Source: Halorussus marinus (GTDB taxonomy: Archaea; Halobacteriota; Halobacteria; Halobacteriales; Haladaptataceae). From it: a DNA stretch of 64,000 bases. The stretch lies in NCBI RefSeq assembly GCF_004765795.1, contig NZ_SBIV01000003.1, positions 310,001-374,000 on the forward strand, in the 5' to 3' direction. The translations under genes and the position numbers were made by a program. Below the pieces are notes generated by a model. The model was not told the origin of the DNA. It saw nothing but the letters and a program-made list of their open reading frames with translations, and did no database searches. Numbering within the stretch: position 1 is the stretch's first letter; the number at the start of each line of letters is the position of its first letter. Below are positions 1-64,000 of the stretch, piece by piece.

Positions 1-673
1 CGCCGGTGACGGAGACGAACCCCTCCCGGGAGACGTTCGCGCCGTCCTCGTCGACGTCGAATTCGCTCGCCCGGTCGCCCTCGGCGTAGACCAGTTCGGT
101 CCCGCCCAGCGCCGCTTCGACGGCGAGACTCGACCCGTTCGGCTCGACCTCAACGCGCCGGGATTCGCGCCACTCCGAGTCTGGCGTCCAGGTCTGGACG
201 ACCAGCGCAACTCGGGTGACGTTCGCGCCCGCGGTCCAGTCGAGCGCGCCGGTGAGGTTCCCCGCGATGCGCTCGACCGCGCCGTCGTCGTTGCGTACCG
301 TCGGCGGGTCCGACGCCGAGAGCGCGAGCGTCGCGTTCGGCGCGACGGGGTCGGGCGCCGTGGTCGTCTCCGGGGTGGTCGTCGTCGCCGTCTCGGGATC
401 GAGCGCGGCCTCGTCGGCATCGCTCGCGTCGGTCGTCGCGGTCGACTCGGTCGCGGTGGTCGTCGCGGTCGGCTGAGTGGTCACGGTCGGGTCGGGCGGC
501 GCCGGCGTGGTGGTCGGGGTCGCGGTCTGCTCGTCGGCGCCGTCGGTGAGCGTCCCGACGAACCCGAACCCGGCGCCAGCGACGACGACCCCGGTGATGA
601 GTAACACGAGCGCCGTCTGCCGGACGCCCATCTTCGTCAGGCGAGCGAGGAGTTCACGGAGCACCGCGATCAC
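1..673 (-). CDS. Secreted/membrane-anchored protein with Thr-rich linker, C-terminus cut off by window edge
   Basis: Read on the minus strand from a GTG at 673 (an in-frame ATG at 631 is the alternative start) and still open at base 1, so the C-terminus is missing. After a short basic N-terminus comes one hydrophobic segment (about residues 19-40), then a linker of some 60 residues dominated by Thr, Pro, Ala and Asp, typical of haloarchaeal surface proteins that are O-glycosylated. The remaining part looks like an extracellular beta-rich domain. It lies just downstream of two SipW-type surface proteins on the same strand but 220 bp away, so a shared transcript is possible but not shown. No family recognised. 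Confidence 0.6.
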   Translation of the reverse strand, partial: MIAVLRELLARLTKMGVRQTALVLLITGVVVAGAGFGFVGTLTDGADEQTATPTTTPAPPDPTVTTQPTATTTATESTATTDASDADEAALDPETATTTTPETTTAPDPVAPNATLALSASDPPTVRNDDGAVERIAGNLTGALDWTAGANVTRVALVVQTWTPDSEWRESRRVEVEPNGSSLAVEAALGGTELVYAEGDRASEFDVDEDGANVSREGFVSVTG

Positions 674-895
674 CCGCGGTTGCGAACGTCACGGCTACTC
701 GTTTCGAACGGCTGGAGGGCGTCTCTACTCGCGTATGAAGGAGTTGCATGCTGAAAATCGTGCTGTGAGACGAGAGAGTCGAGACTGTCGACCGACGGCG
801 AGCGTTCGAACGGCCGGTGTCCGACATGACTCGATAGGTGGTTCGCGGTTAGTTCTCGGTCGCTGCGGCGCAACGGATCGGCGGCGATCGCCGGA

Positions 896-1558
896 TTACT
901 GGCTGTCCTCCTGGTTCAGGTGGAACTTTGCGTCGATGACGACCCGGTCGCTCTGGATTTCATTGCCCGCGTCCTCGGGGATCCGGTACTCCGATTCGAT
1001 AGTCGCGTAGTCGCCAGCGTCGATCTGGACGTTCAGATCTCGCTCGCCGGTCGTCAGCGTCGACGCCTTGACCAGACCGTTCTTGTCGCCGATGAGATAC
1101 GCCGGGTCGGGATTCGCCTCGACGATGCGAGACCGAATCCAGAGGTTCTCGGCGAGCTCGCCGCTCTGGGGGCCGCCGCTGGACTCGCCCTCCGGATCGT
1201 CTTCCTCCGGCGACGCCGCTTCCGGGTCGTTCACGCCGTTCTCCTCGTCGCGGATCGAGACGATCTCGAAGTCCAGCGAGCCGTCAACGGTTCCCTCGTT
1301 CTTTATGATCGCGGTCTCCTGGTCGTCGCTCATTCCCGGGGCGGCCTCCTCGACGTGGATCAGCTGAAACTCCCCGGCGTTGCCGACTTCGAGGTCGAGT
1401 GTGCCCGCGGCGAGGGTGTTGTCACCGCTCGTCTCCGTGTCCTGGAACAGCGCCATCGTGCCCGCACCAGCGGCTGCCGACGCCGCGCCGATCGTCGCGA
1501 GTCCGCCGAGCACCCGTCGACGGGTGCGGCCGGCGGTACCGTCAGTTTCGTCGGACAC
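896..1558 (-). CDS. SipW-dependent-type surface protein (TasA/camelysin-like), 220 aa
   Basis: The N-terminus has a twin-Arg-containing basic stretch followed by LGGLATIGAASAAAGAGTMA and then LFQDTETSGDNTLAAGTLDL. This is the signature of signal peptides cut by SipW-like signal peptidases, seen in TasA and camelysin relatives that form surface fibres or coats. The mature part is acidic and beta-rich, with a Glu/Ser/Gly-rich insertion near residues 110-130. The start is GTG at 1558, only 14 nt after the stop of the paralogue upstream, so the two are an operon. Both proteins end in the same residues LNQEDSQ, suggesting tandem duplication. A matching signal peptidase gene is not in the window and may lie beyond the left edge. 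Confidence 0.8.
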   Translation of the reverse strand: MSDETDGTAGRTRRRVLGGLATIGAASAAAGAGTMALFQDTETSGDNTLAAGTLDLEVGNAGEFQLIHVEEAAPGMSDDQETAIIKNEGTVDGSLDFEIVSIRDEENGVNDPEAASPEEDDPEGESSGGPQSGELAENLWIRSRIVEANPDPAYLIGDKNGLVKASTLTTGERDLNVQIDAGDYATIESEYRIPEDAGNEIQSDRVVIDAKFHLNQEDSQ

Positions 1559-1572
1559 TTGCGGTCACCCGG

Positions 1573-2739
1573 TTACTGGGAGTCTTCCTGATTGAGTTCG
1601 GCGTCGATGTTGAAGGACACCGAGTCGCCCTGAACGGCGTTACCGACGTTCTTCGAGAGCTCGTACTCCACGATGACGTACTTCGTGCTACCGGACGGGA
1701 GGCTGACATTCGATTCCGCGTCGACCTTCGGCAGCCGGTTGACCTTGCCGGCGCTCACGAAGGTATCGTTGTTGCTTTTCTTCGAGTCGGAGCTGACGCG
1801 AACCGAAACGTCGAGCATGTCCGCGAGCGTCCGGAGCTGGCCGCGCTGAATCTCGACCATCTTGGTCGCGTGGCCGTCGAAGCTGCTGGTCCCCGCGATC
1901 GGGGGGTTGTTGTAGCCGAAGCCGGGGATGAACGGGATGGCGAGGTTCGAACCGGACGTCGAGGGGGTGTATGCTGCGAGGTTGGCCTGTCCGGTGATCG
2001 CGAACGGATCGGCGAGATCGCCGGCCGGAACCTTGACGACGAAGCGCTTGTTCCCGTTTTCGAGACGGACGTCGTAGCCGGAGGGAACCGACTCGTTCCG
2101 ATTACGCGAGCCGGATGGGAGGGTGCTTGCGTCGTCGTAGCCTCCTTCGAAATTACCGTCGTTGTCGTGGTCTCGAACAGCCAGTTGGAAGTCTTCGATC
2201 CCGTCGTTATCGGAATCGAAGGCGAAGACAGCTGAGTCGCCGCTCGGATCGAGAGCGTACGGGAGATCCGCCGTGATGACAACCGGGTCGGAACTCATGT
2301 CGATCTCGACATTTGCGACGCCTCCGAGTTCCGACTGTAGCGAAACCTGATTTCCGTCGTTGTCACTCCCGTAGTGGATGGTGAAGTTCCGCTTGCTCGT
2401 CCGGCTCTGTTCCGGCTCGGGATTGGCGTCGTTCGGCGTCACATCAGAGACGTTGACGTCGAGCGAGCCGCCGAGGCTACCAGCGTTGTTGACTTTGATC
2501 GCAGTGCGACCGGAGTCGCCGGGCGCAATGTCCGACACCGAAAGGGTGGAACTGTTGTTTCCACCGATCGTCAGGTCCAGCGTCCCCGCCTGAACCGTAT
2601 TATCGTTGCTCTCCTCGCTGTCACTGAACAGTGCCATCGTCCCCGCGCCCGTGGCTGCGGACGCAGCGCCGACAGTGAGAACGCCTCCGAGTACTTTACG
2701 CCGCGACAGGTCGAATCCGCTGTTGTCTTCGTCGGTCAT
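1573..2739 (-). CDS. SipW-dependent-type surface protein, larger paralogue, 388 aa
   Basis: First gene of the two-gene operon. The N-terminus reads SRRKVLGGVLTVGAASAATG followed by AGTMALFSDSEESNDNTVQA and GTLDL, the same signal and cleavage context as the downstream protein. The middle of the protein (about residues 130-330) is an extra domain absent from the 220-aa paralogue, and the C-terminal segment with FNIDAELNQEDSQ is shared. Likely exported and assembled at the cell surface, as TasA/camelysin proteins are; what the insert binds is unknown. ATG at 2739 is clear. The 260-bp spacer upstream is divergent with the wHTH protein at 3001. Confidence 0.8.
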   Translation of the reverse strand: MTDEDNSGFDLSRRKVLGGVLTVGAASAATGAGTMALFSDSEESNDNTVQAGTLDLTIGGNNSSTLSVSDIAPGDSGRTAIKVNNAGSLGGSLDVNVSDVTPNDANPEPEQSRTSKRNFTIHYGSDNDGNQVSLQSELGGVANVEIDMSSDPVVITADLPYALDPSGDSAVFAFDSDNDGIEDFQLAVRDHDNDGNFEGGYDDASTLPSGSRNRNESVPSGYDVRLENGNKRFVVKVPAGDLADPFAITGQANLAAYTPSTSGSNLAIPFIPGFGYNNPPIAGTSSFDGHATKMVEIQRGQLRTLADMLDVSVRVSSDSKKSNNDTFVSAGKVNRLPKVDAESNVSLPSGSTKYVIVEYELSKNVGNAVQGDSVSFNIDAELNQEDSQ

Positions 2740-2965
2740 AGTTGTCTCACGACGGGTGTCCCGTCGTCACTCACAGCTTATACGACAACCATCCCATATA
2801 TTGGCTTGTTGACGGGAGTTCAGGGCGGGCCTGTAACCGTGCAAACAGTGTCAGAAAAACCGTCTTGGTCCGCATACAGGTCGTTCAAAGACTGTTTGAT
2901 ACGGCCGCCGTCTCCCGATTCGGTGCTCGGATCCGTTCCGGATCACGCTCTCGTTGAAACGTAGG

Positions 2966-2975
2966 ATAAGCTTAT
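2966..2975 (+). promoter_or_regulatory. TATA-like box / perfect 10-bp palindrome upstream of the 3001 gene
   Basis: ATAAGCTTAT is a perfect palindrome centred about 30 nt before the ATG at 3001, where the TATA box of a leaderless haloarchaeal transcript would lie. A second AT-rich stretch touches the start codon itself. It is in the divergent spacer and could also be a regulator site. Confidence 0.45.
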
Positions 2976-3000
2976 GTGACGGTACGTTCAAATTATAAAT

Positions 3001-3624
3001 ATGTCAGCGGGTGCGAAATCGACACCGGCCTCCCAGCCGTCGGGGGCCGACTCGGGGGAGCCGTCGCGCGAGGAGATATTCGAGATCGTGAGCAACCAGC
3101 GTCGCCGACACGTCGTCCACTACCTGCACCAGCGGGACCGCCCCGTCGAACTCCGGGAGCTGTCGACCCATCTCTCGGCGTGGGAGAACGAGGAGGCGCC
3201 CGCGGAGGTCACCCACGACGAGCGCCGGCGGGTGTACACCGCGCTCCGCCAGACTCACCTCCCGAAGATGGACGAGGCCAACGTCGTCGAGTACGACGCC
3301 GACCGGAGCGTCATCGAGTCCAGCGACGGGATCGAGGACGTCGAACTCTACCTCGACGTGGTGCCCGACGCCGAGATCCCGCGCAGCGAGTACTACCTCG
3401 GGCTCGGGGCGGTGTGTGCGGCGCTCCTGACGGTCGCGTGGGTCGACATCGTCCCGTTCAACGCGCTCCCGGACATGGCGTGGGCGGGCCTGTGCATCGC
3501 GTCGGTGATCGTCTCGGCCGCGGTCGACACCTACTACGAGCGCAAGCGCCGGCTCGGTAGTGCCGGGTCGCCGCCCGACGTCCCGGAGATCGAGTCGGCC
3601 GACGAGACCGAATCGCGGTCATGA
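3001..3624 (+). CDS. DUF7344-like winged-helix protein with two C-terminal membrane segments
   Basis: 207 aa. Residues about 22-105 form a winged-helix domain of the haloarchaeal DUF7344 type (EIFEIVSNQRRRHVVHYL, then the recognition region and HLPKMDEANVVEYD). Two hydrophobic segments follow near residues 135-155 and 160-180, and the tail is basic then acidic. The layout suggests a membrane-tethered DNA-binding regulator. Its last codons overlap the start of the 3621 gene by 4 nt (ATGA), so the two are translationally coupled. Family membership is from sequence resemblance; target genes are unknown. Confidence 0.75.
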   Translation: MSAGAKSTPASQPSGADSGEPSREEIFEIVSNQRRRHVVHYLHQRDRPVELRELSTHLSAWENEEAPAEVTHDERRRVYTALRQTHLPKMDEANVVEYDADRSVIESSDGIEDVELYLDVVPDAEIPRSEYYLGLGAVCAALLTVAWVDIVPFNALPDMAWAGLCIASVIVSAAVDTYYERKRRLGSAGSPPDVPEIESADETESRS

Positions 3625-3992
3625 GCCAGCAGTTACCGCCGGATCACCCGCTCTCGCTCGCCGCCGCCCCGACGACCCAGCGGGAGTTCGTCTGGCTGTG
3701 GATCGTCGCGACGACCGGCTACGGCGTCGGCGACGTGGTCACGACGATCGCGCTCGTGAACTACCACCCCGCGGTCACCGAGGGGAACCCGCTGCTCGCG
3801 CGCACGATGGAAGCGCTCGGGCTCGGCGGGCTCGTGGCCGCGAAGCTGGTGGTGTTCGGGCTCTGTTTCGGGCTCAGCTACTACGCGATCCGGGTGTGGC
3901 GCGACCGGGTCATGTACTACTTCGCGCCCCTCGTCTTGCTGGTGTTCGGGGTGTTTTTCACCGTCTACAACGTCCGGCTGATGCTCGGCTGA
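3621..3992 (+). CDS. Small polytopic membrane protein (DUF5658-like)
   Basis: 123 aa, with about three hydrophobic segments (residues ~24-45, ~65-88, ~96-118) separated by short polar loops. The GVGDVVTTIALV segment followed by an Asn-Pro-Leu loop resembles DUF5658 membrane proteins. The ATG overlaps the stop of the upstream membrane-tethered wHTH protein, so they are co-transcribed and probably work together at the membrane. No catalytic motif is visible and no substrate can be assigned. Confidence 0.65.
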   Translation: MSQQLPPDHPLSLAAAPTTQREFVWLWIVATTGYGVGDVVTTIALVNYHPAVTEGNPLLARTMEALGLGGLVAAKLVVFGLCFGLSYYAIRVWRDRVMYYFAPLVLLVFGVFFTVYNVRLMLG

Positions 3993-4089
3993 CGCGTCGA
4001 TCGGCGACCGAGCCGAACGGACGCGAGCCCCGCCGACCGAGGGGCGATCACGTCCGCCGGGGCGTCCGTCCGCTCGGAGCCAAGCGACC

Positions 4090-5127
4090 CTATCCGGTCG
4101 TCGTCTCGGCGCCGACGGTCGTCTCGTCGCCGTCCGCCCCGCGAACGACGACCTCCTCGATGGTGTCTTGGTCCCACATGAAGTGGACGAACGGCTGAGT
4201 CTCGCCGCTCGGGAGCTCGAACGCGGTCGGGACCGGACTCGTCTGAGGACCCTCCGGCGTCCCCTTGATCGGCGGCATGAACAGGTGCGTGTGATGGGGC
4301 CGGCCGAGGTAGCGCTCGTCTTCGGCCAGCGGGAGCTCCTCGTCGAGCGCCAGCGCGTAGCTGTCCGCCTTCCGGACGTTCTCGGATGTCATGAAGTGCA
4401 TGACTCGTCCCTCGTCGACGACCTCGCCGTTGATCCGGAGCGCCCCCAGCCCCCACAGCGCCGCGTAATTGAACATACGTGGCATTAACGGCGTGCCCGT
4501 TCCGGTGATCCCGTGGAGCCACGTTCCGGTCACCACGCCGCCTCCCGTCTCCCACGGCGGGAACGGCGGCTTGATGACGTGGTCGAGCACGGCCTCGTAC
4601 TCGTTTCCGGCCGGGTCCCCAAAGCGGGCGGTCACCGCCGCGGTGTCGCGGGTGTCGCCGGGCCCGCCCGGGGTGTCCCACGGCTGGCGGTCACTGTAGG
4701 TCAGGTCGAGTTCGCCCTCGGTGGGTTCGGCCGAATCGCTGTACCCGGTCAGGACGTCGGCGATCGTGTACGCCGATTCGTCCTCGTTCGTGCGTCGCTG
4801 TTCGAGCGGGAGCCCCACCTGAAACGTCTGTTCCTCCAGGACTGCTTTCACCGGTCCCTCCGCGACATCGACCCAGTGGCGGCCGGTCATCCGGGGGTTG
4901 TCGGGCGTCCCGAAGACGTACTCGCTCAACGCTCGCCGCCCGGGGAGCACCCAGTGGGCGGTGTTGCCCGGCGCCTGCGTGACCCGGACGTCGATGCCCG
5001 GCCACCCCGTCTCCCCGTCGGCGTCCTGTTCGAACCGGATCGGCACGTCGCCGAGGCCGTCGACGCCGAGTGCGCCGACGCCCGCGAGCGCGCCCAGTTG
5101 CAGAAACTCCCGTCTGTCGTGTGTCAT
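4090..5127 (-). CDS. Tat-exported protein of unknown function, 345 aa
   Basis: The ATG at 5127 starts MTHDRREFLQLGALAGVGAL, a Tat signal with the RR-x-F-L-x-L pattern; a GTG 9 nt upstream is a less likely start. The exported domain has several conserved-looking aromatic and His-rich stretches (HWVLPGRR, GRPHHTHLFMPPIKG, FVHFMWDQDT), suggesting a cofactor- or metal-binding enzyme or binding protein, but no family is recognised. It stands alone, between a convergent membrane gene and the dUTPase gene on the same strand. Folded export is inferred from the Tat motif. Confidence 0.6.
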   Translation of the reverse strand: MTHDRREFLQLGALAGVGALGVDGLGDVPIRFEQDADGETGWPGIDVRVTQAPGNTAHWVLPGRRALSEYVFGTPDNPRMTGRHWVDVAEGPVKAVLEEQTFQVGLPLEQRRTNEDESAYTIADVLTGYSDSAEPTEGELDLTYSDRQPWDTPGGPGDTRDTAAVTARFGDPAGNEYEAVLDHVIKPPFPPWETGGGVVTGTWLHGITGTGTPLMPRMFNYAALWGLGALRINGEVVDEGRVMHFMTSENVRKADSYALALDEELPLAEDERYLGRPHHTHLFMPPIKGTPEGPQTSPVPTAFELPSGETQPFVHFMWDQDTIEEVVVRGADGDETTVGAETTTG

Positions 5128-5204
5128 TCTCTCCACCGAAGGTATCCACCACTCCGCCCCGAATAAGGGCTTGGCGGTTGTGCGCCCGACCCGCGAAACC
5201 GCCC

Positions 5205-5699
5205 CTAGAACTCGTCCAGCCCGACGTTCTCGCCCTGATACGAGCCGTCGTAGGTGCCGTCGTGGTCGGCTTCGGCGAGCACCAACTGGGCGATGCGCGC
5301 GCCGGTCTCGATCTCGATGTCGCGGTGGACTTCGAGCAGTCCCTCGCCTTTCCCCTCGTAGCCGGCGTCCCAGACCGCGGTGTTCAGCATACAGGAGTTA
5401 CGAAGGAGCGACGACCGCGGGTAGATGTAACCGACGTGACCCTCGGGGATCCGGACGGTCTCGGCGTACTGAACGACGTACCCGCCGGGCGTCAGGTAGT
5501 AGCTCTCGGGGGCGTCGTCTGCGACCTGCTCGGTTTCGAGTCGCTGTCGGGCCCCGATCTCCTTGCCCTCCCGGCCGATCCGGCCGGGTTCGCGCTGCTC
5601 GTACACCGCCGCCAGCGTGAGGTCGACGCCGTTTGGCTGGACCTGTTCGGCCGTCGTCTCCGAGACGTGTTCGGCCACGTAGGAACCGCTCTCGAACAT
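5205..5699 (-). CDS. dut: dUTP diphosphatase (dCTP deaminase/dUTPase superfamily)
   Basis: 164 aa. Hydrolyses dUTP to dUMP and PPi, keeping uracil out of DNA and supplying dUMP for dTMP synthesis. The superfamily active-site segment is present (YIYPRSSLLRNSCMLNT, then VWDAGYEGKGEG), followed by the beta-strand run ending in GARIAQLVLAEAD. The archaeal dCTP deaminase and dUTPase share this fold; the haloarchaeal proteins of this length are annotated as dUTPases, but bifunctional activity cannot be excluded. ATG at 5699. Reads away from the aconitase gene. Confidence 0.8.
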   Translation of the reverse strand: MFESGSYVAEHVSETTAEQVQPNGVDLTLAAVYEQREPGRIGREGKEIGARQRLETEQVADDAPESYYLTPGGYVVQYAETVRIPEGHVGYIYPRSSLLRNSCMLNTAVWDAGYEGKGEGLLEVHRDIEIETGARIAQLVLAEADHDGTYDGSYQGENVGLDEF

Positions 5700-5831
5700 A
5701 CGCGAGTGGAATTCTCGGCGGCGTATATCGGTGCCGGAGTCCGATCGGTGTGTCAGAGGCCGACGGTTCGCGTAACAATTACCGGCCGACGTGCGGATTT
5801 ACGACTGTCCGAATGAACAGAAACACGCGGG

Positions 5832-5839
5832 ATTTATAC
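5832..5839 (+). promoter_or_regulatory. TATA-like box for aconitase
   Basis: ATTTATAC lies 27-34 nt before the aconitase ATG at 5866, the standard spacing for a leaderless haloarchaeal transcript. It also argues against the longer reading frame that begins upstream. Confidence 0.6.
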
Positions 5840-5865
5840 CCGAGGAGAGTCGATATTCGTGCGTT

Positions 5866-7842
5866 ATGGGACAAACGCTAACGGAGAAAATACTCGAAGA
5901 CCACCTCGTCGACGGTGAACTCGAAACCGGCGAGGAGATCGGAATCGAGATCGACCAGGTACTGACACAGGACACCACGGGCACCCTCGTGTGGCTCCAG
6001 TTCGAGGCGCTCGGCCTCGAAGAGGTCCAGACGGAGCTGGCGGCCCAGTACTGTGACCACCAGACCTACCAGTTCGACTTCAAGAACACCGACGACCACC
6101 GGTTCCTCCGGTCGGCGGCCGGAACCTACGGCGCGCACTTCTCGCGACCGGGCAACGGCATCTGTCACAACGTCCACAAGGAGAACTTCGCCGCGCCCGG
6201 CAAGACGATGCTCGGGTCCGACTCCCACACCCCGACGCCCGGCGGCCTCGGCGAGCTCGCGATCGGCTCGGGCGGCCTCGACGTGACCGTCGCGATGGGC
6301 GGGGGCCCCTACTACATCGAGATGCCCGAGGTCGTCAACGTCCGACTCGAAGGCGAGCTCCCCGAGTGGGCGACCGCCAAGGACGTCATCCTCGAGATGC
6401 TCCGGCGCCTCAGCGTGAAGGGCGGCGTCGGCAAGATCTTCGAGTACACGGGCCCGGGCGTCGAGAGCCTCTCGGTCCCCGAGCGGACGACCATCACCAA
6501 CATGGGCACCGAGCTCGGCGCCACCTCGTCGATCTTCCCGACCGACGAGAACACCAAAGACTACCTCGAACGGCTCGGCCGCGGCGAGGACTACGTCGAG
6601 GTTGGCCCCGACGAGGACGCCGAGTACGACGACGAGATCGTTCTCGACCTGAGCGACCTCGAACCGCTCATCGCCAAGCCGTCGATGCCCGACAACGTCG
6701 TGCCGGTCAGCGAGGTCGCGGGCACCGAGGTCGACCAGACCATCATCGGCTCGTGTACCAACGGCGCCTACGAGGACATCCTCCCGGCCGCCAAGATGCT
6801 GGAGGGCCGCGAGATCAACCGGACGACCGAGATGATCGTCGCGCCCGGTAGCAAGCAGGCCTCCGAGATGCTCGCCCGTCAGGGCTGGGTCGCCGAGATG
6901 ATGGCGGCCGGCGTCAACTTCTCCGAGGCCACCTGCGGGGCGTGTATCGGCATCGGTCACGTCCCGGCCAGCGACTCCGTCTCGCTCCGGACGTTCAACC
7001 GCAACTTCGAGGGTCGCTCGGGCATCGAGGACGACAACGTCTACCTCTGTTCGCCGGAGGTCGCCACCGCGGCGGCCATCAAGGGCGAGATCGTCGACCC
7101 GCGGGACCTCGCCGACGAACTCGGCGACCTCGAGGACCCCGGCTTCGAGCTCCCCGACGAGTATCTCGGTAGCAACGTCGACCTCATCAGCCCCGACGAG
7201 GCGCCCGACGACGAGCTCATCAAGGGCCCGAACATCGGCGACGTCCCGCTCAAAGACGAGCTCGACGCCCACCTCGAAGGCGAGGCCCTCCTGAAGATGG
7301 AGGACAACATCACGACCGACCACATCATCCCGGCGACCTCCGACATCCTGAAGTTCCGGTCGAACATCCCGAAGCTCTCGGAGTTCACCCTCTCGCGGGT
7401 CGACGACACGTTCGCCGACCGCGCGCTGGAGGCCGACGGCGGCTTCCTCGTCGCCGGCGAGAACTACGGACAGGGTAGCTCCCGCGAGCACGCGGCGCTG
7501 TGCCCGATGTACCTCGGCGTGGAGGGCGTGCTGGCCCAGAGCTTCGCCCGGATCCACAAGGCGAACCTCTTCAACTTCGGCCTCATCCCGCTCACCATCG
7601 ACGAGGAGACCTACGCGAAGATCGAGCAGGGCGACGACGTCGAGATCGTCGACGACGTGGCCGAGGCGGTCCGCTCCGGTCAGGAGGAGTTCACCGTCCG
7701 CATCAACGACGACTGGGAGGCGACGGCTCACCTCGACGCCTCCGAGCGCGAACGCGAGATTCTCGCCGACGGTGGCAAGCTCTCGCACACGAAAAAGCAG
7801 GCCGAGTCCGGCGGCGACTCGCCCGCGCCCGCGGACGACTGA
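5866..7842 (+). CDS. acn: Aconitate hydratase
   Basis: 658 aa. Interconverts citrate and isocitrate in the TCA cycle with a 4Fe-4S cluster. The three cluster cysteines are visible: one in GSCTNGAYED (Cys297) and two in CGACIGIGH (Cys357 and Cys360). The substrate-loop region GSDSHTPTPGG lies near residue 120, and the swivel domain (ENYGQGSSREHAA, ARIHKANLFNFGLIPL) fills the C-terminal third. The length suits the short archaeal/mitochondrial-type enzyme. Start chosen as ATG 5866 because of the TATA box just before it and the MGQTLTEKILEDH N-terminus. Monocistronic, with a T-rich run just after the stop. Confidence 0.95.
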   Translation: MGQTLTEKILEDHLVDGELETGEEIGIEIDQVLTQDTTGTLVWLQFEALGLEEVQTELAAQYCDHQTYQFDFKNTDDHRFLRSAAGTYGAHFSRPGNGICHNVHKENFAAPGKTMLGSDSHTPTPGGLGELAIGSGGLDVTVAMGGGPYYIEMPEVVNVRLEGELPEWATAKDVILEMLRRLSVKGGVGKIFEYTGPGVESLSVPERTTITNMGTELGATSSIFPTDENTKDYLERLGRGEDYVEVGPDEDAEYDDEIVLDLSDLEPLIAKPSMPDNVVPVSEVAGTEVDQTIIGSCTNGAYEDILPAAKMLEGREINRTTEMIVAPGSKQASEMLARQGWVAEMMAAGVNFSEATCGACIGIGHVPASDSVSLRTFNRNFEGRSGIEDDNVYLCSPEVATAAAIKGEIVDPRDLADELGDLEDPGFELPDEYLGSNVDLISPDEAPDDELIKGPNIGDVPLKDELDAHLEGEALLKMEDNITTDHIIPATSDILKFRSNIPKLSEFTLSRVDDTFADRALEADGGFLVAGENYGQGSSREHAALCPMYLGVEGVLAQSFARIHKANLFNFGLIPLTIDEETYAKIEQGDDVEIVDDVAEAVRSGQEEFTVRINDDWEATAHLDASEREREILADGGKLSHTKKQAESGGDSPAPADD

Positions 7843-8164
7843 GCCGATAGCCACACTGCGTTTTTTCTTTCGTCGCGCTCGGAGCGACTGGTGTCGCGAG
7901 CGCCGCCGCTCGGAGATCACAATTGGAGCGCTTCAGACCCTCGAATAGCGACGCCGGCGAAACGTTTTTATCGCTGGACGGTGAATTATTACACGAAAGA
8001 GAAAAAGAATATAAATCGGTGTCTTTTTCTATCATTTCCGCGTAGCTACTGTTCCCGCGCTCGAACCCGCCGACGCGGACGCTCAGAACCGTGACTCGAA
8101 GCGAGCGCTCGACGACGCGGCCCGACCCCGAACCGACCTGTAAACCGCGACACCGAACCCATAT
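7843..8164. other. Intergenic region with T-rich terminator and AT-rich promoter patches
   Basis: No gene seen. A GTTTTTTCTTT run at about 7860-7869, just after aconitase, is a likely terminator. AT-rich patches near 7965-8030 could hold a promoter, but nothing coding follows until the ATG at 8165. Confidence 0.5.
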
Positions 8165-8695
8165 ATGCCAGACCAACCCACACCGGACGCCGCCGACGTA
8201 CCGATAGACTCCGACCCCGACGCGCTCCGCGCCCGCGAGGGCGTCGACGTCCGCGAGGAGACCAGAGTCCACGACGACCGCGACCACTGCGCGGCCGACG
8301 GCGAGGGCCGGGTCGCGGTCGGAGTCACCGACGAGGCGGGGGCCGTCCTCGCGATCGTGCTGGACGACGGCTCGCGCGCGATGCTACCGAACGGGACGGC
8401 CGAGCCCGGCGACGACTGGGCCGCCGCCGGCCGCGAGCGCGTCGAGCACCTGACCGACCTCCGGGTCGAGATCGACGGCCCCGAACGCGTGCGGCGGGTC
8501 GAACACGTCGTCGAGGGGAGCCCAGACCCCCACGCCACGAGCTACGAGGTCGTTTTCGCGGCCTCGCCCGCCGACCCCCCGGACGAGCGCCGAGTCTCGG
8601 ACGGCTGTGACTGGCGCGCCGAGTGGCTCGACGAACTCCCGGACGCCGTCGAGGACGGTCCCGCCGCCGAGGACGTTCGGCTGTTCGCGGACTGA
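8165..8695 (+). CDS. Nudix-fold-like protein with degenerate Nudix box
   Basis: 176 aa, strongly acidic. The central part (VAVGVTDEAGAVLAIVLDDG, then MLPNGTAEPGDDW and RERVEHLTDL) follows the strand-loop-helix order of a Nudix domain, but the catalytic REUxEExGU motif is not conserved, so hydrolase activity is doubtful. It may be a non-catalytic nucleotide-binding or regulatory Nudix relative. The CDS sits alone between aconitase and a hairpin-rich spacer. Confidence 0.55.
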   Translation: MPDQPTPDAADVPIDSDPDALRAREGVDVREETRVHDDRDHCAADGEGRVAVGVTDEAGAVLAIVLDDGSRAMLPNGTAEPGDDWAAAGRERVEHLTDLRVEIDGPERVRRVEHVVEGSPDPHATSYEVVFAASPADPPDERRVSDGCDWRAEWLDELPDAVEDGPAAEDVRLFAD

Positions 8696-9082
8696 GTCGG
8701 CCCTTTTTGAAACCTATTTCATCGCTTTGCCCGTTCGCGAGTCCGTCTCCGGGGCGACGGTGAACGTTGCTGGCCCGCGAGCGACGAGCGAAGTCGTTCG
8801 AAAGGCATCGCCTTTCGTGATGACGAGAGAGATTCGCTCTCTCGGACCACGAGGAGCGAGCGGGCCAAGCGAGGACCGCCGGAAGAGCGAAGCTCTTCCG
8901 AGCCCACGTTCGCTTCGCTCACGGGGACGATGGGACGAGCGCAGGCTTTTCATCAACGTTTTGCAAGCGAGCGCCGCTCGGGGCGCGAGCACAGCAAAAG
9001 GTTGTGGGGGAGAGTTCGGGAGCTTGCACCTCCGGCCGGAGAGTGCGTTCGATTCTACCGTTCGGCCTCACTAAAAAATTAC
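8696..9082. repeat. Gene-free spacer with clustered perfect hairpins
   Basis: Four inverted repeats sit within 130 bp. An outer pair TGGCCCGC (8771-8778) and GCGGGCCA (8860-8867) encloses two hairpins: CGAAAGGC/GCCTTTCG (8799-8806, 8810-8817) and CGAGAGAG/CTCTCTCG (8824-8831, 8837-8844). A fourth, GGAAGAGC/GCTCTTCC (8881-8888, 8892-8899), follows. The outer-stem-plus-inner-hairpins plan could fold as a branched RNA or be a small palindromic element. No credible protein gene. Confidence 0.6.
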
Positions 9083-9112
9083 GAGTGTCCACCGGGCATG
9101 ACACTCTTAAGG
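9083..9112 (+). promoter_or_regulatory. Promoter of the RimI-like gene with an inverted repeat over it
   Basis: GAGTGTC (9083-9089) and GACACTC (9100-9106) are a perfect 7-bp inverted repeat with a 10-nt spacer. It runs straight into a TTAAG TATA-like element at 9107-9111, 22-27 nt before the GTG at 9134. The repeat therefore covers the BRE/TATA area and looks like an operator. Confidence 0.5.
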
Positions 9113-9133
9113 GTCGGGCGCAAACCACCGGAC

Positions 9134-9622
9134 GTGACAACCGCTGGCGTGGGTGACGAAACCGACGTGCAGGTCCGCCAGGCCGTGCAGGCAGACCTGC
9201 TCGCGGTGTTGCGAATCGAGCGCAAGTCGTTCCCCCAGCCGTGGCCGTTCTCGGCGTTCGAGCGCTACCTCGGCGAACCCGGCTTTCTGGTGGCGGTCGA
9301 CGACGCCCGGGACGACGAGAGCGTCGTGGGGTTCGTGGTCGCCGACCTCGTGCCGAACCACGGCCGGCCGCTCGGCCACGTCAAGGACATCGCGGTCCAC
9401 CCCGACTGTCGCGGGCGGGGGCTCGGCAGGACGTTGCTCGCCCGCGCGCTCGCCGTCCTGGGCGAGCACGGCGCGCACACGGTGAAACTCGAAGTCCGGG
9501 AGAGCAACGACGTCGCCCGGTCGCTGTACGAGGAGTTCGGCTTCGAACACCTCCGGAGGTTGCCGCGGTACTACGACGACGGCGAGGACGCGCTGATTCT
9601 GGTCGTCGAGGTCGACGAGTAG
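9134..9622 (+). CDS. rimI: RimI-like GNAT N-acetyltransferase
   Basis: 162 aa. GNAT fold with acetyl-CoA-binding motif A (VHPDCRGRGLGRTLLARAL) and the C-terminal SNDVARSLYEEFGFE motif typical of RimI/Ard1 enzymes that acetylate protein N-termini. GTG 9134 is preferred to the in-frame ATG at 9098 because a TATA-like box lies 25 nt before the GTG, while the upstream ATG falls inside the inverted repeat at the promoter. Substrate preference cannot be read from sequence. Confidence 0.8.
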   Translation: MTTAGVGDETDVQVRQAVQADLLAVLRIERKSFPQPWPFSAFERYLGEPGFLVAVDDARDDESVVGFVVADLVPNHGRPLGHVKDIAVHPDCRGRGLGRTLLARALAVLGEHGAHTVKLEVRESNDVARSLYEEFGFEHLRRLPRYYDDGEDALILVVEVDE

Positions 9623-9669
9623 CGTTCGCGAGCGTGGCGCTTTTGCGGGCCCGGAACGTACCCCGGCCC

Positions 9670-10125
9670 ATGGGACACGCCTGCCCGGTCTGCGAGACGC
9701 CCCATCCCGACCCCGAGCACCTCGCCAACCACCTCGCGTTCACCGCGATGCTCGGCGACGAGGCCCACGAGGCGTGGCTCGACGAGCACGCTCCGGGGTG
9801 GCACGAGCAGGGCGAGGACGAACTCGCCGAACGCGTCGCCGAGTACGGCGGCGAGGTCGGCTTCCCGCAGGTCTTCGACGACACGACCCACGACCACGAT
9901 CACGGCGACGAACCCCGCGCGGGCGACCTCTTCGAGGACGAACTCGAACGCGCCAACGGCCGCGGCCGCGGATCGGCGGCCGGCGGCACCGGCGCGGGCG
10001 CGCTCGACGGCGAGGCCCAACAGATCCTCCGGGAGGCCCAGGAGATGACCGAACAGTTGCTCGACGAGGGCGACGAGAGCGACGGTGGGAGCGTCGAGGA
10101 CGACGGCGCGGACGAAAGCGAGTAG
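9670..10125 (+). CDS. DUF5810-like zinc-finger protein
   Basis: 151 aa. The N-terminus MGHACPVCETPHPDPEHLAN has a Cys-x2-Cys followed by His residues, a C2H2-like zinc site. The middle is His/Asp-rich (HDHDHGDE) and the tail is a low-complexity Gly/Ala then acidic region with a short helical stretch (QQILREAQEMTEQLLDE). The pattern matches haloarchaeal DUF5810 proteins. It is followed after 24 nt by a DUF5809-like gene, so an operon is likely. Function unknown. Confidence 0.65.
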   Translation: MGHACPVCETPHPDPEHLANHLAFTAMLGDEAHEAWLDEHAPGWHEQGEDELAERVAEYGGEVGFPQVFDDTTHDHDHGDEPRAGDLFEDELERANGRGRGSAAGGTGAGALDGEAQQILREAQEMTEQLLDEGDESDGGSVEDDGADESE

Positions 10126-10149
10126 TTCCCCGGGTCCGAACGCCCGCGC

Positions 10150-10572
10150 ATGGAGACTCACGGGTTTCTCGCACCCGAGACCGAAGCTGCGGCCCGCGAC
10201 CGCTACGAGGCGGTCGGGCCGGCGGCCCAGACCGTCGTCAAGGAGACCGCCAAGGCGATGGCGTTCGACCGCGAGGAGTACGACGAGCGCGTGACCGGCG
10301 AGGTGATCGAGACCGCCCGCGACGCGCTGTTCGCGTCGCTGCTGGCGGTCCACACCGGCGACCGCGAGGAGTACGAGTCGTGGCTCGCCGACCGCGACCG
10401 AGAGGTGACCGAGCGGGGAAGCGAACACGTCTCGCGGGTCGCGTGGCACGACGCCCTCGGCGAGACGGTCGTCGCCGCCACCTACGAGACCGAGACCGAC
10501 GCGGCGGTGGCGACCCTCCGGCGACAGGCCTACGGGAGCGTCTACCGGGAGCGACTGGCGGCTCCGGAGTAA
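10150..10572 (+). CDS. DUF5809-like protein
   Basis: 140 aa, all-alpha in appearance, rich in Glu, Arg and Ala with no membrane segment or metal motif. The N-terminus METHGFLAPETEAAARDRYE and the overall plan fit the haloarchaeal DUF5809 family, usually found beside DUF5810 as here. ATG at 10150 is 24 nt after the previous stop, so both are probably co-transcribed. Role unknown. Confidence 0.65.
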   Translation: METHGFLAPETEAAARDRYEAVGPAAQTVVKETAKAMAFDREEYDERVTGEVIETARDALFASLLAVHTGDREEYESWLADRDREVTERGSEHVSRVAWHDALGETVVAATYETETDAAVATLRRQAYGSVYRERLAAPE

Positions 10573-10604
10573 CGCTTTTTCTCCGGCGGGACGAAGTATC
10601 GAGT

Positions 10605-10757
10605 ATGACCGAAATAGCAGTGCGGAAACTCGGCGTGCTGGGCGTGCTCGGCGTGTTGGGCGTCTGGACGGGCGAGCCTGCGCTGTTCGGTCTGTTCGCG
10701 CTGTTCGCGCTGTTCGGGTCCGACCGGACGATCGAACTCCCGACCGCCGGGAGCTAA
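10605..10757 (+). CDS. 50-aa hydrophobic repeat-containing small membrane protein
   Basis: The ATG at 10605 begins MTEIAVRKLGVLGVLGVLGV, then a short polar link and GLFALFALFG. The first hydrophobic part repeats LGV three times and the second repeats LFA, at both DNA and protein level, giving two very short membrane-spanning or surface-lying helices. The last codon positions share the tetranucleotide CTAA with the stop of the convergent DtxR gene. Codon use is normal for the host, which supports a real gene. Function unknown. Confidence 0.5.
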   Translation: MTEIAVRKLGVLGVLGVLGVWTGEPALFGLFALFALFGSDRTIELPTAGS

Positions 10758-11212
10758 GGCTCCGGTCCGCTCGGCGCCTCCCGCACCTCGTCGGTGCAGG
10801 CGGCGTACTCGTCGCGGGGGGCGTTGCACTGCCCGTCGCACGGGTGGTCGACCAGCGCCCTGAGCCGGTCGATCGCCTCGGGCGACAGCTCCTGTCCGAA
10901 CGCGCGCGGGTCGTCGTCGAACGCCGCCGGATCGAGCCCGAGGTCGTCTTCGAGGAAGTTCTCGGCCACACACCGCCGCCAGAGGAACTCCCGTGCGGTC
11001 GCCTCGCCAGCGTCGGTGAGCGCGACCCCCTCGTACTTCTCGTAGTCGGCGAGCCCGCGCTCGTCGAGCCCGCGGAGCATCTCCGTGACGCTCGCGGCGC
11101 TCACGTCGAGCTCCGTGGCGAGCTCGCCGGTGCCCGCCCGGCGGTCCGACCGCGCGGTGAGCAGGTGGACGTGGCTCAGGTACCGCCCCACGCTCTCGGA
11201 GACGTCGCTCAT
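10754..11212 (-). CDS. DtxR/SirR-family metal-dependent transcriptional regulator
   Basis: 152 aa. N-terminal winged helix (ATELDVSAASVTEMLRGLDE, GLADYEKYEGVALTDAG) followed by the DtxR dimerisation and metal-binding helices (REFLWRRCVAENFLEDDLGL). A Cys-containing segment HPCDGQCNAP lies near residue 125, and the SH3-like third domain of the longer DtxR proteins is absent. Such proteins repress iron or manganese uptake genes when metal is bound; the metal here cannot be told. ATG at 11212 has an AT-rich TATA-like stretch upstream. Divergent from the Nudix gene at 11324. Confidence 0.85.
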   Translation of the reverse strand: MSDVSESVGRYLSHVHLLTARSDRRAGTGELATELDVSAASVTEMLRGLDERGLADYEKYEGVALTDAGEATAREFLWRRCVAENFLEDDLGLDPAAFDDDPRAFGQELSPEAIDRLRALVDHPCDGQCNAPRDEYAACTDEVREAPSGPEP

Positions 11213-11323
11213 CGTTTTCTGACTCGCCGCGAACGATAATAAGCCTACTCCCGACGGTGTGGGGCCGGCGCCCGACGGCCGGCGATGGTCATGCTTTACC
11301 CGGCGGGAGCCGACCGACCTCAC

Positions 11324-11854
11324 ATGGGAGACGACTGGCGCGTCATCGAGTCGGTCGCGGAGTACGAGACCGGCTGGTACACCGGCGGCTACGATCTGGT
11401 CGAACAGCCCGACGGCTCGACGAAGCAGTACTACTGGGCCGAACTGCCGCCCGCGGTGGTCGTCCTCGCGGTGACCGACGACCGCGTCGTCTTCGTCGAG
11501 CAGTACCGGCCGACGATCGCCGAGACGTGTCTGGAGTGTCCGGCCGGCATCGTCGAGGACGGCGAGTCGTACACGACCGCCGGCGCCCGGGAACTCCGCG
11601 AGGAGACCGGCTTCGACCCCGCGGGCGTCAGCCTGCTGGAGGACTTTTACTGTTCGACGGGCGTCCTCCGCCACGAGCGGGGGATCGTCTTCGCGGAGGG
11701 ACTGGCGCCGGTCGAGCAGGACCTCGACGACAACGAGTTCCTCTCGGTCCGATCGATACCGGTCGCGGAGGCGCTCGACGCCGCCCGCGAGGCCCCCGCC
11801 AACGACGCCACCATCGAGGCGCTGTTGCTCGCCGAAGCCGAGGGACTCCTCTGA
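11324..11854 (+). CDS. Nudix hydrolase, ADP-ribose pyrophosphatase type
   Basis: 176 aa. A complete Nudix box is present (GIVEDGESYTTAGARELREE, then TGF), preceded by the EQYRP segment that characterises ADP-ribose and related NDP-sugar pyrophosphatases. Likely hydrolyses ADP-ribose-like nucleotides to AMP and a phosphosugar with Mg2+. ATG 11324 is chosen over an in-frame ATG at 11285 because CTTTACC at 11294-11300 is a TATA-like box at the leaderless distance. Confidence 0.85.
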   Translation: MGDDWRVIESVAEYETGWYTGGYDLVEQPDGSTKQYYWAELPPAVVVLAVTDDRVVFVEQYRPTIAETCLECPAGIVEDGESYTTAGARELREETGFDPAGVSLLEDFYCSTGVLRHERGIVFAEGLAPVEQDLDDNEFLSVRSIPVAEALDAAREAPANDATIEALLLAEAEGLL

Positions 11855-11883
11855 GCCGGGGCGGGGCCGAGGCGCGCTCGGGG

Positions 11884-14589
11884 CTACGTCTCGACCCGGA
11901 CGCTCGGGTCGTACCCCAGCGCGTTCGCGAGCAATCTCGTCCCGAGGTGCGAGACCGAGTACTCGTTGAGCCCGAACGGGTGGAGGAAGTCCTGGGTCGC
12001 CGGCGGGAGGAGTCCGCCGACGACGTGGACAGCGCCCTCGCCCGCGCCCGCGATCGACCCCGCCGCGACCCCGGGCTCTATCTGAGTGTACTCGCCGGCG
12101 GTAGTCGCCGCGACCGTGCCCCCGGCGTCGGTGAACGCCTCGGGGTCGACCAGCGTCATCGGCGCGTCGTCGCCGATGCTGTACCCCAGCGGGACGAACT
12201 TCCCGATCTCTCTGGCGTTGGGGTCGGTCCCCGCGAGCAACGGGTGGTCGTCGTTGCGGTCCCCGAGGAAGGCGGTGAACAGCGTCTCGTCTCTGATGTC
12301 GTCGGGCCCGACCTCCGCGACGGGATCGGCGTCCATCGCGCCGAGCAGATGGACGCCCCGGTCGGTGAGCACGAGCGTCCCGCCGGCCTCGACGTACCGA
12401 TCGAGTTCGGCGACGTACGTCTCGTCGTCGCGCCCGTCGGCGTGGATCGCGACGAGGTTCTCGACCGCCGGGGCGTCGCCGTCGACGAGCCCGCCGCTCG
12501 CGACTTCGTCGACGGTGACAGCTCGCGTACTCCCGCCGCCGCCGAGCGACGCCTCGAGGTCCTCGAAGAACGCGAACGGGCTCACCTCGTAGGACCGCTG
12601 GTCGAACCCGAGCACGTCGCTGGGGTTCGGGCTCTCGCTCTCAGCGCGGAGCACGCCGACCTCGACGTCGAACTCCAGGAGCTCCCCGCCGTCGTGTTCG
12701 AGGACTACCGACCACTCGCCCGCGGCCGGCGACGCGACGACTAGCTCCTCGGGCCGGTCGGCGCCCTCGGCGAGCCCCCGGCCGGCGATGCGGTCGCCCG
12801 TCGGCCCGTCGAGCCGGACGCTCACGCCCGGAAGCGCGGGCACGGTGACCGCGAGCTGGGCGGCGTCCTCGGTGGCCGCCACCGGTACTCGCTCGGTTCC
12901 GCCGCCGTCGAGGGTGACGCCCACTCGCTCGGTCTCGTAGCGGGTCTCGCCGCCGTCGCCGTACGGGAGGTCCTCCGAGCGGCGCGTGAGCGAGTCGGTC
13001 TCCACGTACGCGGTCGACGCCCCGCCGGTTTCGACGCTCGCGCTCACGTCACCCGCGGCGTGCTCGGCGACCGCCCGGATCACGGTCGCGTTCCCGACGA
13101 CCCACGCGTCGACGAGGTCGGGGACGAACTCGCCGACCGAGTAGACGGTCTCGGTGGCGAACGTCTTGACGTCGCCGAGCCCGCCGTTCTCGCGCGACGC
13201 CGACAGCCAGCTTATCGTGTCCCCGCTGGTCGAGTAGCCGAGAATGTCGAACAGCGTCCCGTACTGGTAGGTGTCTTCGGGCGTCGGCGGCGACTCGCCG
13301 TCGTCGCTCACCCGGTCGTTGAACCGTTCGAACACCGACTGGAGTTCGTCGCTGGCGATCAGTTGGCCGAGCGCCGACTCCTCGAGCGCCTCGTCGACGG
13401 ACCGCTGGAGCGCGTACAGGTCCGCGAGGTCCTCGAAGTCGTAGTCGCCGTTCAGGGGGAAGCCTTCGAGGAACGACTCGGAGCTGTAAAACCCGTGGAG
13501 GTCGAGGCCGTACTCCAGATTCTCGTAGTCGCGGGTCCGGAAGTACTCCGCGATGTCGAGTTCGCCCGGCACCGACTCCGCGATCTCGGGCGGGACGTCC
13601 CGGTCGACGCCCGAGCGGTCGTCGTCGAGGTCCGCCCCGTGCGGTTCGGCGGGGACGTGGCCCGGGTCGATGTACCCCGGCGTGGGGTACGATCGGTTCG
13701 GATCGGCGCCGGTCGGGAGGAGCGTCCTGTACTCGTTGGTCCGGACGACCTGCTCGGGGGTGACCTCCTCGCCGCTGTAGTAGTAGGTGTGGTTCGCCAC
13801 CCACCCCGAGGGGTTCGCGATCAGGAACACGAGCGCGATGTCGTCGAGCAGGCGTTCGACCCTCGGCTCGTCGCCTTCGAGCAGGTCTTCGAGGAACCGG
13901 AACATCGCCTCGGGCCCCTGTCGCTCGCTGCTGTCCTGATTGAACACCAGCACCTTCTCCTTCTGTTCGAAGCGCTCGGCGTCGTTCACGTCGTTGGTGA
14001 TCTCGGCGAGCCAGATGTCCTGGGGCTCGGTCTCCCGGGTGACGAAGTTGTACCAGCCGGCGGTCTGACCGATCGTCCGGAGAGCGAGCCGATCGGGGTG
14101 TCGGGCTTCGAGGTGCTGGATCCCCTGTACCATCTCCTCGAAGGAGATGAAGCCGACGCTGTCGTTGGCGGGCGGAAAGACCCCCTCCGAGTAGTCGCCG
14201 AGCCGCCAGAACGCGTTCGCGCCCGGCGAGAAAAGCAGGCGCTCGACGGCGTCGAGTTCGACCAACTCCTCGACCTGCTCGGGCGTCGGACGGGCGTACG
14301 CGGCGGTCGTCGGGTCCCGGGTCGTTCGCACGTCGAAGTCGAACGACTCGATCCGGTCGAGCCCGGACGCGTCGGCCACCTCGAGTAGCGTCTGTATCCG
14401 GTCGCCGGTCGGCGTGTGGTTGGCGACGAACCGGTACGTGTCGGTCATCTTCTCCGATTCGACCTGCGCGGTCGCGGCCCCCGGGAGCGCGAGCGTCCCG
14501 GCCGTCGCGGTCGTCAGTCGAAGGAACGTCCGCCTGTCGACGCGCGCGTCCGCGAACGTCCCGTCGGTCGGATCGTCGTTTCGTGTCAT
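11884..14589 (-). CDS. Large exported M14 zinc-carboxypeptidase-like protein, unusual first metal site
   Basis: 901 aa from ATG 14589. The N-terminus has a Tat signal (DRRTFLRLTTATAGTLALPG). Residues about 150-480 resemble an M14 carboxypeptidase domain: NQDSSERQGPEAMFRFLEDL takes the place of the usual H-x-x-E zinc motif, with Asp where His is expected, while the later ligand LDLHGF keeps its His. The C-terminal half looks like beta-sandwich and ThuA/GATase-like modules (LVLTDRGVHLLGAMD), probably for substrate or surface binding. Whether it still binds zinc is uncertain. Faces the Nudix gene convergently and lies downstream of the glycosylase gene. Confidence 0.7.
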   Translation of the reverse strand: MTRNDDPTDGTFADARVDRRTFLRLTTATAGTLALPGAATAQVESEKMTDTYRFVANHTPTGDRIQTLLEVADASGLDRIESFDFDVRTTRDPTTAAYARPTPEQVEELVELDAVERLLFSPGANAFWRLGDYSEGVFPPANDSVGFISFEEMVQGIQHLEARHPDRLALRTIGQTAGWYNFVTRETEPQDIWLAEITNDVNDAERFEQKEKVLVFNQDSSERQGPEAMFRFLEDLLEGDEPRVERLLDDIALVFLIANPSGWVANHTYYYSGEEVTPEQVVRTNEYRTLLPTGADPNRSYPTPGYIDPGHVPAEPHGADLDDDRSGVDRDVPPEIAESVPGELDIAEYFRTRDYENLEYGLDLHGFYSSESFLEGFPLNGDYDFEDLADLYALQRSVDEALEESALGQLIASDELQSVFERFNDRVSDDGESPPTPEDTYQYGTLFDILGYSTSGDTISWLSASRENGGLGDVKTFATETVYSVGEFVPDLVDAWVVGNATVIRAVAEHAAGDVSASVETGGASTAYVETDSLTRRSEDLPYGDGGETRYETERVGVTLDGGGTERVPVAATEDAAQLAVTVPALPGVSVRLDGPTGDRIAGRGLAEGADRPEELVVASPAAGEWSVVLEHDGGELLEFDVEVGVLRAESESPNPSDVLGFDQRSYEVSPFAFFEDLEASLGGGGSTRAVTVDEVASGGLVDGDAPAVENLVAIHADGRDDETYVAELDRYVEAGGTLVLTDRGVHLLGAMDADPVAEVGPDDIRDETLFTAFLGDRNDDHPLLAGTDPNAREIGKFVPLGYSIGDDAPMTLVDPEAFTDAGGTVAATTAGEYTQIEPGVAAGSIAGAGEGAVHVVGGLLPPATQDFLHPFGLNEYSVSHLGTRLLANALGYDPSVRVET

Positions 14590-14676
14590 CTCGTTGTCCT
14601 CCCTTCGAGACACGCTGTGCGACGGTCCAAACGATAACAATTCGCATCCGTTCCCCGACACCTCTCCGGGGAACTA

Positions 14677-15345
14677 TCACCGGCGGGCCGCGATCCGGGC
14701 CCGGATCGCCTCGACGTACGTCTCGCGGTCGTAGCCGAGTCGGGGGAGCCAGACGTTCTGGTAGGAGGGGTGGACCAGCGGGAGGACGGCGGCGTCGAAG
14801 TCCTCGGATTCGACCGGATCGAGCACCCCGTCGAGAAACGACTCCGGGGCGTCGTCGCCGAGCACCGACAGGGTCGCGTGCTTGCCGGTAGTCGCGATCA
14901 CGGCGGGGTCGATCCGCTCGATCTCTGTTCGGAGGTGGGTCCGGCAGTTCGCGCGCTCGTCGGCGGTCGGCTCGCGGTTCGACCCGTCCTCGCCCTCCGG
15001 AAAACACTTCACCGCGTTCGTGACGTACAGCTCCTCGGGACCGAGGCCGGCGTCGGCGAACAGTTCCCGGACCGTCCGCCCGGAGTGACGGGAGGTGTAG
15101 GCCTTCCCGGTCCAGTTGCCGCCCCGCCACCGGTCGGCGTCCGAGTCGCCGTCTCTCGGCGAGGCGCCGCTCGAGTGATCGGTCGAGCGCGGCTCGACGC
15201 CTGCCGCCGGCGCCTCGCCGACCACCACCACCGCGGCGTCGAACGAGCCGTTGCCCCACGCGATCCGCTCGCGCGACTCGACCAGCGCCGGACACCGCGA
15301 ACACCCGGGTTCGAGGACGTGCTTCGAGTCGGGGAACTGGGCCAC
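14677..15345 (-). CDS. Uracil-DNA glycosylase, family 4-like with Fe-S cysteines
   Basis: 222 aa, GTG start at 15345. Removes uracil from DNA in base-excision repair. Motif 1 region VVVVGEAPAAG and the C-terminal motif PLVHPSYQNVW are present. Four cysteines sit where family 4 enzymes hold a 4Fe-4S cluster: PGCSRC (Cys15 and Cys18), NAVKCFP and ERANCRTHL. A Ser/Asp-rich insertion after motif 1 is a haloarchaeal feature. It fits functionally with the dUTPase gene at 5205. Confidence 0.85.
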   Translation of the reverse strand: MAQFPDSKHVLEPGCSRCPALVESRERIAWGNGSFDAAVVVVGEAPAAGVEPRSTDHSSGASPRDGDSDADRWRGGNWTGKAYTSRHSGRTVRELFADAGLGPEELYVTNAVKCFPEGEDGSNREPTADERANCRTHLRTEIERIDPAVIATTGKHATLSVLGDDAPESFLDGVLDPVESEDFDAAVLPLVHPSYQNVWLPRLGYDRETYVEAIRARIAARR

Positions 15346-15448
15346 GAGCGACGTTCGCGCTCGGCGGTTCTGAACGCTTCGCTCCGAACGTGAGCCGAGT
15401 TCACACGCCCGCCGAACCTATTTGGGGTCGCGCGACCGTCTCGAGTAC

Positions 15449-15952
15449 GTGACTCTCGACGTTCGCGTCGCGGTCCCCGACGACGCGCCGGCGGTCCGGC
15501 GGGTCGCCCGCGCCTCGTGGCTGGCCGCGTACGACGATGTCGTCGCCGAGGAGACGATCGAGGCCGCGATCGCAGACTGGTACGACGTCGCCGACCTCCG
15601 GGCGTCGATCGGGCGGGCCGACGCCCGGATGCTGATCGCCGAGCGCGGCGACGAGGTCGTCGGCTTCGGGCAGGCGCTGGTCGCCGAGCCGACCGACGAG
15701 GCGGGAGCCGAACTCGCGCGCCTCTACGTCCACCCCGACCGCTGGAACGAGGGGATCGGGTCGACGCTCCTCGACCGACTCGAAGACTGGCTCCGCGAGC
15801 GCGGCGCCGACGGCGTGCGGCTGGCGGTGCTGGCGGACAACGACGCGGCCAACGCCTTCTACGAGAGCCGTGGCTACCGGCGCGTCGACTCGCGCGAGAT
15901 GGACCTGAAGGGCGAGACCGTCGACGACTACGTCCGAGAGAAAGGCCTCTAG
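15449..15952 (+). CDS. GNAT-family N-acetyltransferase
   Basis: 167 aa. Acetyl-CoA motif (ARLYVHPDRWNEGIGSTLLD) and a C-terminal NDAANAFYESRGYRRVD motif mark a GNAT enzyme; the acceptor is unknown. GTG 15449 is preceded by CCTATTTGG at 15418-15426, a TATA-like box at the leaderless distance, which sets the start. Its TAG stop shares CTAG at 15949-15952 with the stop of the convergent RNase gene. Confidence 0.75.
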   Translation: MTLDVRVAVPDDAPAVRRVARASWLAAYDDVVAEETIEAAIADWYDVADLRASIGRADARMLIAERGDEVVGFGQALVAEPTDEAGAELARLYVHPDRWNEGIGSTLLDRLEDWLRERGADGVRLAVLADNDAANAFYESRGYRRVDSREMDLKGETVDDYVREKGL

Positions 15953-17256
15953 TCTTCGACGACCTCGATGCCGCGGTTGTTGACCGCCGCGGGGTCGAGC
16001 CCGACCTCTTCGAGAAACTGCTTGTACTCGCGCTCGCAGGCCTCGGCGTCGGCCTGCTTGTCGCTGGCGCGGTCACAGAGCGCCACCAGATCCTCGGGCA
16101 CGTCGTTGGTGTAGACGATCCAGTGGTTGATGAGGTCGCTGAGCCGCCGGATCGGGCTGGTGAAGTGGCCGTAGATCTCGAAGTTCAGCGCGTGGTGGCC
16201 GCCGAACGGGTCGTTCATGTACTTCGCGCGCGGCATCACCTTCATCACCGCCCACTGGATCTTGTCGAGCTGGCGCTTCGGGGCGTCTTCGAGGGTCGCG
16301 TTGACCGCCTTTCGGGGCTCGTCCCACGCCTCGCCCGGGATCGAGACGCCGTCGAGCTCCTGGATCTCCTGGAGGGCTTCGCCCCACTCGTCGGGGCTCG
16401 GCTGAGGGTGGACCCGGTACATCGCCTCGACGCCGCGGTCCCACATCAGCTTGTGGGTCACCGCCTTGTTGGCCTTCAGCATGCACTCCTCGATGATGGT
16501 GTGGGCGCGGTCCCGCCGGGGGTTCAACACGAGGCTCCCCTCCTCCTTGCGGAGTTCGTGCATCCGGTCGGCGAGCTCCCAGACCAGCTCGCACTTCTCG
16601 GCGAGGTCGACCTCGGTGTCTTCGAGGAGGTCGTCGGCGGTCTCGGGCTCGTCGAGCAGTCGCTCGGCCTCGGTGTAGGTGAGCCGGGCGTCGCTCTCGA
16701 TGACCGACTTGTAGATCTCGATGCTCTCGTAGCCGAGGTTCTCCTTGTCGAGGTGCATCTCGACGGTGTGGGCGAGTCGGTCCTCGTTGGCCACCAGCGA
16801 GCAGACCGTCTCGGCCAGCACCGGCGGGAGCATGTGGATGGTGTAGGCGGGCAGGTAGACGGTGTTGGCCCGCTCGACGGCCTCCTCCCACATGTTCGAC
16901 TCGGGGTCGACGTAGTGGGTCACGTCCGCGATGTGGACCCACAGGACGTACTCGTCGTCGCGCTCCTCGACCGACAGCGCGTCGTCGAAGTCCTGGGCGT
17001 CGATCGGGTCGGTCGTCCAGGTGGTCATGTCCCGGAGGTCGCGGCGCTCGTCGACCTCGTCTCGTATCTCCTGTTGGATGTCCTCGGTTCGCTTTTCGGC
17101 CTCGGTGAGCACCGACTGGGGGAACTCGTCGCGGATCTCGAACTTCTCGAACAGCTCCTCGCGGTGGGCTTCGAGTCTGTCGGCCAGTTCCGGAGAGATC
17201 TCGACCGGGCCCTGTCCCTCGGGGGTGCCGGCCTCGGCCTGGGCGTCGCTTGTCAT
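15949..17256 (-). CDS. rnr: RNase R/RNase II-type exoribonuclease (RNB domain)
   Basis: 435 aa. A 3'-5' hydrolytic exoribonuclease. The RNB catalytic aspartates are visible in DPIDAQDFDDALSVE near residue 85, followed by HIADVTHYV and, near the end, GHFTSPIRRLSDLINHW. The cold-shock and S1 RNA-binding domains of bacterial RNase R are absent; the protein is essentially the RNB core with a helical N-terminus. Such a short RNB protein is known in haloarchaea and replaces exosome functions in RNA decay. ATG 17256. Confidence 0.9.
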   Translation of the reverse strand: MTSDAQAEAGTPEGQGPVEISPELADRLEAHREELFEKFEIRDEFPQSVLTEAEKRTEDIQQEIRDEVDERRDLRDMTTWTTDPIDAQDFDDALSVEERDDEYVLWVHIADVTHYVDPESNMWEEAVERANTVYLPAYTIHMLPPVLAETVCSLVANEDRLAHTVEMHLDKENLGYESIEIYKSVIESDARLTYTEAERLLDEPETADDLLEDTEVDLAEKCELVWELADRMHELRKEEGSLVLNPRRDRAHTIIEECMLKANKAVTHKLMWDRGVEAMYRVHPQPSPDEWGEALQEIQELDGVSIPGEAWDEPRKAVNATLEDAPKRQLDKIQWAVMKVMPRAKYMNDPFGGHHALNFEIYGHFTSPIRRLSDLINHWIVYTNDVPEDLVALCDRASDKQADAEACEREYKQFLEEVGLDPAAVNNRGIEVVED

Positions 17257-17369
17257 ACCGAACGGTTACGGGGACGAGTAGTTAGGCGTGTCGGAGCGTA
17301 CGCCCGTTTCGGCGAGCGCTCTCGCCCGAGCCGGGGGTCTCGGCGCCGTGCCCCTCGGGTCGGGCCGCG

Positions 17370-17669
17370 CTATCGCTCGTGGTCGAGCGGCCCGTATCGC
17401 TCCTCGACCGCCCGCGCGTAGCGGTCGAGAAACTCGATCTCGCTCAGCTCGCCGGCGTCGATCTCCACCAACAGCTCCTCGAGTTCGTCTCGGGGCTGGT
17501 GACAGAGGCCGGTGTGACACTCCTTGCAGAGATGTTCGAACGTCTTTCCCTTCCGGTCCCACCGGTCGCCCTCCTTGTCGTACTCGCGGGCGGCCGACCG
17601 GGTGACGGTCTCGCCGCAGGCGATGCAGTCGACCGAGTCGTTCCCCCGGCTACTCCGGGTGCCCCACAT
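17370..17669 (-). CDS. Small zinc-ribbon protein
   Basis: 99 aa from ATG 17669 (MWGTRSSRG). Two Cys pairs, CIACGE and CKECHTGLCH, form a probable zinc ribbon with a helical region between them that is rich in charged residues. The C-terminal half is a helix (RDELEELLVEIDAGELSEIE). Zinc-ribbon proteins of this size are common in haloarchaea and usually of unknown role. Single gene, with an about 110-nt gap to the RNase gene downstream. Confidence 0.6.
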   Translation of the reverse strand: MWGTRSSRGNDSVDCIACGETVTRSAAREYDKEGDRWDRKGKTFEHLCKECHTGLCHQPRDELEELLVEIDAGELSEIEFLDRYARAVEERYGPLDHER

Positions 17670-17829
17670 ACTACCGACCACGCGCCGCCGTTACTTGCGG
17701 TTTTCGGTCAGCGATTCGACGAGATCCCGCGAGCGTAACGAGAGCTTACCGGGCGCCGACCCGGTCCGAGCGCCCTGCGACGCCGTCCCACCGCGGGGCT
17801 TATTCGGATCCGCCCACAACCTCGATCCG

Positions 17830-18189
17830 ATGGACGCCGAAATCTCTCCCGACGAACTCGCCGACCTCCTCGACGCCGACGCGGACGTCTGCATCGTCGA
17901 CATCCGGCCCGCGGCGCAGTTCGACCGCGGTCACATCCCGGACAGCGAGAACGTCCCGTTTCACGCGCTCGCCGACGAGATCGAGCGCCTCGACGGCGAG
18001 GAACGCATCGTTACCGTCTGTCCGCACGGCAAATCGAGCGTGCAGGCCGCACGGCTCATCGCCTCCTACGAGGGCGTGTCCGACGCCGCCCGAGTCGAGA
18101 GCCTCGCCGGCGGTCTCGACGCGTGGGACGGCGACCTCGAAGCCGCCGAGCCGTCCCCGACCGACGAAGGACCCGAGAGCCCGTTCTGA
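17830..18189 (+). CDS. Rhodanese-domain protein
   Basis: 119 aa, one rhodanese domain. The active-site loop is VCPHGKSSVQAA with the catalytic Cys, and the domain begins with the DIRPAAQFDRGHIPDSENVP signature. Moves sulfane sulfur from a donor to an acceptor; likely roles are sulfur relay or thiol detoxification. ATG 17830 follows a GGGGCTTATTCGG TATA-like stretch at the leaderless distance. Ends with an acidic Pro-rich tail. Confidence 0.8.
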   Translation: MDAEISPDELADLLDADADVCIVDIRPAAQFDRGHIPDSENVPFHALADEIERLDGEERIVTVCPHGKSSVQAARLIASYEGVSDAARVESLAGGLDAWDGDLEAAEPSPTDEGPESPF

Positions 18190-18257
18190 CGGCCGAAGGC
18201 GAAAAATATCCGTAGTGGCGCCACTGCGCCCCGCTCCGCACAGCCTACCGCGCGGGG

Positions 18258-18557
<300 letters not shown>

Positions 18558-18648
18558 TTAGGGATTGATTGTCGGGGTACAAAACAGTGTCGCTACCTGC
18601 GCCTTTCGGCGGCGTCGAGCGCCGGGCTCGGGGCCTCCTCGCCGGTCG

Positions 18649-20892
18649 TTACCGCCCGAGCCCGCGCCGCTCGCGCACCAACTCGTCGACGAGCGCCACC
18701 GCCTGATCCGCGAGCAGTCGGTCGGACTCGCCGGCGTACCGGACCCGCTCGTAGATCTCGCCCACGCGCTCGGCCCGGCGGTCGATCCCCCGGATCGCGT
18801 CGAGGTACTCCCGCGGGGTTTCGCCCGGCCGGCGCTCGCGGAACCGATCCGCGAGGAGGTGTTCGAGCCGGGCGAACGCCCGCTCGACGTCGGTGTCGGG
18901 GTCGCGTCGGGGCTGCCAGTAGAGCCACGCCGTCCGCCTGAGGCGGGCGAGCGCGCCCGTCCGGCGGGCGGCCGCGAGCAGGCCAACGACCACCAGCCCG
19001 CCGAGCGCCGCCTCCTCGGGCGACGGCGGCCGGATCGGCACGTCGCCGGCGCCGTCCTCGGCTTCGGTGGTGGCGACTCCGATCTCCGGCGCCGAGTCGG
19101 TCCGGCCCACCTCCCGATCGGGCGCGAGCTGGGGTCGCTGGCCCGGTCCCGACTCCGCGACGGCGGTCAGGTTCTCGCTCCCGGTCCCGTCGTCGGTCGT
19201 CTCTGTTCCGGTCTCGTCCTCGGGCTGGGTCGTCGTCGGGGTCCACGTCCCGTTCTGGCTGTCGTCGGTGTCGACGTTCGAGACGTTGCGCTCGCGGGCC
19301 TGCTGGACGCGCTGGCTCTCGGTGTCCGCGCGGGGCCCGCCGGGCGTCGGGTCGAACTTCACCCAGCCGATTTCGGGGAAATACACCTCGACCCACGCGT
19401 GGGAGTCGAGCCCGCGGACGACCCACTCGTTCTCGGCGACCCGCTGGCCCGGCGTGTACCCCACCGCGAACCGGGCGGGCACGTCCTGCGAGCGGAGCAT
19501 CGCGACCATCGCGGTCGCGTAGTAGGTGCAGTAGCCCCGCTCCATGTCGAAGATGAAGCTCTCGGCGACGTTGCCGTCGGGCCGATCGACGTCGAGCGAG
19601 TACGCCTTGTTGGCTTCGAGCCAGTTCTCGATCGCGACCGCGGTCGCGTACGGCGTCTCGGCGCCCGCCGCGATCTCGTCGGTGCGCTCGCGGATCCGGT
19701 CGGCGCTGCTCGCCGGGAGCTGGCGGTACCGCTCGGCGATTTCCTCGGGGTAGTCGGTCCCGGCGGTCCGAAGCTCCGACTCGCTCGGGTCCGGGACCTC
19801 GCTGAGGACCGTGTACTGTTCGCCCTCGCGGAGCGCGCCGATCGGATCGAACGACCCCTCGGAGGTGACACGCGCGTTGTCGGCCCCCGTCCGGAGCCGG
19901 ACCGGCCGCCACGCCGCGGGCATCGCGCCGAGCCGATCGGCCTCTACCGTCACCGTCTGATCGAGGGTCCGACTCGGGCCGGGCGGGGCCGACTGGGCCC
20001 GGTAATCGGTCGCCTCGCCGGTCCGAATCCAGCCGTCGCCGTCGTAGCGGTCGTACGCGCCGACCCGCCAGTACCCCCGCCGTTCGGCCTCGACCGAGAA
20101 CCTGACGGTCGGCGAGAGCTCGATGGAGCCGACGATGTTGGTCCGCTCGTCGTTGTTGACCACGCTCCCCTCGACGGTCTGGGGACCGGCCGAGCCGCCG
20201 GGCAGGATCGGGCTCGCGGTGCCGCCCGGGACGACGCTGATCGCCGACGACACCACCACCATCGCCACCAGCGCGATGGCGATGGCGTCGACCTGCGCGG
20301 CGGTCCCGCCCCGGCGGGCCAGCGTGCCGAACCCGAGCGCGCTCGCGGCCGCGAGCGACCCGACCAGCGTGACGAAGCTCCCGGCGTCGCCCGTCAGGAC
20401 GAAAAAAGTGAGCGCGACGCCGCCGGCGGCGACCGCGAGCGCGTAGCGTCGCCGGAGCACGAGATACCACGGCCCGAACGACAGCGCCGGGGCGACCCCG
20501 AGCGCCCACGCGCCGACCTCCGTCATCCGCAGGACCGACAGCCCGGTCAGCAGGGCGACGTTGTCCGCGAGTATCTGGCCCGTCGAGGTCGCCACGAGGT
20601 ACGGGCTCGGCACCGACAGGTAGTAGCCGCCAAGCCCCGCGCCGAGCAGACCCACGACCAGCGCGGCGGCGTAACTGACCGGGAGGTGGCGGGCGGCGAG
20701 CGTCGCGGCGACCAACGTCGCGACGACCAGCGCGGTCAACGCGGCGGTCCCGCCCACGATGTCGGTGACGTGGTAGAGCACGCTCAGGTACGTCGCCATC
20801 AGAACGCCCGTCGAGCCGACCGCGAGCCAGTGGTACGGGACCGCGACGTCGCCGAGTTCGAGTTCGCGACCCACCGCGGCGTCGGCGCTCAC
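18649..20892 (-). CDS. TgpA-like transglutaminase membrane protein with DUF4129 C-terminus
   Basis: 747 aa. About seven membrane segments in residues 20-215, then an extracellular transglutaminase core with the Cys-His-Asp triad: Cys in GYCTYYATAMVAMLRS, His in SHAWVEVYFP and Asp in KFDPTPGG. A Thr/Glu-rich linker leads to a last membrane segment near residue 600 and a cytoplasmic DUF4129 domain. Third gene of the MoxR-DUF58-transglutaminase operon; its GTG start overlaps the DUF58 stop by 4 nt (GTGA). This triad is conserved in many prokaryotes and thought to assemble or process surface complexes. Confidence 0.9.
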   Translation of the reverse strand: MSADAAVGRELELGDVAVPYHWLAVGSTGVLMATYLSVLYHVTDIVGGTAALTALVVATLVAATLAARHLPVSYAAALVVGLLGAGLGGYYLSVPSPYLVATSTGQILADNVALLTGLSVLRMTEVGAWALGVAPALSFGPWYLVLRRRYALAVAAGGVALTFFVLTGDAGSFVTLVGSLAAASALGFGTLARRGGTAAQVDAIAIALVAMVVVSSAISVVPGGTASPILPGGSAGPQTVEGSVVNNDERTNIVGSIELSPTVRFSVEAERRGYWRVGAYDRYDGDGWIRTGEATDYRAQSAPPGPSRTLDQTVTVEADRLGAMPAAWRPVRLRTGADNARVTSEGSFDPIGALREGEQYTVLSEVPDPSESELRTAGTDYPEEIAERYRQLPASSADRIRERTDEIAAGAETPYATAVAIENWLEANKAYSLDVDRPDGNVAESFIFDMERGYCTYYATAMVAMLRSQDVPARFAVGYTPGQRVAENEWVVRGLDSHAWVEVYFPEIGWVKFDPTPGGPRADTESQRVQQARERNVSNVDTDDSQNGTWTPTTTQPEDETGTETTDDGTGSENLTAVAESGPGQRPQLAPDREVGRTDSAPEIGVATTEAEDGAGDVPIRPPSPEEAALGGLVVVGLLAAARRTGALARLRRTAWLYWQPRRDPDTDVERAFARLEHLLADRFRERRPGETPREYLDAIRGIDRRAERVGEIYERVRYAGESDRLLADQAVALVDELVRERRGLGR

Positions 20893-21929
20893 CGGTGCTC
20901 ACCTCCGTCGGTGACCGCGGCCCGTCCCGATCGCTCGGAACCCGGGGACACCGCGGGCTCGGCCGGCGGGCCCGCCAGCCGCGCGAACTCGACGCTCCGG
21001 CCGGCCGCGGCGACTCGGACCGCCTCGCCCTCGAACCCCTCGACGGCGACGTCCGGGTTGCCCCGACGCGAGTCGACGACGGTGCCGGCCGAGAGCCGGG
21101 CCAGCGCCGCGTACACCGCGATCCGGTGGGCGGGGCCCGTTCCGGGCTCGATCCGGTCGCTGGGGAGGGTGAGTCCGACCGCCACGCCGGCGTCGAGCAG
21201 GTAGCCCGCGACGCTCGCGGCGGCCTCGGCCGTCTCGTCGGCCCGGCCGGGGTCGGCCTCCGCGAGGAGTTCGATCCGCCCGCGCCGGTCGTCGGCCTCG
21301 TACTCCATCACGACGAGGTCGTCGGTCCGCTTGGCGCTCGTCTTCCAGTGGACGTCCCGGAGCGAGTCGCCCCGTTCGTACTCCCGGAGCTGGTCGAACC
21401 GGTCGCGGCCGTCGATCCCGAGGGTCCTGTCGAGCGCCGCGAGCTCGTTGGCGTCGGTCAGTCGCCGCCGCCGCGGGAACACCGTCACGTCCCGGCGGAT
21501 CGAGTACCGGTGGGTCGCGGTCCAGAGGCCGAACACGTCCTCGACGCGGAGCTCGACCGGCCCGACGGCGCCGACGCCGCGCTCGCGCAGTTCGAGCCCG
21601 AACGCGATCGGCTCGTCGGTGACGGTCGTCTCGACCGAGTCGCCCGCGAGGGCGAGCGGGCCCCGCGCGGTGAGCTCGACCGCTCCCGCGAGGGGCGTCT
21701 CGGTGTCGAACGCCACCGCGACCTCGGCGGCGTCGCCCGCGAAGCCGTACTCGGGCGCCTCGACTCGGAGGTCGGGCCGGGGCGTGCGCCGGAGCTGAAC
21801 GTATCCGGCGGCGAGCGCGACCGCCGCGGGCGCGACGACGCCGTTCAGCGAGCGCGCGCCGAACCAGCCCGCCATCGCGACCGCGACCGCGGCGACGGCC
21901 GCGACCGCCCAGCCGCGTCTCGTCAGCAT
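20889..21929 (-). CDS. DUF58 domain protein
   Basis: 346 aa. Two N-terminal membrane segments (residues ~7-50) followed by a beta-sandwich and the DUF58 motif, seen as YERGDSLRDVHWKTSAKRTD, with a von Willebrand-like fold after it. Middle gene of the MoxR operon: the ATG lies 1 nt after the MoxR stop, and the end overlaps the transglutaminase start. Probably a membrane partner of the MoxR ATPase. Confidence 0.9.
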   Translation of the reverse strand: MLTRRGWAVAAVAAVAVAMAGWFGARSLNGVVAPAAVALAAGYVQLRRTPRPDLRVEAPEYGFAGDAAEVAVAFDTETPLAGAVELTARGPLALAGDSVETTVTDEPIAFGLELRERGVGAVGPVELRVEDVFGLWTATHRYSIRRDVTVFPRRRRLTDANELAALDRTLGIDGRDRFDQLREYERGDSLRDVHWKTSAKRTDDLVVMEYEADDRRGRIELLAEADPGRADETAEAAASVAGYLLDAGVAVGLTLPSDRIEPGTGPAHRIAVYAALARLSAGTVVDSRRGNPDVAVEGFEGEAVRVAAAGRSVEFARLAGPPAEPAVSPGSERSGRAAVTDGGEHR

Positions 21930-21930
21930 C

Positions 21931-22920
21931 TCAGCTCACCGGCACGTTTTCGAGCGCCTCGGCTATCAGCGCCGCACCGCTCGCGCCGCCGGTCTCGGCT
22001 CCGGTGCGGACGCGGTGGCGCAGGACGGCCTCGGCCTCGGCCTGCACGTCGTCGGGAACCACGTAGTCGCGGCCGTCCAGCACCGCCCGGGCCTGTCCGG
22101 CCCGGAGGAGCGCGATCGACCCGCGGGGGCTGACCCCGAGGTCGGCCCGCTCGCGGGTGTAGTTCGCGAGCCGGGTGACGTACTCCCGGACGGCCGCCTC
22201 GGCGGTCACCCCCGCGACGGTCTCGCGAGCGCGACGGACTTCCTCGCCGGTCGCGACCGGGTCGAGCCCCTCGATCGGGTGGCGACCGGTGACTCGCCGG
22301 AGCACCTCCGACTCGTCTTCGGGCGAGGGGTAGCCGAGCGTGAGCTGTTTCATGAACCGGTCGATCTCGGCGATGGGAAGCTCGTAGGTCCGGTCGCCGC
22401 CGACGTCGTTCTGGGTGGCGATGACGGTGAACGGCTGGTCGAGCCGATAGGTCTCGCCGTCGACGGTGACCTGGGACTCCTCCATGGCTTCGAGCAGCGC
22501 CGACTGGGTCTTCGGGGGGGCGCGGTTGATCTCGTCGGCGAGCACGACGTTGCCGAACACCGGTCCCGGCCGGAACTCGAACTCCCGGCTTCGCTCGTCG
22601 AAGACGTTCACGCCGGTCACGTCGGTCGGCATCAGATCGGGGGTGAACTGGACCCGCTTGAACTCGCAGTCGATCGAGCGTGCGAGCGACCGCGCCAGCA
22701 TCGTCTTGCCGACGCCCGGCACGTCGTCTAACAGGAGATGGCCCCGGGCGAGAATAGCTGTCACGATGTGTTCGGTCACGTCGTGGTGGCCGACGATGAC
22801 CTCCTCGACGTTCTCGACGATGCGTCCGGCGAGCGACGCGGCCTCGTCGACCGGCAACGGGGTCGGCGAGTCGTCGCCTCGTCGGGATGGGGGTGTCGGA
22901 TTCGGGTTGGCGTCCGTCAT
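21931..22920 (-). CDS. MoxR-family AAA+ ATPase
   Basis: 329 aa. Walker A in DDVPGVGKTMLARSLA, Walker B in VVLADEINRAPPKTQSALLE, sensor 1 in VIATQND, and a C-terminal lid domain. Acts as a chaperone-type ATPase on its DUF58 partner. First gene of a three-gene operon read leftwards. ATG at 22920 (MTDANPNPTPPSRRGDD) gives the expected family length; longer frames upstream are not supported. Confidence 0.9.
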   Translation of the reverse strand: MTDANPNPTPPSRRGDDSPTPLPVDEAASLAGRIVENVEEVIVGHHDVTEHIVTAILARGHLLLDDVPGVGKTMLARSLARSIDCEFKRVQFTPDLMPTDVTGVNVFDERSREFEFRPGPVFGNVVLADEINRAPPKTQSALLEAMEESQVTVDGETYRLDQPFTVIATQNDVGGDRTYELPIAEIDRFMKQLTLGYPSPEDESEVLRRVTGRHPIEGLDPVATGEEVRRARETVAGVTAEAAVREYVTRLANYTRERADLGVSPRGSIALLRAGQARAVLDGRDYVVPDDVQAEAEAVLRHRVRTGAETGGASGAALIAEALENVPVS

Positions 22921-23075
22921 GGGTTTGTGGGCGCGGGAAGGGGAGACGGGAACCGCATCGGTCGCCCCGGCGTGGGCCTGACACCCACACCTTACTTCCC
23001 CAGCTTTGAAACCTTTGTCCCGAGAGGCGGGCTTCGCCGGTTCGAGACGGCCCGAGGGCTCCGATTTCGCCCGCG

Positions 23076-23309
23076 TTACCACTCCTTGCAGTCGCCACAC
23101 ACCAGCGCGCCGTCGTCGCGCCACCGGCGCTCGACCGACTCGCCACAGTCGGCACACTCGCCGCCCCGGGGCGACCAGGCGTAGGTCGACCGCGCGGGCT
23201 CGACGCTCGGGGCGTCCGCGGCGGCGCTCGACTCGCCGTCGCTCGCGTCCGATCCCGCGTCGTCTTCGCCCGACGCGGCGAAGGCGTCGAGCGATGCGTC
23301 TTCGGTCAC
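23076..23309 (-). CDS. Small acidic protein with C-terminal zinc ribbon
   Basis: 77 aa from GTG 23309 (VTEDASLDAFAAS). The first half is a low-complexity Ser/Asp/Ala stretch; the second half has two Cys pairs (CADCGE and CGDCKEW) separated by a basic segment and preceded by STYAWSPRGGEC. This shape is shared by haloarchaeal proteins of unknown function (DUF7573-like). A CTTACC TATA-like element lies about 28 nt upstream on the minus strand. Located behind the MoxR operon. Confidence 0.6.
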   Translation of the reverse strand: MTEDASLDAFAASGEDDAGSDASDGESSAAADAPSVEPARSTYAWSPRGGECADCGESVERRWRDDGALVCGDCKEW

Positions 23310-23466
23310 GTCCCGGGCTACGCCCGCCGGCGTGGTAAGCGTAGCGAAGCCGTCGGGCGCGCTCGCGGCGAGTCGCCGCGAGAGGCGGTCGCGTCGTGTC
23401 GTCCAGTCGGCCGACCCGTCTCGCGCGAACGGAGCAAACAAGTACCCCCGCCACACACGTTCGCAC

Positions 23467-23673
23467 ATGGTCAACCTCGTGCAGAACGTCCTGGACATGA
23501 TCAGCCTGTTCACCGACGTGGCGCTCAACACGCCGGTCACGGCGCTGTTGCTGTTGGTCGGGTTCGTGTTCGTCGCCGGGTCGTCGCTGATGCTGGCGTA
23601 CCTCGTCGCGGGCGCGGTCGTCGACCTCCTCACTCCCGAGTCGCTCGGTCGCAGGCCGCCCCAGCAAGGCTGA
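23467..23673 (+). CDS. 68-aa small membrane protein
   Basis: ATG 23467 starts MVNLVQNVLDMISLFTDVAL; one long hydrophobic stretch (residues ~25-55, with ALLLLVGFVFVAGSSLML) spans the membrane once or as a hairpin. A CAAACAAGTACCCC promoter-like segment lies at the leaderless distance. Its last 44 bp overlap the convergent F420-oxidoreductase gene, which is unusual but both reading frames look real. No known function. Confidence 0.55.
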   Translation: MVNLVQNVLDMISLFTDVALNTPVTALLLLVGFVFVAGSSLMLAYLVAGAVVDLLTPESLGRRPPQQG

Positions 23674-24616
23674 TCGCGTCCGCCGGATCGGGACCGAGCG
23701 GCGACCCCGCGACGAAGCTGTCGGCGTAGGTCAACACCTCGGCGATCCTGTCTGCGACCCCGTCGACGGTCCCGGCGATGCAGAAGGCGTCGATCATCGC
23801 GGGGGTCACCGCCTCGAACGCCGCCGAGAACTCGCCTGCCGCCACTTTCTCGCCGATCGCCTCCGCGCGCTCGGCGTCGATGTCGTGACGCTCCAACACC
23901 GGCGGGGCCGCCCCGCCGACGATGAACGCGACCGGCGGCCGGGCGGCCTCGCGGGCGTCGTCGTCGTCTTCGGCGACGCTCACGCTGGCGTAGGCCGCGA
24001 AGTCGAACGCGCCGCGGTCGTCGGGCCGGTCGTCGAGGCCGGCCGCGACCTGCTCGTCGGCCCACGCGAAGTCCTTCGGGTGGGCGGCGTTGACCAGCAC
24101 GCCGTCGGCGTGCTTGGCCGCCATCCGGATCATGTGTGGCCCCTGTGCGCCGACGTAGGCGGGGACGCGCCCGACGGCGTCTGGATAGTTCAGCGCGGCG
24201 TCGGTCGCCTCAAAGGTCCCGTCGTGGTCGACGCACTCGCCGGCCCAGAGCTTCTGGGAGACCTTCATCGCTTCGAGCACGCGCCGGAGCGGCCGCTCGC
24301 GGTCGTAGCCGAGGTTCCGGAGGGTCGAGCGGTCGCCCGCGCCGAGTCCACAGACCGCCCGGCCGTCGCTGGCCTCGTCGAGGGTGGCGATCCGCGAGGC
24401 GAGGGTCACCGGGTGGGTCTCGTAGGGGTTGGCGACGCCCGGGCCCACCCGGACCTCGTCGGTGGCGGCCGCGATCCGGTCGAGCACGACGAACGGATCG
24501 CGGTTGTTGTAGTGACAGCTCGCGAACACGGTGTCGAACCCCTCGCGCTCGGCGGTCCGGCCGAGTTCGGCGAGCTCCGAGATCGGGTGCTCGGGCGTGA
24601 TCTCAATGCCCCGCAA
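23630..24616 (-). CDS. F420-dependent LLM-class oxidoreductase (TIGR04024-like)
   Basis: 328 aa. Bacterial-luciferase-like TIM barrel of the Mer/F420 group: VRVGPGVANPYETHPV, CGLGAGDRSTLRNLGYDRER and VPAYVGAQGPHMIRMAAKHA. Probably uses reduced F420 to reduce an unknown substrate; haloarchaeal members are often named methylenetetrahydromethanopterin reductases. The start is a TTG at 24616 (read as Met, then RGIEITPEHP), lying inside the end of cofE with 14 bp of overlap, so translation is coupled to the F420 gene. No ATG or GTG gives the family N-terminus. Confidence 0.8.
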   Translation of the reverse strand: MRGIEITPEHPISELAELGRTAEREGFDTVFASCHYNNRDPFVVLDRIAAATDEVRVGPGVANPYETHPVTLASRIATLDEASDGRAVCGLGAGDRSTLRNLGYDRERPLRRVLEAMKVSQKLWAGECVDHDGTFEATDAALNYPDAVGRVPAYVGAQGPHMIRMAAKHADGVLVNAAHPKDFAWADEQVAAGLDDRPDDRGAFDFAAYASVSVAEDDDDAREAARPPVAFIVGGAAPPVLERHDIDAERAEAIGEKVAAGEFSAAFEAVTPAMIDAFCIAGTVDGVADRIAEVLTYADSFVAGSPLGPDPADAISLAGAACDRATRE

Positions 24617-25367
24617 ACTCCCACCCCCTGAGCGCCTGGCGCACGAAGTCCCCGTCGACGTCGCGGTAGAGGTTCTCGCTCCCGCCGTGGTCGCCGAACT
24701 CCCAGTCGCGGACCACCGCGACCGGGAGGCCGTCGTCGCCCTCGCCGGTGACGAGGTTCGCGGCCGAGGCGAGTTCGTCGACGACCGACTCGACCGTGAC
24801 CGCGAGTTCGTGGCCGTCGCGGTCGGTCTCCCCGCGCCAGTCCCGGGAGGCCGGCACGCCGTCCCACCCGATCGCGACCCCGCGCTGGCCGTGGCGGAAC
24901 GGCCGCCCGCAGGTGTCGGTCACCACGACGCCGGGGTCGGCCCGGAGGGCCTCCCGGATGCGGGCGGCGCTCTCGCTTGGGCGCTCGGGCAACAACAGCA
25001 GGTCGGCGTCGCCGCCGACGTTCGACCGGTCGATCCCGGCGTTGACCCCGATGTGGCCGAACTTCGTGGCGGTGAGCAGAAACGGCGCCTCCATCAGGAG
25101 CTCGGTGCTCTCTTCGAGGACGGCCTGTGCGAACCGGGGGTCTTTCTCGTCGCCGGAGATCGACGCGAGTCGGTCGGCGATCTCCCGGGCTCTGGGGCCG
25201 GCCGGAAAGTCCTCGAGGTCGGCGAGCCGCCCCTCCGCCTTCGAGACCACCGTGCTCGCCACTACCAGTACGTCGTCGTCCCGGAGGTCGGTCCGCTCCT
25301 TGACGAGGGCCGCGAGGTCGTCGCCCGGCCGGACCTCGGGCAGGCCCGGCACTGCGAACACGTCCAT
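24603..25367 (-). CDS. cofE: Coenzyme F420-0:L-glutamate ligase
   Basis: 254 aa. Adds glutamates to F420-0 with GTP in the last steps of F420 synthesis. The family N-terminus FAVPGLPEVRPGDDLAAL is followed by ASTVVSKAEGR, ISGDEKDPR, GIDRSNVG, VVVTDTCGRPFRHGQ and GVAIGWDG. ATG 25367 (MDVFAVPG) fits the family length. It overlaps an F420-using enzyme gene downstream, so cofactor maker and user are in one transcript. Confidence 0.93.
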   Translation of the reverse strand: MDVFAVPGLPEVRPGDDLAALVKERTDLRDDDVLVVASTVVSKAEGRLADLEDFPAGPRAREIADRLASISGDEKDPRFAQAVLEESTELLMEAPFLLTATKFGHIGVNAGIDRSNVGGDADLLLLPERPSESAARIREALRADPGVVVTDTCGRPFRHGQRGVAIGWDGVPASRDWRGETDRDGHELAVTVESVVDELASAANLVTGEGDDGLPVAVVRDWEFGDHGGSENLYRDVDGDFVRQALRGWEFAGH

Positions 25368-25526
25368 GACCGGACGTTGGGCCGTCGGCGATAAAAACCC
25401 GCCCGAAACGGGCAAGGCCTACCCCTCCCACGCCCTCGACCGGATTCGAGCCGTCCGCGACGCCGACGGCCGGGGCTCGTCGCGGACACCCAACGGTTCA
25501 AACCTCTCGGGGCCGAACGCCCGCGC

Positions 25527-26798
25527 ATGGACGAGACCAGCGTCGTCACCTGCTTTCTCCGGAATCGCGGGGAAGTCCTCCTGCTCAAGCGCTCGGCCGA
25601 GGTCGGCTCGTACGCGGGATTGTGGGGCGGCGTCGCGGGCCACGTCGGGGGCGAGTCCGACGATAGCGCGGACGCCGCGGCCCGCGAGGAGATCGCCGAG
25701 GAGACCGGGCTCCTCGACGCCTGCGAGCTCGCGCGGAGGGGCGTCACCTTCGAGTTCACCGACGAGGACCTCGACACCCGGTGGGTCGTCCACCCGTACC
25801 TCTTCGACTGCGAGCGCCGCGACGTCGACCCCAACTGGGAGACGGCCGAGACCGAGTGGGCCCACCCCACCGAGATCCTGCGGCGCGAGACGGTCCCACA
25901 GCTCTGGACGTCGTACTCGCGGGTCGCTCCGACCGTCGATGCGGTCGCCGAGGACGCCGAACGCGGCTCGGCGATCCTCTCGGTCCGCGCGCTCGAAGTC
26001 CTGCGCGACCGTGCGGGGTCGTTCGCCGCGCGCGACTCGACGGACCTCGAAGCCGGCGGCTGGCCCGCGCTGGTCGCCATCGCCGAGCGACTGTGCGAGG
26101 CCCGACCGAGCATGGCGGCGGTCCCGAACCGCGTCGACCGCGCGATGGCGGCCGCGGCCGACGACCGGACGCCGGCGGCGCTCGAGGCGGCGGCCCGCGA
26201 GGGGATCGCCCGGGCGTTTCGGGTCGACGAGGACGCCGCCGCCCGCGCCGCCGAGGAGATTCGGGACGGGACGGCGCTCACCATCTCTCGGTCGGGCACC
26301 GTCCGGGCGGCGCTCCCCGCGGCCGACCGCGTGTTCGTCGCCGAGTCGCGTCCCGCCCGCGAGGGGGTCGGCGTCGCGGAGGCGCTGGCCGGCGACGCCG
26401 AGGTCACCCTCCACACCGACGCCGCGGTCGCGTACGTGCTGGCGACCGAGTCGGTCGACGCCCTCGTGGTCGGAGCGGACGCGGTGTTGCCCGACGGGAC
26501 GGTCGTCAACAAGACCGGCACGCGCCCGGCGGCGCTCGCGGCCGACCGGGAGGACGTTCCGGTGTACGCGGTCGCCTCGACCGACAAGGTCCGCACCGAC
26601 GACGCCGTCCGGCTCGAGGACGGCGATCCGACCGCGGTCTACGACGGCGCCGCCGACGTCTCGGCGCTGAATCCGACGTTCGACGCGACGCCAGCCGACC
26701 TCGTCTCGGCGATTCTCACCGAGCGGGGCGCGCTGGCGCCCGCCGAGGTGTCGGCCGTCGCCGAGGAGCTCCGGGCGCTGTCGGCGTGGCGCGAGTGA
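25527..26798 (+). CDS. Fusion of a Nudix domain and an eIF-2B alpha-type domain
   Basis: 423 aa. Residues 1-140 form a Nudix domain (LWGGVAGHVGGESDDSADAA, REEIAEETGL), in which spacing inside the box differs a little from the consensus. Residues about 160-420 are an eIF-2B alpha/beta/delta-like domain, with ALTISRSGTVRAAL, VGADAVLPDGTVVNKTGT and VYAVASTDKV. The second part belongs to the family that includes ribose-1,5-bisphosphate isomerase and methylthioribose-1-phosphate isomerase. A link between nucleotide hydrolysis and sugar-phosphate isomerisation is plausible but not shown. ATG 25527. Confidence 0.85.
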   Translation: MDETSVVTCFLRNRGEVLLLKRSAEVGSYAGLWGGVAGHVGGESDDSADAAAREEIAEETGLLDACELARRGVTFEFTDEDLDTRWVVHPYLFDCERRDVDPNWETAETEWAHPTEILRRETVPQLWTSYSRVAPTVDAVAEDAERGSAILSVRALEVLRDRAGSFAARDSTDLEAGGWPALVAIAERLCEARPSMAAVPNRVDRAMAAAADDRTPAALEAAAREGIARAFRVDEDAAARAAEEIRDGTALTISRSGTVRAALPAADRVFVAESRPAREGVGVAEALAGDAEVTLHTDAAVAYVLATESVDALVVGADAVLPDGTVVNKTGTRPAALAADREDVPVYAVASTDKVRTDDAVRLEDGDPTAVYDGAADVSALNPTFDATPADLVSAILTERGALAPAEVSAVAEELRALSAWRE

Positions 26799-26825
26799 GT
26801 TCGCGGGCGACGTCGACCGGGTCGC

Positions 26826-27002
26826 TCACCCGCTCCAGCCGCCGCCGACGTCGCCGCCGACGCGGTCGCGCCACGCGTCGAAGCGGTCCTCGCACTCGGG
26901 CGCCTCCGCGACGTGTGCGAGGAAGCCGGCGCCGGGCGACGCGAGCGCGTCGCCACAGAACGGACAGCGGTTCGGGTCGTCCCAGGTTTCGCTCGTTGCC
27001 AT
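26826..27002 (-). CDS. 58-aa zinc-finger protein
   Basis: ATG 27002 starts MATSETWDDPNRCPFCGDAL. The motif C-x2-C, then HVAEAPECEDRF, gives CCHC-type zinc ligands and a short helix. The pattern resembles haloarchaeal DUF7501-type mini proteins, many of which are of unknown function. Convergent with the Nudix-eIF2B gene and separated by 27 bp. Confidence 0.6.
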   Translation of the reverse strand: MATSETWDDPNRCPFCGDALASPGAGFLAHVAEAPECEDRFDAWRDRVGGDVGGGWSG

Positions 27003-27063
27003 AGCCGACACGGGGGCGACCAGACGTATGAATCCTTTCGACAAACACTATATTGAAATTCAT

Positions 27064-27076
27064 GTGATTATATCAC
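27064..27076. promoter_or_regulatory. Perfect 13-bp palindrome GTGATTATATCAC
   Basis: Five-base arms GTGAT and ATCAC around TAT lie in an AT-rich divergent spacer between two mini zinc-finger genes (26826-27002 and 27245-27373). It is about 62 bp from the first start codon and 168 bp from the second. It looks like a dimer-bound operator, with an unknown protein. Confidence 0.35.
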
Positions 27077-27244
27077 CCTAATATGCTTCGTCGAGATTAT
27101 CGCATTCCGGATAACTCATCAGCTATGCTCCACAGTCTCCGAAAACGTCGAGAAATGATCGTTACAGTCGTCTCTATACGTCCTTATATTCTACAGCCAG
27201 AATTATAACAACCTTCTTATCCGCCGGCGCGCTGGACTCGCCTA

Positions 27245-27373
27245 ATGGCAACGACCCCTCCGACCACCGCCGAAACGTACCGCTGTCCCGAATGTCGCGG
27301 CGTCCTCTCGTTCGACGCCGGCTCGTGGGGCTGTACCGACTGTAGCTACGTCCCGCCCCACAGCGCGGACTGA
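27245..27373 (+). CDS. 42-aa zinc-ribbon mini protein
   Basis: Reads MATTPPTTAETYRCPECRGV, then LSFDAGSWGCTDCSYVPP. Two CPxC-type pairs 14 residues apart make a one-knuckle zinc ribbon. TTCTTATC at 27214-27221 is a TATA-like box 24-31 nt upstream, so the small size is supported by a promoter. Haloarchaea express many such mini zinc fingers; some are linked to stress response or biofilm formation. Confidence 0.6.
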   Translation: MATTPPTTAETYRCPECRGVLSFDAGSWGCTDCSYVPPHSAD

Positions 27374-27391
27374 CCGACTGCTCTTTTCGAC

Positions 27392-28660
27392 TCAATCGTC
27401 GCCGTTCGCGGCCGCCGGCCCCGCCCCGGGCGCGGCGGTGTCGCCGTACAGCGTCCGGGCCGCGAGCGCGCCGGCGACCCCGACGAGGCCGACGCACGCC
27501 AGATACTCGACCGTGAACCCGAACGCGGTCGCGAACGGGAGCGCCACCAGCGGGCCCAGCGTCGACCCGAGGTCGCCGAACACGTTGTAGACGCCCCCGA
27601 GCTTGCCGACGTCGTCGTCGGGGCTGATGTCGCCGAGATACGCGAGCAACGGCGGGTTCGTCCCGCCGACGCCGATCCCGATGAGCGCGACCCCGATCAG
27701 CGTCGATTCGAGCGTCTGGACCAGCGCGAGCACCGCGAACCCGGCGGCGAAGACGGCGAGCGCGGGGAGGCTGAGCGCCGCCCGGTTCGAGAGCCGGTCG
27801 GAGTAGCGCCCGACCACGAGCGTGGTCAGGCTCGATCCCAGCACGCTGACCGCCATCACGAGCCCGCTCGCGCCGACGCCCGACAGCGATCCGATGCCGA
27901 TGCCGTACTCCTCGGCGTACAGCACGACGGTCGACAGCAACACCCCCGCGAACAGGAACCGGACGACGAAGTTGATCGCCCCGACGGTGAAGATGCGGCT
28001 GTCTGCGCCCACCAGCGCCGGGAGGTCTCGGAGACTGCTCGTGGCCGACACGTCGGCGTTGACGTCCGGGAGCACGAGCGCCGCGACGACCGCGGCGAAC
28101 ATGGCCGCGACGCCCGCGGTCAGGAACGCCTCGGTGTAGCCGAACGCGTCGGTGACCAGTCCCCCGACGACGAGCCCCGCCGGGAAGCCGAGGCTCTGGC
28201 CGCCCCGCATGTAGCCGACCCACTTGCCGCGGTTCTCGGGGGTCGTGATGTGGGTGATGGTGCTGAACGCCCCGACGAAGACGAACGCCGACCCGAGCCC
28301 CCACGTCGCCCGCGAGACGAGGAAGATGGTGGCGCTGTCGAGCGGGATCGGGCCGGGATTGAGCCCGAGCACGTAGCCGAACGGGACCAGCCCCTGGACG
28401 AAGAAGCCGAGGATCATCGGGCGTCTGGTCCCCATCCTGTCGAGAATCTGGCCCGCGGGGGTGTTGAACAGCAGTCGCGTGAACCGGTTGATCGAGAGGA
28501 TGACGCCCACGAGGAACGGCGAGATGCCGATGATCGGACCGAGCGACGGGATTGTCGGGAACGCGACCCCGCCGCCGAGCCCGCCGAGGAACACGCCCGC
28601 GATGAGGCTCCCGACGACGTACGGGACGCTCGGGTCTTCGGCGCCGAACAGCCGGCTCAT
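27392..28660 (-). CDS. MFS transporter
   Basis: 422 aa with about 12 membrane segments. The loop after the second helix has a motif A-like DRMGTRRPMILG, and a later half-repeat is VVGRYSDRLSNRAAL. Major facilitator exporters of this kind move drugs or metabolites with a proton. Its ATG at 28660 overlaps the stop of the TetR gene by 4 nt (ATGA), so it is translated right after the repressor; this is the layout of a self-regulated efflux operon. Substrate unknown. Confidence 0.9.
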   Translation of the reverse strand: MSRLFGAEDPSVPYVVGSLIAGVFLGGLGGGVAFPTIPSLGPIIGISPFLVGVILSINRFTRLLFNTPAGQILDRMGTRRPMILGFFVQGLVPFGYVLGLNPGPIPLDSATIFLVSRATWGLGSAFVFVGAFSTITHITTPENRGKWVGYMRGGQSLGFPAGLVVGGLVTDAFGYTEAFLTAGVAAMFAAVVAALVLPDVNADVSATSSLRDLPALVGADSRIFTVGAINFVVRFLFAGVLLSTVVLYAEEYGIGIGSLSGVGASGLVMAVSVLGSSLTTLVVGRYSDRLSNRAALSLPALAVFAAGFAVLALVQTLESTLIGVALIGIGVGGTNPPLLAYLGDISPDDDVGKLGGVYNVFGDLGSTLGPLVALPFATAFGFTVEYLACVGLVGVAGALAARTLYGDTAAPGAGPAAANGDD

Positions 28661-29268
28661 TCGGCCTCCCGGAGCCACGGAATCCAGTCGTGGACGACGA
28701 AGTCCCGCACGTCCTCGGCCACGTCGGCGTCCAGCGTGACCTGGTGGAGCCGCGCGCCGTTGATGGTCGCCAACAGCCACGTCGCGGTCCGGTCGGGGTC
28801 CACCGATCGGAACGTCCCGCGCTCGACGCCGTCCTCGATCACCGTCCGTACGGTGTCGGCGACGAAGCGGTAGTTGGTGGTGAGCTGTTCGCGGAAGGCG
28901 TCGTTGCGCGAGGCCTGAGCCCGAATCTCCAGCAGTGCGGTGTGAAACTCCCAGTGGTCGGTCCCAGACCGGCCTTGGTGGGCGCCGAGCAACAGCGCGT
29001 CGACCAGCGCCACGAGGCGCTCCTCGGGGTCGTCGCCGGTCTCGGCCTCGACGGCGTCGAGGAACCGATCGAGCAGGAAGTCGAGGAACGCGACCAGCAG
29101 GTCCTCTTTGGTGTCGTAGTGGTAGTGCAACACGGCTTTGGTCTTGTCGAACTCGTCGGCGATGTCCTGCATCGTGAGGTCGGCGTACCCGTGCTCGCAG
29201 ACCGCATCGTAGGTGGCCTCCATGATCGCGGTCCGGGTGTCGGGGGGCGCTCGGTCGTCGTCGCTCAT
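28657..29268 (-). CDS. TetR/AcrR-family transcriptional regulator
   Basis: 203 aa. The N-terminal helix-turn-helix (CEHGYADLTMQDIADEFDKT, then KAVLHYHYDTKEDLLVAFLD) is a textbook TetR domain. The C-terminal ligand and dimer domain is helical. First gene of the regulator-MFS operon. A 14-bp near-perfect palindrome directly before the ATG is a good candidate for its own operator. Confidence 0.9.
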   Translation of the reverse strand: MSDDDRAPPDTRTAIMEATYDAVCEHGYADLTMQDIADEFDKTKAVLHYHYDTKEDLLVAFLDFLLDRFLDAVEAETGDDPEERLVALVDALLLGAHQGRSGTDHWEFHTALLEIRAQASRNDAFREQLTTNYRFVADTVRTVIEDGVERGTFRSVDPDRTATWLLATINGARLHQVTLDADVAEDVRDFVVHDWIPWLREAE

Positions 29269-29282
29269 ACTGACTAGTTAGT
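29269..29282. promoter_or_regulatory. Candidate TetR operator ACTGACTAGTTAGT
   Basis: Imperfect 14-bp palindrome with six of seven base pairs symmetric, touching the TetR start codon on its upstream side. On a leaderless transcript this position covers the transcription start, so binding would block the operon. A GGTTAAC TATA-like element follows it on the upstream side. Confidence 0.5.
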
Positions 29283-30972
<1,690 letters not shown>

Positions 30973-30990
30973 CCGCCAGCGCCGACGCCC

Positions 30991-31792
30991 TCACTCCTCG
31001 GGGTCGCGGGTCGCGAGCAGTCCGGTCGCCATCAGCCGCCGCGTGATGATCACCAGCCCGTTCTTGAACCCCCGACCGAAGATGGCCTTCTCCTCGCGGC
31101 TCTCCTCCTCGAACGAGCTCAGCAGGATCGTGCTCTGGTCGACCAGCAACATCCGACCGATCGCCACTCCGCTCTCGGCGTCGGCGTGGAGCCACTCCAG
31201 CTCCGAACGGAAGATTTCGGCGTCGGGGACGCGCTCGGCCAGTTCCTCCCGCAGTGATTCGGTCACCGTCCCGATGAGGACGTCGACGCCGCGGGCGGCG
31301 GCGTCGGCCAGCGCCTCGACCGTCTCGTCGGTCGCGAGCGACTCCTCGCTGGCGATGAACACGACCTCGTTTTCGGCGTCTTCGAGCAACTGGAGGGTCC
31401 GGCTCGTGATCCCGCCGGTCCCCGACAGCGACCACACCTCGTGGGGTCACCGACTCGTCGCTGATCTCGGCCGGCTCGATCGTCTCCAACGCGTCTTGGA
31501 GTTCGTCGACGCGGGACTGGTACTGGCGACGGAGCGTCTGGGCGGCCTCCTCGAGGCTCACGGCCCGGTACTGGCGCGGGTTCGTGTGCTGTATCTCGAC
31601 GAGTCCCTGCGCTTCTAGGACCCGTATCGCGTCGTAGACTCGGGTCCGGGGCACGTCGGTGATGTCGCTGATCTCTTTTGCCGTCGCCTTCTCCATCCGC
31701 GTCAGGGCGACGAAACACTTCGCTTCGTACTCTTTGAGGCCGAGTTGCTGGAGCAGTCCAGCGGCCTCCGCTTGTCTATCGGTTTCAGCCAT
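30991..31792 (-). pseudogene. TrmB-family regulator interrupted by a +1 frameshift
   Basis: From ATG 31792 the first frame gives a clean TrmB winged helix (LQQLGLKEYEAKCFVALTRM, DVPRTRVYDAIRVLEAQGLV) to residues ...EISDESVT. The protein then continues in another frame as HEVWSLSGTGGITSRTLQLL through to the stop at 30991. One extra base in a run of four Gs (plus strand 31443-31446) explains the break: with three, the product would be a normal 266-aa TrmB protein. It could be a sequencing error, a recent mutation or a slippage site. The C-terminal PLD-like effector half is intact (MLLVDQSTILLSSFEEES). Confidence 0.8.
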
Positions 31793-31837
31793 AGTGTCCC
31801 AACCACCGGGGCTGTCCCGGAGATAGCGGATGTATAC
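31793..31837 (-). promoter_or_regulatory. Promoter and 16-nt leader of the TrmB-like gene
   Basis: GTATAC (31832-31837) is a TATA-like box on the minus strand whose centre is about 26 nt from base 31808. Transcription starting there would give a 16-nt leader, CGGTGGTTGGGACACT, ending at the ATG. The exact complement of this leader recurs at 32020-32035. Confidence 0.45.
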
Positions 31838-31950
31838 TCCCGTGACGTTTAGTCTTGTTCTTCTTTCGGGTTTTCGGCGGCTGGAACGGAGCGGACGGCC
31901 GATATCGGTCGCCCGACTCGTGTGACGGGCGTCGGAACTCGCCGAGAATA

Positions 31951-31967
31951 GATTAACTCAGTTAATC
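31951..31967. promoter_or_regulatory. Perfect 17-bp palindrome GATTAACTCAGTTAATC
   Basis: Eight-base arms GATTAACT and AGTTAATC around a central C. It is a strong operator candidate, lying just upstream of a TATA-like CTACATAGG at 31975-31983 and of the hairpin region at 32006-32069. No protein-coding start follows within about 380 bp on the plus strand. Confidence 0.5.
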
Positions 31968-32004
31968 ACACAAACTACATAGGTTCGCGGGCTGAATCGG
32001 TAAT

Positions 32005-32072
32005 CAGCGCGCGGGTAGCAGTGTCCCAACCACCGCGTACCGCGCGCTACCTGCCACTCCGTGGCAGGTTTC
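32005..32072 (+). ncRNA. Candidate regulatory RNA with two hairpins and an antisense loop
   Basis: Hairpin 1 has a 9-bp stem, AGCGCGCGG (32006-32014) with CCGCGCGCT (32040-32048). Hairpin 2 follows directly: ACCTGCCAC/GTGGCAGGT (32049-32057, 32061-32069) with a 3-nt loop and then TTT. The 25-nt loop of hairpin 1 holds AGTGTCCCAACCACCG (32020-32035), complementary to the predicted leader of the TrmB-like mRNA. A TATA-like element lies about 25 nt upstream and a palindromic operator before that. Transcription is inferred, not shown. Confidence 0.35.
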
Positions 32073-32352
32073 TGCGGAGCGGCCTGAGCCCTGCCTGCGA
32101 CGTCCGAGCGACCGCTACCACCGAGCGACGGCCTACGGGCGCGCCGGTCCGGTGGCGAGGACCCGTACGCCACATCTGTGTGAGTAATCGAGTAACAGTG
32201 CGAACGACGGTGTAGAGCGTGTTACGACGTCGATACAGGACTCGAGAGTCGACGAAGCACGTTTGTGTACGAACGCGGAGTAAAACCACCTATTTGGGTC
32301 AGGGACTCCTCCGCGGACGAACGAGCAGTGATTCACCGCTCGGAGGGCGCAC

Positions 32353-32685
32353 ATGAGTAACGGCTCCGACCGCACAGAACGCGAACTGAAAGCGCTTGCC
32401 AGCCGGGAGCGGCGCGCGGTGCTCGAACACTTCGTCGCGACCGAGACGGCGGTCGCGGACATCGAAGTACTGTGCTGTAAGGTCGCCAGTGCGCGGGCCG
32501 ACGGCGGCGGGGAGTCGCCGTCGACCGATCCTGCCAGAGTCGAACTCCACCACGTCCACCTGCCGACGCTGGCCGACTGCGATCTGGTCGAGTACGACTC
32601 CCGGTCGGGAACGGTGCGATACAAGGCCGACGAGTCGGTCGAGGAACTGCTGGCGGCGCTGGCGACGTTCGAGGCCGAACGGTGA
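32353..32685 (+). CDS. DUF7344-like winged-helix protein
   Basis: 110 aa, soluble. Begins MSNGSDRTERELKALASRER, with a winged helix (RRAVLEHFVATETAVADIEV, HHVHLPTLADCDLVEYDSRS) and a short C-terminal helix. It is the stand-alone form of the domain seen in the membrane-tethered protein at 3001. Probably a DNA-binding regulator; no target visible. A CTATTTGGG TATA-like box lies roughly 60 nt upstream, so there may be a short leader. Confidence 0.75.
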   Translation: MSNGSDRTERELKALASRERRAVLEHFVATETAVADIEVLCCKVASARADGGGESPSTDPARVELHHVHLPTLADCDLVEYDSRSGTVRYKADESVEELLAALATFEAER

Positions 32686-32737
32686 CACGATCGCGGGATA
32701 GAGCCGGCCGTCCGGGTCGGGCGAGCGACCGGCGCGC

Positions 32738-33358
32738 TCAGGAGAAGAACTTCAGCAGGTCGTCGCGCTTGTGCTCGTGGAGCTGGGTCTTCACGGCCTC
32801 GTTCAGCGCGTCGACGTTTCCGCGCTTCGCCGAGATGGGCGCGATCGTGTCCCGCCACTGCTTCCACGGCGGGTGGAGCCCGAGCCGGTCACAGAGCTCG
32901 TTCAGCCGCTCGTCGTCGTCGTCGACCTTGTCCATCTTGTTGACCGCGACGACGACCGGGATCCCGACGTCCCGGAGGAAGTAGAACATCTCGACGTCGT
33001 AAGGCACCTCCTCGCCGCCCGAGTGGCGGTCGATGATGTCGACGGCGCTCTTGGCGTCGACCACGAGCACCCCGACCAGAATCTCGTCGGCGTTGTCCTC
33101 GACGTACCGGACGATGTCGGTCTTGATCTCCTCGCGGCGCTCCTCGGAGACCCCCGACATGAACCCGAACCCCGGGAGGTCGGTGAGCACGAAGTCCTCG
33201 CTGGCCCAGTCGTAGTGGTTCGGCGAGCGGGTCACCCCCGGCTTGCCGCCCGTGTCGAAGCTGTGACCGGTCAGCTCGCGCATCAGTGTCGACTTGCCGA
33301 CGTTCGACCGCCCGACGAAGACCACCTCGGCTCCCCGGTCCGGTCGGCTCTCGAACAT
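32738..33358 (-). CDS. engB: GTP-binding protein EngB
   Basis: 206 aa. G1 [15 protein letters not shown]3 [12 protein letters not shown]4 NKMDKV and G5 [11 protein letters not shown] are all present. EngB/YihA GTPases help assemble the large ribosomal subunit. ATG 33358. A second ribosome-linked GTPase of the NOG1 type lies 4 kb to the right, with two TIGR00341 genes between them. Confidence 0.93.
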
Positions 33359-33540
33359 ACCTTCGCTTCGGGTCGGCGAGGTTTAACGGGCGCGGTTCCC
33401 GCGGAAGGCGTCCCCGATCGGACGGTCCTCGCGGACGCTGAGCCGGCGCCCGCGAACGGACGTTCCGGCCGCGAACGGTCGGCCGAGCCCCGTTCGATCG
33501 CTTTCCGGGCTTATTTATCGACGCCGTGCCACCTGTGGGT

Positions 33541-34833
33541 ATGCGGCTCGTACAGGTCTCGATCCCCGCCGGCAAGCGCGATACGGTCATCGAGGTCCTC
33601 GACGACGAAGGCGTCGACTACATGCTGACCGACGAGACCAGCGGCCGGGAGTACACCGACATCGCGTACTTCCCCCTGCCGACCAAGGCGGTCCAGCCGA
33701 TCCTCGACGAGCTCCGGGACGCGGGACTCGGCGACGACGCCCACGCGGTCATCATCGACGCCGAGACCGACACGTCTCGTCGTTACGAGCAGCTCGAAGC
33801 GAAGTTCGACGAGCAGAACGACGAGACCGAACGCATCGCCCGCGAGGAGATGCGGACGACGGCCCACGAGATGTCCCCGGAGTTCACCACGTTCGTCGCG
33901 ATGACGATCATCAGCGCGGTGGTCGCGGCCGCCGGCCTCCTGCTCGATTCGCCGGCGGTCGTGGTGGGGTCGATGGTGATCGCGCCGCTCATCGGCCCGG
34001 CGATGGAGACCAGCGTCGGAACCGTGCTGGGCGACCGCGAGCTGTTCCGGGGCGGGCTGAAGCTCCAGATCATCGGCGGCGTCCTCACCATCGCGAGCGC
34101 GACCGCCTTCGCGCTCGCGGTCAAGGTGGGGTTTCTGGTCCCGCCGGGAACCGACGTCACCGCCATCTCCCAGATCAGCGGTCGGCTCACCCCCGATTTC
34201 CTCTCGCTGGTGGTCGCGCTCGGGGCGGGCGCCGCGGGCGCGCTCAGCATCGCGTCGGGCGTCTCGGTCGCGCTTGTCGGGGTCATGATCGCCGCGGCGC
34301 TGGTGCCGCCGGCCGCCGCGGTCGGCATCTCGCTCGCGTGGGGTCACCCGATGGCCGCGATCAGCTCGGCGGTCCTCGTGCTCGTGAACATCCTCTCGAT
34401 CAACCTCTCGGGGCTGGTCGTGCTCTGGTACATGGGCTACCGGCCGAAAAACTGGTTCGAGCTCGACGAGACCCGGTCGGCGCTTGCCAAGCGCGCCGGG
34501 GTCCTCCTCGCGGCCATCCTCGTGCTCTCGGTGTTCCTCGGGGGCGTGACCTACACCACCGTCCAGTCGGCCGGGTTCCAGCAGGACGCCCGCGAAGACG
34601 TCGCGGCGGTCCTCAACGACACCGAGGGCGCCCAGTTGCTCGACGTCGCGTTCGAGACCGCCGGGACGCCCCCGTTCACCAGCCACCAGCGCGTGGTGGT
34701 CACGGTCGGCCGGCCCGCGGACGCCGCGTATCCGGGACTCGCCGACCGGCTCAGCCGGCGGATCAACGAGAGCGCACGAACCCCCGTCGAGGTGCAGGTC
34801 CGCTACGTCGAGACCGACACCGCCGGCGCGTAG
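33541..34833 (+). CDS. TIGR00341/DUF389-type membrane protein, copy 1
   Basis: 430 aa from ATG 33541. An N-terminal cytoplasmic domain (MRLVQVSIPAGKRDTVIEVL) is followed by six or so membrane segments, with the family signature SPAVVVGSMVIAPLIGPAME and later GVMIAAALVPPAAAVGI. A C-terminal soluble domain ends the protein. Function of the family is unresolved. The same architecture recurs at 36252, so this is a gene duplication with SIMPL and SHOCT genes inserted between the copies. Confidence 0.85.
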   Translation: MRLVQVSIPAGKRDTVIEVLDDEGVDYMLTDETSGREYTDIAYFPLPTKAVQPILDELRDAGLGDDAHAVIIDAETDTSRRYEQLEAKFDEQNDETERIAREEMRTTAHEMSPEFTTFVAMTIISAVVAAAGLLLDSPAVVVGSMVIAPLIGPAMETSVGTVLGDRELFRGGLKLQIIGGVLTIASATAFALAVKVGFLVPPGTDVTAISQISGRLTPDFLSLVVALGAGAAGALSIASGVSVALVGVMIAAALVPPAAAVGISLAWGHPMAAISSAVLVLVNILSINLSGLVVLWYMGYRPKNWFELDETRSALAKRAGVLLAAILVLSVFLGGVTYTTVQSAGFQQDAREDVAAVLNDTEGAQLLDVAFETAGTPPFTSHQRVVVTVGRPADAAYPGLADRLSRRINESARTPVEVQVRYVETDTAGA

Positions 34834-34887
34834 CGCCCGGCGGTCCGACACGAGCCTATTTGGGCGGCGGTGTCGTACCCGTTGGAG

Positions 34888-35622
34888 ATGTTCAGGGGAG
34901 CACTCACGGCGGTGGGGGTCGCCGCGCTCGTGGCGGTCGCCGGGTTCGCCGGCGCCGTCGGCCCCGCCGCGACGAACGCACAGCAAGCAGACGGCCCGAC
35001 CATCGACGTCGCGGCTTCGGGGCAGGCGCAGGCCGACCCCGATCGGGCCATCCTGCGGGTCGCGGTCGTCGCGACCGGCGACGACGCGAACGCGGTCCGC
35101 GAGCGCCTCGGGGCCAACGCCTCGCGGCTCCGGGCCGCGCTGGCGGAGAACGGCGTTCCGGACGATCGCGTTCGGACGGTCGCGTACACCGTCGACCGGC
35201 GATACGACCGCGAGACGACGACCGACCGGCCGCGGGGCTTCGAGGGGGTCCACGCCTTCGAGGTGACGCTCGCGAACGTCTCGCGGGCCGGCGAGATCGT
35301 CGACGTCGCGGTCGCGAACGGCGCCGACCGGGTCGATAGCGTCGAACTCACGCTCTCTCCCGACCGGCGTCGGGCGGTCCGGGCCGACGCGCTACGGGAC
35401 GCGATGGCCAACGCCCGGAGCGACGCCGAGGTGCTCGCCGAGAGCGCGGGTCTCTCGATCGCGGGCGTCCACACCGTCTCGACCGGCGACGCGAGCGTTC
35501 AGCCGTTCCGGACGGAGGCCTTCGACGCCGACGCGGGCGGCGAGGCCGCGACCGACATCGACGCCGGGCCGGTGACCGTCTCCGCGCAGGTGGCGGTGAC
35601 TTACAACGGGACCGACGCGTGA
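34888..35622 (+). CDS. Exported SIMPL-domain (DUF541) protein
   Basis: 244 aa. N-terminal signal peptide (residues ~5-30), then the SIMPL domain: TIDVAASGQAQADPDRAILR, VAYTVDRRYDRET and FEVTLANVSRAGEIVDVAVA. SIMPL proteins form oligomers at the cell surface; their exact role is unclear. ATG 34888 is chosen over a GTG at 34870 because CCTATTTGGG at 34856-34865 sits at TATA distance from it. Confidence 0.85.
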   Translation: MFRGALTAVGVAALVAVAGFAGAVGPAATNAQQADGPTIDVAASGQAQADPDRAILRVAVVATGDDANAVRERLGANASRLRAALAENGVPDDRVRTVAYTVDRRYDRETTTDRPRGFEGVHAFEVTLANVSRAGEIVDVAVANGADRVDSVELTLSPDRRRAVRADALRDAMANARSDAEVLAESAGLSIAGVHTVSTGDASVQPFRTEAFDADAGGEAATDIDAGPVTVSAQVAVTYNGTDA

Positions 35623-35675
35623 TCGCCGAAACATCTTCCAAAATTGACTTTACCGGCCGGTGATCACCTCGGGGT

Positions 35676-36188
35676 ATGGTCGGTCCCCCATCCGCGACGT
35701 CCGATCTCCGCCCGTGGCATCGCCTCCTCGAGCACTACACGCCCGACGGGAGGCTCGGTCGCCTCCTGCTGGCGGCGCTCGCGGGAGGGGTCGGCGCCAC
35801 GTCGCTGTTGCTGGCGATCTGGTCCGCGGCGGCGTCGGTCGTTCTCTGGCCGCTCGTCGCGCTCGCGGCGACTGCGGCCGGACTCGGCGGCGTGGCGCTC
35901 GCGCTGATCGTCCTCTGGCCGGTCTACCTCTCGCTGATCGGCAACGTCGAGTCGGCGAGCGCGTACGCCGAGACGGGCGGGGCGGCGCCGTCGACCGCCG
36001 CCGGACCGTCCGACCCCGACGACGCGGTCGCGCTGTTGAAGCGCCGGTACGCGGCCGGCGAGATCTCGGAGACTGAGTTCGAGAGCCGCCTCGACGACCT
36101 GCTCGGGGTCGACGCCGCGCTCGCGGCCTCCCGGTCGGCCGAGCGCCGCGACGCCGAACGTCCCGACCGCGACGCCGAGCGCAACTGA
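35676..36188 (+). CDS. Membrane protein with C-terminal SHOCT domain
   Basis: 170 aa. Two membrane segments (residues ~30-55 and ~58-85), a flexible Ala/Pro/Ser-rich link, then a SHOCT motif (DDAVALLKRRYAAGEISETE, FESRLDDLL) near residue 110, and a charged Arg/Asp tail. SHOCT domains are short helical oligomerisation modules at the ends of membrane proteins. Same strand as the SIMPL and TIGR00341 genes. Confidence 0.8.
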   Translation: MVGPPSATSDLRPWHRLLEHYTPDGRLGRLLLAALAGGVGATSLLLAIWSAAASVVLWPLVALAATAAGLGGVALALIVLWPVYLSLIGNVESASAYAETGGAAPSTAAGPSDPDDAVALLKRRYAAGEISETEFESRLDDLLGVDAALAASRSAERRDAERPDRDAERN

Positions 36189-36251
36189 ACGGTCGCGTCG
36201 AACGCTCGCGCCGGCCTGAACGCTTTTGCGGCGCTACGGCGTTGATTCCCT

Positions 36252-37544
36252 GTGCGCCTGATACACGTCCTGGTCTCGGACGAGCAGCGCGACCCGGTGT
36301 TGAGCGCGCTCGACGACAGGAACGTCACCTACGTCGTCCTCGACGCCGAGGACGGCGGGGAGGGCGACCTGCTCGTCGAGTTCCCGCTTCCGAACGACGG
36401 CACGGGCGACGTGATGGACGCCCTCGGGGAGGCCGGTCTCGACGAGACGGCCTACACCGTGGTCGGCACGGCCGAGACCGCGACCACCGCGACCATGTCG
36501 GCGCTGGAGGACCGGTACTCCGGGGACTTCGACCCGCTCACCCGGCAGGCGCTCCGGTCGAAGGCGAAGGACATGTCCCACGACCTCCGGTCGTTCGTCT
36601 GGATGATCCTCCTGAGCGCGATCATCGCCACCGCCGGGCTGTTGGTCAACTCCCCGGCGGTCGTGGTGGGGTCGATGGTGATCGCGCCGATGGTCGGGCC
36701 CGTGCTCACCGCGAGCGTCGGGACGGTCACGGGCGACCGGGAGATGCTCGCCGACAGCGTCCGGCTTCAGGTGATCGGGCTCGTGGTCGCGGTGGTCACC
36801 GCGACCGCGTTCAGCTACGTTCTCAGGACGTTCAGTTTCGTGCCGATGCTGGAGATCAGCGCAATCGGCCAGATCAGCTCCCGGGTCGCGCCCAGTCTCC
36901 TCACGGTCGCGGTCGGCCTCGCCTCGGGGAGCGCCGCGGCGTTCGGGCTCACCACCAAGGGACCGACCTCGCTCATCGGCGTGATGATCGCGGCGGCGCT
37001 CATCCCCGCGGCGGGGACCGCCGGCATCGCGGTCGTCTGGGGGTATCCGACGATCGCGGTCGGGTCGCTGTTGTTGCTCGCGGTCTCGCTGGTCGCGATC
37101 AACGTCTCGTCGCTCGCCACGCTCTGGTATCTGGGCTATCGCCCCCGGCGGTCGGACTCCGGGCTGTTGACGTTCGAGAACGGCCGCCGGATCGCGACGT
37201 TCGCGGTCGGGGCGGTCGCGATCGCGCTCGTCGTCGGCGCCGCCGTGGTCGGGACCTACCAGCAGGTCGGCTACGAGCGTGCGATCAATCAGGAGATCGA
37301 GTCGGTGCTCGACGATCCCGAGTACGCCAACCTCACGCTGGTCCAGACCAGCATCGAGTACGGGTTCGTCGGCGAGCTGTTCGGCCCCGAGACCGTCACC
37401 GTCACGATCAGTCGGACCGCCGACGGGGAGTTCCCCGACCTCGCCGACCGCCTCCAGCGCCGGATCGCCGACCGGACGGGCCAGCGGCCCGCGCTCCGGG
37501 TCACCTTCGTGGACTACGAGGTCGCCGAGGCGCCGCCGGGGTGA
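36252..37544 (+). CDS. TIGR00341/DUF389-type membrane protein, copy 2
   Basis: 430 aa, the same length as copy 1, beginning at GTG 36252 (VRLIHVLVSDEQRDPVLSAL). Carries SPAVVVGSMVIAPMVGPVLT and GVMIAAALIPAAGTAGIAVV, aligned with copy 1 throughout. GCTTTTGC near 36222-36229 gives a TATA box at the leaderless distance. Sequence divergence between copies is high outside the signature, so the duplication is old. Confidence 0.85.
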   Translation: MRLIHVLVSDEQRDPVLSALDDRNVTYVVLDAEDGGEGDLLVEFPLPNDGTGDVMDALGEAGLDETAYTVVGTAETATTATMSALEDRYSGDFDPLTRQALRSKAKDMSHDLRSFVWMILLSAIIATAGLLVNSPAVVVGSMVIAPMVGPVLTASVGTVTGDREMLADSVRLQVIGLVVAVVTATAFSYVLRTFSFVPMLEISAIGQISSRVAPSLLTVAVGLASGSAAAFGLTTKGPTSLIGVMIAAALIPAAGTAGIAVVWGYPTIAVGSLLLLAVSLVAINVSSLATLWYLGYRPRRSDSGLLTFENGRRIATFAVGAVAIALVVGAAVVGTYQQVGYERAINQEIESVLDDPEYANLTLVQTSIEYGFVGELFGPETVTVTISRTADGEFPDLADRLQRRIADRTGQRPALRVTFVDYEVAEAPPG

Positions 37545-37554
37545 CCGGCGGCGC

Positions 37555-38514
37555 TCACTCCTCGAACGGGAGTTCGGGCTCGTAGCCGACCGCCTCGACC
37601 GCGGCGTCGAGCGTCTCCTCGACGTTGTCGCCGGTTTCGACGCTCATGTAGGCGTCGGCCTCCACGTCCGTCGAGAGGTCGGACTTGTTGCAGACGGTGA
37701 GCACGGGGACGTCGCCGAACTGTTCGGCCAGCGCGTCCCGGAGTTCGAGCTGGGCGTCGAGGGGGTAGCCGCAGTAGCCGCTTGCGTCCACCACGAACAG
37801 GACGGCGTCGGCGAGGTGTTCGAGCGCCGAGACCGCCTGATTCTCGATGTCGTTGCGCTCGTCGGCCGGCCGGTCGAGCAGGCCCGGCGTGTCGACGATC
37901 TGGTACCGGATGCGATCGCGGTCGAAGTGGCCGACGTGGACGCCCTTGGTCGTGAACGGGTACTCCGCGATCTCGTTGCGGGCGTTGGTGACGTCGTTGA
38001 CGAACGAGGACTTGCCCACGTTGGGGTAGCCCGCGACCACGACGGTCGGCTCGTCGGGGTCGATCTCGGGGAGGTCCCGGAGGGCGTTGCGCGCCTCGCC
38101 CACCCGTTCGAGGTCCGCCTCGACCTCCTCGACGACCGACGCGAGCCGGGCGAACCCCTGCTTGCGGAGCTTGCGGTCGGTTTCGAGGTCGCCGGTGAGC
38201 CGGCCCTGATACTCCCGGCCGATCTCTTTGGTCTTGTGGCTTGCCCACTGGACCTCCGAGAGGCTCTGGCGGAGTTCGTTCACGTCGACGATCGCGTCGG
38301 CGAGTTCGTAGTAGAACGGATCGACCTCGCGGAAATCGGGCCACTCGGTCGCGACGTTGCCCAGATTGTCGCTCAGGACGTTCGACGCCGTCTGGAGCAT
38401 CGACTGCTGGGCCTGAGTGCCGCTCTTGGCCCGTCCCGCACGCGCCGCCCGCGAGAACGCCTGGTCGATGAGTTCCTCCGACGTGGGCGTCGTCGGAAGG
38501 GATTCGAAAATCAT
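37555..38514 (-). CDS. NOG1-type GTPase
   Basis: 319 aa from ATG 38514 (MIFESLPTTPTSEELIDQAF). G1 VVAGYPNVGKSSFVNDV, G3 VDTPGLLDRPADERN and G4 VCNKSDL are preceded by the long NOG1 N-terminal helical domain. NOG1 proteins bind pre-60S/50S ribosomes in eukaryotes and archaea. Convergent with copy 2 of TIGR00341, with a 10-bp gap. Confidence 0.9.
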   Translation of the reverse strand: MIFESLPTTPTSEELIDQAFSRAARAGRAKSGTQAQQSMLQTASNVLSDNLGNVATEWPDFREVDPFYYELADAIVDVNELRQSLSEVQWASHKTKEIGREYQGRLTGDLETDRKLRKQGFARLASVVEEVEADLERVGEARNALRDLPEIDPDEPTVVVAGYPNVGKSSFVNDVTNARNEIAEYPFTTKGVHVGHFDRDRIRYQIVDTPGLLDRPADERNDIENQAVSALEHLADAVLFVVDASGYCGYPLDAQLELRDALAEQFGDVPVLTVCNKSDLSTDVEADAYMSVETGDNVEETLDAAVEAVGYEPELPFEE

Positions 38515-38612
38515 GGACGTACGTAGCTCTCGCGGGCTTAAAAGGGCGTTCATACCGACGGCCGGCGCGCGATCACCCATCCCTAAGTACCACCAACTAC
38601 TACCACAAGCTA

Positions 38613-40001
38613 ATGAGTGACACCTCGACTCAGTTCACCCGACGACCGGCCCCGGTCTCGAAGCCAGCCGTCCTCACCGTCGCGGGGAGCGACTCGGGCG
38701 GCGGCGCCGGGATTCAGGCGGACCTGAAGACGATCGAGGCCCACGGCGGGTTCGGCGCGAGCGCGGTCACGGCGGTCACGGCCCAGCACACCCGCGGCGT
38801 CGAGTCGACCCACGTCCTGCCCGCCCGAGAGGTCGGGGCCCAGTTCGACGCGGTCGCCGCGGACCTCGACGTGCGGGCCGCCAAGACCGGCATGCTCGCC
38901 ACGGCCGAGAACGTCCGGACGGTGGCCGACCGGGCGGCGACCGCCGACTTCCCGGTCGTCGTCGACCCCGTGATGGTGGCGGCCTCGGGCGACCGCCTGC
39001 TCGATCCCGACGCCGAGGACGCCTACGAGGGTCTCCTCGCCGAGGCCGCGCTGGTGACGCCCAACGCCGAGGAGGCCCGAGTCCTCACCGGCATCGCGGT
39101 CGAGGACGCCGACTCCGCCGCCGCGGCGGGCGAGGCGCTCGTCGAGATGGGTGCGGACGCGGCGCTCCTCACGGGCGGGCACGTCTCGGGCGAGACGGTT
39201 CGGGACACGCTGGTCACGCCCGACCGGACCCGCACCGTCGACCACCCGCGGGTCGAGACCGACGCGACCCACGGCTCGGGGTGTGCGCTCTCGGCCGCGA
39301 TCGCCGCCCGACTCGCGCTCGGCGACGACCTCCCCGCCGCGGTCGAGGCCGGCGTCGAGTTCGTCGCGCGTGCGGTCCGTTACAACCTCGACGTCGGCGA
39401 GGGGCCGGGTGCGGTCCACCACGCGGTCGGACTCCGGAACCGCGCCGCCCGCGAACCCGCCGCGGAGGCCGTCAGCGAGGTCGTCGGGCGACTCGTCGAG
39501 GCGGACGTCTCGGCGGTCGTCCCCGAAGTGGGGACGAACGTCGTCGGCGCGACCCCCTACGCCGAATCGGTCGGCGAGACCGCGGCCGTCGAGGGCCGGA
39601 TCACCCGGACGCTCTCGGGCGTTCGGCCCACCCGCGGGGTTCGGTTCGGCGCGTCGAGCCACGTCGCGCGATTCCTGCTGGCCGCCCGGGAGTTCGACCC
39701 CGAACTCCGATTTGCCGCCAACTGCCGGTTCGACGCCGACGTGGAGGCCGCGCTCGACGACCTCGGCTGGCCGGTCGCCGAGTACGACCGCGACGCCGAG
39801 CCCGACGCCGTGAAAGAACCGGAGGGGTCGACGATGCAGTGGGGCGCGCGTCGGGCCTTCGAGGCGGCCGCGGGCACGCCGGTCGCGGTCGTGGACCGCG
39901 GCGAGGTCGGCAAGGAGGCGATGACGAAACTGGTCGCGTCCGATCCCGCGACGCTGGCCGACCGCGTCGTGGGGCTCGCCGAGGCGGTCGCGGGCGAGTA
40001 G
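38613..40001 (+). CDS. thiDN: ThiD-ThiN fusion: HMP/HMP-P kinase and thiamine-phosphate synthase
   Basis: 462 aa. ThiD part (residues ~18-270): VAGSDSGGGAGIQADLKTIE, AKTGML, VVDPVMVAASGD and THGSGCALSAAIAARLA. It phosphorylates hydroxymethylpyrimidine twice. ThiN part (residues ~285-462): VPEVGTNVVGATPYAES, RFGASSHVARFLLAAREFDP and STMQWG; archaeal ThiN replaces ThiE in joining the pyrimidine and thiazole phosphates. ATG 38613. No THI-box riboswitch is visible upstream, as expected where a protein regulator controls thiamine genes. Confidence 0.93.
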   Translation: MSDTSTQFTRRPAPVSKPAVLTVAGSDSGGGAGIQADLKTIEAHGGFGASAVTAVTAQHTRGVESTHVLPAREVGAQFDAVAADLDVRAAKTGMLATAENVRTVADRAATADFPVVVDPVMVAASGDRLLDPDAEDAYEGLLAEAALVTPNAEEARVLTGIAVEDADSAAAAGEALVEMGADAALLTGGHVSGETVRDTLVTPDRTRTVDHPRVETDATHGSGCALSAAIAARLALGDDLPAAVEAGVEFVARAVRYNLDVGEGPGAVHHAVGLRNRAAREPAAEAVSEVVGRLVEADVSAVVPEVGTNVVGATPYAESVGETAAVEGRITRTLSGVRPTRGVRFGASSHVARFLLAAREFDPELRFAANCRFDADVEAALDDLGWPVAEYDRDAEPDAVKEPEGSTMQWGARRAFEAAAGTPVAVVDRGEVGKEAMTKLVASDPATLADRVVGLAEAVAGE

Positions 40002-40011
40002 CCGTCCGCGA

Positions 40012-41046
40012 TCACTCGCCGGCGTCGGCCGCGTTCGCCACGATCTGTCCGGCGTGGACGAAGTCGCGGTCGCGCTCGACCGGGTCGCTCTCGGGGGTGC
40101 GGGTCGCGACGTCGGCGAACCGGACCGGCAGTCCCATCCCGACGAAGAAGTTCGGGCGGTCCTGAACGTGGAAGTGGAGGTGGGGCTCGGTCGTGTTCCC
40201 CGAGTTGCCACACCGGCCGATCCGGTCGCCGCGCTCGACCCGGTCGCCGGCCGAGACCGCCACGCTCCCCCGTTTCAGGTGGGCCAGAACGCTGTACTCG
40301 CCGTCGGCGTGACGGATCGTCACGTAGTTGCCCCGGATGTCGCGCTGGCGCGGGTCGAGCCAGCCGTCGGTGCGGTGGTAGTCGCGGTGGCCGTCGCTGG
40401 CCGCGACCACCTCGCCGTCGGCGGGCGCGACGATCGGCTCGCCGAAACAGTAGTGGGCCTCGGGGCCCGACCGGTCGCCCGCGTGGGTGCGCCCCGACTC
40501 GTCGGTGATCACCAAGTCGTGGGCGTACCGCTGGGTCAAGATGCCCCACGAGTGGGAGTAGCGCCGGTCGGGACTGCCGTTGACCACCGTCCACTCGCCC
40601 TCGAACGGGAGCCGGTAGTCGACCGGGCTGTCGTGGCTGTCGGGATCGGGTAACCGACCGCGGTACCGCACGAGGATGGGGACGTGGCCCGCCAGTTGCA
40701 ACAGGCTGGTCACAAACACCGCCGGCTGGAACTGGAGCAGGAACATCCCGAGATACGCCCGGACGGTCGCGGCCCGGCCGCCGGTGTCGATCCAGTCGGT
40801 CGGCGCCGGCTGGTCGTCGTCGCCGGTCGTGGCCGAAGCGACGCCTTTGACGTACGGCCACAGCCCGAACAGGAAAAACAGCATGAAGTCTTCGAGGTGT
40901 TCGAAGCGCTCGAACGCGATCGCGGGCAGTCCGATGAACCCCAGCACCGAGAGCACCGTCGGATCGGGGATTCGGCCCAACAGCCGGTCGAGTCGCTCTC
41001 GTTTGGGCTTGCGCTCGGACGCGGCGGGGTGACGCGACTCCGTCAT
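40012..41046 (-). CDS. M23-type metallopeptidase with N-terminal membrane segments
   Basis: 344 aa. Two or three membrane segments in residues 30-125, then an M23 (LytM-like) domain, with RYAHDLVI, GEPIVAPADGEVVAASDGH, NYVTIRHADGEYSVLAHLKR and the metal-binding TEPHLHFHVQ. M23 proteins cut glycine-containing peptides in bacterial walls; in haloarchaea the target is unknown and may be a surface glycoprotein. ATG 41046. Confidence 0.8.
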   Translation of the reverse strand: MTESRHPAASERKPKRERLDRLLGRIPDPTVLSVLGFIGLPAIAFERFEHLEDFMLFFLFGLWPYVKGVASATTGDDDQPAPTDWIDTGGRAATVRAYLGMFLLQFQPAVFVTSLLQLAGHVPILVRYRGRLPDPDSHDSPVDYRLPFEGEWTVVNGSPDRRYSHSWGILTQRYAHDLVITDESGRTHAGDRSGPEAHYCFGEPIVAPADGEVVAASDGHRDYHRTDGWLDPRQRDIRGNYVTIRHADGEYSVLAHLKRGSVAVSAGDRVERGDRIGRCGNSGNTTEPHLHFHVQDRPNFFVGMGLPVRFADVATRTPESDPVERDRDFVHAGQIVANAADAGE

Positions 41047-41111
41047 CGTCTACTCCGATCGCCGGGATCGGGCTTCAGTGTTTGGCGAACCGTTCTTCTA
41101 TTGGATTTCTG

Positions 41112-41993
41112 TCACTCTCGCTCGACGGACTCGACGTCGGTCGCGGTCACCCGCCCGCGGTCGTCGAGGGTAGCGCGGAGCGTCTCGTCGCCGACTCCGA
41201 CCGACATCCGGAGCGTCTCGTCGCCGTCGACCCGTTCGACTGGCGCATCGGCCCGCGCGAACTCCAGTTCCCACCAGTAGCCGTCGCGTATTGACCTGCC
41301 GTGGCGGCGGTAGAGCGCCTCGACCTCGGGGTGGCCGACCAGACAGCACCCCGCCGGCACGTCGAGGGTGCTCCCGCACGCTTCACACCGGGCGCGAAAG
41401 CGATACGGCTGGCCCGCGCCGTCGGTCGGTTCGAGGCGGGTCTCGACGCTCGCGTAGCAGTCCGGGCAGGTGCCCGCCCGGATGGTCTCGACCGTCTGGT
41501 AGAGGTCGAGGGTCGCGGTCCGAACCAGCTCCCGGAGGGTGGCGCCGCTGGCGGCGTTCGGCGGCAGGCTCCAGACGAACAGCCGGTGGTCGTTCGCACA
41601 CCGGACCGAGAGCACCCCGTCGTCGTAGCGCCCGACCGCCCCCGCCCCGCAGAGCTCGCAGTCGCTGTCGAGGTCGGTCGGCCCGAGGGTCGCTCGCTCG
41701 GTGTACGTGCCGGCGACGATGGCGGTCGCCACCTCGCTACCGGCGTACGTCAGCCGATAGCTTCCGTCGTCGGTCTGCTCGACGAACGGCCCGCGGAGCT
41801 TTTCGAGGTGGTACCGAAATCGACCGGAGTCCCTGACGCCGACCCGCTTTCGGAGCTCCGAGAACGCCAGCCCCGGCTCGTCGGGGTCGCTCCGGCGGTC
41901 GTCGGCGAGCGTTTCGAGCACCGCCACCCGGATCGGGTCGCCGAGCGCGGCGAACGCGGTCGCGGGCTCGATGGCCTCCTCGTCGGCGCTCAT
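41112..41993 (-). CDS. ArsR-like winged-helix regulator with zinc-ribbon segments
   Basis: 293 aa from ATG 41993. Residues ~8-85 are a winged helix (FAALGDPIRVAVLETLADDR, RFRYHLEKLRGPFVEQTDDG). The rest has two Cys clusters, CELCGAG and CPDC...CEACGST, that would form zinc ribbons in a ligand- or signal-sensing region. Related haloarchaeal proteins are annotated as helix-turn-helix regulators. It lies beside the copper-handling genes, reading away from them; a link is possible but not shown. Confidence 0.75.
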   Translation of the reverse strand: MSADEEAIEPATAFAALGDPIRVAVLETLADDRRSDPDEPGLAFSELRKRVGVRDSGRFRYHLEKLRGPFVEQTDDGSYRLTYAGSEVATAIVAGTYTERATLGPTDLDSDCELCGAGAVGRYDDGVLSVRCANDHRLFVWSLPPNAASGATLRELVRTATLDLYQTVETIRAGTCPDCYASVETRLEPTDGAGQPYRFRARCEACGSTLDVPAGCCLVGHPEVEALYRRHGRSIRDGYWWELEFARADAPVERVDGDETLRMSVGVGDETLRATLDDRGRVTATDVESVERE

Positions 41994-42099
41994 CGTGAAT
42001 CGGTGCGTGGTACACCGGCCATCCGGAGAACCGTTACGGTCGACGAAGCGCCACGTCGCCGACCCCAGCACCCTTCGGGCGCCGGCCCGAAGGTCGAGT

Positions 42100-42426
42100 A
42101 TGGCAGACTCGACCGACGACGAACTCGCCGAACTCGCGGCGGACCTCCACGCCGCCCTCGAAGCGACGGCCGAACTCCCGGTCGAGGCGTCGGCGAGCCG
42201 GTGGCTCGGCGAGGCCGAAGCGGTCGCCGGCGACGCCGCGCGCGCCGCCCGCGAGGCCGACGCGGCGTCCGGAGCGGATCCGGACGGCCCCGAGGCGGTC
42301 GTCGAAGCGCGCGTCGAACAGGTCCGGATGCTCCTCTCGAACGTCGACGCGACCGGGAGCGAGGCGGCCGACCAGCGGGTCGGGACCGCCCGGGAGCTGG
42401 CCGCGGAAATCGACTCGCGGCTCTAG
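42100..42426 (+). CDS. 108-aa acidic helical protein of unknown function
   Basis: Starts MADSTDDELAELAADLHAAL at ATG 42100. Almost entirely Ala/Glu/Asp-rich helix, without Cys or membrane segments; it probably forms a small helical bundle. Its TAG stop shares the CTAG at 42423-42426 with the stop of the convergent copper-storage-like gene. No family recognised. Confidence 0.55.
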   Translation: MADSTDDELAELAADLHAALEATAELPVEASASRWLGEAEAVAGDAARAAREADAASGADPDGPEAVVEARVEQVRMLLSNVDATGSEAADQRVGTARELAAEIDSRL

Positions 42427-42764
42427 GCCGCCATCTCCCGGCAGGTCCGGGCACACTCCTCCAGAACGTCCGCGCAGGTCTGGCAGTGATCGTGGTCGTG
42501 CTGGCGACACTCCTCGGCGCACTCCTCGCAGGCGTCCGCGCAGGTCTCGGCGAGGTCCTCGCTGTACTCGGAGTTGCGCGCCATGAACCGGGCGTGCATG
42601 CTGGCGACGTCCGCCACGTCCCGGCACAGCCGGATACACCGGGACATGTCCATCTCCTCGTCGAGACACTCGTCGGCGCACCACTCGCAGGCCTGGGTCG
42701 CCTCGAAGCAGTTGTCGATACACTCGTCCATCTCGTCGCTCACGTCGAGTTCTGACAGTGCCAT
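42423..42764 (-). CDS. Four-helix-bundle Cys-rich copper-binding protein (Csp/DUF326-like)
   Basis: 113 aa with 15 cysteines, many spaced C-x3-C or C-x2-C along helices (ECIDNCFEATQACEWCADEC, CADACEECAEECRQHDHDHC). This pattern is that of Csp copper-storage proteins, in which Cys side chains line the bundle interior and bind many Cu(I). No export signal, so a cytosolic store like Csp3. Located 190 bp from a CopZ-like chaperone on the other strand. Confidence 0.85.
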   Translation of the reverse strand: MALSELDVSDEMDECIDNCFEATQACEWCADECLDEEMDMSRCIRLCRDVADVASMHARFMARNSEYSEDLAETCADACEECAEECRQHDHDHCQTCADVLEECARTCREMAA

Positions 42765-42951
42765 CGCGGTCTCAGGCTCACGGCAATGACCGTCTTAGGG
42801 TCTGTGGCTAGCGGATCGGACGCTGTGGGGCCGTTAGCCCCACGCAGTCGAAAGACGCCCGGCGCTCGCTTTTGGTTCCGAGATCGAACGGCCGATTCGC
42901 CGAACGATCGAAGGCACAAACCCGAAAAAGGGGGACCGCCAAGGAACGGAC

Positions 42952-43149
42952 ATGGCGAACGAGATCACCGTCGAAGGGATGAGCTGTGGCGGCTGTGAGG
43001 AGACCGTCGAGGACGCGCTCTCGGACCTGCCGGGCGTGCGCGCCGCCGAGGCCGACAACGAGACCGACACCGTCGTCGTGGAGGGCGACGCCAGCGACTC
43101 GGACCTCGCGGCCGCAGTCGAGGACGCCGGCTACGAGCCAAAGCTCTGA
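42952..43149 (+). CDS. CopZ-like heavy-metal-associated chaperone
   Basis: 65 aa, one ferredoxin-like HMA domain. The metal motif GMSCGGCEETVEDALSDLPG (M-x-C-x2-C) is intact, and the fold ends with AAAVEDAGYEPKL. Carries Cu(I) to partner proteins. Its neighbour is a Cys-rich copper-storage-like protein, so the two would form a copper buffer and shuttle; no P-type ATPase is present in the window. Confidence 0.9.
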   Translation: MANEITVEGMSCGGCEETVEDALSDLPGVRAAEADNETDTVVVEGDASDSDLAAAVEDAGYEPKL

Positions 43150-43303
43150 GCCGCCCCGGCGCGTCCGCTATCGGTCACCGACACGCCGCGTGCGATCCGC
43201 GCCGAGGCGTCGACACGAGGTGGGGCGTCGGCGTCCCGTCGATGACTCGCTGTCGTATCAACACATCAATACTTATATTCGTGGGAGCCGGTCGTTCAAT
43301 CAC

Positions 43304-43756
43304 ATGACCGACAACCCGAACGACTGCGGCGTCGGCATTCGCGGCGTCGCGATGGGGATCGACTCGGTGGTCTGGTTCGGACTCCTGTTCGCGGCGATCT
43401 ATCCGATCGCCGCGCTCACCGGCGACATCGAGACCACCGCGACAGGGACCGACGCCGATCTCACGGGGACTCCCGCCACCGCGGCCTTCCTGCTGTGGCT
43501 CGGGCTCGGCGTCGGCTACCACACGCTGTTCGAGTGGCGCTCGGGCAAGACCCTCGGCAAGTACCTCGTCGGCATCCGGGCGGTCGAGGACGACGGCTCG
43601 CCCCTGACGCTCCGGTCGGCGGCGGTGCGCAACGTCTCGCGGCTCGTCGACGTGTTGCCGCTCTTCTACGTCGTCGGGATCGTCGCGGCGCTCCTCTCGG
43701 ACCGCTACAAGCGGGTGGGCGACCGACTCGCCGACACGGTGGTGGTCCGGACGTGA
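43304..43756 (+). CDS. RDD-family membrane protein
   Basis: 150 aa, about three membrane segments. The RDD signature is slightly changed (GIRGVAMGIDSVVWFGLLFA) and followed by FEWRSGKTLGKYLVGIRAVE and RYKRVGDRLADTVVV, all typical. RDD proteins are poorly understood; some act in ion exchange. ACTTATATTC at 43271-43280 is a TATA-like box 24-33 nt before ATG 43304. Confidence 0.85.
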   Translation: MTDNPNDCGVGIRGVAMGIDSVVWFGLLFAAIYPIAALTGDIETTATGTDADLTGTPATAAFLLWLGLGVGYHTLFEWRSGKTLGKYLVGIRAVEDDGSPLTLRSAAVRNVSRLVDVLPLFYVVGIVAALLSDRYKRVGDRLADTVVVRT

Positions 43757-43820
43757 CGGGAGTCGGTTCGCGGCGTGCCGAGACACCAACTGATAACTAC
43801 GCCGGTGCTAAACTGCCGGT

Positions 43821-43856
43821 ATGACCAGTGAACTGGCCGCGAGGTGGTCCGCGTGA
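43821..43856 (+). CDS. 11-codon upstream ORF overlapping the ThDP enzyme start
   Basis: Encodes MTSELAARWSA. Its ATG sits 21-30 nt after TGATAACTAC (43791-43800), the place for a leaderless start, and its TGA overlaps the GTG of the following gene as GTGA (43853-43856). A GAGGTGG Shine-Dalgarno-like stretch inside it precedes that GTG. Looks like a coupled leader ORF. Confidence 0.4.
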   Translation: MTSELAARWSA

Positions 43857-45526
43857 GCGACGAGAAACGGGGCGGAGACTACGTCTACGAGGCGCTTTTG
43901 GACGCCGGCGTCGATCTGCTGGTCGGCATCCCGGGGACCCAGACGCTCCCGCTCGACCGGACGGTCGTCGAGCGCGACGAGATGGAGTACCTGATGGCCC
44001 GCCACGAGACCGCCGTCCCCCACATCGCGTGGGGGTACTACGAGTCGGGCGGCGGCGTCGCCGCCACGCTCACGGTCCCGGGGCCGGGCGACACGAACGC
44101 GATGCACGGCCTGAAGAACGCCTCGGAGGACTGCGTGCCGATCCTCCACGTCTCGGCCGACGTCAACCCCGAGGACCGCGGGAAGGGCCCGATCCACGAG
44201 ATCGAGGCCGACACCTTCGACAACGCGGTGAAAGCGAACGTCGCCGTCGAGTCGGCGCTCGAACTCCCCGCGAAGCTGGCCGGCGGCATCGAGACCGCGC
44301 TCGAACCCCCGACCGGTCCCGTCCGGCTCGGGGTGCCGAGCCGCATCCTCGACGAGACGGTCGACGCGCCGGCCGCGACGGTCTCGCCCGAGCGGACGAC
44401 GTGGGACGCCGGCGACGACGCCGCGGCCGCCGCCGACCTGCTCGCCGACGCCGACCGACCCGTGGTGTATCTCGGCGGCGGCGCCCGCCGGTCGCCGGGC
44501 GCCACCGAGGCGGTCCGCGGGCTGGTCGAGGACCTCGACGCCCCCGTGGTCGCCTCCTACAAGGGGAAGGGCGTCTTCCCGGAGGACGACGACCGCTTCC
44601 TCGGCGTGACCGGCTCGCACCTGCCCGCGGGCGCCGAGCGCGTCCTCGATCGCGCGGACGTCGTGCTCGCGCTCGGGACCGACTTCGACGGCGTGACGAC
44701 CGCCCACTGGTCGCTCCCGATGGGCGAGCAACTGATTCACGTCACCCTCGACACGTCGGCGGTCGGCGCCTCCTACGAGCCTGAGGTGGCCGTCCTCTCG
44801 GACGTCGCCGACGCGGTCGACTCGATCCGCGAGGGCCTCGACGGCGCGGGCGCCGGCGGCTGGGACGGCGGCGCTGTCGGGTCCGCGGTCCGTTCGGAGT
44901 ACCGCGAGACCCTCGACGCCGCGGGGCTGTTCGAGGACGGCGCGCCGCTCAACACGCCCGGCGTGATCGACGCCGTCCGCGAGTCGACGCCCCGCGAGGC
45001 GCCGGTCGCGGTCGACGTCGGCGGCTTCCGGCTGTGGGCGATGCAGGCGTTCACGGCCTACGACCCCGAGCGGTACGTCGCCGCGGGCTCGTGGGCCGGG
45101 ATGGGCGTCGGCCTGCCGGCCGCCATCGGCGCGGCGTTCGCCAACCCCGACGAGCCGGTGGTCTGTCTCACCGGCGACGGCGGGCTGATGATGTGTATCC
45201 ACGAGCTCCACACCGCCGCCGAGTACGACCTCGACGTGACGGTCGTGGTCTCGAACAACGCCGACTACGGCGTCATCAGCAAGTCGCCGAAGATCGAACA
45301 GTACACCGAGGGCCACCAGTTCACCTGGGGGTCGCCCGACTTCGCGACCGTCGCCGAGGGGTTCGGCTGTCGGGGCACCCGCGCGGAGTCGCTCGGCGAA
45401 CTCCGCGAGGCCGTCGACGACGCGGTCGGCCGCGACGGGCCGGACCTGATCGACGTGCCGATCGAGACCGACGAGCAGTCCGCGGCCGAGGCGGCCGACT
45501 ACGAGTCGACGATCGACCTGCCGTAA
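43853..45526 (+). CDS. ThDP-dependent enzyme, acetolactate-synthase-like
   Basis: 557 aa from GTG 43853 (a GTG 9 nt upstream is possible). Activating glutamate in YLMARHETAVPHIAWGYYES, and the ThDP/Mg motif runs from GDGGLMMCIHELHTAAEYD to VVSNN. A middle NAD/FAD-fold-like domain holds VVYLGGGARRSPGATEAVRG. Related to acetolactate synthase large subunits, benzoylformate decarboxylases and similar enzymes, but no IlvN-type regulatory subunit follows, so substrate is open. Start supported by the GAGGTGG Shine-Dalgarno-like stretch and the overlapping mini-ORF. Confidence 0.85.
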   Translation: MSDEKRGGDYVYEALLDAGVDLLVGIPGTQTLPLDRTVVERDEMEYLMARHETAVPHIAWGYYESGGGVAATLTVPGPGDTNAMHGLKNASEDCVPILHVSADVNPEDRGKGPIHEIEADTFDNAVKANVAVESALELPAKLAGGIETALEPPTGPVRLGVPSRILDETVDAPAATVSPERTTWDAGDDAAAAADLLADADRPVVYLGGGARRSPGATEAVRGLVEDLDAPVVASYKGKGVFPEDDDRFLGVTGSHLPAGAERVLDRADVVLALGTDFDGVTTAHWSLPMGEQLIHVTLDTSAVGASYEPEVAVLSDVADAVDSIREGLDGAGAGGWDGGAVGSAVRSEYRETLDAAGLFEDGAPLNTPGVIDAVRESTPREAPVAVDVGGFRLWAMQAFTAYDPERYVAAGSWAGMGVGLPAAIGAAFANPDEPVVCLTGDGGLMMCIHELHTAAEYDLDVTVVVSNNADYGVISKSPKIEQYTEGHQFTWGSPDFATVAEGFGCRGTRAESLGELREAVDDAVGRDGPDLIDVPIETDEQSAAEAADYESTIDLP

Positions 45527-45625
45527 GCCGCGGCTCCGACCGCCGACCCGCGTTCGGTCGCCGGCCGGTCGCGCGGCCCGACCGAACCCGCACGGTTTTA
45601 GTCGGCCTCGGCCCTGTGACCGAGT

Positions 45626-45682
45626 ATGATTTCGAGCGCTCTCGTCAGTCCAGCGGGAGGTGGGTCCCGTGTCCGACCCTGA
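45626..45682 (+). CDS. 18-codon upstream ORF overlapping the mutS start
   Basis: Encodes MISSALVSPAGGGSRVRP. GGTTTTAG (45595-45601) lies 25-31 nt before its ATG, as for a leaderless start. It runs 14 nt into mutS in another frame and contains the GGGAGG (45655-45660) that precedes the mutS GTG. May be a regulatory leader ORF or only a leader RNA with a chance ATG. Confidence 0.35.
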   Translation: MISSALVSPAGGGSRVRP

Positions 45683-48422
45683 CCCAGACACCATCGTCGG
45701 CGAGTTCTTCGCGCTGAAACGCGAGACCGACGCCGACTTCCTCGTGATGCAGGTCGGGGACTTCTACGAGTTCTTCGGCGAGGACGCCGAGACCGTCGCC
45801 GACCTCCTCGACCTCAAGGTGTCTCAGAAGTCCGCCCACGGCTCGGACTACCCGATGGCGGGCGTCCCGGTCGACAAGCTCACGCCCCACCTCAAGGCGC
45901 TGGTCGAGCGTGGCTACCGGGTGGCGGTCGCCGACCAGCGCGAGACCGCCGACGGCCACGAGCGGGCGATCACGCGTGTCGTGACCCCGGGCACGCTCCT
46001 CGAAACCTCCGACGCCGACGCCCAGTATCTCGTCGCGGTCGTCCGGACCGACGCCGGCTACGGGCTGGCGTTCGCGGACGTGACGACCGGACGATTCCTC
46101 GTGACCGCGGTCGGGGACGGGGACGCCGACGACGCGGCCGACCGCGTGTTCGCCGAACTCTACCGGTTCGATCCCGTCGAGATCCTCCCCGGGCCGTCGG
46201 TCCGCAACGACGACGCCTTCCTCGATCGGGTCCGCGAGCGCACCGACGCGACCGTCTCGGTCCACCGGGCCGAGGCGTTCGCGCCCGGCCGGGCGACCCA
46301 CTTGACGACCGAACAGTTCGGGCCGGAGGCCCTCGACAGCCTCGGCCTCGACGGCGGGCGCGACGACACCCCCGAGGTGCAGGCGGCGGGCGCGTTGCTC
46401 TCGTACGTCGAGGAGACCGGCACCGGCGTCGCGTCGTCGATGACCCGGCTCCGGCGCTACCGGGGCGACGACCACGTCGAACTCGATGCGACCACCCAGC
46501 GCAACCTCGAACTCACCGAGACCATGTCCGGAAGTACCGGCGGTACTTCGACACAGGGCGGCCGCGAGGGGTCGCTGTTCGCGACCATCGACCACACCGT
46601 CACGAGCCCGGGCAAGCGCCTGCTCGCGGAGTGGCTCAAGCGCCCCCGACAGGACCGCTCGACCCTCCGGACGCGCGCCGATGGCGTGGCGGCGTTCGCC
46701 GACGCCGCGCTGGCGCGCGAGGGCGTCCGAGAGTCGCTCGGCGACGCCTACGACCTCGAACGCCTCGCGAGCAAGGCCGCCTCGGGGAGCGCCGACGCCC
46801 GCGACCTCCTGCGGGTCCGCGAGACCCTCGCGCTCGTCCCGACGGTCGCCGACGCGATCGAGTCCGACCCCACACTCTCGGCGTCGCCGCTGGCCGACAT
46901 CGCCGCCCGCCCCGACCGGGAGGCGGCCGCCGACCTGCGCGAGCGACTCGACGCGCTGGTCGACGACCCGCCGGCCACGATCACCGAGGGCGGGCTGTTC
47001 CGGCGAGGCCACGACGACGACCTCGACGACCTCATCGACCGCCACGAGGCGGTCGAGGAGTGGCTCGACACGCTGGCCGACCGCGAGAAGCGCGAGACCG
47101 GCATCACCCACCTCCGGGTCGACCGCAACAAGACCGACGGCTACTACATCCAGGTGGGCAACTCCGAGACCGACGCGGTGCCCGACCGCTACGACCGGCT
47201 CAAGAGCCTGAAGAACTCCGAGCGCTACACCACCGACGCGCTCGACGAGCGCGAGCGCGAGATCCTCCGGCTCGAAGAGCGCCGCGGCGACCTGGAGTAC
47301 GAGCTGTTCGAGACGCTCCGGGAGGCGGTCGCGGCCCGCGCGGACCTGCTCCAGTCGGTCGGGCGCGCGCTCGCCGAACTCGACGCGCTGGCGTCGCTTT
47401 CGGTCCACGCCGTCGAGAACGACTGGGTCCGCCCCGAGCTCTGCGAGTCGGGCGGGATCGACGTCGAGGCCGGGCGCCACCCCGTCGTCGAGCGCACCAC
47501 CGAGTTCGTCCCCAACGACGCGCACCTCGGCGGCGACCGGCGGTTTCTCGTGGTGACCGGCCCGAACATGTCGGGGAAGTCGACGTACATGCGGCAGGTC
47601 GCGCTCGTCGTGCTCCTCGCTCAGATCGGGAGCTTCGTGCCGGCCGCCGCGGCCGAGATCGAACCGGTCGACGGCATCTACACTCGGGTCGGCGCGCTCG
47701 ACGAACTCGCGCAGGGCCGGTCGACGTTCATGGTCGAGATGCAAGAGCTGTCGAACATCCTCCACTCGGCCACCGAGGACTCGCTGGTGATCTTAGACGA
47801 GGTGGGCCGGGGCACCGCGACCTACGACGGCATCTCGATCGCGTGGGCCGCGACCGAGTACCTCCACAACGAGGTGCGCGCCAAGACCCTCTTTGCGACC
47901 CACTACCACGAGCTCACGACGCTCGCCGATCAGCTCGATCGGGTCCAGAACGTCCACGTCGCGGTCGACGGCGAGCCGCCCTCGTCCGACGGGGCGGCGT
48001 CGGGCTCGGCCGACGAGGGCGACGGCGACGTGACCTTCCTCCGGACCGTCGAGGACGGCCCGACTGACCGGTCGTACGGGATCCACGTCGCCGGACTCGC
48101 GGGTGTGCCCGACCCCGTGGTCGAGCGCTCGCGGGACGTGCTCGAGAAGCTCCGGGCCGAGGAGGCCATCGAGACCAAAGGCGGGGGGGCAGACGCCACC
48201 AAGCAGGTCGTCTTCGACGTCGGGTCGGGGCAGTTACAGACCCGCGACGACGGGGACGATGCGCCCGCGACCGGGGCCTCGGACGAGGACCCGGCCGGCG
48301 ACCGGCTCGACGAGGAGACGCGGGCGGTCCTCGACGAGCTGTCGGGCGTGGACCTGACCGGGACCTCGCCGGTCGAGCTCATGAACCGGGTCCAGGCGTG
48401 GAAGGAGCGACTCGACGAGTGA
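45669..48422 (+). CDS. mutS: DNA mismatch-repair protein MutS
   Basis: 917 aa from GTG 45669 (GTG 45660 is possible). Mismatch-binding domain with the Phe-x-Glu motif (MQVGDFYEFFGEDAETVADL); connector, lever and clamp; then the ABC-type ATPase: Walker A TGPNMSGKSTYMRQVALVVL near residue 630, signature STFMVEMQELSNIL, Walker B LVILDEVGRGTATYDG and FATHYHELT. A full MutS1, paired here with mutL 2 kb away, uncommon in archaea but usual in haloarchaea. GGGAGG lies 8 nt before the GTG, so a leadered, Shine-Dalgarno-driven start is likely. Confidence 0.95.
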   Translation: MSDPDPDTIVGEFFALKRETDADFLVMQVGDFYEFFGEDAETVADLLDLKVSQKSAHGSDYPMAGVPVDKLTPHLKALVERGYRVAVADQRETADGHERAITRVVTPGTLLETSDADAQYLVAVVRTDAGYGLAFADVTTGRFLVTAVGDGDADDAADRVFAELYRFDPVEILPGPSVRNDDAFLDRVRERTDATVSVHRAEAFAPGRATHLTTEQFGPEALDSLGLDGGRDDTPEVQAAGALLSYVEETGTGVASSMTRLRRYRGDDHVELDATTQRNLELTETMSGSTGGTSTQGGREGSLFATIDHTVTSPGKRLLAEWLKRPRQDRSTLRTRADGVAAFADAALAREGVRESLGDAYDLERLASKAASGSADARDLLRVRETLALVPTVADAIESDPTLSASPLADIAARPDREAAADLRERLDALVDDPPATITEGGLFRRGHDDDLDDLIDRHEAVEEWLDTLADREKRETGITHLRVDRNKTDGYYIQVGNSETDAVPDRYDRLKSLKNSERYTTDALDEREREILRLEERRGDLEYELFETLREAVAARADLLQSVGRALAELDALASLSVHAVENDWVRPELCESGGIDVEAGRHPVVERTTEFVPNDAHLGGDRRFLVVTGPNMSGKSTYMRQVALVVLLAQIGSFVPAAAAEIEPVDGIYTRVGALDELAQGRSTFMVEMQELSNILHSATEDSLVILDEVGRGTATYDGISIAWAATEYLHNEVRAKTLFATHYHELTTLADQLDRVQNVHVAVDGEPPSSDGAASGSADEGDGDVTFLRTVEDGPTDRSYGIHVAGLAGVPDPVVERSRDVLEKLRAEEAIETKGGGADATKQVVFDVGSGQLQTRDDGDDAPATGASDEDPAGDRLDEETRAVLDELSGVDLTGTSPVELMNRVQAWKERLDE

Positions 48423-48487
48423 GCGCGGCTCGCGGGCGACACTCGACGGGCGCGACCGAGCCGCGACGCCGCCGCCCGGCGCCTCGC

Positions 48488-49066
48488 TCACTCGCCGGAC
48501 TCGCCGACCGCGTCGAGGTCGTACGCGCCGGGGTACTCGGGGGGTTTCTCGCCGGCCTTGCCGCTCCACTCCGCGACGTCGAGTCGGTAGACGGCGGTCC
48601 GGTCGATCGACGCCTCGGTCATCTCCTCGTAGTCCTCTCCGGGAGTCAGGTGGGGCGCGAACTTCGCCATGAACCGTTCGAGGACCGCCCGCTTTGCCGC
48701 CGGGTCCGAGACCAGTCCGACGGTGCCGTACGCGACGACGCTGGTGTACTCGACCGTGAAGTTGACCGGCTCGTCGGCCGGGATGAATCGCCCCATCTCG
48801 CTGGTCGTAAAGCAGGCCGCCACGTCCTCGCCGTCCGCGACGATGCCGTGGGCGCGGCCGTCCCGCGCCCCGTGGAAGAAGATCGCGCCCGCCGTCTCGT
48901 CGTAGACGAACAGCTGGGTCACGAGGTGCGGTTCGCCGTCGTCGACCAGTCCGAGGACGCCGGATCGCTGGTCGTCGAGAAAGGCGGCGATCTCCTCGTC
49001 GTCGTCGACGGCCTTCCCCTGATACCGAATCGCGTCCGAGACGTTCTCTGGCGTGCGCTCGTCCAT
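48488..49066 (-). CDS. PPOX-like flavin-binding split-barrel protein
   Basis: 192 aa. Split-barrel fold of the pyridoxamine-phosphate-oxidase/NimA group: SGVLGLVDDGEPHLVTQLFV, AIFFHGARDGRAHGIVADGE, VAACFTTSEMG and the C-terminal VYRLDVAEWSGKAGEK. Probably binds FMN or F420; substrate unknown. Sits on the minus strand between mutS and the acetamidase gene. ATG 49066. Confidence 0.75.
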   Translation of the reverse strand: MDERTPENVSDAIRYQGKAVDDDEEIAAFLDDQRSGVLGLVDDGEPHLVTQLFVYDETAGAIFFHGARDGRAHGIVADGEDVAACFTTSEMGRFIPADEPVNFTVEYTSVVAYGTVGLVSDPAAKRAVLERFMAKFAPHLTPGEDYEEMTEASIDRTAVYRLDVAEWSGKAGEKPPEYPGAYDLDAVGESGE

Positions 49067-49123
49067 GCCACCGAGTAGCGCGACCGGATATCTAAACGTT
49101 CTGGTGGATTCGGCCCGTCGGGG

Positions 49124-50080
49124 CTACTCCGGGAAGATCCGCTGGGGGAGGTACGCCGAAACGACCCAGTTTGGCTTGTCGACGACCTCGTTGATCTTGA
49201 GGTCGACGATCGCCGAGCACAGCAGGTACGCCTCCGCGCCGGTCAGCCCGCGGTTCTCGCGGAGGTGATCGATCATGGCGCGGACCGCCTCCTTGGTCGC
49301 GTCCATCAGGTCGTCGCTGATGCCGGTCGTACCGTACGCCGGCTCGCCGGCGCCGTGGGCCGAGTAGGGACCGGTCGTCTCGAAGGTCGGCCGATCGACC
49401 GACCGGTCGGACGCGAGCCGGAGTCGGGCGGTCACCGTCATCGGCGCCTCGATGCCCGTGACACAGACCTCGCCGTCGCCCTGCGCGCCGTGGCAGTCGC
49501 CGACGCTGAACAGCGCGCCCGCGACCTCGACCGGCAGGTAGAGCGTCGAACCCGCGGTCAGGTGCTTCACGTCGAGGTTCCCGCCGACCCGGCGGGGCGG
49601 CGTGGTGCTGTGCGAGCCGTCCTCGCCGGGCGCGACCCCGAGGTTCCCCGGGAAGGGGTCGAGGGGAACCTCGATCCCGTTCGCGAAGCGGCCCACGTCG
49701 CCGTCGAGGTCCCAGACGTGGAGGCCGGCGTCCGGGAACTCCTCGGAGAGTAGTCCCCACTCCTCCGCGCCGGGGTAGAAGTACGAGTAGCCGATCCCCT
49801 CGTGTTCGAGGTCGAGCAGGTCGACCGCGAGCGTGTCGTCCGGCCGTGCGCCCTTGACCGCGACCGGGCCGGTCAGCGGGTGGCCGCCCCCGACGTCGAC
49901 CATCTCGACCACGTCCGCGACGGTCGAGTCCTCGTCGAGGTAGCCGTCGGTGGCGTCCCGACAGTCGAACTCCACGACCGCCCCCGGTTCGACCGTCCGC
50001 ACGGGGTCGTGGTCGTTGTCCCACGTCTGATGGACGTTGTCGTCGCTGGCGTCGATTCGGTAGTCCGGCGTGGCTGACAT
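49124..50080 (-). CDS. Acetamidase/formamidase-family protein
   Basis: 318 aa from ATG 50080 (MSATPDYRIDASDDNVHQTW). Conserved features are GHPLTGPVAVKGARPDDTLA, GEDGSHSTTPPRRVGGNLDV, GDCHGAQGDGEVCVTGIE and YLLCSAIVDLKINEVVD, which fit the formamidase/acetamidase family. Hydrolyses short amides to ammonia and acid. Divergent from mutL. The substrate is not readable from sequence. Confidence 0.9.
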   Translation of the reverse strand: MSATPDYRIDASDDNVHQTWDNDHDPVRTVEPGAVVEFDCRDATDGYLDEDSTVADVVEMVDVGGGHPLTGPVAVKGARPDDTLAVDLLDLEHEGIGYSYFYPGAEEWGLLSEEFPDAGLHVWDLDGDVGRFANGIEVPLDPFPGNLGVAPGEDGSHSTTPPRRVGGNLDVKHLTAGSTLYLPVEVAGALFSVGDCHGAQGDGEVCVTGIEAPMTVTARLRLASDRSVDRPTFETTGPYSAHGAGEPAYGTTGISDDLMDATKEAVRAMIDHLRENRGLTGAEAYLLCSAIVDLKINEVVDKPNWVVSAYLPQRIFPE

Positions 50081-50169
50081 GGCGATGCACGTCACTCCGT
50101 GGCACAGCGGCTTAAACGTGGAGAACGCGGAACCGTGGATTGATAGTCGCCACCTCCGTGGTTGGGCGC

Positions 50170-50241
50170 ATGACGGACGGTACCGACGGCTCGCGTCGGC
50201 GCGACGCGGCCGATCCGCGACACGGGAGGGCGAGGCCGTGA
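50170..50241 (+). CDS. 23-codon upstream ORF overlapping the mutL start
   Basis: Encodes MTDGTDGSRRRDAADPRHGR, then ARP. TTGATAG (50140-50146) lies 24-30 nt before its ATG, as for a leaderless start. Its TGA overlaps the mutL GTG as GTGA (50238-50241), and it contains GGGAGGGCGAGG, a Shine-Dalgarno-like stretch for mutL. Arg/Asp-rich; no known peptide family. Confidence 0.4.
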   Translation: MTDGTDGSRRRDAADPRHGRARP

Positions 50242-52466
50242 GCGACCGCATCGCGAAGCTCGACGACGCGACGATCCGGAAGATCGCGGCCGGCGAAGTG
50301 GTCGAGCGCCCCGCCTCGGTGGTGAAAGAGCTGGTCGAGAACAGCCTCGACGCCGACGCCGACCGCATCGACGTGACCGTCGAGGCCGGCGGCACCGACC
50401 GGGTCGTCGTCAGCGACGACGGCGTCGGGATGAGCGAGACCGACCTCCGGACCGCGGTCGAAGAACACACCACGAGCAAGATCAGCGACGCCGAGGACCT
50501 CGACTCGGGCGTGACGACGCTGGGGTTCCGCGGCGAGGCGCTCCACACCATCGGGGCGGTCGCCAGAGTGACCATCACCTCCAAGCCCCGGGGTGGCGAC
50601 CGCGCGACCGAGCTCCGACTGGAGGACGGCGAGGTCGAGTCGGTCGGTCCCGCGGGTCGGCCCGAGGGCACCACCGTCGAGGTCGCGGACCTCTTCTACA
50701 ACACGCCCGCCCGCCGGAAGTACCTCAAGACCGAGACCACGGAGTTCTCCCACGTCAACACGGTCGTGACCCGCTACGCGCTTGCGAACCCCGACGTGGC
50801 CGTCTCGCTGACCCACGACGACCGCGAGGTGTTCGCCACCTCGGGCCGCGGGGACCTCCAGTCGGCGCTCCTGTCGGTGTACGGCCGGGAGGTCGCCACG
50901 TCGATGATTCGGGTCGAGGGCGAGGCGGCCGGCGACGGCGTGTCGGTCTCGGGCTACGTCAGCGACCCCGAGACCACCCGGAGCACCCGCGAGTACCTCT
51001 CGACCTACGTCAACGGCCGGTACGTGAGTTCGGCGACCGTCCGGGACGCCGTGCTCTCGGCGTACGGCGGCCAGCTCTCGGCCGAACGGTACCCCTTCGC
51101 GGTCCTGTTCGTCGAGGTCCCGCCGGGCGAGGTCGACGTCAACGTCCACCCCCGCAAAATGGAGTGTCGCTGGGAGCACGAGCAGGCGGTCCGGGACGCG
51201 GTCGAGGCCGCGGTCGAATCGGCGCTACTCGACGCCGGCCTCGTCCGGTCGTCGGCGCCCCGCGGGGCGAGCGCCCCCGAGGAGGCGAGCGTCGATCCCG
51301 AACCGGACGCCGGCGAGCAGGCCGAACTGACCGAGCGGGGGGCCGCCGCCGACCGCGAGCAGTCGACGCTCGACGGGTCCGACCGGTCGGACGGATCGGC
51401 CCGCGGGACCGCCGACGGGCCGGCCCAAGCGGCCCGCGGGACCGCCGAAGCGACGGCCGACACCGCCGAGGAGACCGCGACGGCCGCCACCGAGGAGCGT
51501 TCGCGCGCGTCCGCGGAGTCGCCCGTTGAGTCCGGGACAGGGTCGTCCGCGAATGACCCCGCAGGCCGGCCCGCGGCCTCCCAATCGAGTGTGGAGGGGG
51601 CCGAATCGGGCGCGAGCGGTTCGGTGGACGGTCCCGGCTCGTCGGCGGACGCTTCGACCGCGCCGACTCGCGGCACCGGGGGCGACGCCGCCCGCCGCGA
51701 CCGCCCGGACGACGCCGACGGGTCGTCCGACGACGCCGTCGGTTCGACCACCGCCGAACCGGACGCGACCGGCGACCGGAAGTTCGCCGGCCCGACCGAC
51801 GCGGCGACACTCGACGGCGCGTCGCCCGACGATCCCGAGTTCGAGACCCTGCCGCGGATGCGGGTGCTCGGCCAACTCCACGACACTTACGTCGTCGCCG
51901 AGACGTCCGACGGGCTGGTGCTCGTCGATCAGCACGCCGCCGACGAGCGCATCAACTACGAGCGGCTCGTCGCCGAGTTCGAGGACGACGCGACCACCCA
52001 GATGCTGGCCGAACCGGTCGAGCTCGAACTCACCGCGGGCGAGGCCGCGGTGTTCGACGACCACCGCGAGGCGCTCGAACGGCTTGGGTTCCGGGCCGAG
52101 CGCGCGGACGGCGAGCGCACCGTCCGCGTCCGGACCGCGCCGACCGTCCTCGACGCCACGCTGGAGCCCGCGCTCCTCCGGGACGCGCTGGGGGAGTTCG
52201 TCTCGACCGACGCCGCCGACCGCGGCGACACCGTCGAGGCGGTCGCCGACGACCTGCTGGCGGATCTGGCGTGTTACCCGTCGATCACCGGAAACACGTC
52301 GCTCCGCGAGGGATCTGTCGTCGAACTGCTCTCGGCGCTCGACGACTGCGAGAACCCTTACGCCTGCCCGCACGGCCGCCCCGTGCTCATCGAGTTTTCG
52401 GAGGCGGAGATCGAAGACCGGTTCGAGCGCGACTACCCCGGCCACGCGGGCCGGCGCGCGGAGTAG
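50238..52466 (+). CDS. mutL: DNA mismatch-repair protein MutL
   Basis: 742 aa from GTG 50238 (VSDRIAKLDDATIRKIAAGE). GHKL ATPase: ENSLDADADRIDV, DDGVGMSETDLR, HTTSKISDAEDL and TLGFRGEAL. N-terminal half to about residue 342, then a 170-residue linker (about 343-512) rich in Ser, Gly, Ala, Glu and Thr, then the dimer/endonuclease domain with the DQHAADERINYE motif near residue 563 and ACPHGRPVLIEF near the end. The DQHA(x)2E(x)4E motif implies nicking activity, consistent with no MutH. The long low-complexity linker is striking but fits halophile biology. Confidence 0.95.
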   Translation: MSDRIAKLDDATIRKIAAGEVVERPASVVKELVENSLDADADRIDVTVEAGGTDRVVVSDDGVGMSETDLRTAVEEHTTSKISDAEDLDSGVTTLGFRGEALHTIGAVARVTITSKPRGGDRATELRLEDGEVESVGPAGRPEGTTVEVADLFYNTPARRKYLKTETTEFSHVNTVVTRYALANPDVAVSLTHDDREVFATSGRGDLQSALLSVYGREVATSMIRVEGEAAGDGVSVSGYVSDPETTRSTREYLSTYVNGRYVSSATVRDAVLSAYGGQLSAERYPFAVLFVEVPPGEVDVNVHPRKMECRWEHEQAVRDAVEAAVESALLDAGLVRSSAPRGASAPEEASVDPEPDAGEQAELTERGAAADREQSTLDGSDRSDGSARGTADGPAQAARGTAEATADTAEETATAATEERSRASAESPVESGTGSSANDPAGRPAASQSSVEGAESGASGSVDGPGSSADASTAPTRGTGGDAARRDRPDDADGSSDDAVGSTTAEPDATGDRKFAGPTDAATLDGASPDDPEFETLPRMRVLGQLHDTYVVAETSDGLVLVDQHAADERINYERLVAEFEDDATTQMLAEPVELELTAGEAAVFDDHREALERLGFRAERADGERTVRVRTAPTVLDATLEPALLRDALGEFVSTDAADRGDTVEAVADDLLADLACYPSITGNTSLREGSVVELLSALDDCENPYACPHGRPVLIEFSEAEIEDRFERDYPGHAGRRAE

Positions 52467-52476
52467 TCCGGCGCCG

Positions 52477-53772
52477 CTACGCGCTCTCGGACGCCGCCGC
52501 GATGGCCTGATCGAGGTCCGCGACGATGTCCTCGACGTCTTCGATGCCCACCGACAGCCGGACGAGGTCGGGCGTGGTGCCGCTCGCGAGCTGTTCTTCC
52601 TCGGTGAGCTGTTGGTGGGTTGTGCTCGCGGGGTGGATGATCAGGGTCTTGGCGTCGCCGACGTTCGCGAGCAGGCTCGCGAGTTCGGTCTCCTCGGTGA
52701 CCGCGCGACCGGCCTCGTAGCCGCCCTCCAGCCCGAAGGTGATCATGCCGCCGTAGCCGCCCTCCAGGTACTCGCTGGCGTTGTCGTGGGTCTCGTGGCT
52801 CTCCAGCCCGGGGTAGTTGACCCACGCCACGTCGTCGTGGTCTTCGAGGTACTCCGCGACCGCCAGTGCGTTCTCGGAGTGGCGCTCGACTCTGAGCGGT
52901 AGGCTCTCCATCTTCTGGAGGGTGACCCACGCGTCGAACGGCGACTGCTGATTGCCGAGGTCGCGCAGACCGCGGGCGCGGGCGGTGTAGGCGAACGCGG
53001 CGTCGCCGAACCGCTCGCGGAAGTTCACGCCGTGGTAGGCCGGGTTCTCCTCGGCGATCTCGGGGTAGTCGGCCTCTTCCCACGGGAAGTTCCCGCCGTC
53101 GACGAGCGCCCCGCCGACCGTCGAGCCGCTACCGTGGATCCACTTGGTGGTCGAGTGCCAGACGATGTCGGCGCCGTGTTCGATCGGGTTGCAGAGGTAC
53201 GGCGTCGCGAACGTGTTGTCGACCACCAGCGGCACGTCGTGGTCGTGGGCGATGTCGGCGACCCGCTTGATGTCGGGCGTGACCAGCGCGGGGTTGCCGA
53301 CGGTTTCGAGGTGGACGTACGCGGTGTCCTCGTCGATGGCCTCGTCGTAGGCGTCGTAGTCGAGGGTGTCGACGAACTTCGCCTCGATCCCCCGCCGGGG
53401 CGCGGTGTGGGTGAAGTAGGTGTAGGTGCCGCCGTACAGCGACGAGGCGGTGACGACGTTGTCGCCCTGCTCGGCGAGCACGAAGGTGGCGAGGTTGAGC
53501 GCGCCCATTCCGCTCGCGGTCGCCAGCCCCGCGACCCCGCCTTCGAGGGTGGCGAGTCGCTCCTCTAAGGTCGCGTTCGTGGGGTTCATGATGCGGCTGT
53601 AGATGTTGCCCGGCTCTTCGAGCGCGAACAGCGACGCGGCGTGCTCGGCGTCGTCGAAGACGTACGAGGTGGTCTGGTAGATCGGCGGCGCGCGCGCGCC
53701 GGTCGCCGAGTCGGGCTCTTGGCCGGCGTGGACGCTCTCGGTGTGGAAACTGCGGTCGTCGGAGTCGGTCAT
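52477..53772 (-). CDS. metY: O-acetylhomoserine aminocarboxypropyltransferase-type enzyme
   Basis: 431 aa. Cys/Met metabolism PLP enzyme. PLP lysine in [20 protein letters not shown]; other family motifs are [31 protein letters not shown] and the late [20 protein letters not shown]. Makes homocysteine from O-acetylhomoserine and sulfide, or a near reaction such as cystathionine synthesis. ATG 53772, with CATAAGC about 30 nt upstream as TATA box. Convergent with mutL (10-bp gap). Confidence 0.9.
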
Positions 53773-53941
53773 GACGGTCGGAGACACGCACGCCGACCGC
53801 TTATGTCGGCGGGTGTCAGCAAGTACTGCGGTTCGGACGCGGTATCGGCAATTGTCACCGCCGATCGGCTCGGACGACGGGACCCCGATCGCGACGCCGG
53901 CGACCGAGTCCGTTATGGCCCGCGGCCACGACGCCCGACAC

Positions 53942-54895
53942 ATGACCGATCTCGTGACGTTCGGAGAGACGATGCTTCGACTCTCGCCCCCGCGGGGCGA
54001 GCGCCTCGAAACCGCGACCGACCTCGAATTCCGGGCCGCCGGCGCCGAGAGCAACGTCGCGGTCGCGGCGAGCCGGCTCGATGCGGACGCCGTCTGGACC
54101 TCGAAGCTCCCCGACTCGCCGCTCGGCCGGCGCGTGGTCGCGGGCCTGCGGCGCCACGGCGTCGAAACCGACGTCGTCTGGAGCGACGAGGGCCGACAGG
54201 GGACCTACTACCTCGAACACGCCGGCACGCCCCGCGGGACGAACGTCGTCTACGACCGCGAGGGCGCGGCGGTCACCACCGCCGAGTTCGCGGAGTTGCC
54301 GGTTTCGCGGGTCGAAGACGCCGAGTACGTCTACACCAGCGGCATCACGCCCGCCCTCTCGGAGACGCTCGAAGCGACCACGGCCGAGTTGCTCGCGGCC
54401 GCGAGCGACGCCGGCGCGACCACCGCGTTCGACGTGAACTACCGGGGGAAGCTCTGGTCGCCGGCGGCGGCCCGCGAGAGCCTCGAAGCGCTGTTCCCCG
54501 ACGTCGACGTGCTCGTGACCGCCGAGCGCGACGCCCGGGAGGTGCTCGCCAGGACTGGCGACGCCGGAGCGATCGCGGCCGGGCTCGCCGAGGAGTTCGG
54601 CTTCGAGACGGTCGTCGTCACCCGCGGGGAGGACGGCGCGCTCGCCCGCCACGACGGCGCGGTCCACGAGCAGGCCGCCTTCGAGACCGACACCCTCGAC
54701 CCCATCGGGACCGGCGACGCCTTCGTCGGGGCGTTCCTCGCCCGCCGGCTCGCGGGCGACGGCGTGGCGACCGCCATGGAGTACGGCGCGGCGACCGCCG
54801 CGCTCAAGCGCACCATCCCCGGCGACGTGGCGGTCGTCACGCGCGAGGAGGTCGAGCGCGTGCTCGCGGAGGGAGGCGAGGAGATCAAGCGGTAG
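53942..54895 (+). CDS. kdgK: 2-keto-3-deoxygluconate/galactonate kinase (PfkB family)
   Basis: 317 aa from ATG 53942. PfkB fold with [27 protein letters not shown], the lid and the C-terminal [20 protein letters not shown] anion-hole motif with catalytic Asp. Phosphorylates KDG (and often KDGal) in the semi-phosphorylative Entner-Doudoroff route of haloarchaea. GTTATGG at 53911-53917 is a TATA-like box at the leaderless distance. The aldolase gene is not adjacent. Confidence 0.88.
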
Positions 54896-55005
54896 CTCCT
54901 CGCGGTGATCCGGAACGCGGTCCCGCGGTTCGGGCCGGCCGCAGACCCGCGTCCGCCCGGAGGCCAGAAAGCGTATAAGGTGACGATCGCTCACGCCCGA
55001 TCGGA

Positions 55006-56214
55006 ATGACACGACTCGCGATCGCCCTGCTGGTTCTCGTCGCCGCGGCGACCGCCGCGCCGATCGCGGCCGGCCAATCGTCGACCCGAACGTACGCCGG
55101 CACGCACGTCTCGTTCGACACCGCCGACGGCGCGGTGGTCGACTACGCGGTCGACGGCGAACCGATGCTCGACGCCGTGCGCGTCGAGTCACGGCGCGAC
55201 GTCGAGGACGGCGCGCTCGTCGACGCCGGCGCGTCGCTGTCGGCGGTGACCCGGATCGACGGGGCGGCGCTCGACCTCGAAGCCGACGCCGGGACCGGGG
55301 CTCGTCTCGCGGTCGGGAACGGCGCGACGGTGACCGCCCACGACGGCGGCCACGGCGTCCTCCTCGTCGAGTCGGGCGACCGGTCCGACTACGTGGTCGC
55401 GGACCTCCCGGCGGGCGCGACCGCCTCGGCCGAGAGCGACTCGCGGGTCGCGGTCACCACCGCCGACGGCACGAACGCCACCGTCCTCGTCGTCGGCGAG
55501 GGCACCCTCACGGTCAACGACGACGGCGGCGTGACCGCCCGCCTCGGCGAGGACGGCCGGCTCGCGTTCCGATCGTACCCGGCCGGCACGGACGCCGGCG
55601 ACGACCGACAGGAGCGACTCATCGCCGACGGGCGGGCCGCCGCCGAGACCTACGTCGCGTCGGCCGGCGCCGACCCCGCGATCGGGGCCGTGACCTACGA
55701 TCGGAACACCACCGTCGAGGCCGCCGACGCGACCGACAGCGCGGTGACCGTCACGGTGACTCGGACGACCGACGGGGGGACGGTGTTGCTCACCGGCCTT
55801 CCCGGACGGGCGCCGGACGCGACCGACGACCTGACCGTGACGGTGGACGGCGAGGCCGCCGCCGAGGCCGCCGCGTACACCCAACTGGAGAGCGCGCTCG
55901 GGAGCGAGCAGTCCCGGTACATGGTCGAGAGCGGCGCCGAGGCGTCGGCCGGCGCCGACGTGGTGGTCGCGGTCAATCGCTTCTCGGCGCGGACGGTCAC
56001 GGTGGTGTCGGACGACGCGGCCGACGGCGTCGCGACGGCCGAGACGACGGCCGGAGCCGACGCCGCGAACGGGGAGCCGTCGACCGGGACCGCCACCGAC
56101 GGCACGGACGCCGACGCCACCGCGCCCGGCGGCGACGGCGGCGTCTCCGGGTTCACCGCGACGATCGCGGCCGTCGCGCTCGCGGGGGCCGCGCTCGTCG
56201 CCCGGCGCCGATAG
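55006..56214 (+). CDS. Secreted surface protein with C-terminal anchor segment
   Basis: 402 aa. Signal peptide ending near AGQSS (residue ~25). A long beta-rich domain of repeated Thr/Asp/Ala patterns follows, then a Thr/Ala/Gly-rich linker (residues ~345-380) and a C-terminal hydrophobic helix before RRR (SGFTATIAAVALAGAALVAR). This end resembles PGF-CTERM/archaeosortase anchors, though the PGF triplet is replaced by SGF. GCGTATAAGG at 54970-54979 is a TATA-like box about 30 nt upstream. Confidence 0.7.
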   Translation: MTRLAIALLVLVAAATAAPIAAGQSSTRTYAGTHVSFDTADGAVVDYAVDGEPMLDAVRVESRRDVEDGALVDAGASLSAVTRIDGAALDLEADAGTGARLAVGNGATVTAHDGGHGVLLVESGDRSDYVVADLPAGATASAESDSRVAVTTADGTNATVLVVGEGTLTVNDDGGVTARLGEDGRLAFRSYPAGTDAGDDRQERLIADGRAAAETYVASAGADPAIGAVTYDRNTTVEAADATDSAVTVTVTRTTDGGTVLLTGLPGRAPDATDDLTVTVDGEAAAEAAAYTQLESALGSEQSRYMVESGAEASAGADVVVAVNRFSARTVTVVSDDAADGVATAETTAGADAANGEPSTGTATDGTDADATAPGGDGGVSGFTATIAAVALAGAALVARRR

Positions 56215-56297
56215 CTCGGGGTCGGCGCCGGTCCGACCCGCCGGTCGGAGCGCCGCGGGCCGAACGACTAAATCCGCGGGCCGACGTTGTTCGATAC

Positions 56298-57710
56298 ATG
56301 ACTACTCGCGTCGTCGTCGTCGGCGCCTACGGGAGCGCCGGGGTCGCGGTCGCACAGGAACTGGTCGAGGCGGACGATCTGGAGCTCACGCTCGTCGACG
56401 ACGGCGAGCCCGGCGGCGGGCTCTGCATCCTCCGGGGATGCATGCCCTCGAAGGAGGTGCTGTCGGCGGCCGAACACCGGTTTCAGGCGCGCCACGACCA
56501 CCGGACCGAGGGGGTCCCGACGGTCGACCTCGACGCGGTCGTCGAGACCAAAGACGAACACATCGGCAACTTCGCGGCCCACCGGCGGGCCGCGGTCCAC
56601 GCGCTCGCCGAGCGCGACGGCGTCGAGTTCCTCGACGAGACCGCCGCGTTCGTCGACGACCACACGGTGGCGGTCGGCGACCGGGAGATCGAGGCCGACT
56701 ACGTGGTGATCGCGACGGGCTCTACGCTCAACGTGCCCGACCTGCCCGGCCTCGACGACGTCGAGTACGCGACCAGCGCCGACGTGCTCGACGCGACCTC
56801 GTTTCCCGACTCGGGGGTCGTGATGGGCTTCGGTTACGTCGGACTCGAACTCGCGCCGTACCTCTCGGAGGCCGCCGAGATGGACCTCACCGTGATCGAA
56901 CACGACGACGCGCCCCTCGACGAGGCCGACGATCGCTTCGGGGCGGAACTGCTCGACATCTACCGCGACGCGTTCGGAATCGAGGTGCTGACCAACGCCA
57001 CCGAGCGATCGGTCGAGCCGACCGACGACGGCGGGGTGCGACTCCGCGTCGAACGCGAGACCGACGCCGGGACCGAGGCCGAGGCGGTCGAGGCCGACCG
57101 GCTGTTCCTGTTCACCGGTCGTCGTCCCGCGCTCGACGGCCTCGGCCTCGAACAGACCGCGCTCGACCCCGGCGCGGGGTGGGTCGACGCGACCATGCAG
57201 GCCCGCGACGACGACCGGGTGTTCGTGGTCGGGGACGCCAACGGCCGCGAGCCCATCCTCCACGTCGCCAAAGAGCAGGGGTTCCGCGCCGCCGAGAACA
57301 TCCTCGCCCACCGCGAGGGTCGGGAACCGGAGCCGTACCGCAACGTCCACCACCACGTCGTGTTCTCGGGCGCGGGCGTCTACCCGTTCGCCCGCGTCGG
57401 CGTCTCGGAGGCGGCCGCCGCGGCCGGGGAGTGTGACTACGTGGCGGTCACCCGCGAGGCAAGCGACGACGGCGTGTTCAAGACCAAGGCGGTCCCGGAG
57501 GGGTTCGCGAAGCTCGTGGTCGACGCCGACGACGGCACCGTCTTGGGGTATCAGGGGCTCCACTACCACGCCGACGCGATGGCCAAGACGATGCAGATTC
57601 TCGTCGAAAACGAGGTCGACGTCCGGGAGGTCCCCGACCGGGCCTACCATCCCACGACCCCGGAGATACTCGACGGCCTGTTCCGGGACGCGACCCAGCG
57701 GCTGGACTAA
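56298..57710 (+). CDS. Pyridine nucleotide-disulfide oxidoreductase (dihydrolipoamide/mercuric-reductase type)
   Basis: 470 aa. N-terminal FAD motif VVVVGAYGSAGVAVAQELVE (GxGxxG changed to GAYGSAG). Redox-active pair in CILRGCMPSKEVL (C-x4-C), NAD-binding region VVMGFGYVGLELAPYL and FAD motif VFVVGDANGREPILHVAKEQ, then a dimer domain ending in HPTTPEIL with His and Glu for acid-base catalysis. Could be dihydrolipoyl dehydrogenase, glutathione-type or mercuric-type reductase; neighbours do not decide. Stop overlaps that of the YHS gene. Confidence 0.85.
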   Translation: MTTRVVVVGAYGSAGVAVAQELVEADDLELTLVDDGEPGGGLCILRGCMPSKEVLSAAEHRFQARHDHRTEGVPTVDLDAVVETKDEHIGNFAAHRRAAVHALAERDGVEFLDETAAFVDDHTVAVGDREIEADYVVIATGSTLNVPDLPGLDDVEYATSADVLDATSFPDSGVVMGFGYVGLELAPYLSEAAEMDLTVIEHDDAPLDEADDRFGAELLDIYRDAFGIEVLTNATERSVEPTDDGGVRLRVERETDAGTEAEAVEADRLFLFTGRRPALDGLGLEQTALDPGAGWVDATMQARDDDRVFVVGDANGREPILHVAKEQGFRAAENILAHREGREPEPYRNVHHHVVFSGAGVYPFARVGVSEAAAAAGECDYVAVTREASDDGVFKTKAVPEGFAKLVVDADDGTVLGYQGLHYHADAMAKTMQILVENEVDVREVPDRAYHPTTPEILDGLFRDATQRLD

Positions 57711-57883
57711 TCGACGTACTCCTCGGGGTTCTCCGCGAACGCTTCGCGGTGGGCCTCGCTACAGAACGCGTAGCTCTCCCCGTCGTACTCGGCGGTCGCG
57801 GGCGCGTAGCTCTCCTCGCGGTAGTCGGTCTCCTCTGGCGCGGTCACGTCGACGTCCATGCCGCAGACCGGACACGTTGGCAT
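57707..57883 (-). CDS. 58-aa YHS/TRASH metal-binding protein
   Basis: ATG 57883 starts MPTCPVCGMDVDVTAPEETD. C-x2-C pair followed by the TRASH-like SYAFCSEAHREAFAENPEEY, a small metal (often Cu or Hg) binding unit. Convergent with the disulfide oxidoreductase and sharing CTAA (57707-57710) as stop. With that oxidoreductase it hints at metal or thiol handling, as in mercury or copper detoxification, but no MerA-specific residues are clear. Confidence 0.75.
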   Translation of the reverse strand: MPTCPVCGMDVDVTAPEETDYREESYAPATAEYDGESYAFCSEAHREAFAENPEEYVD

Positions 57884-58000
57884 CGTCGCGCGTACGACCG
57901 TGGCCGGCGAGTAGTTTGTGGCCCGGCGGGTCGGAGACGCGTCCGCGATCTCGCCGGGGGAGCCCCAATGTATACCCGTTCGCCCGACGAAGGTCTCGCC

Positions 58001-58384
58001 ATGGCGCTCGTCGAAATCAACCTCAGCAAGCCCGCGCTCGTCGAAGAGATCCCGGAGCCAGCCACCGAAACCGCCCGCGACCGAGCCGGCTCGTCCGACG
58101 GGTCGGGCTCGGCCCCGGCCGATCGATCCGAGGACGGCGGGTCCTCGGGCGGGAAGCTCAAGCTCGTCGGCCTGCTCGCGGCGGTCGCCGCGGTCGGGGC
58201 CGCGGTCGTCAAACTCAAAGGTCGGGGCACCGACGCCGATCGGTCTGCAGAGTACGACCACGGCTCCGAGCCCGAGATCGGCGGCGACGAATCGGGCGGT
58301 CGGATGCGCAAGCTCGCGGGCGTCGTCGGTCTCGTGGCCGCGGTCGCGAGCACCCTCCTCATCGCGCGCAAGCGTCGGAACTGA
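58001..58384 (+). CDS. Small membrane protein with two hydrophobic segments
   Basis: 127 aa from ATG 58001 (MALVEINLSKPALVEEIPEP). A Ser/Gly-rich stretch, a hydrophobic helix (LKLVGLLAAVAAVGAAVVKL) near residue 60, an acidic loop, and another hydrophobic helix (LAGVVGLVAAVASTLLIARK) at the end. TATACCCG at 57970-57977 lies about 25-30 nt before the ATG and supports it against the upstream ATG at 57968. Function unknown. Confidence 0.6.
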   Translation: MALVEINLSKPALVEEIPEPATETARDRAGSSDGSGSAPADRSEDGGSSGGKLKLVGLLAAVAAVGAAVVKLKGRGTDADRSAEYDHGSEPEIGGDESGGRMRKLAGVVGLVAAVASTLLIARKRRN

Positions 58385-58455
58385 CCCGTTTCTGGCGGCG
58401 CTCGGCACAAAAACTTAAATGTGATGTGCGAGTTAGCCGAAACTACCCGATCACT

Positions 58456-58935
58456 ATGTCGACGAATCCCGGAGCCTACGACCTGCGCGACCTGCGGTGC
58501 CTCGCGGACCCGAACCGGGAGACGCCCGACGCGTTCGCCGACGCCGACCTCCCCGCCTCGCCCGACGAGGTGCTCAGACACACCCAGCGCGACGAACTGG
58601 TCCGGCTCCAGAGCCAGTTCTCGGCGGTCGGAGCGCTCCCGGACAAGCCATATCTCGCGGGGCTCCCCGACCGGTACGGCGCGGAGGTCGTCGTCTTCGA
58701 GTGGCTCGATTTCCTCATCAACAAGGCCGGCTTCGAGAACACCGGCAACGCGCTCGACTACTACGAGGAGGTCGGCTGGATCACCGACGAGACCCGAGGC
58801 GAACTCCGGGAGTACATGCGCGGGTTCTCGGAGGTCCAGAGCTTCGATCCCGACCGGCCCGGCCCGGCGGACCTCGACGTCGACGACCACGTCATGAGTC
58901 TGGTGTACATCGCGCGCCTCTCGTCGGTGCGCTGA
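58456..58935 (+). CDS. FlaD/E-domain archaellum-related protein
   Basis: 159 aa. Residues ~60-130 carry the FlaD/E signature: KPYLAGLPDRYGAEVVVFEW, LDFLINKAGFENTGNALDYY and EEVGWITDETRGELREYMRG. FlaCDE proteins link the archaellum motor to chemotaxis signals. This one is an isolated copy, without other archaellum genes in the window, and lacks the N-terminal coiled-coil of full FlaD; it may be an adaptor. CTTAAATG at 58411-58418 is the TATA-like box, leaving a leader of about 15 nt before ATG 58456. Confidence 0.8.
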   Translation: MSTNPGAYDLRDLRCLADPNRETPDAFADADLPASPDEVLRHTQRDELVRLQSQFSAVGALPDKPYLAGLPDRYGAEVVVFEWLDFLINKAGFENTGNALDYYEEVGWITDETRGELREYMRGFSEVQSFDPDRPGPADLDVDDHVMSLVYIARLSSVR

Positions 58936-59034
58936 GCGCCCGCGCGACGCGACCGCCTCGCGCGCCGACTCGTCCGGCCGGACCGCCCGGTCGGCGGCAG
59001 AAGAGCAAAGTACCATGACACCGTATACCACGGT

Positions 59035-59319
59035 ATGGGCGTGTGGGGCTGGATCGTCCTGTACGTGCTGGTGTTCTCGTTGCTCCAGTTGTTCGTCTAC
59101 CGCTACCTCCGGCGCGACGGCGACGCGAACGCCGACCACGCGCTGTTCCGCGCGACGCCGCCAAACGCCGAGTCGGCCGGCGTCGACGAGCCCGCGGAGT
59201 TCGACGACCTCCCCCGGAACGACGACCCCTCGGTCGTGGTCTGTCCGGGCTGTGGCGCCGAAAACGAGGCGGGCTACACCTACTGCTGGAACTGCGTGAA
59301 CCCGATCACCGCGCGGTGA
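59035..59319 (+). CDS. Membrane-anchored zinc-ribbon protein (DUF7577-like)
   Basis: 94 aa. One N-terminal membrane helix (WGWIVLYVLVFSLLQLFVYR), an acidic linker, then a zinc ribbon (VVCPGCGAENEAGYTYCWNC). Membrane-bound zinc ribbons of this kind are frequent in haloarchaea and unassigned. ATG 59035 is at the end of ACCGTATACCACGGT, an inverted repeat near the start. Confidence 0.65.
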   Translation: MGVWGWIVLYVLVFSLLQLFVYRYLRRDGDANADHALFRATPPNAESAGVDEPAEFDDLPRNDDPSVVVCPGCGAENEAGYTYCWNCVNPITAR

Positions 59320-59365
59320 CCCGGCGAAGCGCGGACTTTTGGTCTCCGAGCCCGGACCGGCGGGT

Positions 59366-60088
59366 ATGCCCCGCGCCGTCGCCATCAACGTCGGAGCCAA
59401 CACGAACGCGCCCGGGAGACGCGGGCCCATCTACCCCGACGGCTCGTTCGAGTTCGTCCCGATCCCCGAGTCCGAACCCGTCCGCGAGTCGGCTTCGGTG
59501 CCGACCTACGCCGATCTGGATCTCGACGCCGACGTCCCCGAAGGTGCCCTCGACGAGCCGGTCCACCTCGACCCGGAGTTCGCCGAGTACCCCGAGTGTG
59601 AGGCCTACACCTACGGCGACCCCCACGGCGTGAAGGCCCGGCCGCTGTCGGAGCTGTCGGCCGGCGACTACGTCTTCTTCTACGCCACTCTGACCGCACG
59701 GGGCGACCCCGACCGCGGGTGGATCGCGCCCGACTGGGGGGCGTACCTCGTCGGGCAGTTCCGGCTGGCTCGGGACCCCGTTTCGGGCGAGGCGTACGCC
59801 GACCTGCCGGCCGACGACCGGGCGGCGTTCGCGACCAACGCCCACTGCAAGCGCGCCGAGTTCGACGCCGCGGTGTTGCTGGCCGGCGAACAGGCGGCGT
59901 CGGGCCTCTACGAGACGGCGGTCCCGCTGAGCTCGGCGCGAGCCGGCGCCGAGGCGAATCGGATCGTGACCGAACTGTCGAGCGACTCCGGGAAGGGGCC
60001 GTGGTGGCGCCGCCCGATGCGGTTCGGACCCGCCGAGACCGCCGACGTGCTGGCGCTGATCGAGGACGGCTACGAGCCTCCGGCGTGA
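59366..60088 (+). CDS. Nmad3-like nucleotide-modification-associated protein
   Basis: 240 aa from ATG 59366 (MPRAVAINVGANTNAPGRRG). N-terminal NVGAN...RGPIYPDGSFEFVPIPES and later GDYVFFYATLT, AYLVGQFRLA and NAHCKRAEFDAAVLLAGE are features of the Nmad3 family, predicted from gene neighbourhoods to act in DNA base modification. No glycosyltransferase, hydroxylase or methylase partner lies next to it here, so its role is open. Last host gene before the tRNA and the AT-rich island. Confidence 0.65.
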   Translation: MPRAVAINVGANTNAPGRRGPIYPDGSFEFVPIPESEPVRESASVPTYADLDLDADVPEGALDEPVHLDPEFAEYPECEAYTYGDPHGVKARPLSELSAGDYVFFYATLTARGDPDRGWIAPDWGAYLVGQFRLARDPVSGEAYADLPADDRAAFATNAHCKRAEFDAAVLLAGEQAASGLYETAVPLSSARAGAEANRIVTELSSDSGKGPWWRRPMRFGPAETADVLALIEDGYEPPA

Positions 60089-60209
60089 CCCGACGGGTGG
60101 CCGCCGGGATGACCACGTCAAGACGGTCGCTCACTGTGTCTCCCGTCCTTCGACTTTCGGTGGCGATTTCACTGGAAATCCGGAAACCGACTGGAGAAAG
60201 ACTGTGGAG

Positions 60210-60234
60210 TGGGCCGGCCGGGAATCGAACCCGA
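60210..60234 (-). repeat. tRNA 3'-end-like fragment (T-arm plus acceptor)
   Basis: On the minus strand TCGGG-TTCGATT-CCCGG-CCGGCCC-A has a T-arm, a 7-nt acceptor strand and discriminator A. It matches 22 of 25 bases of the tRNA-Gly 3' end at 60310-60334, exactly 100 bp away. It has no 5' half, so it is a fragment, possibly an attachment-site remnant. Confidence 0.6.
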
Positions 60235-60274
60235 TGCCAGACCTCACTTCGTTCGGTCTGGCATCGGGTTCGAT
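60224..60274. repeat. 20-bp perfect inverted repeat forming a long hairpin
   Basis: ATCGAACCCGATGCCAGACC (60224-60243) and its exact complement (60255-60274) enclose an 11-nt loop. The left arm overlaps the T-arm of the tRNA-like fragment, so the fragment's T-loop is copied in reverse on the other side. Confidence 0.8.
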
Positions 60275-60309
60275 CTCTGGCCTGCTCGTTCGCTCGCACG
60301 CTCGCTCAC

Positions 60310-60380
60310 TGCGCCGGCCGGGAATTGAACCCGGGCTATGAGCTTGGGAAGCTCATGTCCTACCACCAATCGGCCTGCGC
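60310..60380 (-). tRNA. tRNA-Gly(CCC) with irregular 5' half
   Basis: T-arm CCGGG-TTCAATT-CCCGG, anticodon arm TGAGC-TTCCCAA-GCTCA with anticodon CCC (loop CUUCCCAA region), and acceptor 3' strand CCGGCGC-A are sound. The 5' half GCGCAGG-CC-GATT-GGTGGTA-GGAC pairs the acceptor except A5-G68, has C instead of T at position 8, and a D-stem with one mismatch and two G-T pairs. Length 71 nt fits tRNA-Gly. No clear TATA box at the usual distance. It lies at the boundary to the AT-rich island. Confidence 0.7.
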
Positions 60381-60617
60381 CGATTGTACTGTTTTCGGCG
60401 TCTTCTTGCTGTTTTCTACGTTCCGTACTTAGATTGAATGAGGTGTACTCCTATAAATCCCCGGTCTATTAGCTACTGGCTTATTCAAATTCAATGAGGG
60501 ACCTACTAACTCAGGCAGGAAGGGGAAATCAAAAAGTATGCTCGATAAACAATGGTTTTTCGTATATCACTAATCTAAACGATAATTCAATTGAGATGGC
60601 GGCGACTCCGTTAGTCC

Positions 60618-61262
60618 TTAGACGAGGATTCCAATTATGCCAAGAACAACTACAAGGATGAACCAAAAAATGGCTAAGCCGGCTGCAATTAGATAGCCCT
60701 TTTCAAGTGGACCGTCTGCTTTCCGCCATCTTCTTACAGCAATATTATCGCTTCTATCGGTGTTCTGGTTACTCTGTACTTTTCCAGTATCAGATGGCCC
60801 TTGTGACTTTGCCTCGACTTCCACATTCGGTTCTTCCTTTATTTCATATCCTTCACTGACACAACGTGATTTGAACCGTTCTATTGCTACTTCAACATTA
60901 TCTGTATGAACGGGGAGGACCAGTGTAGTGGTTTCTCCAGTTTCTAAATCAACCACCTCACTGCTGGCTCGCAAAACGGTATCACTTTTTCTACCGGATG
61001 CACTGTCACTAAATCCTGTATTGTAACCCATTACACCTCCGATGAGAACAAGTAGGATTCCAAATCCAATGGTTGGTGCTTTTGTAGGATTCGAGGTAGT
61101 GACTTTCGTGGTTGATTCTATCCCTGAACAGTGTCCATCACCCGGAATATCTCGTTCACCCGATACACATCCTTCTACAGTGCTTGTCTGAGTTGAAGGC
61201 ATAGCAATCCCGGCAAGAACGACTAACAATCCAATAAGGACGACGACTGATGTGCCTTTCAT
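60618..61262 (-). CDS. Island membrane protein, 214 aa, unknown
   Basis: AT-rich gene on the minus strand, ATG 61262. Membrane helices near residues 5-22 (VVVLIGLLVVLAGIAM), 65-82 (IGFGILLVLIGGVMGY) and 192-213 (LIAAGLAIFWFILVVVLGII). Between the first two is an extracellular loop with two Cys (EGCVSG, GHCSG), likely a disulfide; between the last two is a charged cytoplasmic region of about 100 residues. No family recognised. A very AT-rich promoter with ATAGTA/TACTAT arms lies just upstream. Codon use (ATA, TTA, AGA) is unlike the host part. Confidence 0.6.
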   Translation of the reverse strand: MKGTSVVVLIGLLVVLAGIAMPSTQTSTVEGCVSGERDIPGDGHCSGIESTTKVTTSNPTKAPTIGFGILLVLIGGVMGYNTGFSDSASGRKSDTVLRASSEVVDLETGETTTLVLPVHTDNVEVAIERFKSRCVSEGYEIKEEPNVEVEAKSQGPSDTGKVQSNQNTDRSDNIAVRRWRKADGPLEKGYLIAAGLAIFWFILVVVLGIIGILV

Positions 61263-62273
61263 ATCTTATCATTTCCGAAGATAGTACATATACTATATAT
61301 TACTTTCCTACTGATGGTAGTTGGATGCCAGAGTCCGGCAGAGGGAGTTTGACGCTATGCCTGAAAACAGGCTGGAAGGGGGACGCAGAGTAGTCCTGAG
61401 CAAGGTTCACTGATACGAACTGGAAGGAAGTGAGACCAGTTGTTCCGCCTTTAATTTGATGCAGAACTGCTGTGGCCTCTCGCTTTCCTACCTAAGTTGA
61501 GAACTGGGGCTTGATTTACAGTTATAGAGAACGGGCTACCAGTGTCCTTGGCTCAGGCGGGAAGGCATCCCATCAAGGATAATTGGACATTTGTAAAGTT
61601 TTGTGGGTCTGTGGTACTCTCTGCCCCCTTTCGTACCCTTCTAACTCAGAGCTTCATATGGAGTATAACAGGGCCAAGAGCTATTTTGTAGGACTCTGAC
61701 CTACCACGTCTTCAATAACACTCCTTCCAGCCTGTCCCAATGTACTCCGTACCAGTAGTAAACCTGTATCAGTAGTATCCCTAAGAACTACTGTTAACAC
61801 TCCTTCCAGCCTGTTACAGTAGTCCCCTGTTATATTAGTAACTGTATTAGTAGTATCAGTGCCCTTGTACCAGTGCCCCTTTCCAGAAGGATTTTGCGCT
61901 CACTTGGAAATTTGAGCGAAAGTCCTCCCCCACAAATCCATTTTAAGGCCTCTGACGGGCCGTCAAATCCATTTATTTTCTCTCCAAGTGTCTTCCGTCT
62001 TCTTCGAGAAAAGAATCGGTTAGAACGGCACTCAGGGCCGTATGGATAATACAAGTTTGATATAGAAATAATTCTCATAGGAATAGGGTTGGTATCTGAT
62101 GAGGACAAAGGAATTTTACAAATGTCCAATTCTGGTCCTCGTGGGGTTGGAACATCAGAGCCATCCCCCGGGGTGTGATATAAACGTAACCCGGCGAGAT
62201 GAGATAACGAAATTTGGCTATAGAAGGGGGCGAAGTGCCTCCGCCTTCCCGCCTGACTACGAGCTACTACTGT
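61263..62273. other. 1-kb gene-free region of the island, rich in repeats
   Basis: Besides five copies of the 12-bp motif it has a 17-bp perfect long-range inverted repeat, a repeated CAAATCCATTT (61933-61943 and 61964-61974), CGCTCA/TGAGCG arms near 61896-61917, and many CAGTAGTA/TAGTAGTAT stretches at 61750-61860. Reading frames here (for example 61830-62129, minus) show no family features. Candidate replication, recombination or RNA region. Confidence 0.6.
61581..62131. repeat. 17-bp perfect inverted repeat, arms 517 bp apart
   Basis: AATTGGACATTTGTAAA at 61581-61597 and its exact complement at 62115-62131. The left arm is 15 bp after a plus-strand copy of the 12-bp motif and the right arm precedes the last minus-strand copy, so the same two elements occur in mirror order on both sides. 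Confidence 0.75.
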
Positions 62274-62948
62274 CTAAGCTCCTTCTGAGTTCAATAAGTA
62301 ATCTGGATAAAGGTCAGAAGCGAGATTGATGAGATTGTATTCAAGGGATTCAAGGTTCGTCTTAAAGTCATAGAAGGGGCCAGTATCGTCAACACACCAT
62401 GCCTTAGTCCAGAAATAGACTGGTTCGCGTAATCGCCTCGTTCCAGACACAAAGAGTTCGTCAGCCCACTTCTGGTACTTTCCTTTTGGTCCTTTGTCTC
62501 GACTAACGCTATCGTCCTTGTGATGGCTCAGCACTGCGGCACTGAGTTCACCAATATGATATGCATATCCGTCACCCCAACGAGCAAGCTTCGTATTGTT
62601 AGTGCGGATATTTTCGAGATTAGCACTCAAGGTCTGCCCGTCTCGGCCATATTTCCCTGCTTTTCCGAGGTAGCGAGGCACAATACATTCTCCATCAAGA
62701 GTGTACATTAGATAGATAAGTCCCTCATATGTATCGTCAGTATCTTTCCAGTCTTGTACGACTTTCCATCCTTCCGTTCGCAGTAACTCTTCCATTTGGC
62801 GACTTCGGCGAAGAATAAGGCGGTTATCTCGCCCATACCGTTTTGTCTTTACTTCTCTTTCTTCTTTGGTCTCGAAAAGAGGGACTGGTTGTTCATTCTC
62901 TACATTTTCTGCTAACCATTGGTCCCAGACTTCACGCTTTGTCGGCAT
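62274..62948 (-). CDS. GIY-YIG-like nuclease family protein
   Basis: 224 aa, ATG 62948, AT-rich. The N-terminal helical part is charged (residues 1-70). A GIY-YIG-like core follows: GLIYLMYTLDGECIVPRYLG, then KAGKYG, ARWGDGYAYHIGELSAAVL near residue 125, and a C-terminal FYDFKTNLESLEYNLINLAS with a Glu in the catalytic position, ending in YLLNSEG. GIY-YIG enzymes cut DNA and occur in homing, repair, restriction and mobile elements. The LMY and YLG variants of the two name motifs are within the known range. No partner methylase is visible. Confidence 0.65.
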   Translation of the reverse strand: MPTKREVWDQWLAENVENEQPVPLFETKEEREVKTKRYGRDNRLILRRSRQMEELLRTEGWKVVQDWKDTDDTYEGLIYLMYTLDGECIVPRYLGKAGKYGRDGQTLSANLENIRTNNTKLARWGDGYAYHIGELSAAVLSHHKDDSVSRDKGPKGKYQKWADELFVSGTRRLREPVYFWTKAWCVDDTGPFYDFKTNLESLEYNLINLASDLYPDYLLNSEGA

Positions 62949-63169
62949 TGATAGTCAACAGTACCCTGAAAGAAAAGTTAGTCATATGTACTTTACCTTT
63001 CCCCCTTTTAGCCTGAATGAGAACTACTACAGTTGGGATAAAGGATTCGTCTTCGATTTTCCTCATCCCACACATATAATTAAACAATAATTATAACAAT
63101 TGAAGAAGTACATGGCTGTATAATCGAATTTCATTAAACCTATGTTAGAGCTTTGCAACAGTGATTCTT

Positions 63170-64000
63170 ATGAGAATCCTTTCCAAAGGCAGTGAATTGC
63201 CTTTTGTTCACGAATCAGTGGGTTGGGATGAGCATGAAAATTTCAAAGATTACGATGTTATTTTTATCAATTTAAAAACCCTAGAACAACATTCGGGGAA
63301 TTACGACCATCCCTACAACGAATCAGAAAATTCCCCAGTTGTCTTTGAAGGCTCCAATATTACGGAATTCGTTAAAACAGGGGGATATATGGTTGTATAC
63401 TTGCCTAATTCGCTAAAAGTAGAAATGGGAGGAACAACCACTAAGCAAAATCAGAATGGAGTGAGTCCAACTACCTTGTCTCCTCGCAGAAAACAGGGTA
63501 CAGAGGATGTTGAACCTTATAGTGAGTATGAACTGTTAGACTGGCTTCCGCTCTCATTAAGGATAAATACGAATGAATCAGGGGATTCCATAGGAGAGGT
63601 TGAGTCAGAGTGGGAGTGGTATTTTGGAAACCGGTTTAGCTGGGAGAAAACTGGTTTCAAATCTGATAGTAATAGCTACTCAATAAAATCAATTGCTGAG
63701 AATTCCTACTCAAAAAATATAGCTGGTAAAGCTTTGTACGATTATGGCTCATCAGAAGGCTATATCTCTCTAATACCCCCGGATGATGGGATTGCATATT
63801 CTGAATTCGTGAAAAATACTCTTCAAAAGGTATTTGATATAGATTTAAATATAGAAGGTCGTGCCCCACCGTCGTGGTTATCAGATTATACTGTTCCCAA
63901 TGAAGAGTGCATAGAAGAAGAGATTGAAGAAAAGAAAGAGCAAATAAATGAGTTACAAGAAGAATTAGAATCCATAACTAGATTCAAGGATTTATTGTAT
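63170..64000 (+). CDS. Island protein with acidic coiled-coil, C-terminus beyond window
   Basis: ATG 63170, open to the right edge (277 codons seen). The N-terminus MRILSKGSELPFVHESVGWD, then KDYDVIFINLKTLEQHSG, looks like an alpha/beta domain in which a strand ends in an FINL turn, as in flavodoxin- or GATase-like folds. A later segment YISLIPPDDGIAYSEFVKNT is followed by PPSWLSDYTVPNEECIEEEI and a Glu/Lys-rich coiled-coil. Proteins of this plan often end in a nuclease-like domain, but that part is outside the window. Codon use is AT-rich and foreign. Divergent from the GIY-YIG gene. Confidence 0.55.
   Translation, partial: MRILSKGSELPFVHESVGWDEHENFKDYDVIFINLKTLEQHSGNYDHPYNESENSPVVFEGSNITEFVKTGGYMVVYLPNSLKVEMGGTTTKQNQNGVSPTTLSPRRKQGTEDVEPYSEYELLDWLPLSLRINTNESGDSIGEVESEWEWYFGNRFSWEKTGFKSDSNSYSIKSIAENSYSKNIAGKALYDYGSSEGYISLIPPDDGIAYSEFVKNTLQKVFDIDLNIEGRAPPSWLSDYTVPNEECIEEEIEEKKEQINELQEELESITRFKDLLY

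Follow-up and report, generated by a model that had tools for sequence, protein, structure and literature searches.

A candidate antisense hairpin RNA complementary to the leader of a divergent trmB gene in haloarchaea

Why does the sequence directly preceding the start codon of a TrmB-like regulator gene recur within the loop of a neighbouring hairpin? The question arises in a stretch of 64,000 nucleotides from Halorussus marinus (the window, i.e., the whole stretch of DNA that was analysed), where the 16-mer AGTGTCCCAACCACCG has exactly two plus-strand copies, both exact matches (31793-31808 and 32020-32035). No third copy is found in the 3.76 Mb genome, even when up to two mismatches are allowed. 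The first copy adjoins the start codon of a minus-strand TrmB-like ORF (ATG 31792-31790), the second lies between the arms of a 9-bp stem. An earlier sequence-only reading had reported both copies and had taken the second to be part of an operator-controlled plus-strand small RNA, the loop of which pairs with the leader of the regulator. The two copies were confirmed and the small-RNA reading is supported by comparative genomics, while transcription and repression remain inferred. The features of the locus are collected in Table 1.

Table 1. Positions within the window of the features discussed in the text.
Feature	Position	Strand	Remark
TrmB-A gene (target)	30857-31792	-	winged-helix domain intact 31438-31792
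Antisense target in trmB leader	31793-31808	-	directly 5' of AUG; mRNA 5'-CGGUGGUUGGGACACU-AUG
Conserved target core GGUUGGGACAC	31794-31804	-	part of trmB leader target
Small GC hairpin of trmB leader, CCGGG-ACAGC-CCCGG	31806-31820	-	just upstream of target
Likely trmB TATA-like element CTAAACG	31846-31852	-	inferred; CTAAA(C/G)G conserved in Halorussus
Operator TAACTCAGTTAATCACACAA of small-RNA promoter	31954-31973	+	family consensus TNACYCNNNTAATCACAMAA
TATA box TACATA of small-RNA promoter	31976-31981	+	from positional profile of 113 loci
WW element of small-RNA promoter	31995-31996	+	
Predicted transcription start	32006	+	first stem base; inferred
Hairpin 1 of antisense RNA	32006-32048	+	9-bp stem, 25 nt between arms
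Anti-leader sequence AGUGUCCCAACCACCG	32020-32035	+	perfect complement of trmB leader
Mini-stem within hairpin 1	GUG 32021-32023 / CAC 32031-32033	+	closes apical loop
Apical loop UCCCAAC of hairpin 1	32024-32030	+	
Hairpin 2	32049-32069, feature to 32072	+	9 bp, 3-nt loop, then TTTC
Inverted second operator copy TTACTCGATTACTCACACAG	32176-32195	-	2 mismatches; between RNA and DUF7344 gene
DUF7344 gene	32353-32685	+	Pfam PF24035; variable neighbour downstream of RNA

The target gene and its leader

The protein of the target gene (TrmB-A) matches the winged-helix domain PF01978 of Pfam with E=6e-22, compared to 9e-23 for an intact orthologue. Its reading frame is broken near position 31440 (about 31438-31446), such that the C-terminal half is found in another frame (ORF 30991-31437, with a weak match to PF11495). 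Orthologues in relatives are intact and about 266 aa long. Given that the window genome is a draft of 37 contigs, an assembly error is conceivable, i.e., the break may be either such an error or the mark of a pseudogene.

Upstream of TrmB-A, we observe a motif that resembles a promoter element and is conserved: it reads GTGACAATACCTATC in most families and CTAAA(C/G)G in Halorussus. The small leader hairpin is also present in other families, where it is built from different stems; leader stems of at least 5 bp are found in 100/113 loci compared to 46 +/- 4.6 after shuffling. Motif and 5' hairpin together thus place the leader length at about 30-40 nt, and with CTAAACG as the inferred TATA-like element the window leader probably comprises about 30 nt. 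The hairpin leaves the target single-stranded, and most loci show no sequestration of the target within the leader. In many species, an SD-like GGAGG often precedes the region that would be paired. The proposal of the sequence-only reading that the 16-mer equals the entire leader, transcribed from GTATAC as TATA element, did not hold: GTATAC is not conserved and the leader is longer, with its own 5' hairpin.

The hairpin RNA and its predicted promoter across haloarchaea

A cmscan of positions 30500-33500 gave no Rfam family above gathering score, only two weak chance matches, neither of them at the hairpins. BLASTN of the spacer against plasmids reached, among haloarchaea, only Halorussus. We thus needed a covariance model (R1), which was built on hairpin 1 alone. 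R1 matches in 108/392 haloarchaeal genomes, i.e., about a quarter, from 36/95 genera, among them Haloferax, Haloarcula, Halorubrum, Halobacterium, Natronococcus, Halobellus, and others, each represented by named genomes. A TrmB gene lies within about 1.5 kb of the hairpin in 119/124 loci and is nearly always divergent, with a typical distance of about 285 nt between hairpin and trmB start codon. Beyond the shortness of the repeat, nothing speaks for a chance repeat or a recent local duplication, while the arrangement recurs at more than 100 loci from many families, which all but excludes this explanation. Chance had already been called very unlikely in the sequence-only reading, which is borne out by these loci and by the genome-wide uniqueness of the 16-mer.

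The stem of hairpin 1 varies in sequence between Halorussus species, nine loci of which keep both repeat copies (GTGTCCCAACCACC beside the ATG and GTGTCCCAACCAC in the hairpin). In an alignment of 15 sequences, the stem is 94% paired and 6/10 pairs are doubly changed. Extending the alignment to 105 sequences leaves 95.2% of the cells paired, with double, i.e., compensatory, changes in all ten of the ten pairs. The respective covariation score of 0.382 exceeds both the shuffled (0.197 +/- 0.009) and the slid controls (at most 0.065). A referee may object that the sequences of this alignment, from which identical rows were dropped, were aligned by fitting to the model, and that about a dozen rows are reverse-strand matches to loci that had entered it before. 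Despite these caveats, there is very little doubt that hairpin 1 is a genuine RNA structure. Within it, the apical loop is closed by a mini-stem (GUG/CAC or GG/CC) in 106/110 loci, which explains why ACCAC is fixed in the loop even in the absence of pairing to the leader.

The 67-nt window RNA folds with -40.5 kcal/mol (z = -7.4 against shuffles). Hairpin 2 has stems of at least 8 bp in 66/113 loci, compared to 1-10 in control windows, but at least three T within the next five nucleotides follow in only 15/113 loci. That is, hairpin 2 is very probably real but rarely T-tailed, and its role as a general terminator was rejected given the rarity of T-runs. In the window, where the two successive 9-bp hairpins with T tail described earlier were confirmed, hairpin 2 with its TTTC may form the 3' end of the RNA.

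An alignment of 113 loci on the hairpin shows the element TNACYCNNNTAATCACA (about -52 to -34), followed by a TATA box that is rich in A and T (-27 to -23) and by AA (-9/-8). Together with the haloarchaeal TATA/BRE/WW motifs described in the literature (PMC4983044), this profile predicts the transcription start on the first stem base. Covarying hairpin and the placement of operator, TATA box and WW element make a discrete structured RNA with its own promoter likely, based on computation only and with transcription inferred. The operator TNACYCNNNTAATCACA is directional and locus-specific: about 24/30 of its sites in 20 genomes sit at hairpin promoters. The window genome holds one perfect site, the inverted copy with two mismatches (Table 1), and one distant site, also with two mismatches. 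Such an inverted copy is present in 7/9 Halorussus loci checked; no TATA box is apparent beside that of the window. Since the operator is nearly private to hairpin loci, TrmB-A is the natural candidate for the regulator of the RNA promoter. We consider the TrmB protein of the locus itself the most likely regulator, its binding to the operator being inferred.

The window also contains the perfect 17-bp palindrome GATTAACTcAGTTAATC (31951-31967) and CTACATAGG (31975-31983), the former having been proposed as the operator and a TATA-like sequence upstream of the RNA as its promoter. The TATA box is conserved across loci. The palindrome exists, but its role as operator was rejected: the relatives are not palindromic, the perfect symmetry is incidental, and the operator is the directional element.

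The gene downstream of the hairpins varies. In 48/113 loci (e.g., L078, L079, and L173), a second trmB (TrmB-B, MSSDP...) follows directly, starting about 40-50 nt after hairpin 1 and encoding a protein 35% identical to TrmB-A in one comparison. Elsewhere, DUF7344, HalOD1, or no close gene is found. A HalOD1-domain gene lies downstream of the hairpin in L094, L023, and similar loci of Haloarcula and others.

Where the second trmB begins this shortly after hairpin 2, the hairpins constitute the 5' leader of TrmB-B, and a free small RNA is thus not assured everywhere. This raises a possible leader-to-leader variant, i.e., the RNA may act as the 5' part of the TrmB-B mRNA rather than as a free small RNA. 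The close TrmB paralogue in these 48 loci and the restriction of T-runs after hairpin 2 to 15 loci speak for it. Against it, hairpin, promoter, and TrmB-A pairing persist while the downstream gene changes between TrmB-B, DUF7344, HalOD1, and none close; moreover, in the window TTTC follows hairpin 2 and the next gene starts 280 nt further on.

Complementarity between loop and leader

In more than 100 loci, the loop core is the reverse complement of the nucleotides directly 5' of the trmB start codon, with a gap of 0-1 nt. The complementary stretch covers the last ~11 nt before the ATG and is 11-17 nt long in most loci. Loops and leaders of the same locus share on average a match of 11.1 nt, compared to 9.85 +/- 0.10 nt for swapped partners. 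This difference also manifests in two classes: loop GTGTCCCAACC pairs off with leader GGTTGGGACAC, and loop GGGTCCCAACC with leader GGTTGGGACCC. The T-or-G class of loop and leader is concordant in 103/104 loci, and for L079, the sole exception, the start is misassigned. The class switches amount to just three parsimony changes on the TrmB tree, thus too few independent events for a sign test. A rarer co-change (GGTCCCCACC/GGTGGGGACC) is seen in one clade (L148, L151, L179) and a further one (AGGTCCCAACC) in L144. In Halorubrum cibi, with leader GGGTGGGACAC and loop GUGUUCCACUC, 11 pairs are kept via two G-U pairs.

Flanking positions contribute little. Within one class, the match is 11.08 compared to 10.95 +/- 0.05 for swapped partners; in the other class there is no significant difference. 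Given this weak flank signal, the conserved unit is the core of about 11 nt and not the 16-mer of the window. The true target core likely spans about 11-13 nt, with additional nucleotides being lineage-specific.

At the level of genomes, leader core and hairpin occur together in 74 cases, only one of them in 34 and 19, and neither in 265 (Fisher p ~3e-35, uncorrected for phylogeny). Loss of the hairpins or of the loop-leader match in relatives that keep the gene was looked for, since it would have contradicted the sequence-only reading; both are kept in more than 100 loci. The exceptions are as follows. A few loci show leader mismatches (L157, L170, L173), and in 8-9 of 80 named TrmB-A loci the leader core is kept but no hairpin can be recognised next to it. 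Among 19 named TrmB-A loci without R1 match, about half also lack the plain core, and several have retained the operator next to a hairpin that has diverged or is decaying. Mismatching, apparently decaying loops are found at L197, L240, and L251.

As a separate observation, L197, L240, L251, and L287 retain the operator while their hairpins or leaders are diverged or decaying; they appear to be intermediates of loss. The sequence GGGTGGGACACATG in two further genomes (G380 and G153) was set aside, as it precedes non-TrmB sequence.

A different account of the paired copies is that they are DNA sites, i.e., that a single protein recognises one double-stranded motif present a little downstream of each start site and that the hairpin is incidental. 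In its favour, the DNA sequence is identical at both places, and copies of a DNA site would also co-vary. Against this, each RNA-side copy falls precisely within the loop that a covarying stem encloses, with its own mini-stem (106/110), and the other copy is pinned to the ATG with a gap of at most one nucleotide. Furthermore, Halorubrum cibi loses the DNA identity while RNA pairing is kept, and a separate, clear operator is already present upstream. We consider the DNA-operator account very unlikely. RNA structure, promoter, complementarity, and their conservation are supported by sequence comparison, on computational evidence alone.

Proposed mechanism and relation to known RNAs

In the antisense model, the spacer would encode a plus-strand RNA of about 67 nt in the window species, transcribed from its own operator/TATA promoter. 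Hairpin 1 would present the loop UCCCAAC on the short GUG/CAC mini-stem. The divergent trmB-A mRNA carries GUUGGGA in its leader, with which the loop would nucleate pairing. Pairing may then extend to a duplex of 11-16 bp over the nucleotides just upstream of the AUG, which would most likely block ribosome loading and lower TrmB-A synthesis. With the TrmB of the locus as regulator of the RNA promoter, a feedback loop would be closed. Action in trans is plausible as well, given that Halorussus aquaticus (G004) carries two extra trmB copies on another replicon (L013 and L014; contig C3:31553 and 297345), both with this leader core and neither with its own hairpin.

The sign of the effect is inferred and could in principle be reversed, i.e., pairing might activate trmB-A, for instance by protecting or remodelling the short leader. 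The 5' hairpin of the trmB leader is compatible with this, and archaeal small RNAs can stabilise their targets, a case of which is cited in the CsmR study (PMC13286277). On the other hand, pairing would occupy the 11 nt that immediately precede the AUG, in many species 3' of the SD-like GGAGG, and should hinder initiation there. Furthermore, most leaders leave the target unsequestered. We consider activation unlikely. Our preferred reading, namely that the small antisense RNA represses trmB-A translation by masking the start region, is likely, whereby we infer transcription, repression, and the binding of TrmB to the operator.

A bolder reading, against which we lean slightly, is that of a haloarchaea-wide closed circuit that has spread with plasmids and paralogues. 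Here, a two-domain TrmB would act through a private operator on an antisense hairpin RNA, which in turn shuts off translation of this same TrmB; at about half of the loci the antisense RNA would by now serve a second TrmB gene as its 5' leader, such that the mRNA of one regulator silences the other.

Literature searches for the repeat sequence and for TrmB combined with sRNA returned nothing on the window RNA, and CsmR (PMC13286277) is a different RNA. SHOxi of Haloferax volcanii (254 nt, on pHV3) destabilises malic enzyme mRNA (PMC9426492, PMC12482152). Like the RNA considered here, it is a haloarchaeal intergenic small RNA pairing with an mRNA, and its pairing region is reported to lie in a conserved stem-loop (abstract, RNA Biol 2021). 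It differs by target, i.e., malic enzyme mRNA instead of the trmB leader; identity with SHOxi is neither shown nor excluded. By analogy of the mode of action, the nearest systems are sRNA162 of Methanosarcina and IstR-1/tisB. In Methanosarcina mazei, sRNA162 is likewise an archaeal small RNA masking the ribosome-binding site of a transcription-factor mRNA (PMC3510493), but it uses a single-stranded linker, belongs to an unrelated host group, and lacks the divergent loop-to-leader arrangement. IstR-1/tisB and OhsC/shoB of E. coli are divergent, non-overlapping antisense RNAs that match the neighbouring gene's leader perfectly over a short stretch. Their targets are bacterial toxin mRNAs, in contrast to the archaeal transcription factor and loop-presented match of the window RNA.

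On the protein side, OxsR of Haloferax is a TrmB-family redox regulator with a conserved N-terminal cysteine (C24; PMC9426492), and a similarly placed Cys is found in most TrmB-A proteins. OxsR is, however, a single-domain protein of 14 kDa, whereas TrmB-A has a C-terminal domain and a length of about 266 aa; PMC9426492 describes no small RNA for OxsR.

All in all, the hairpin RNA and trmB very likely form a real and apparently undescribed RNA switch, with expression inferred and the reservation about SHOxi of Haloferax noted above. Few archaeal small RNAs have such deeply conserved support for their target. Here, many genera have retained RNA, promoter, loop, and target site as a set, which provides a family with a covariance model and a single strong target prediction. 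The conserved pairing allows for a simple mutate-and-compensate test in Haloferax or Haloarcula. Most haloarchaeal transcripts are leaderless (72% in Haloferax volcanii; PMC4983044), and the hairpin RNA/trmB pair bears on the role of structured leaders and of translational control in haloarchaea.

What the first reader, a model, noticed from the sequence alone, without database searches (positions are those of the whole stretch)
60310..60390. tRNA-Gly(CCC) with intact 3' half but irregular 5' half at the island edge
Seen: T-arm, anticodon arm and 3' acceptor strand are regular, but position 8 is C, the D-stem has one mismatch and two G-T pairs, A5-G68 is unpaired, and no TATA box lies at the normal distance. 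The 5' end is part of an inverted repeat CAATCGGC (60367-60374) and GCCGATTG (60379-60386) crossing the gene border. The AT-rich DNA begins right after. Inference: integration or rearrangement replaced the 5' side; elements normally join tRNA genes at the 3' side, so this would be unusual.
Basis: partly seen in the sequence, partly recalled or inferred. Interest (0 to 1): 0.55.

Follow-up and report, generated by a model that had tools for sequence, protein, structure and literature searches.

The report
Displaced tRNA end beside mobile element
The odd tRNA gene is not a damaged cell gene but the leftover end of a normal tRNA gene into which a small mobile element inserted itself; the regular tRNA gene sits at the element's other end, just outside the window, which is an ordinary, documented arrangement.

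Summary
The interpretation mostly fails. A regular tRNA-Gly(CCC) stands 5.5 kb further on (C3:375822-375892), outside the window, between a tyrosine-integrase gene and nadE. The window copy is the far attachment site of a 5.4-kb element of 44% G+C in 70-72% G+C DNA: the host's old tRNA 3' end joined to an element-borne 5' end. Integration was thus at the usual 3' side. All 18 genus genomes keep a regular gene; 8 of 18 also have a second copy: five truncated near the anticodon loop, three full length (this genome, G008, G013). G008 has the identical irregular 18-nt 5' end, G013 a perfect tRNA. So the irregular half is an element sequence, not local damage. The same arrangement with related integrases is in print for haloarchaea (passages of PMC3119063, PMC7230728), and such fragments are known to be mistaken for tRNA genes (PMC9897764). 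Mildly unusual: the element end is itself tRNA-like. New member of a known kind; low interest.

The parts
60310..60380 (-). far attachment site of the element, called as tRNA-Gly(CCC); nt 15-71 match the regular gene with one difference, nt 1-14 differ at six positions
60310..60366 (-). 57 nt shared with the regular tRNA-Gly(CCC) at C3:375822-375878 (56 of 57); read as the host's original tRNA 3' end from the crossover onward
   Evidence: which side of the crossover each part came from is inference
60367..60380 (-). element-borne, degenerately tRNA-like 5' end; with the next 4 nt identical in G008
60367..60386 (.). 8-bp inverted repeat with 4-nt loop across the tRNA-like 5' border; not conserved in G008 or G013
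60381..64000 (.). integrated element, left part; it goes on beyond the window to C3:375821 (5441 bp between the two tRNA copies), 44% G+C
60452..60457 (-). TATA-like box 77 nt before the tRNA-like start; similar position in other element ends; direction of any promoter unknown
60618..61262 (-). ORF of 214 aa in the element, no family match
62274..62948 (-). ORF of 224 aa in the element, no family match
63161..64000 (+). start of an ORF of 434 aa in the element (cut by the window end), no significant family match

Best explanation
60310-60380 is the far attachment site of a 5.4-kb integrated element of a haloarchaeon. A tyrosine integrase recombined the attachment site of the circular element with the resident tRNA-Gly(CCC) gene, most likely within the anticodon stem-loop. 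The element supplied a new 3' end, so a complete tRNA gene remains beside its own upstream DNA and nadE. The host's old tRNA 3' end, with the DNA behind it, was pushed to the element's other end, where it now follows an element-borne 5' sequence. That sequence is itself degenerately tRNA-like, so programs call a whole tRNA. Shown: the repeat, the integrase, the composition, the regular gene, relatives with the same arrangement and relatives without integrase at the site. Inferred: the crossover point, descent of the 5' end from a tRNA gene, and that the copy does not serve as a tRNA.
For: Second, regular copy 5.5 kb away with 56 of 57 shared nt. Integrase of the phage integrase family between the copies, next to the regular gene (PF00589 8e-17; PHROG integrase). 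G+C 0.444 inside, 0.697 and 0.718 outside. Regular gene beside nadE in relatives; all 18 genus genomes have a regular gene, 8 of 18 a second copy. In G024, G022, G007 and G006 the flanking gene lies 0.2-0.8 kb from the tRNA with no hit to this integrase between. Same 18-nt 5' end in the G008 remnant; G013's element end aligns over 175 nt at 75% and carries a perfect tRNA there. Joining the regular 5' part to the window 3' part gives 7 of 7 acceptor pairs. Upstream motif GCTACGTT[CG]AAGT before 20 of 21 regular genes, before 0 of 7 far copies.
Against: No excised circle or strain without the element was seen. The crossover is not mapped; shared sequence starts at nt 15, earlier than the nt 26-30 of the truncated genus copies, so another crossover point is possible. 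G001 and G016 have a related integrase at the gene but no second copy was found. Six other genus genomes have 2.4-6.8 kb of other DNA there without this integrase or a second copy.
Confidence: 0.93

Rival explanations
1. One reading: the resident tRNA gene lost its 5' half through an unusual integration or rearrangement from the 5' side.
For: The 5' part is foreign and AT-rich DNA starts there.
Against: A regular gene stands at the syntenic place beside nadE, with integrase next to it; the same irregular 5' end recurs in another species' element remnant.
Confidence: 0.03
2. The window copy is a second, working tRNA-Gly(CCC) gene carried by the element.
For: Rfam 39.8 bits, above the cut-off of 29; full length; 6 of 7 acceptor pairs; G013's copy is perfect at 67.3 bits; a TATA-like box lies at -77.
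Against: C at nt 8, broken acceptor and D pairs; lacks the motif found before regular genes; G008's copy is further decayed, 32.6 bits, and not called by ARAGORN. Its score is below every listed tRNA of three other haloarchaea (lowest 42.8).
Confidence: 0.05
3. Attachment site as in the best explanation, but the tRNA-likeness of the element's 5' end is chance.
For: ARAGORN is permissive: 34% of random 14-mers give some call, 8% with about the full span; truncated copies of other elements are not called.
Against: 8 of 14 identities to the real gene (reached by 1.7% of random and 0.6% of element 14-mers) and six Watson-Crick acceptor pairs (0.42% and 0.04%); the homologous G013 end carries the real sequence.
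Confidence: 0.15

Closest known systems
tRNA-integrated elements of haloarchaea with HF2-like integrases (PMC3119063, passages read)
   Same: Complete tRNA next to the integrase, truncated copy of the same tRNA 5-48 kb downstream; also a tRNA-Thr copy of 57 nt that lacks 15 nt at the 5' end, 6.7 kb away, in Haloquadratum
   Different: Here tRNA-Gly(CCC), and the missing 5' part is replaced by a tRNA-like one
HF1-group haloviruses and proviruses (PMC7230728, passages read; VOLN27B record)
   Same: Integrase related (40-51% to listed viruses); a partial tRNA-Thr beside it is given as attP; [quoted passage not shown]
   Different: Those are 69-78-kb viruses and proviruses; this element is 5.4 kb and none of its proteins matched a structural family
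tRNA gene fragments from element integration listed as tRNA genes (PMC9897764, abstract and passages)
   Same: Low-scoring second tRNA at the far side of an integrated element
   Different: The worked cases are in Thermococcaceae

Membership tests
tRNA-targeting element integrated by a tyrosine recombinase | integrase gene next to the tRNA gene | tested here: met
   PF00589 and PHROG integrase, L004:10527-11675, 146 bp from the regular tRNA
tRNA-targeting element integrated by a tyrosine recombinase | direct repeat of the tRNA 3' part at both ends | tested here: met
   56 of 57 nt
tRNA-targeting element integrated by a tyrosine recombinase | complete tRNA gene kept at one end | tested here: met
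   67.3 bits, regular cloverleaf
tRNA-targeting element integrated by a tyrosine recombinase | site without the element in relatives | tested here: met
   G024, G022, G007, G006; no strain of the same species was available
tRNA-targeting element integrated by a tyrosine recombinase | excised circle with attP | not testable with these tools
   needs reads or PCR
functional tRNA-Gly(CCC) gene | regular cloverleaf with U8 | tested here: not met
   C8, one acceptor and one D-stem mismatch
functional tRNA-Gly(CCC) gene | promoter | tested here: inconclusive
   lacks the motif before 20 of 21 regular genes; TATA-like box at -77
functional tRNA-Gly(CCC) gene | expression and charging | not testable with these tools
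   needs tRNA sequencing
HF1-group halovirus provirus | virus structural genes | tested here: not met
   four element proteins searched, only the integrase matched

The most novel reading that the evidence does not exclude
Some haloarchaeal elements carry a whole tRNA gene as their attachment site, so that integration duplicates the tRNA instead of leaving a stump. The displaced copy (perfect in G013, diverged here and in G008) is transcribed from the element's own box near -75, giving the element a spare or altered tRNA, and its complete anticodon stem-loop serves as a second landing site for further elements.
Probability: 0.07. Interest if true: 0.45.

Novelty: new member of a known kind. 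Interest (0 to 1): 0.18.

Why it matters
It removes a probably spurious tRNA gene from this genome and explains an apparent 5'-side integration as an ordinary 3'-side one. The full-length, tRNA-like element end (3 of the 8 second copies in the genus) is a small lead on how such elements acquire attachment sites and how tRNA gene counts become inflated.

Tried and rejected
Replacement of the resident gene's 5' half: rejected by the regular copy. The inverted repeat as a conserved signal: 8-9 bp in 3 of 20 element ends (this one, G036, G052; each 1 of 500 shuffles), not in G008 or G013. Missing TATA box as a sign of damage: not diagnostic. Full-length copies as the mark of one integrase clade: in a 33-row tree (4 rows labelled full, 14 half, 15 unlabelled) the label needs 3 changes and 107 of 500 shuffles do as well; only G000 and G013 pair firmly (100/99). 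Of those labels G088 ('half') rests on a copy on another contig, and G052 ('full') is doubtful because a tRNA 5' end plus hairpin precedes its copy. A wider family for the 18-nt 5' end: exact only here and in G008; up to two mismatches it is found in 40 of 392 genomes, and the backward control also hits many (not tallied). Viral contigs scanned with the integrase: nothing. PADLOC: no match for four element proteins. Paper searches on tRNA-flanking repeats gave nothing on the point (as listings). Not followed: a further partial tRNA-Glu copy in G088 (C1:568644-568704, nt 16-75, 75%).

Full report
What is in the sequence. It scores 39.8 bits in Rfam against 67.3 for the regular gene.

What it is. 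The window is C3:310001-374000 of its genome. Nucleotides 15-71 recur at C3:375822-375878 (98% of 57 nt), there within a regular tRNA-Gly(CCC) next to nadE (PF02540). Between the copies lie 5441 bp at 44% G+C, in DNA of 70% and 72%. They hold a 382-aa tyrosine integrase beside the regular tRNA and three other sizeable ORFs without a significant family match. This is the anatomy of an element integrated at the 3' side of a tRNA gene: the gene is completed at one end, its old 3' end is left at the other. The copies differ at nt 5, 8, 9, 11, 12, 14 and 64: the first six lie in the element-borne 5' end; the last I read as a difference brought in by the element's 3' end (inference). The regular 5' part joined to the window 3' part gives 7 of 7 acceptor pairs.

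The organism. No call names it. G063, listed as of the same order, has its integrase at the coordinates of Salinarchaeum laminariae, and the virus relatives infect Halorubrum and Haloarcula, so it is a haloarchaeon.

Relatives. In the genus all 18 genomes have a regular gene. Eight have a second copy: truncated to 42-46 nt in G003, G009, G011, G010 and G012, full length in G000, G008 and G013. G001 and G016 have a related integrase at the gene but no second copy was found. The other eight have neither: in G006 and G007 the flanking gene is 0.7-0.8 kb away, and in the other six 2.4-6.8 kb of other DNA lies there. G036, of another family, is truncated too. At tRNA-Glu sites of the same integrase family (18 genomes) eight truncated copies lie on the contig of the gene and start at nt 28-32 (G006, G008, G009, G013, G016, G049, G073, G093); a ninth, in G088, is on another contig. 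Longer copies: G032 (from nt 5; called by ARAGORN; 48.1 bits), G052 (from nt 9; not called, 32.3 bits; doubtful), and an unexamined one in G088 (nt 16-75).

The irregular 5' half. It is not local damage. G008 has a remnant of such an element (about 1.2 kb between the copies, 26 aa of integrase matched) with the same 18 nt, found without mismatch only in these two of 392 genomes. The end of the G013 element, whose integrase is 76% identical, aligns with the window over 175 nt at 75% and has a perfect tRNA in this place. The window's 5' end is more like the real gene than random 14-mers are: as many identities in 1.7%, as many acceptor pairs in 0.42%. I infer descent from a captured tRNA end, decayed here; conversion of the G013 copy by the neighbouring gene is not excluded.

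Is it used? The motif GCTACGTT[CG]AAGT (2 mismatches allowed, 260 nt searched) precedes 20 of 21 regular genes at -39 to -185 and none of 7 far copies. I take it for part of the tRNA promoter (inference). A TATA-like box lies at -72 to -77 in 8 of 18 element ends, this one and virus VOLN27B included; one more has it at -63, nine have none; two of the eight are near copies of each other. The direction is unknown, so transcription through the window copy is possible but unproved.

Known or new. Passages of PMC3119063 describe the arrangement in haloarchaea with HF2-like integrases; [quoted passage not shown] abstract and passages of PMC9897764 warn of such fragments listed as tRNA genes; passages of the review PMC8371274 say that archaeal sites prefer the tRNA 3' end and may reach over the D-loop. 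I saw nothing on full-length tRNA-like element ends at tRNA-Gly(CCC) in the listings, a limited search. Verdict: a new member of a known kind.

Noticed in passing
window 60210-60285; loci L118, L124, L131, L141, L142, L145, L172, L179, L185, L186, L195, L199: tRNA 3' 'echo': the last 18 nt of a tRNA gene recur (up to 2 mismatches) 87-129 nt downstream, as an arm of a hairpin; its other arm resembles the antisense of the T arm where I looked by eye. Found at 6 of 30 tRNA loci here (30 best of 71 matches) and 6 of 30 in G049, G073 and G093 (30 of 130 matches); reversed-motif control 0 of 60. Window 60210-60233 is such a copy with more mismatches. No explanation; paper searches gave nothing on it.
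   Followed up: partly
upstream of the regular tRNA-Gly(CCC) in relatives, e.g. L071, L080, L068: Between the conserved GCTACGTTGAAGT motif and the tRNA, 16 of 20 loci show (by eye) one or two hairpin units that begin like the tRNA 5' end and end like its 3' end; G000, G011, G012, G022 show none. For other tRNAs of this genome such 5' echoes were no commoner than the control (2 of 30 against 2 of 30).
   Followed up: partly
window 60452-60457 and element ends of G013, several tRNA-Glu elements and virus VOLN27B (L168): TATA-like box at a nearly fixed distance (-72 to -77) from the tRNA start, in several after a short inverted repeat such as TTGCC..GGCAA. Promoter direction and target unknown.
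   Followed up: partly
G000 C7:31479-35884 and C11:67666-71767 (outside the window): Two dense clusters of 12 and 13 tRNA matches within about 4 kb each, many low-scoring; they look like tRNA arrays of a virus or plasmid.
   Followed up: no
window 63161-64000 and on (C3:373161-374465): The 434-aa ORF of the element has no significant match in Pfam, PHROGs or PADLOC.
   Followed up: no
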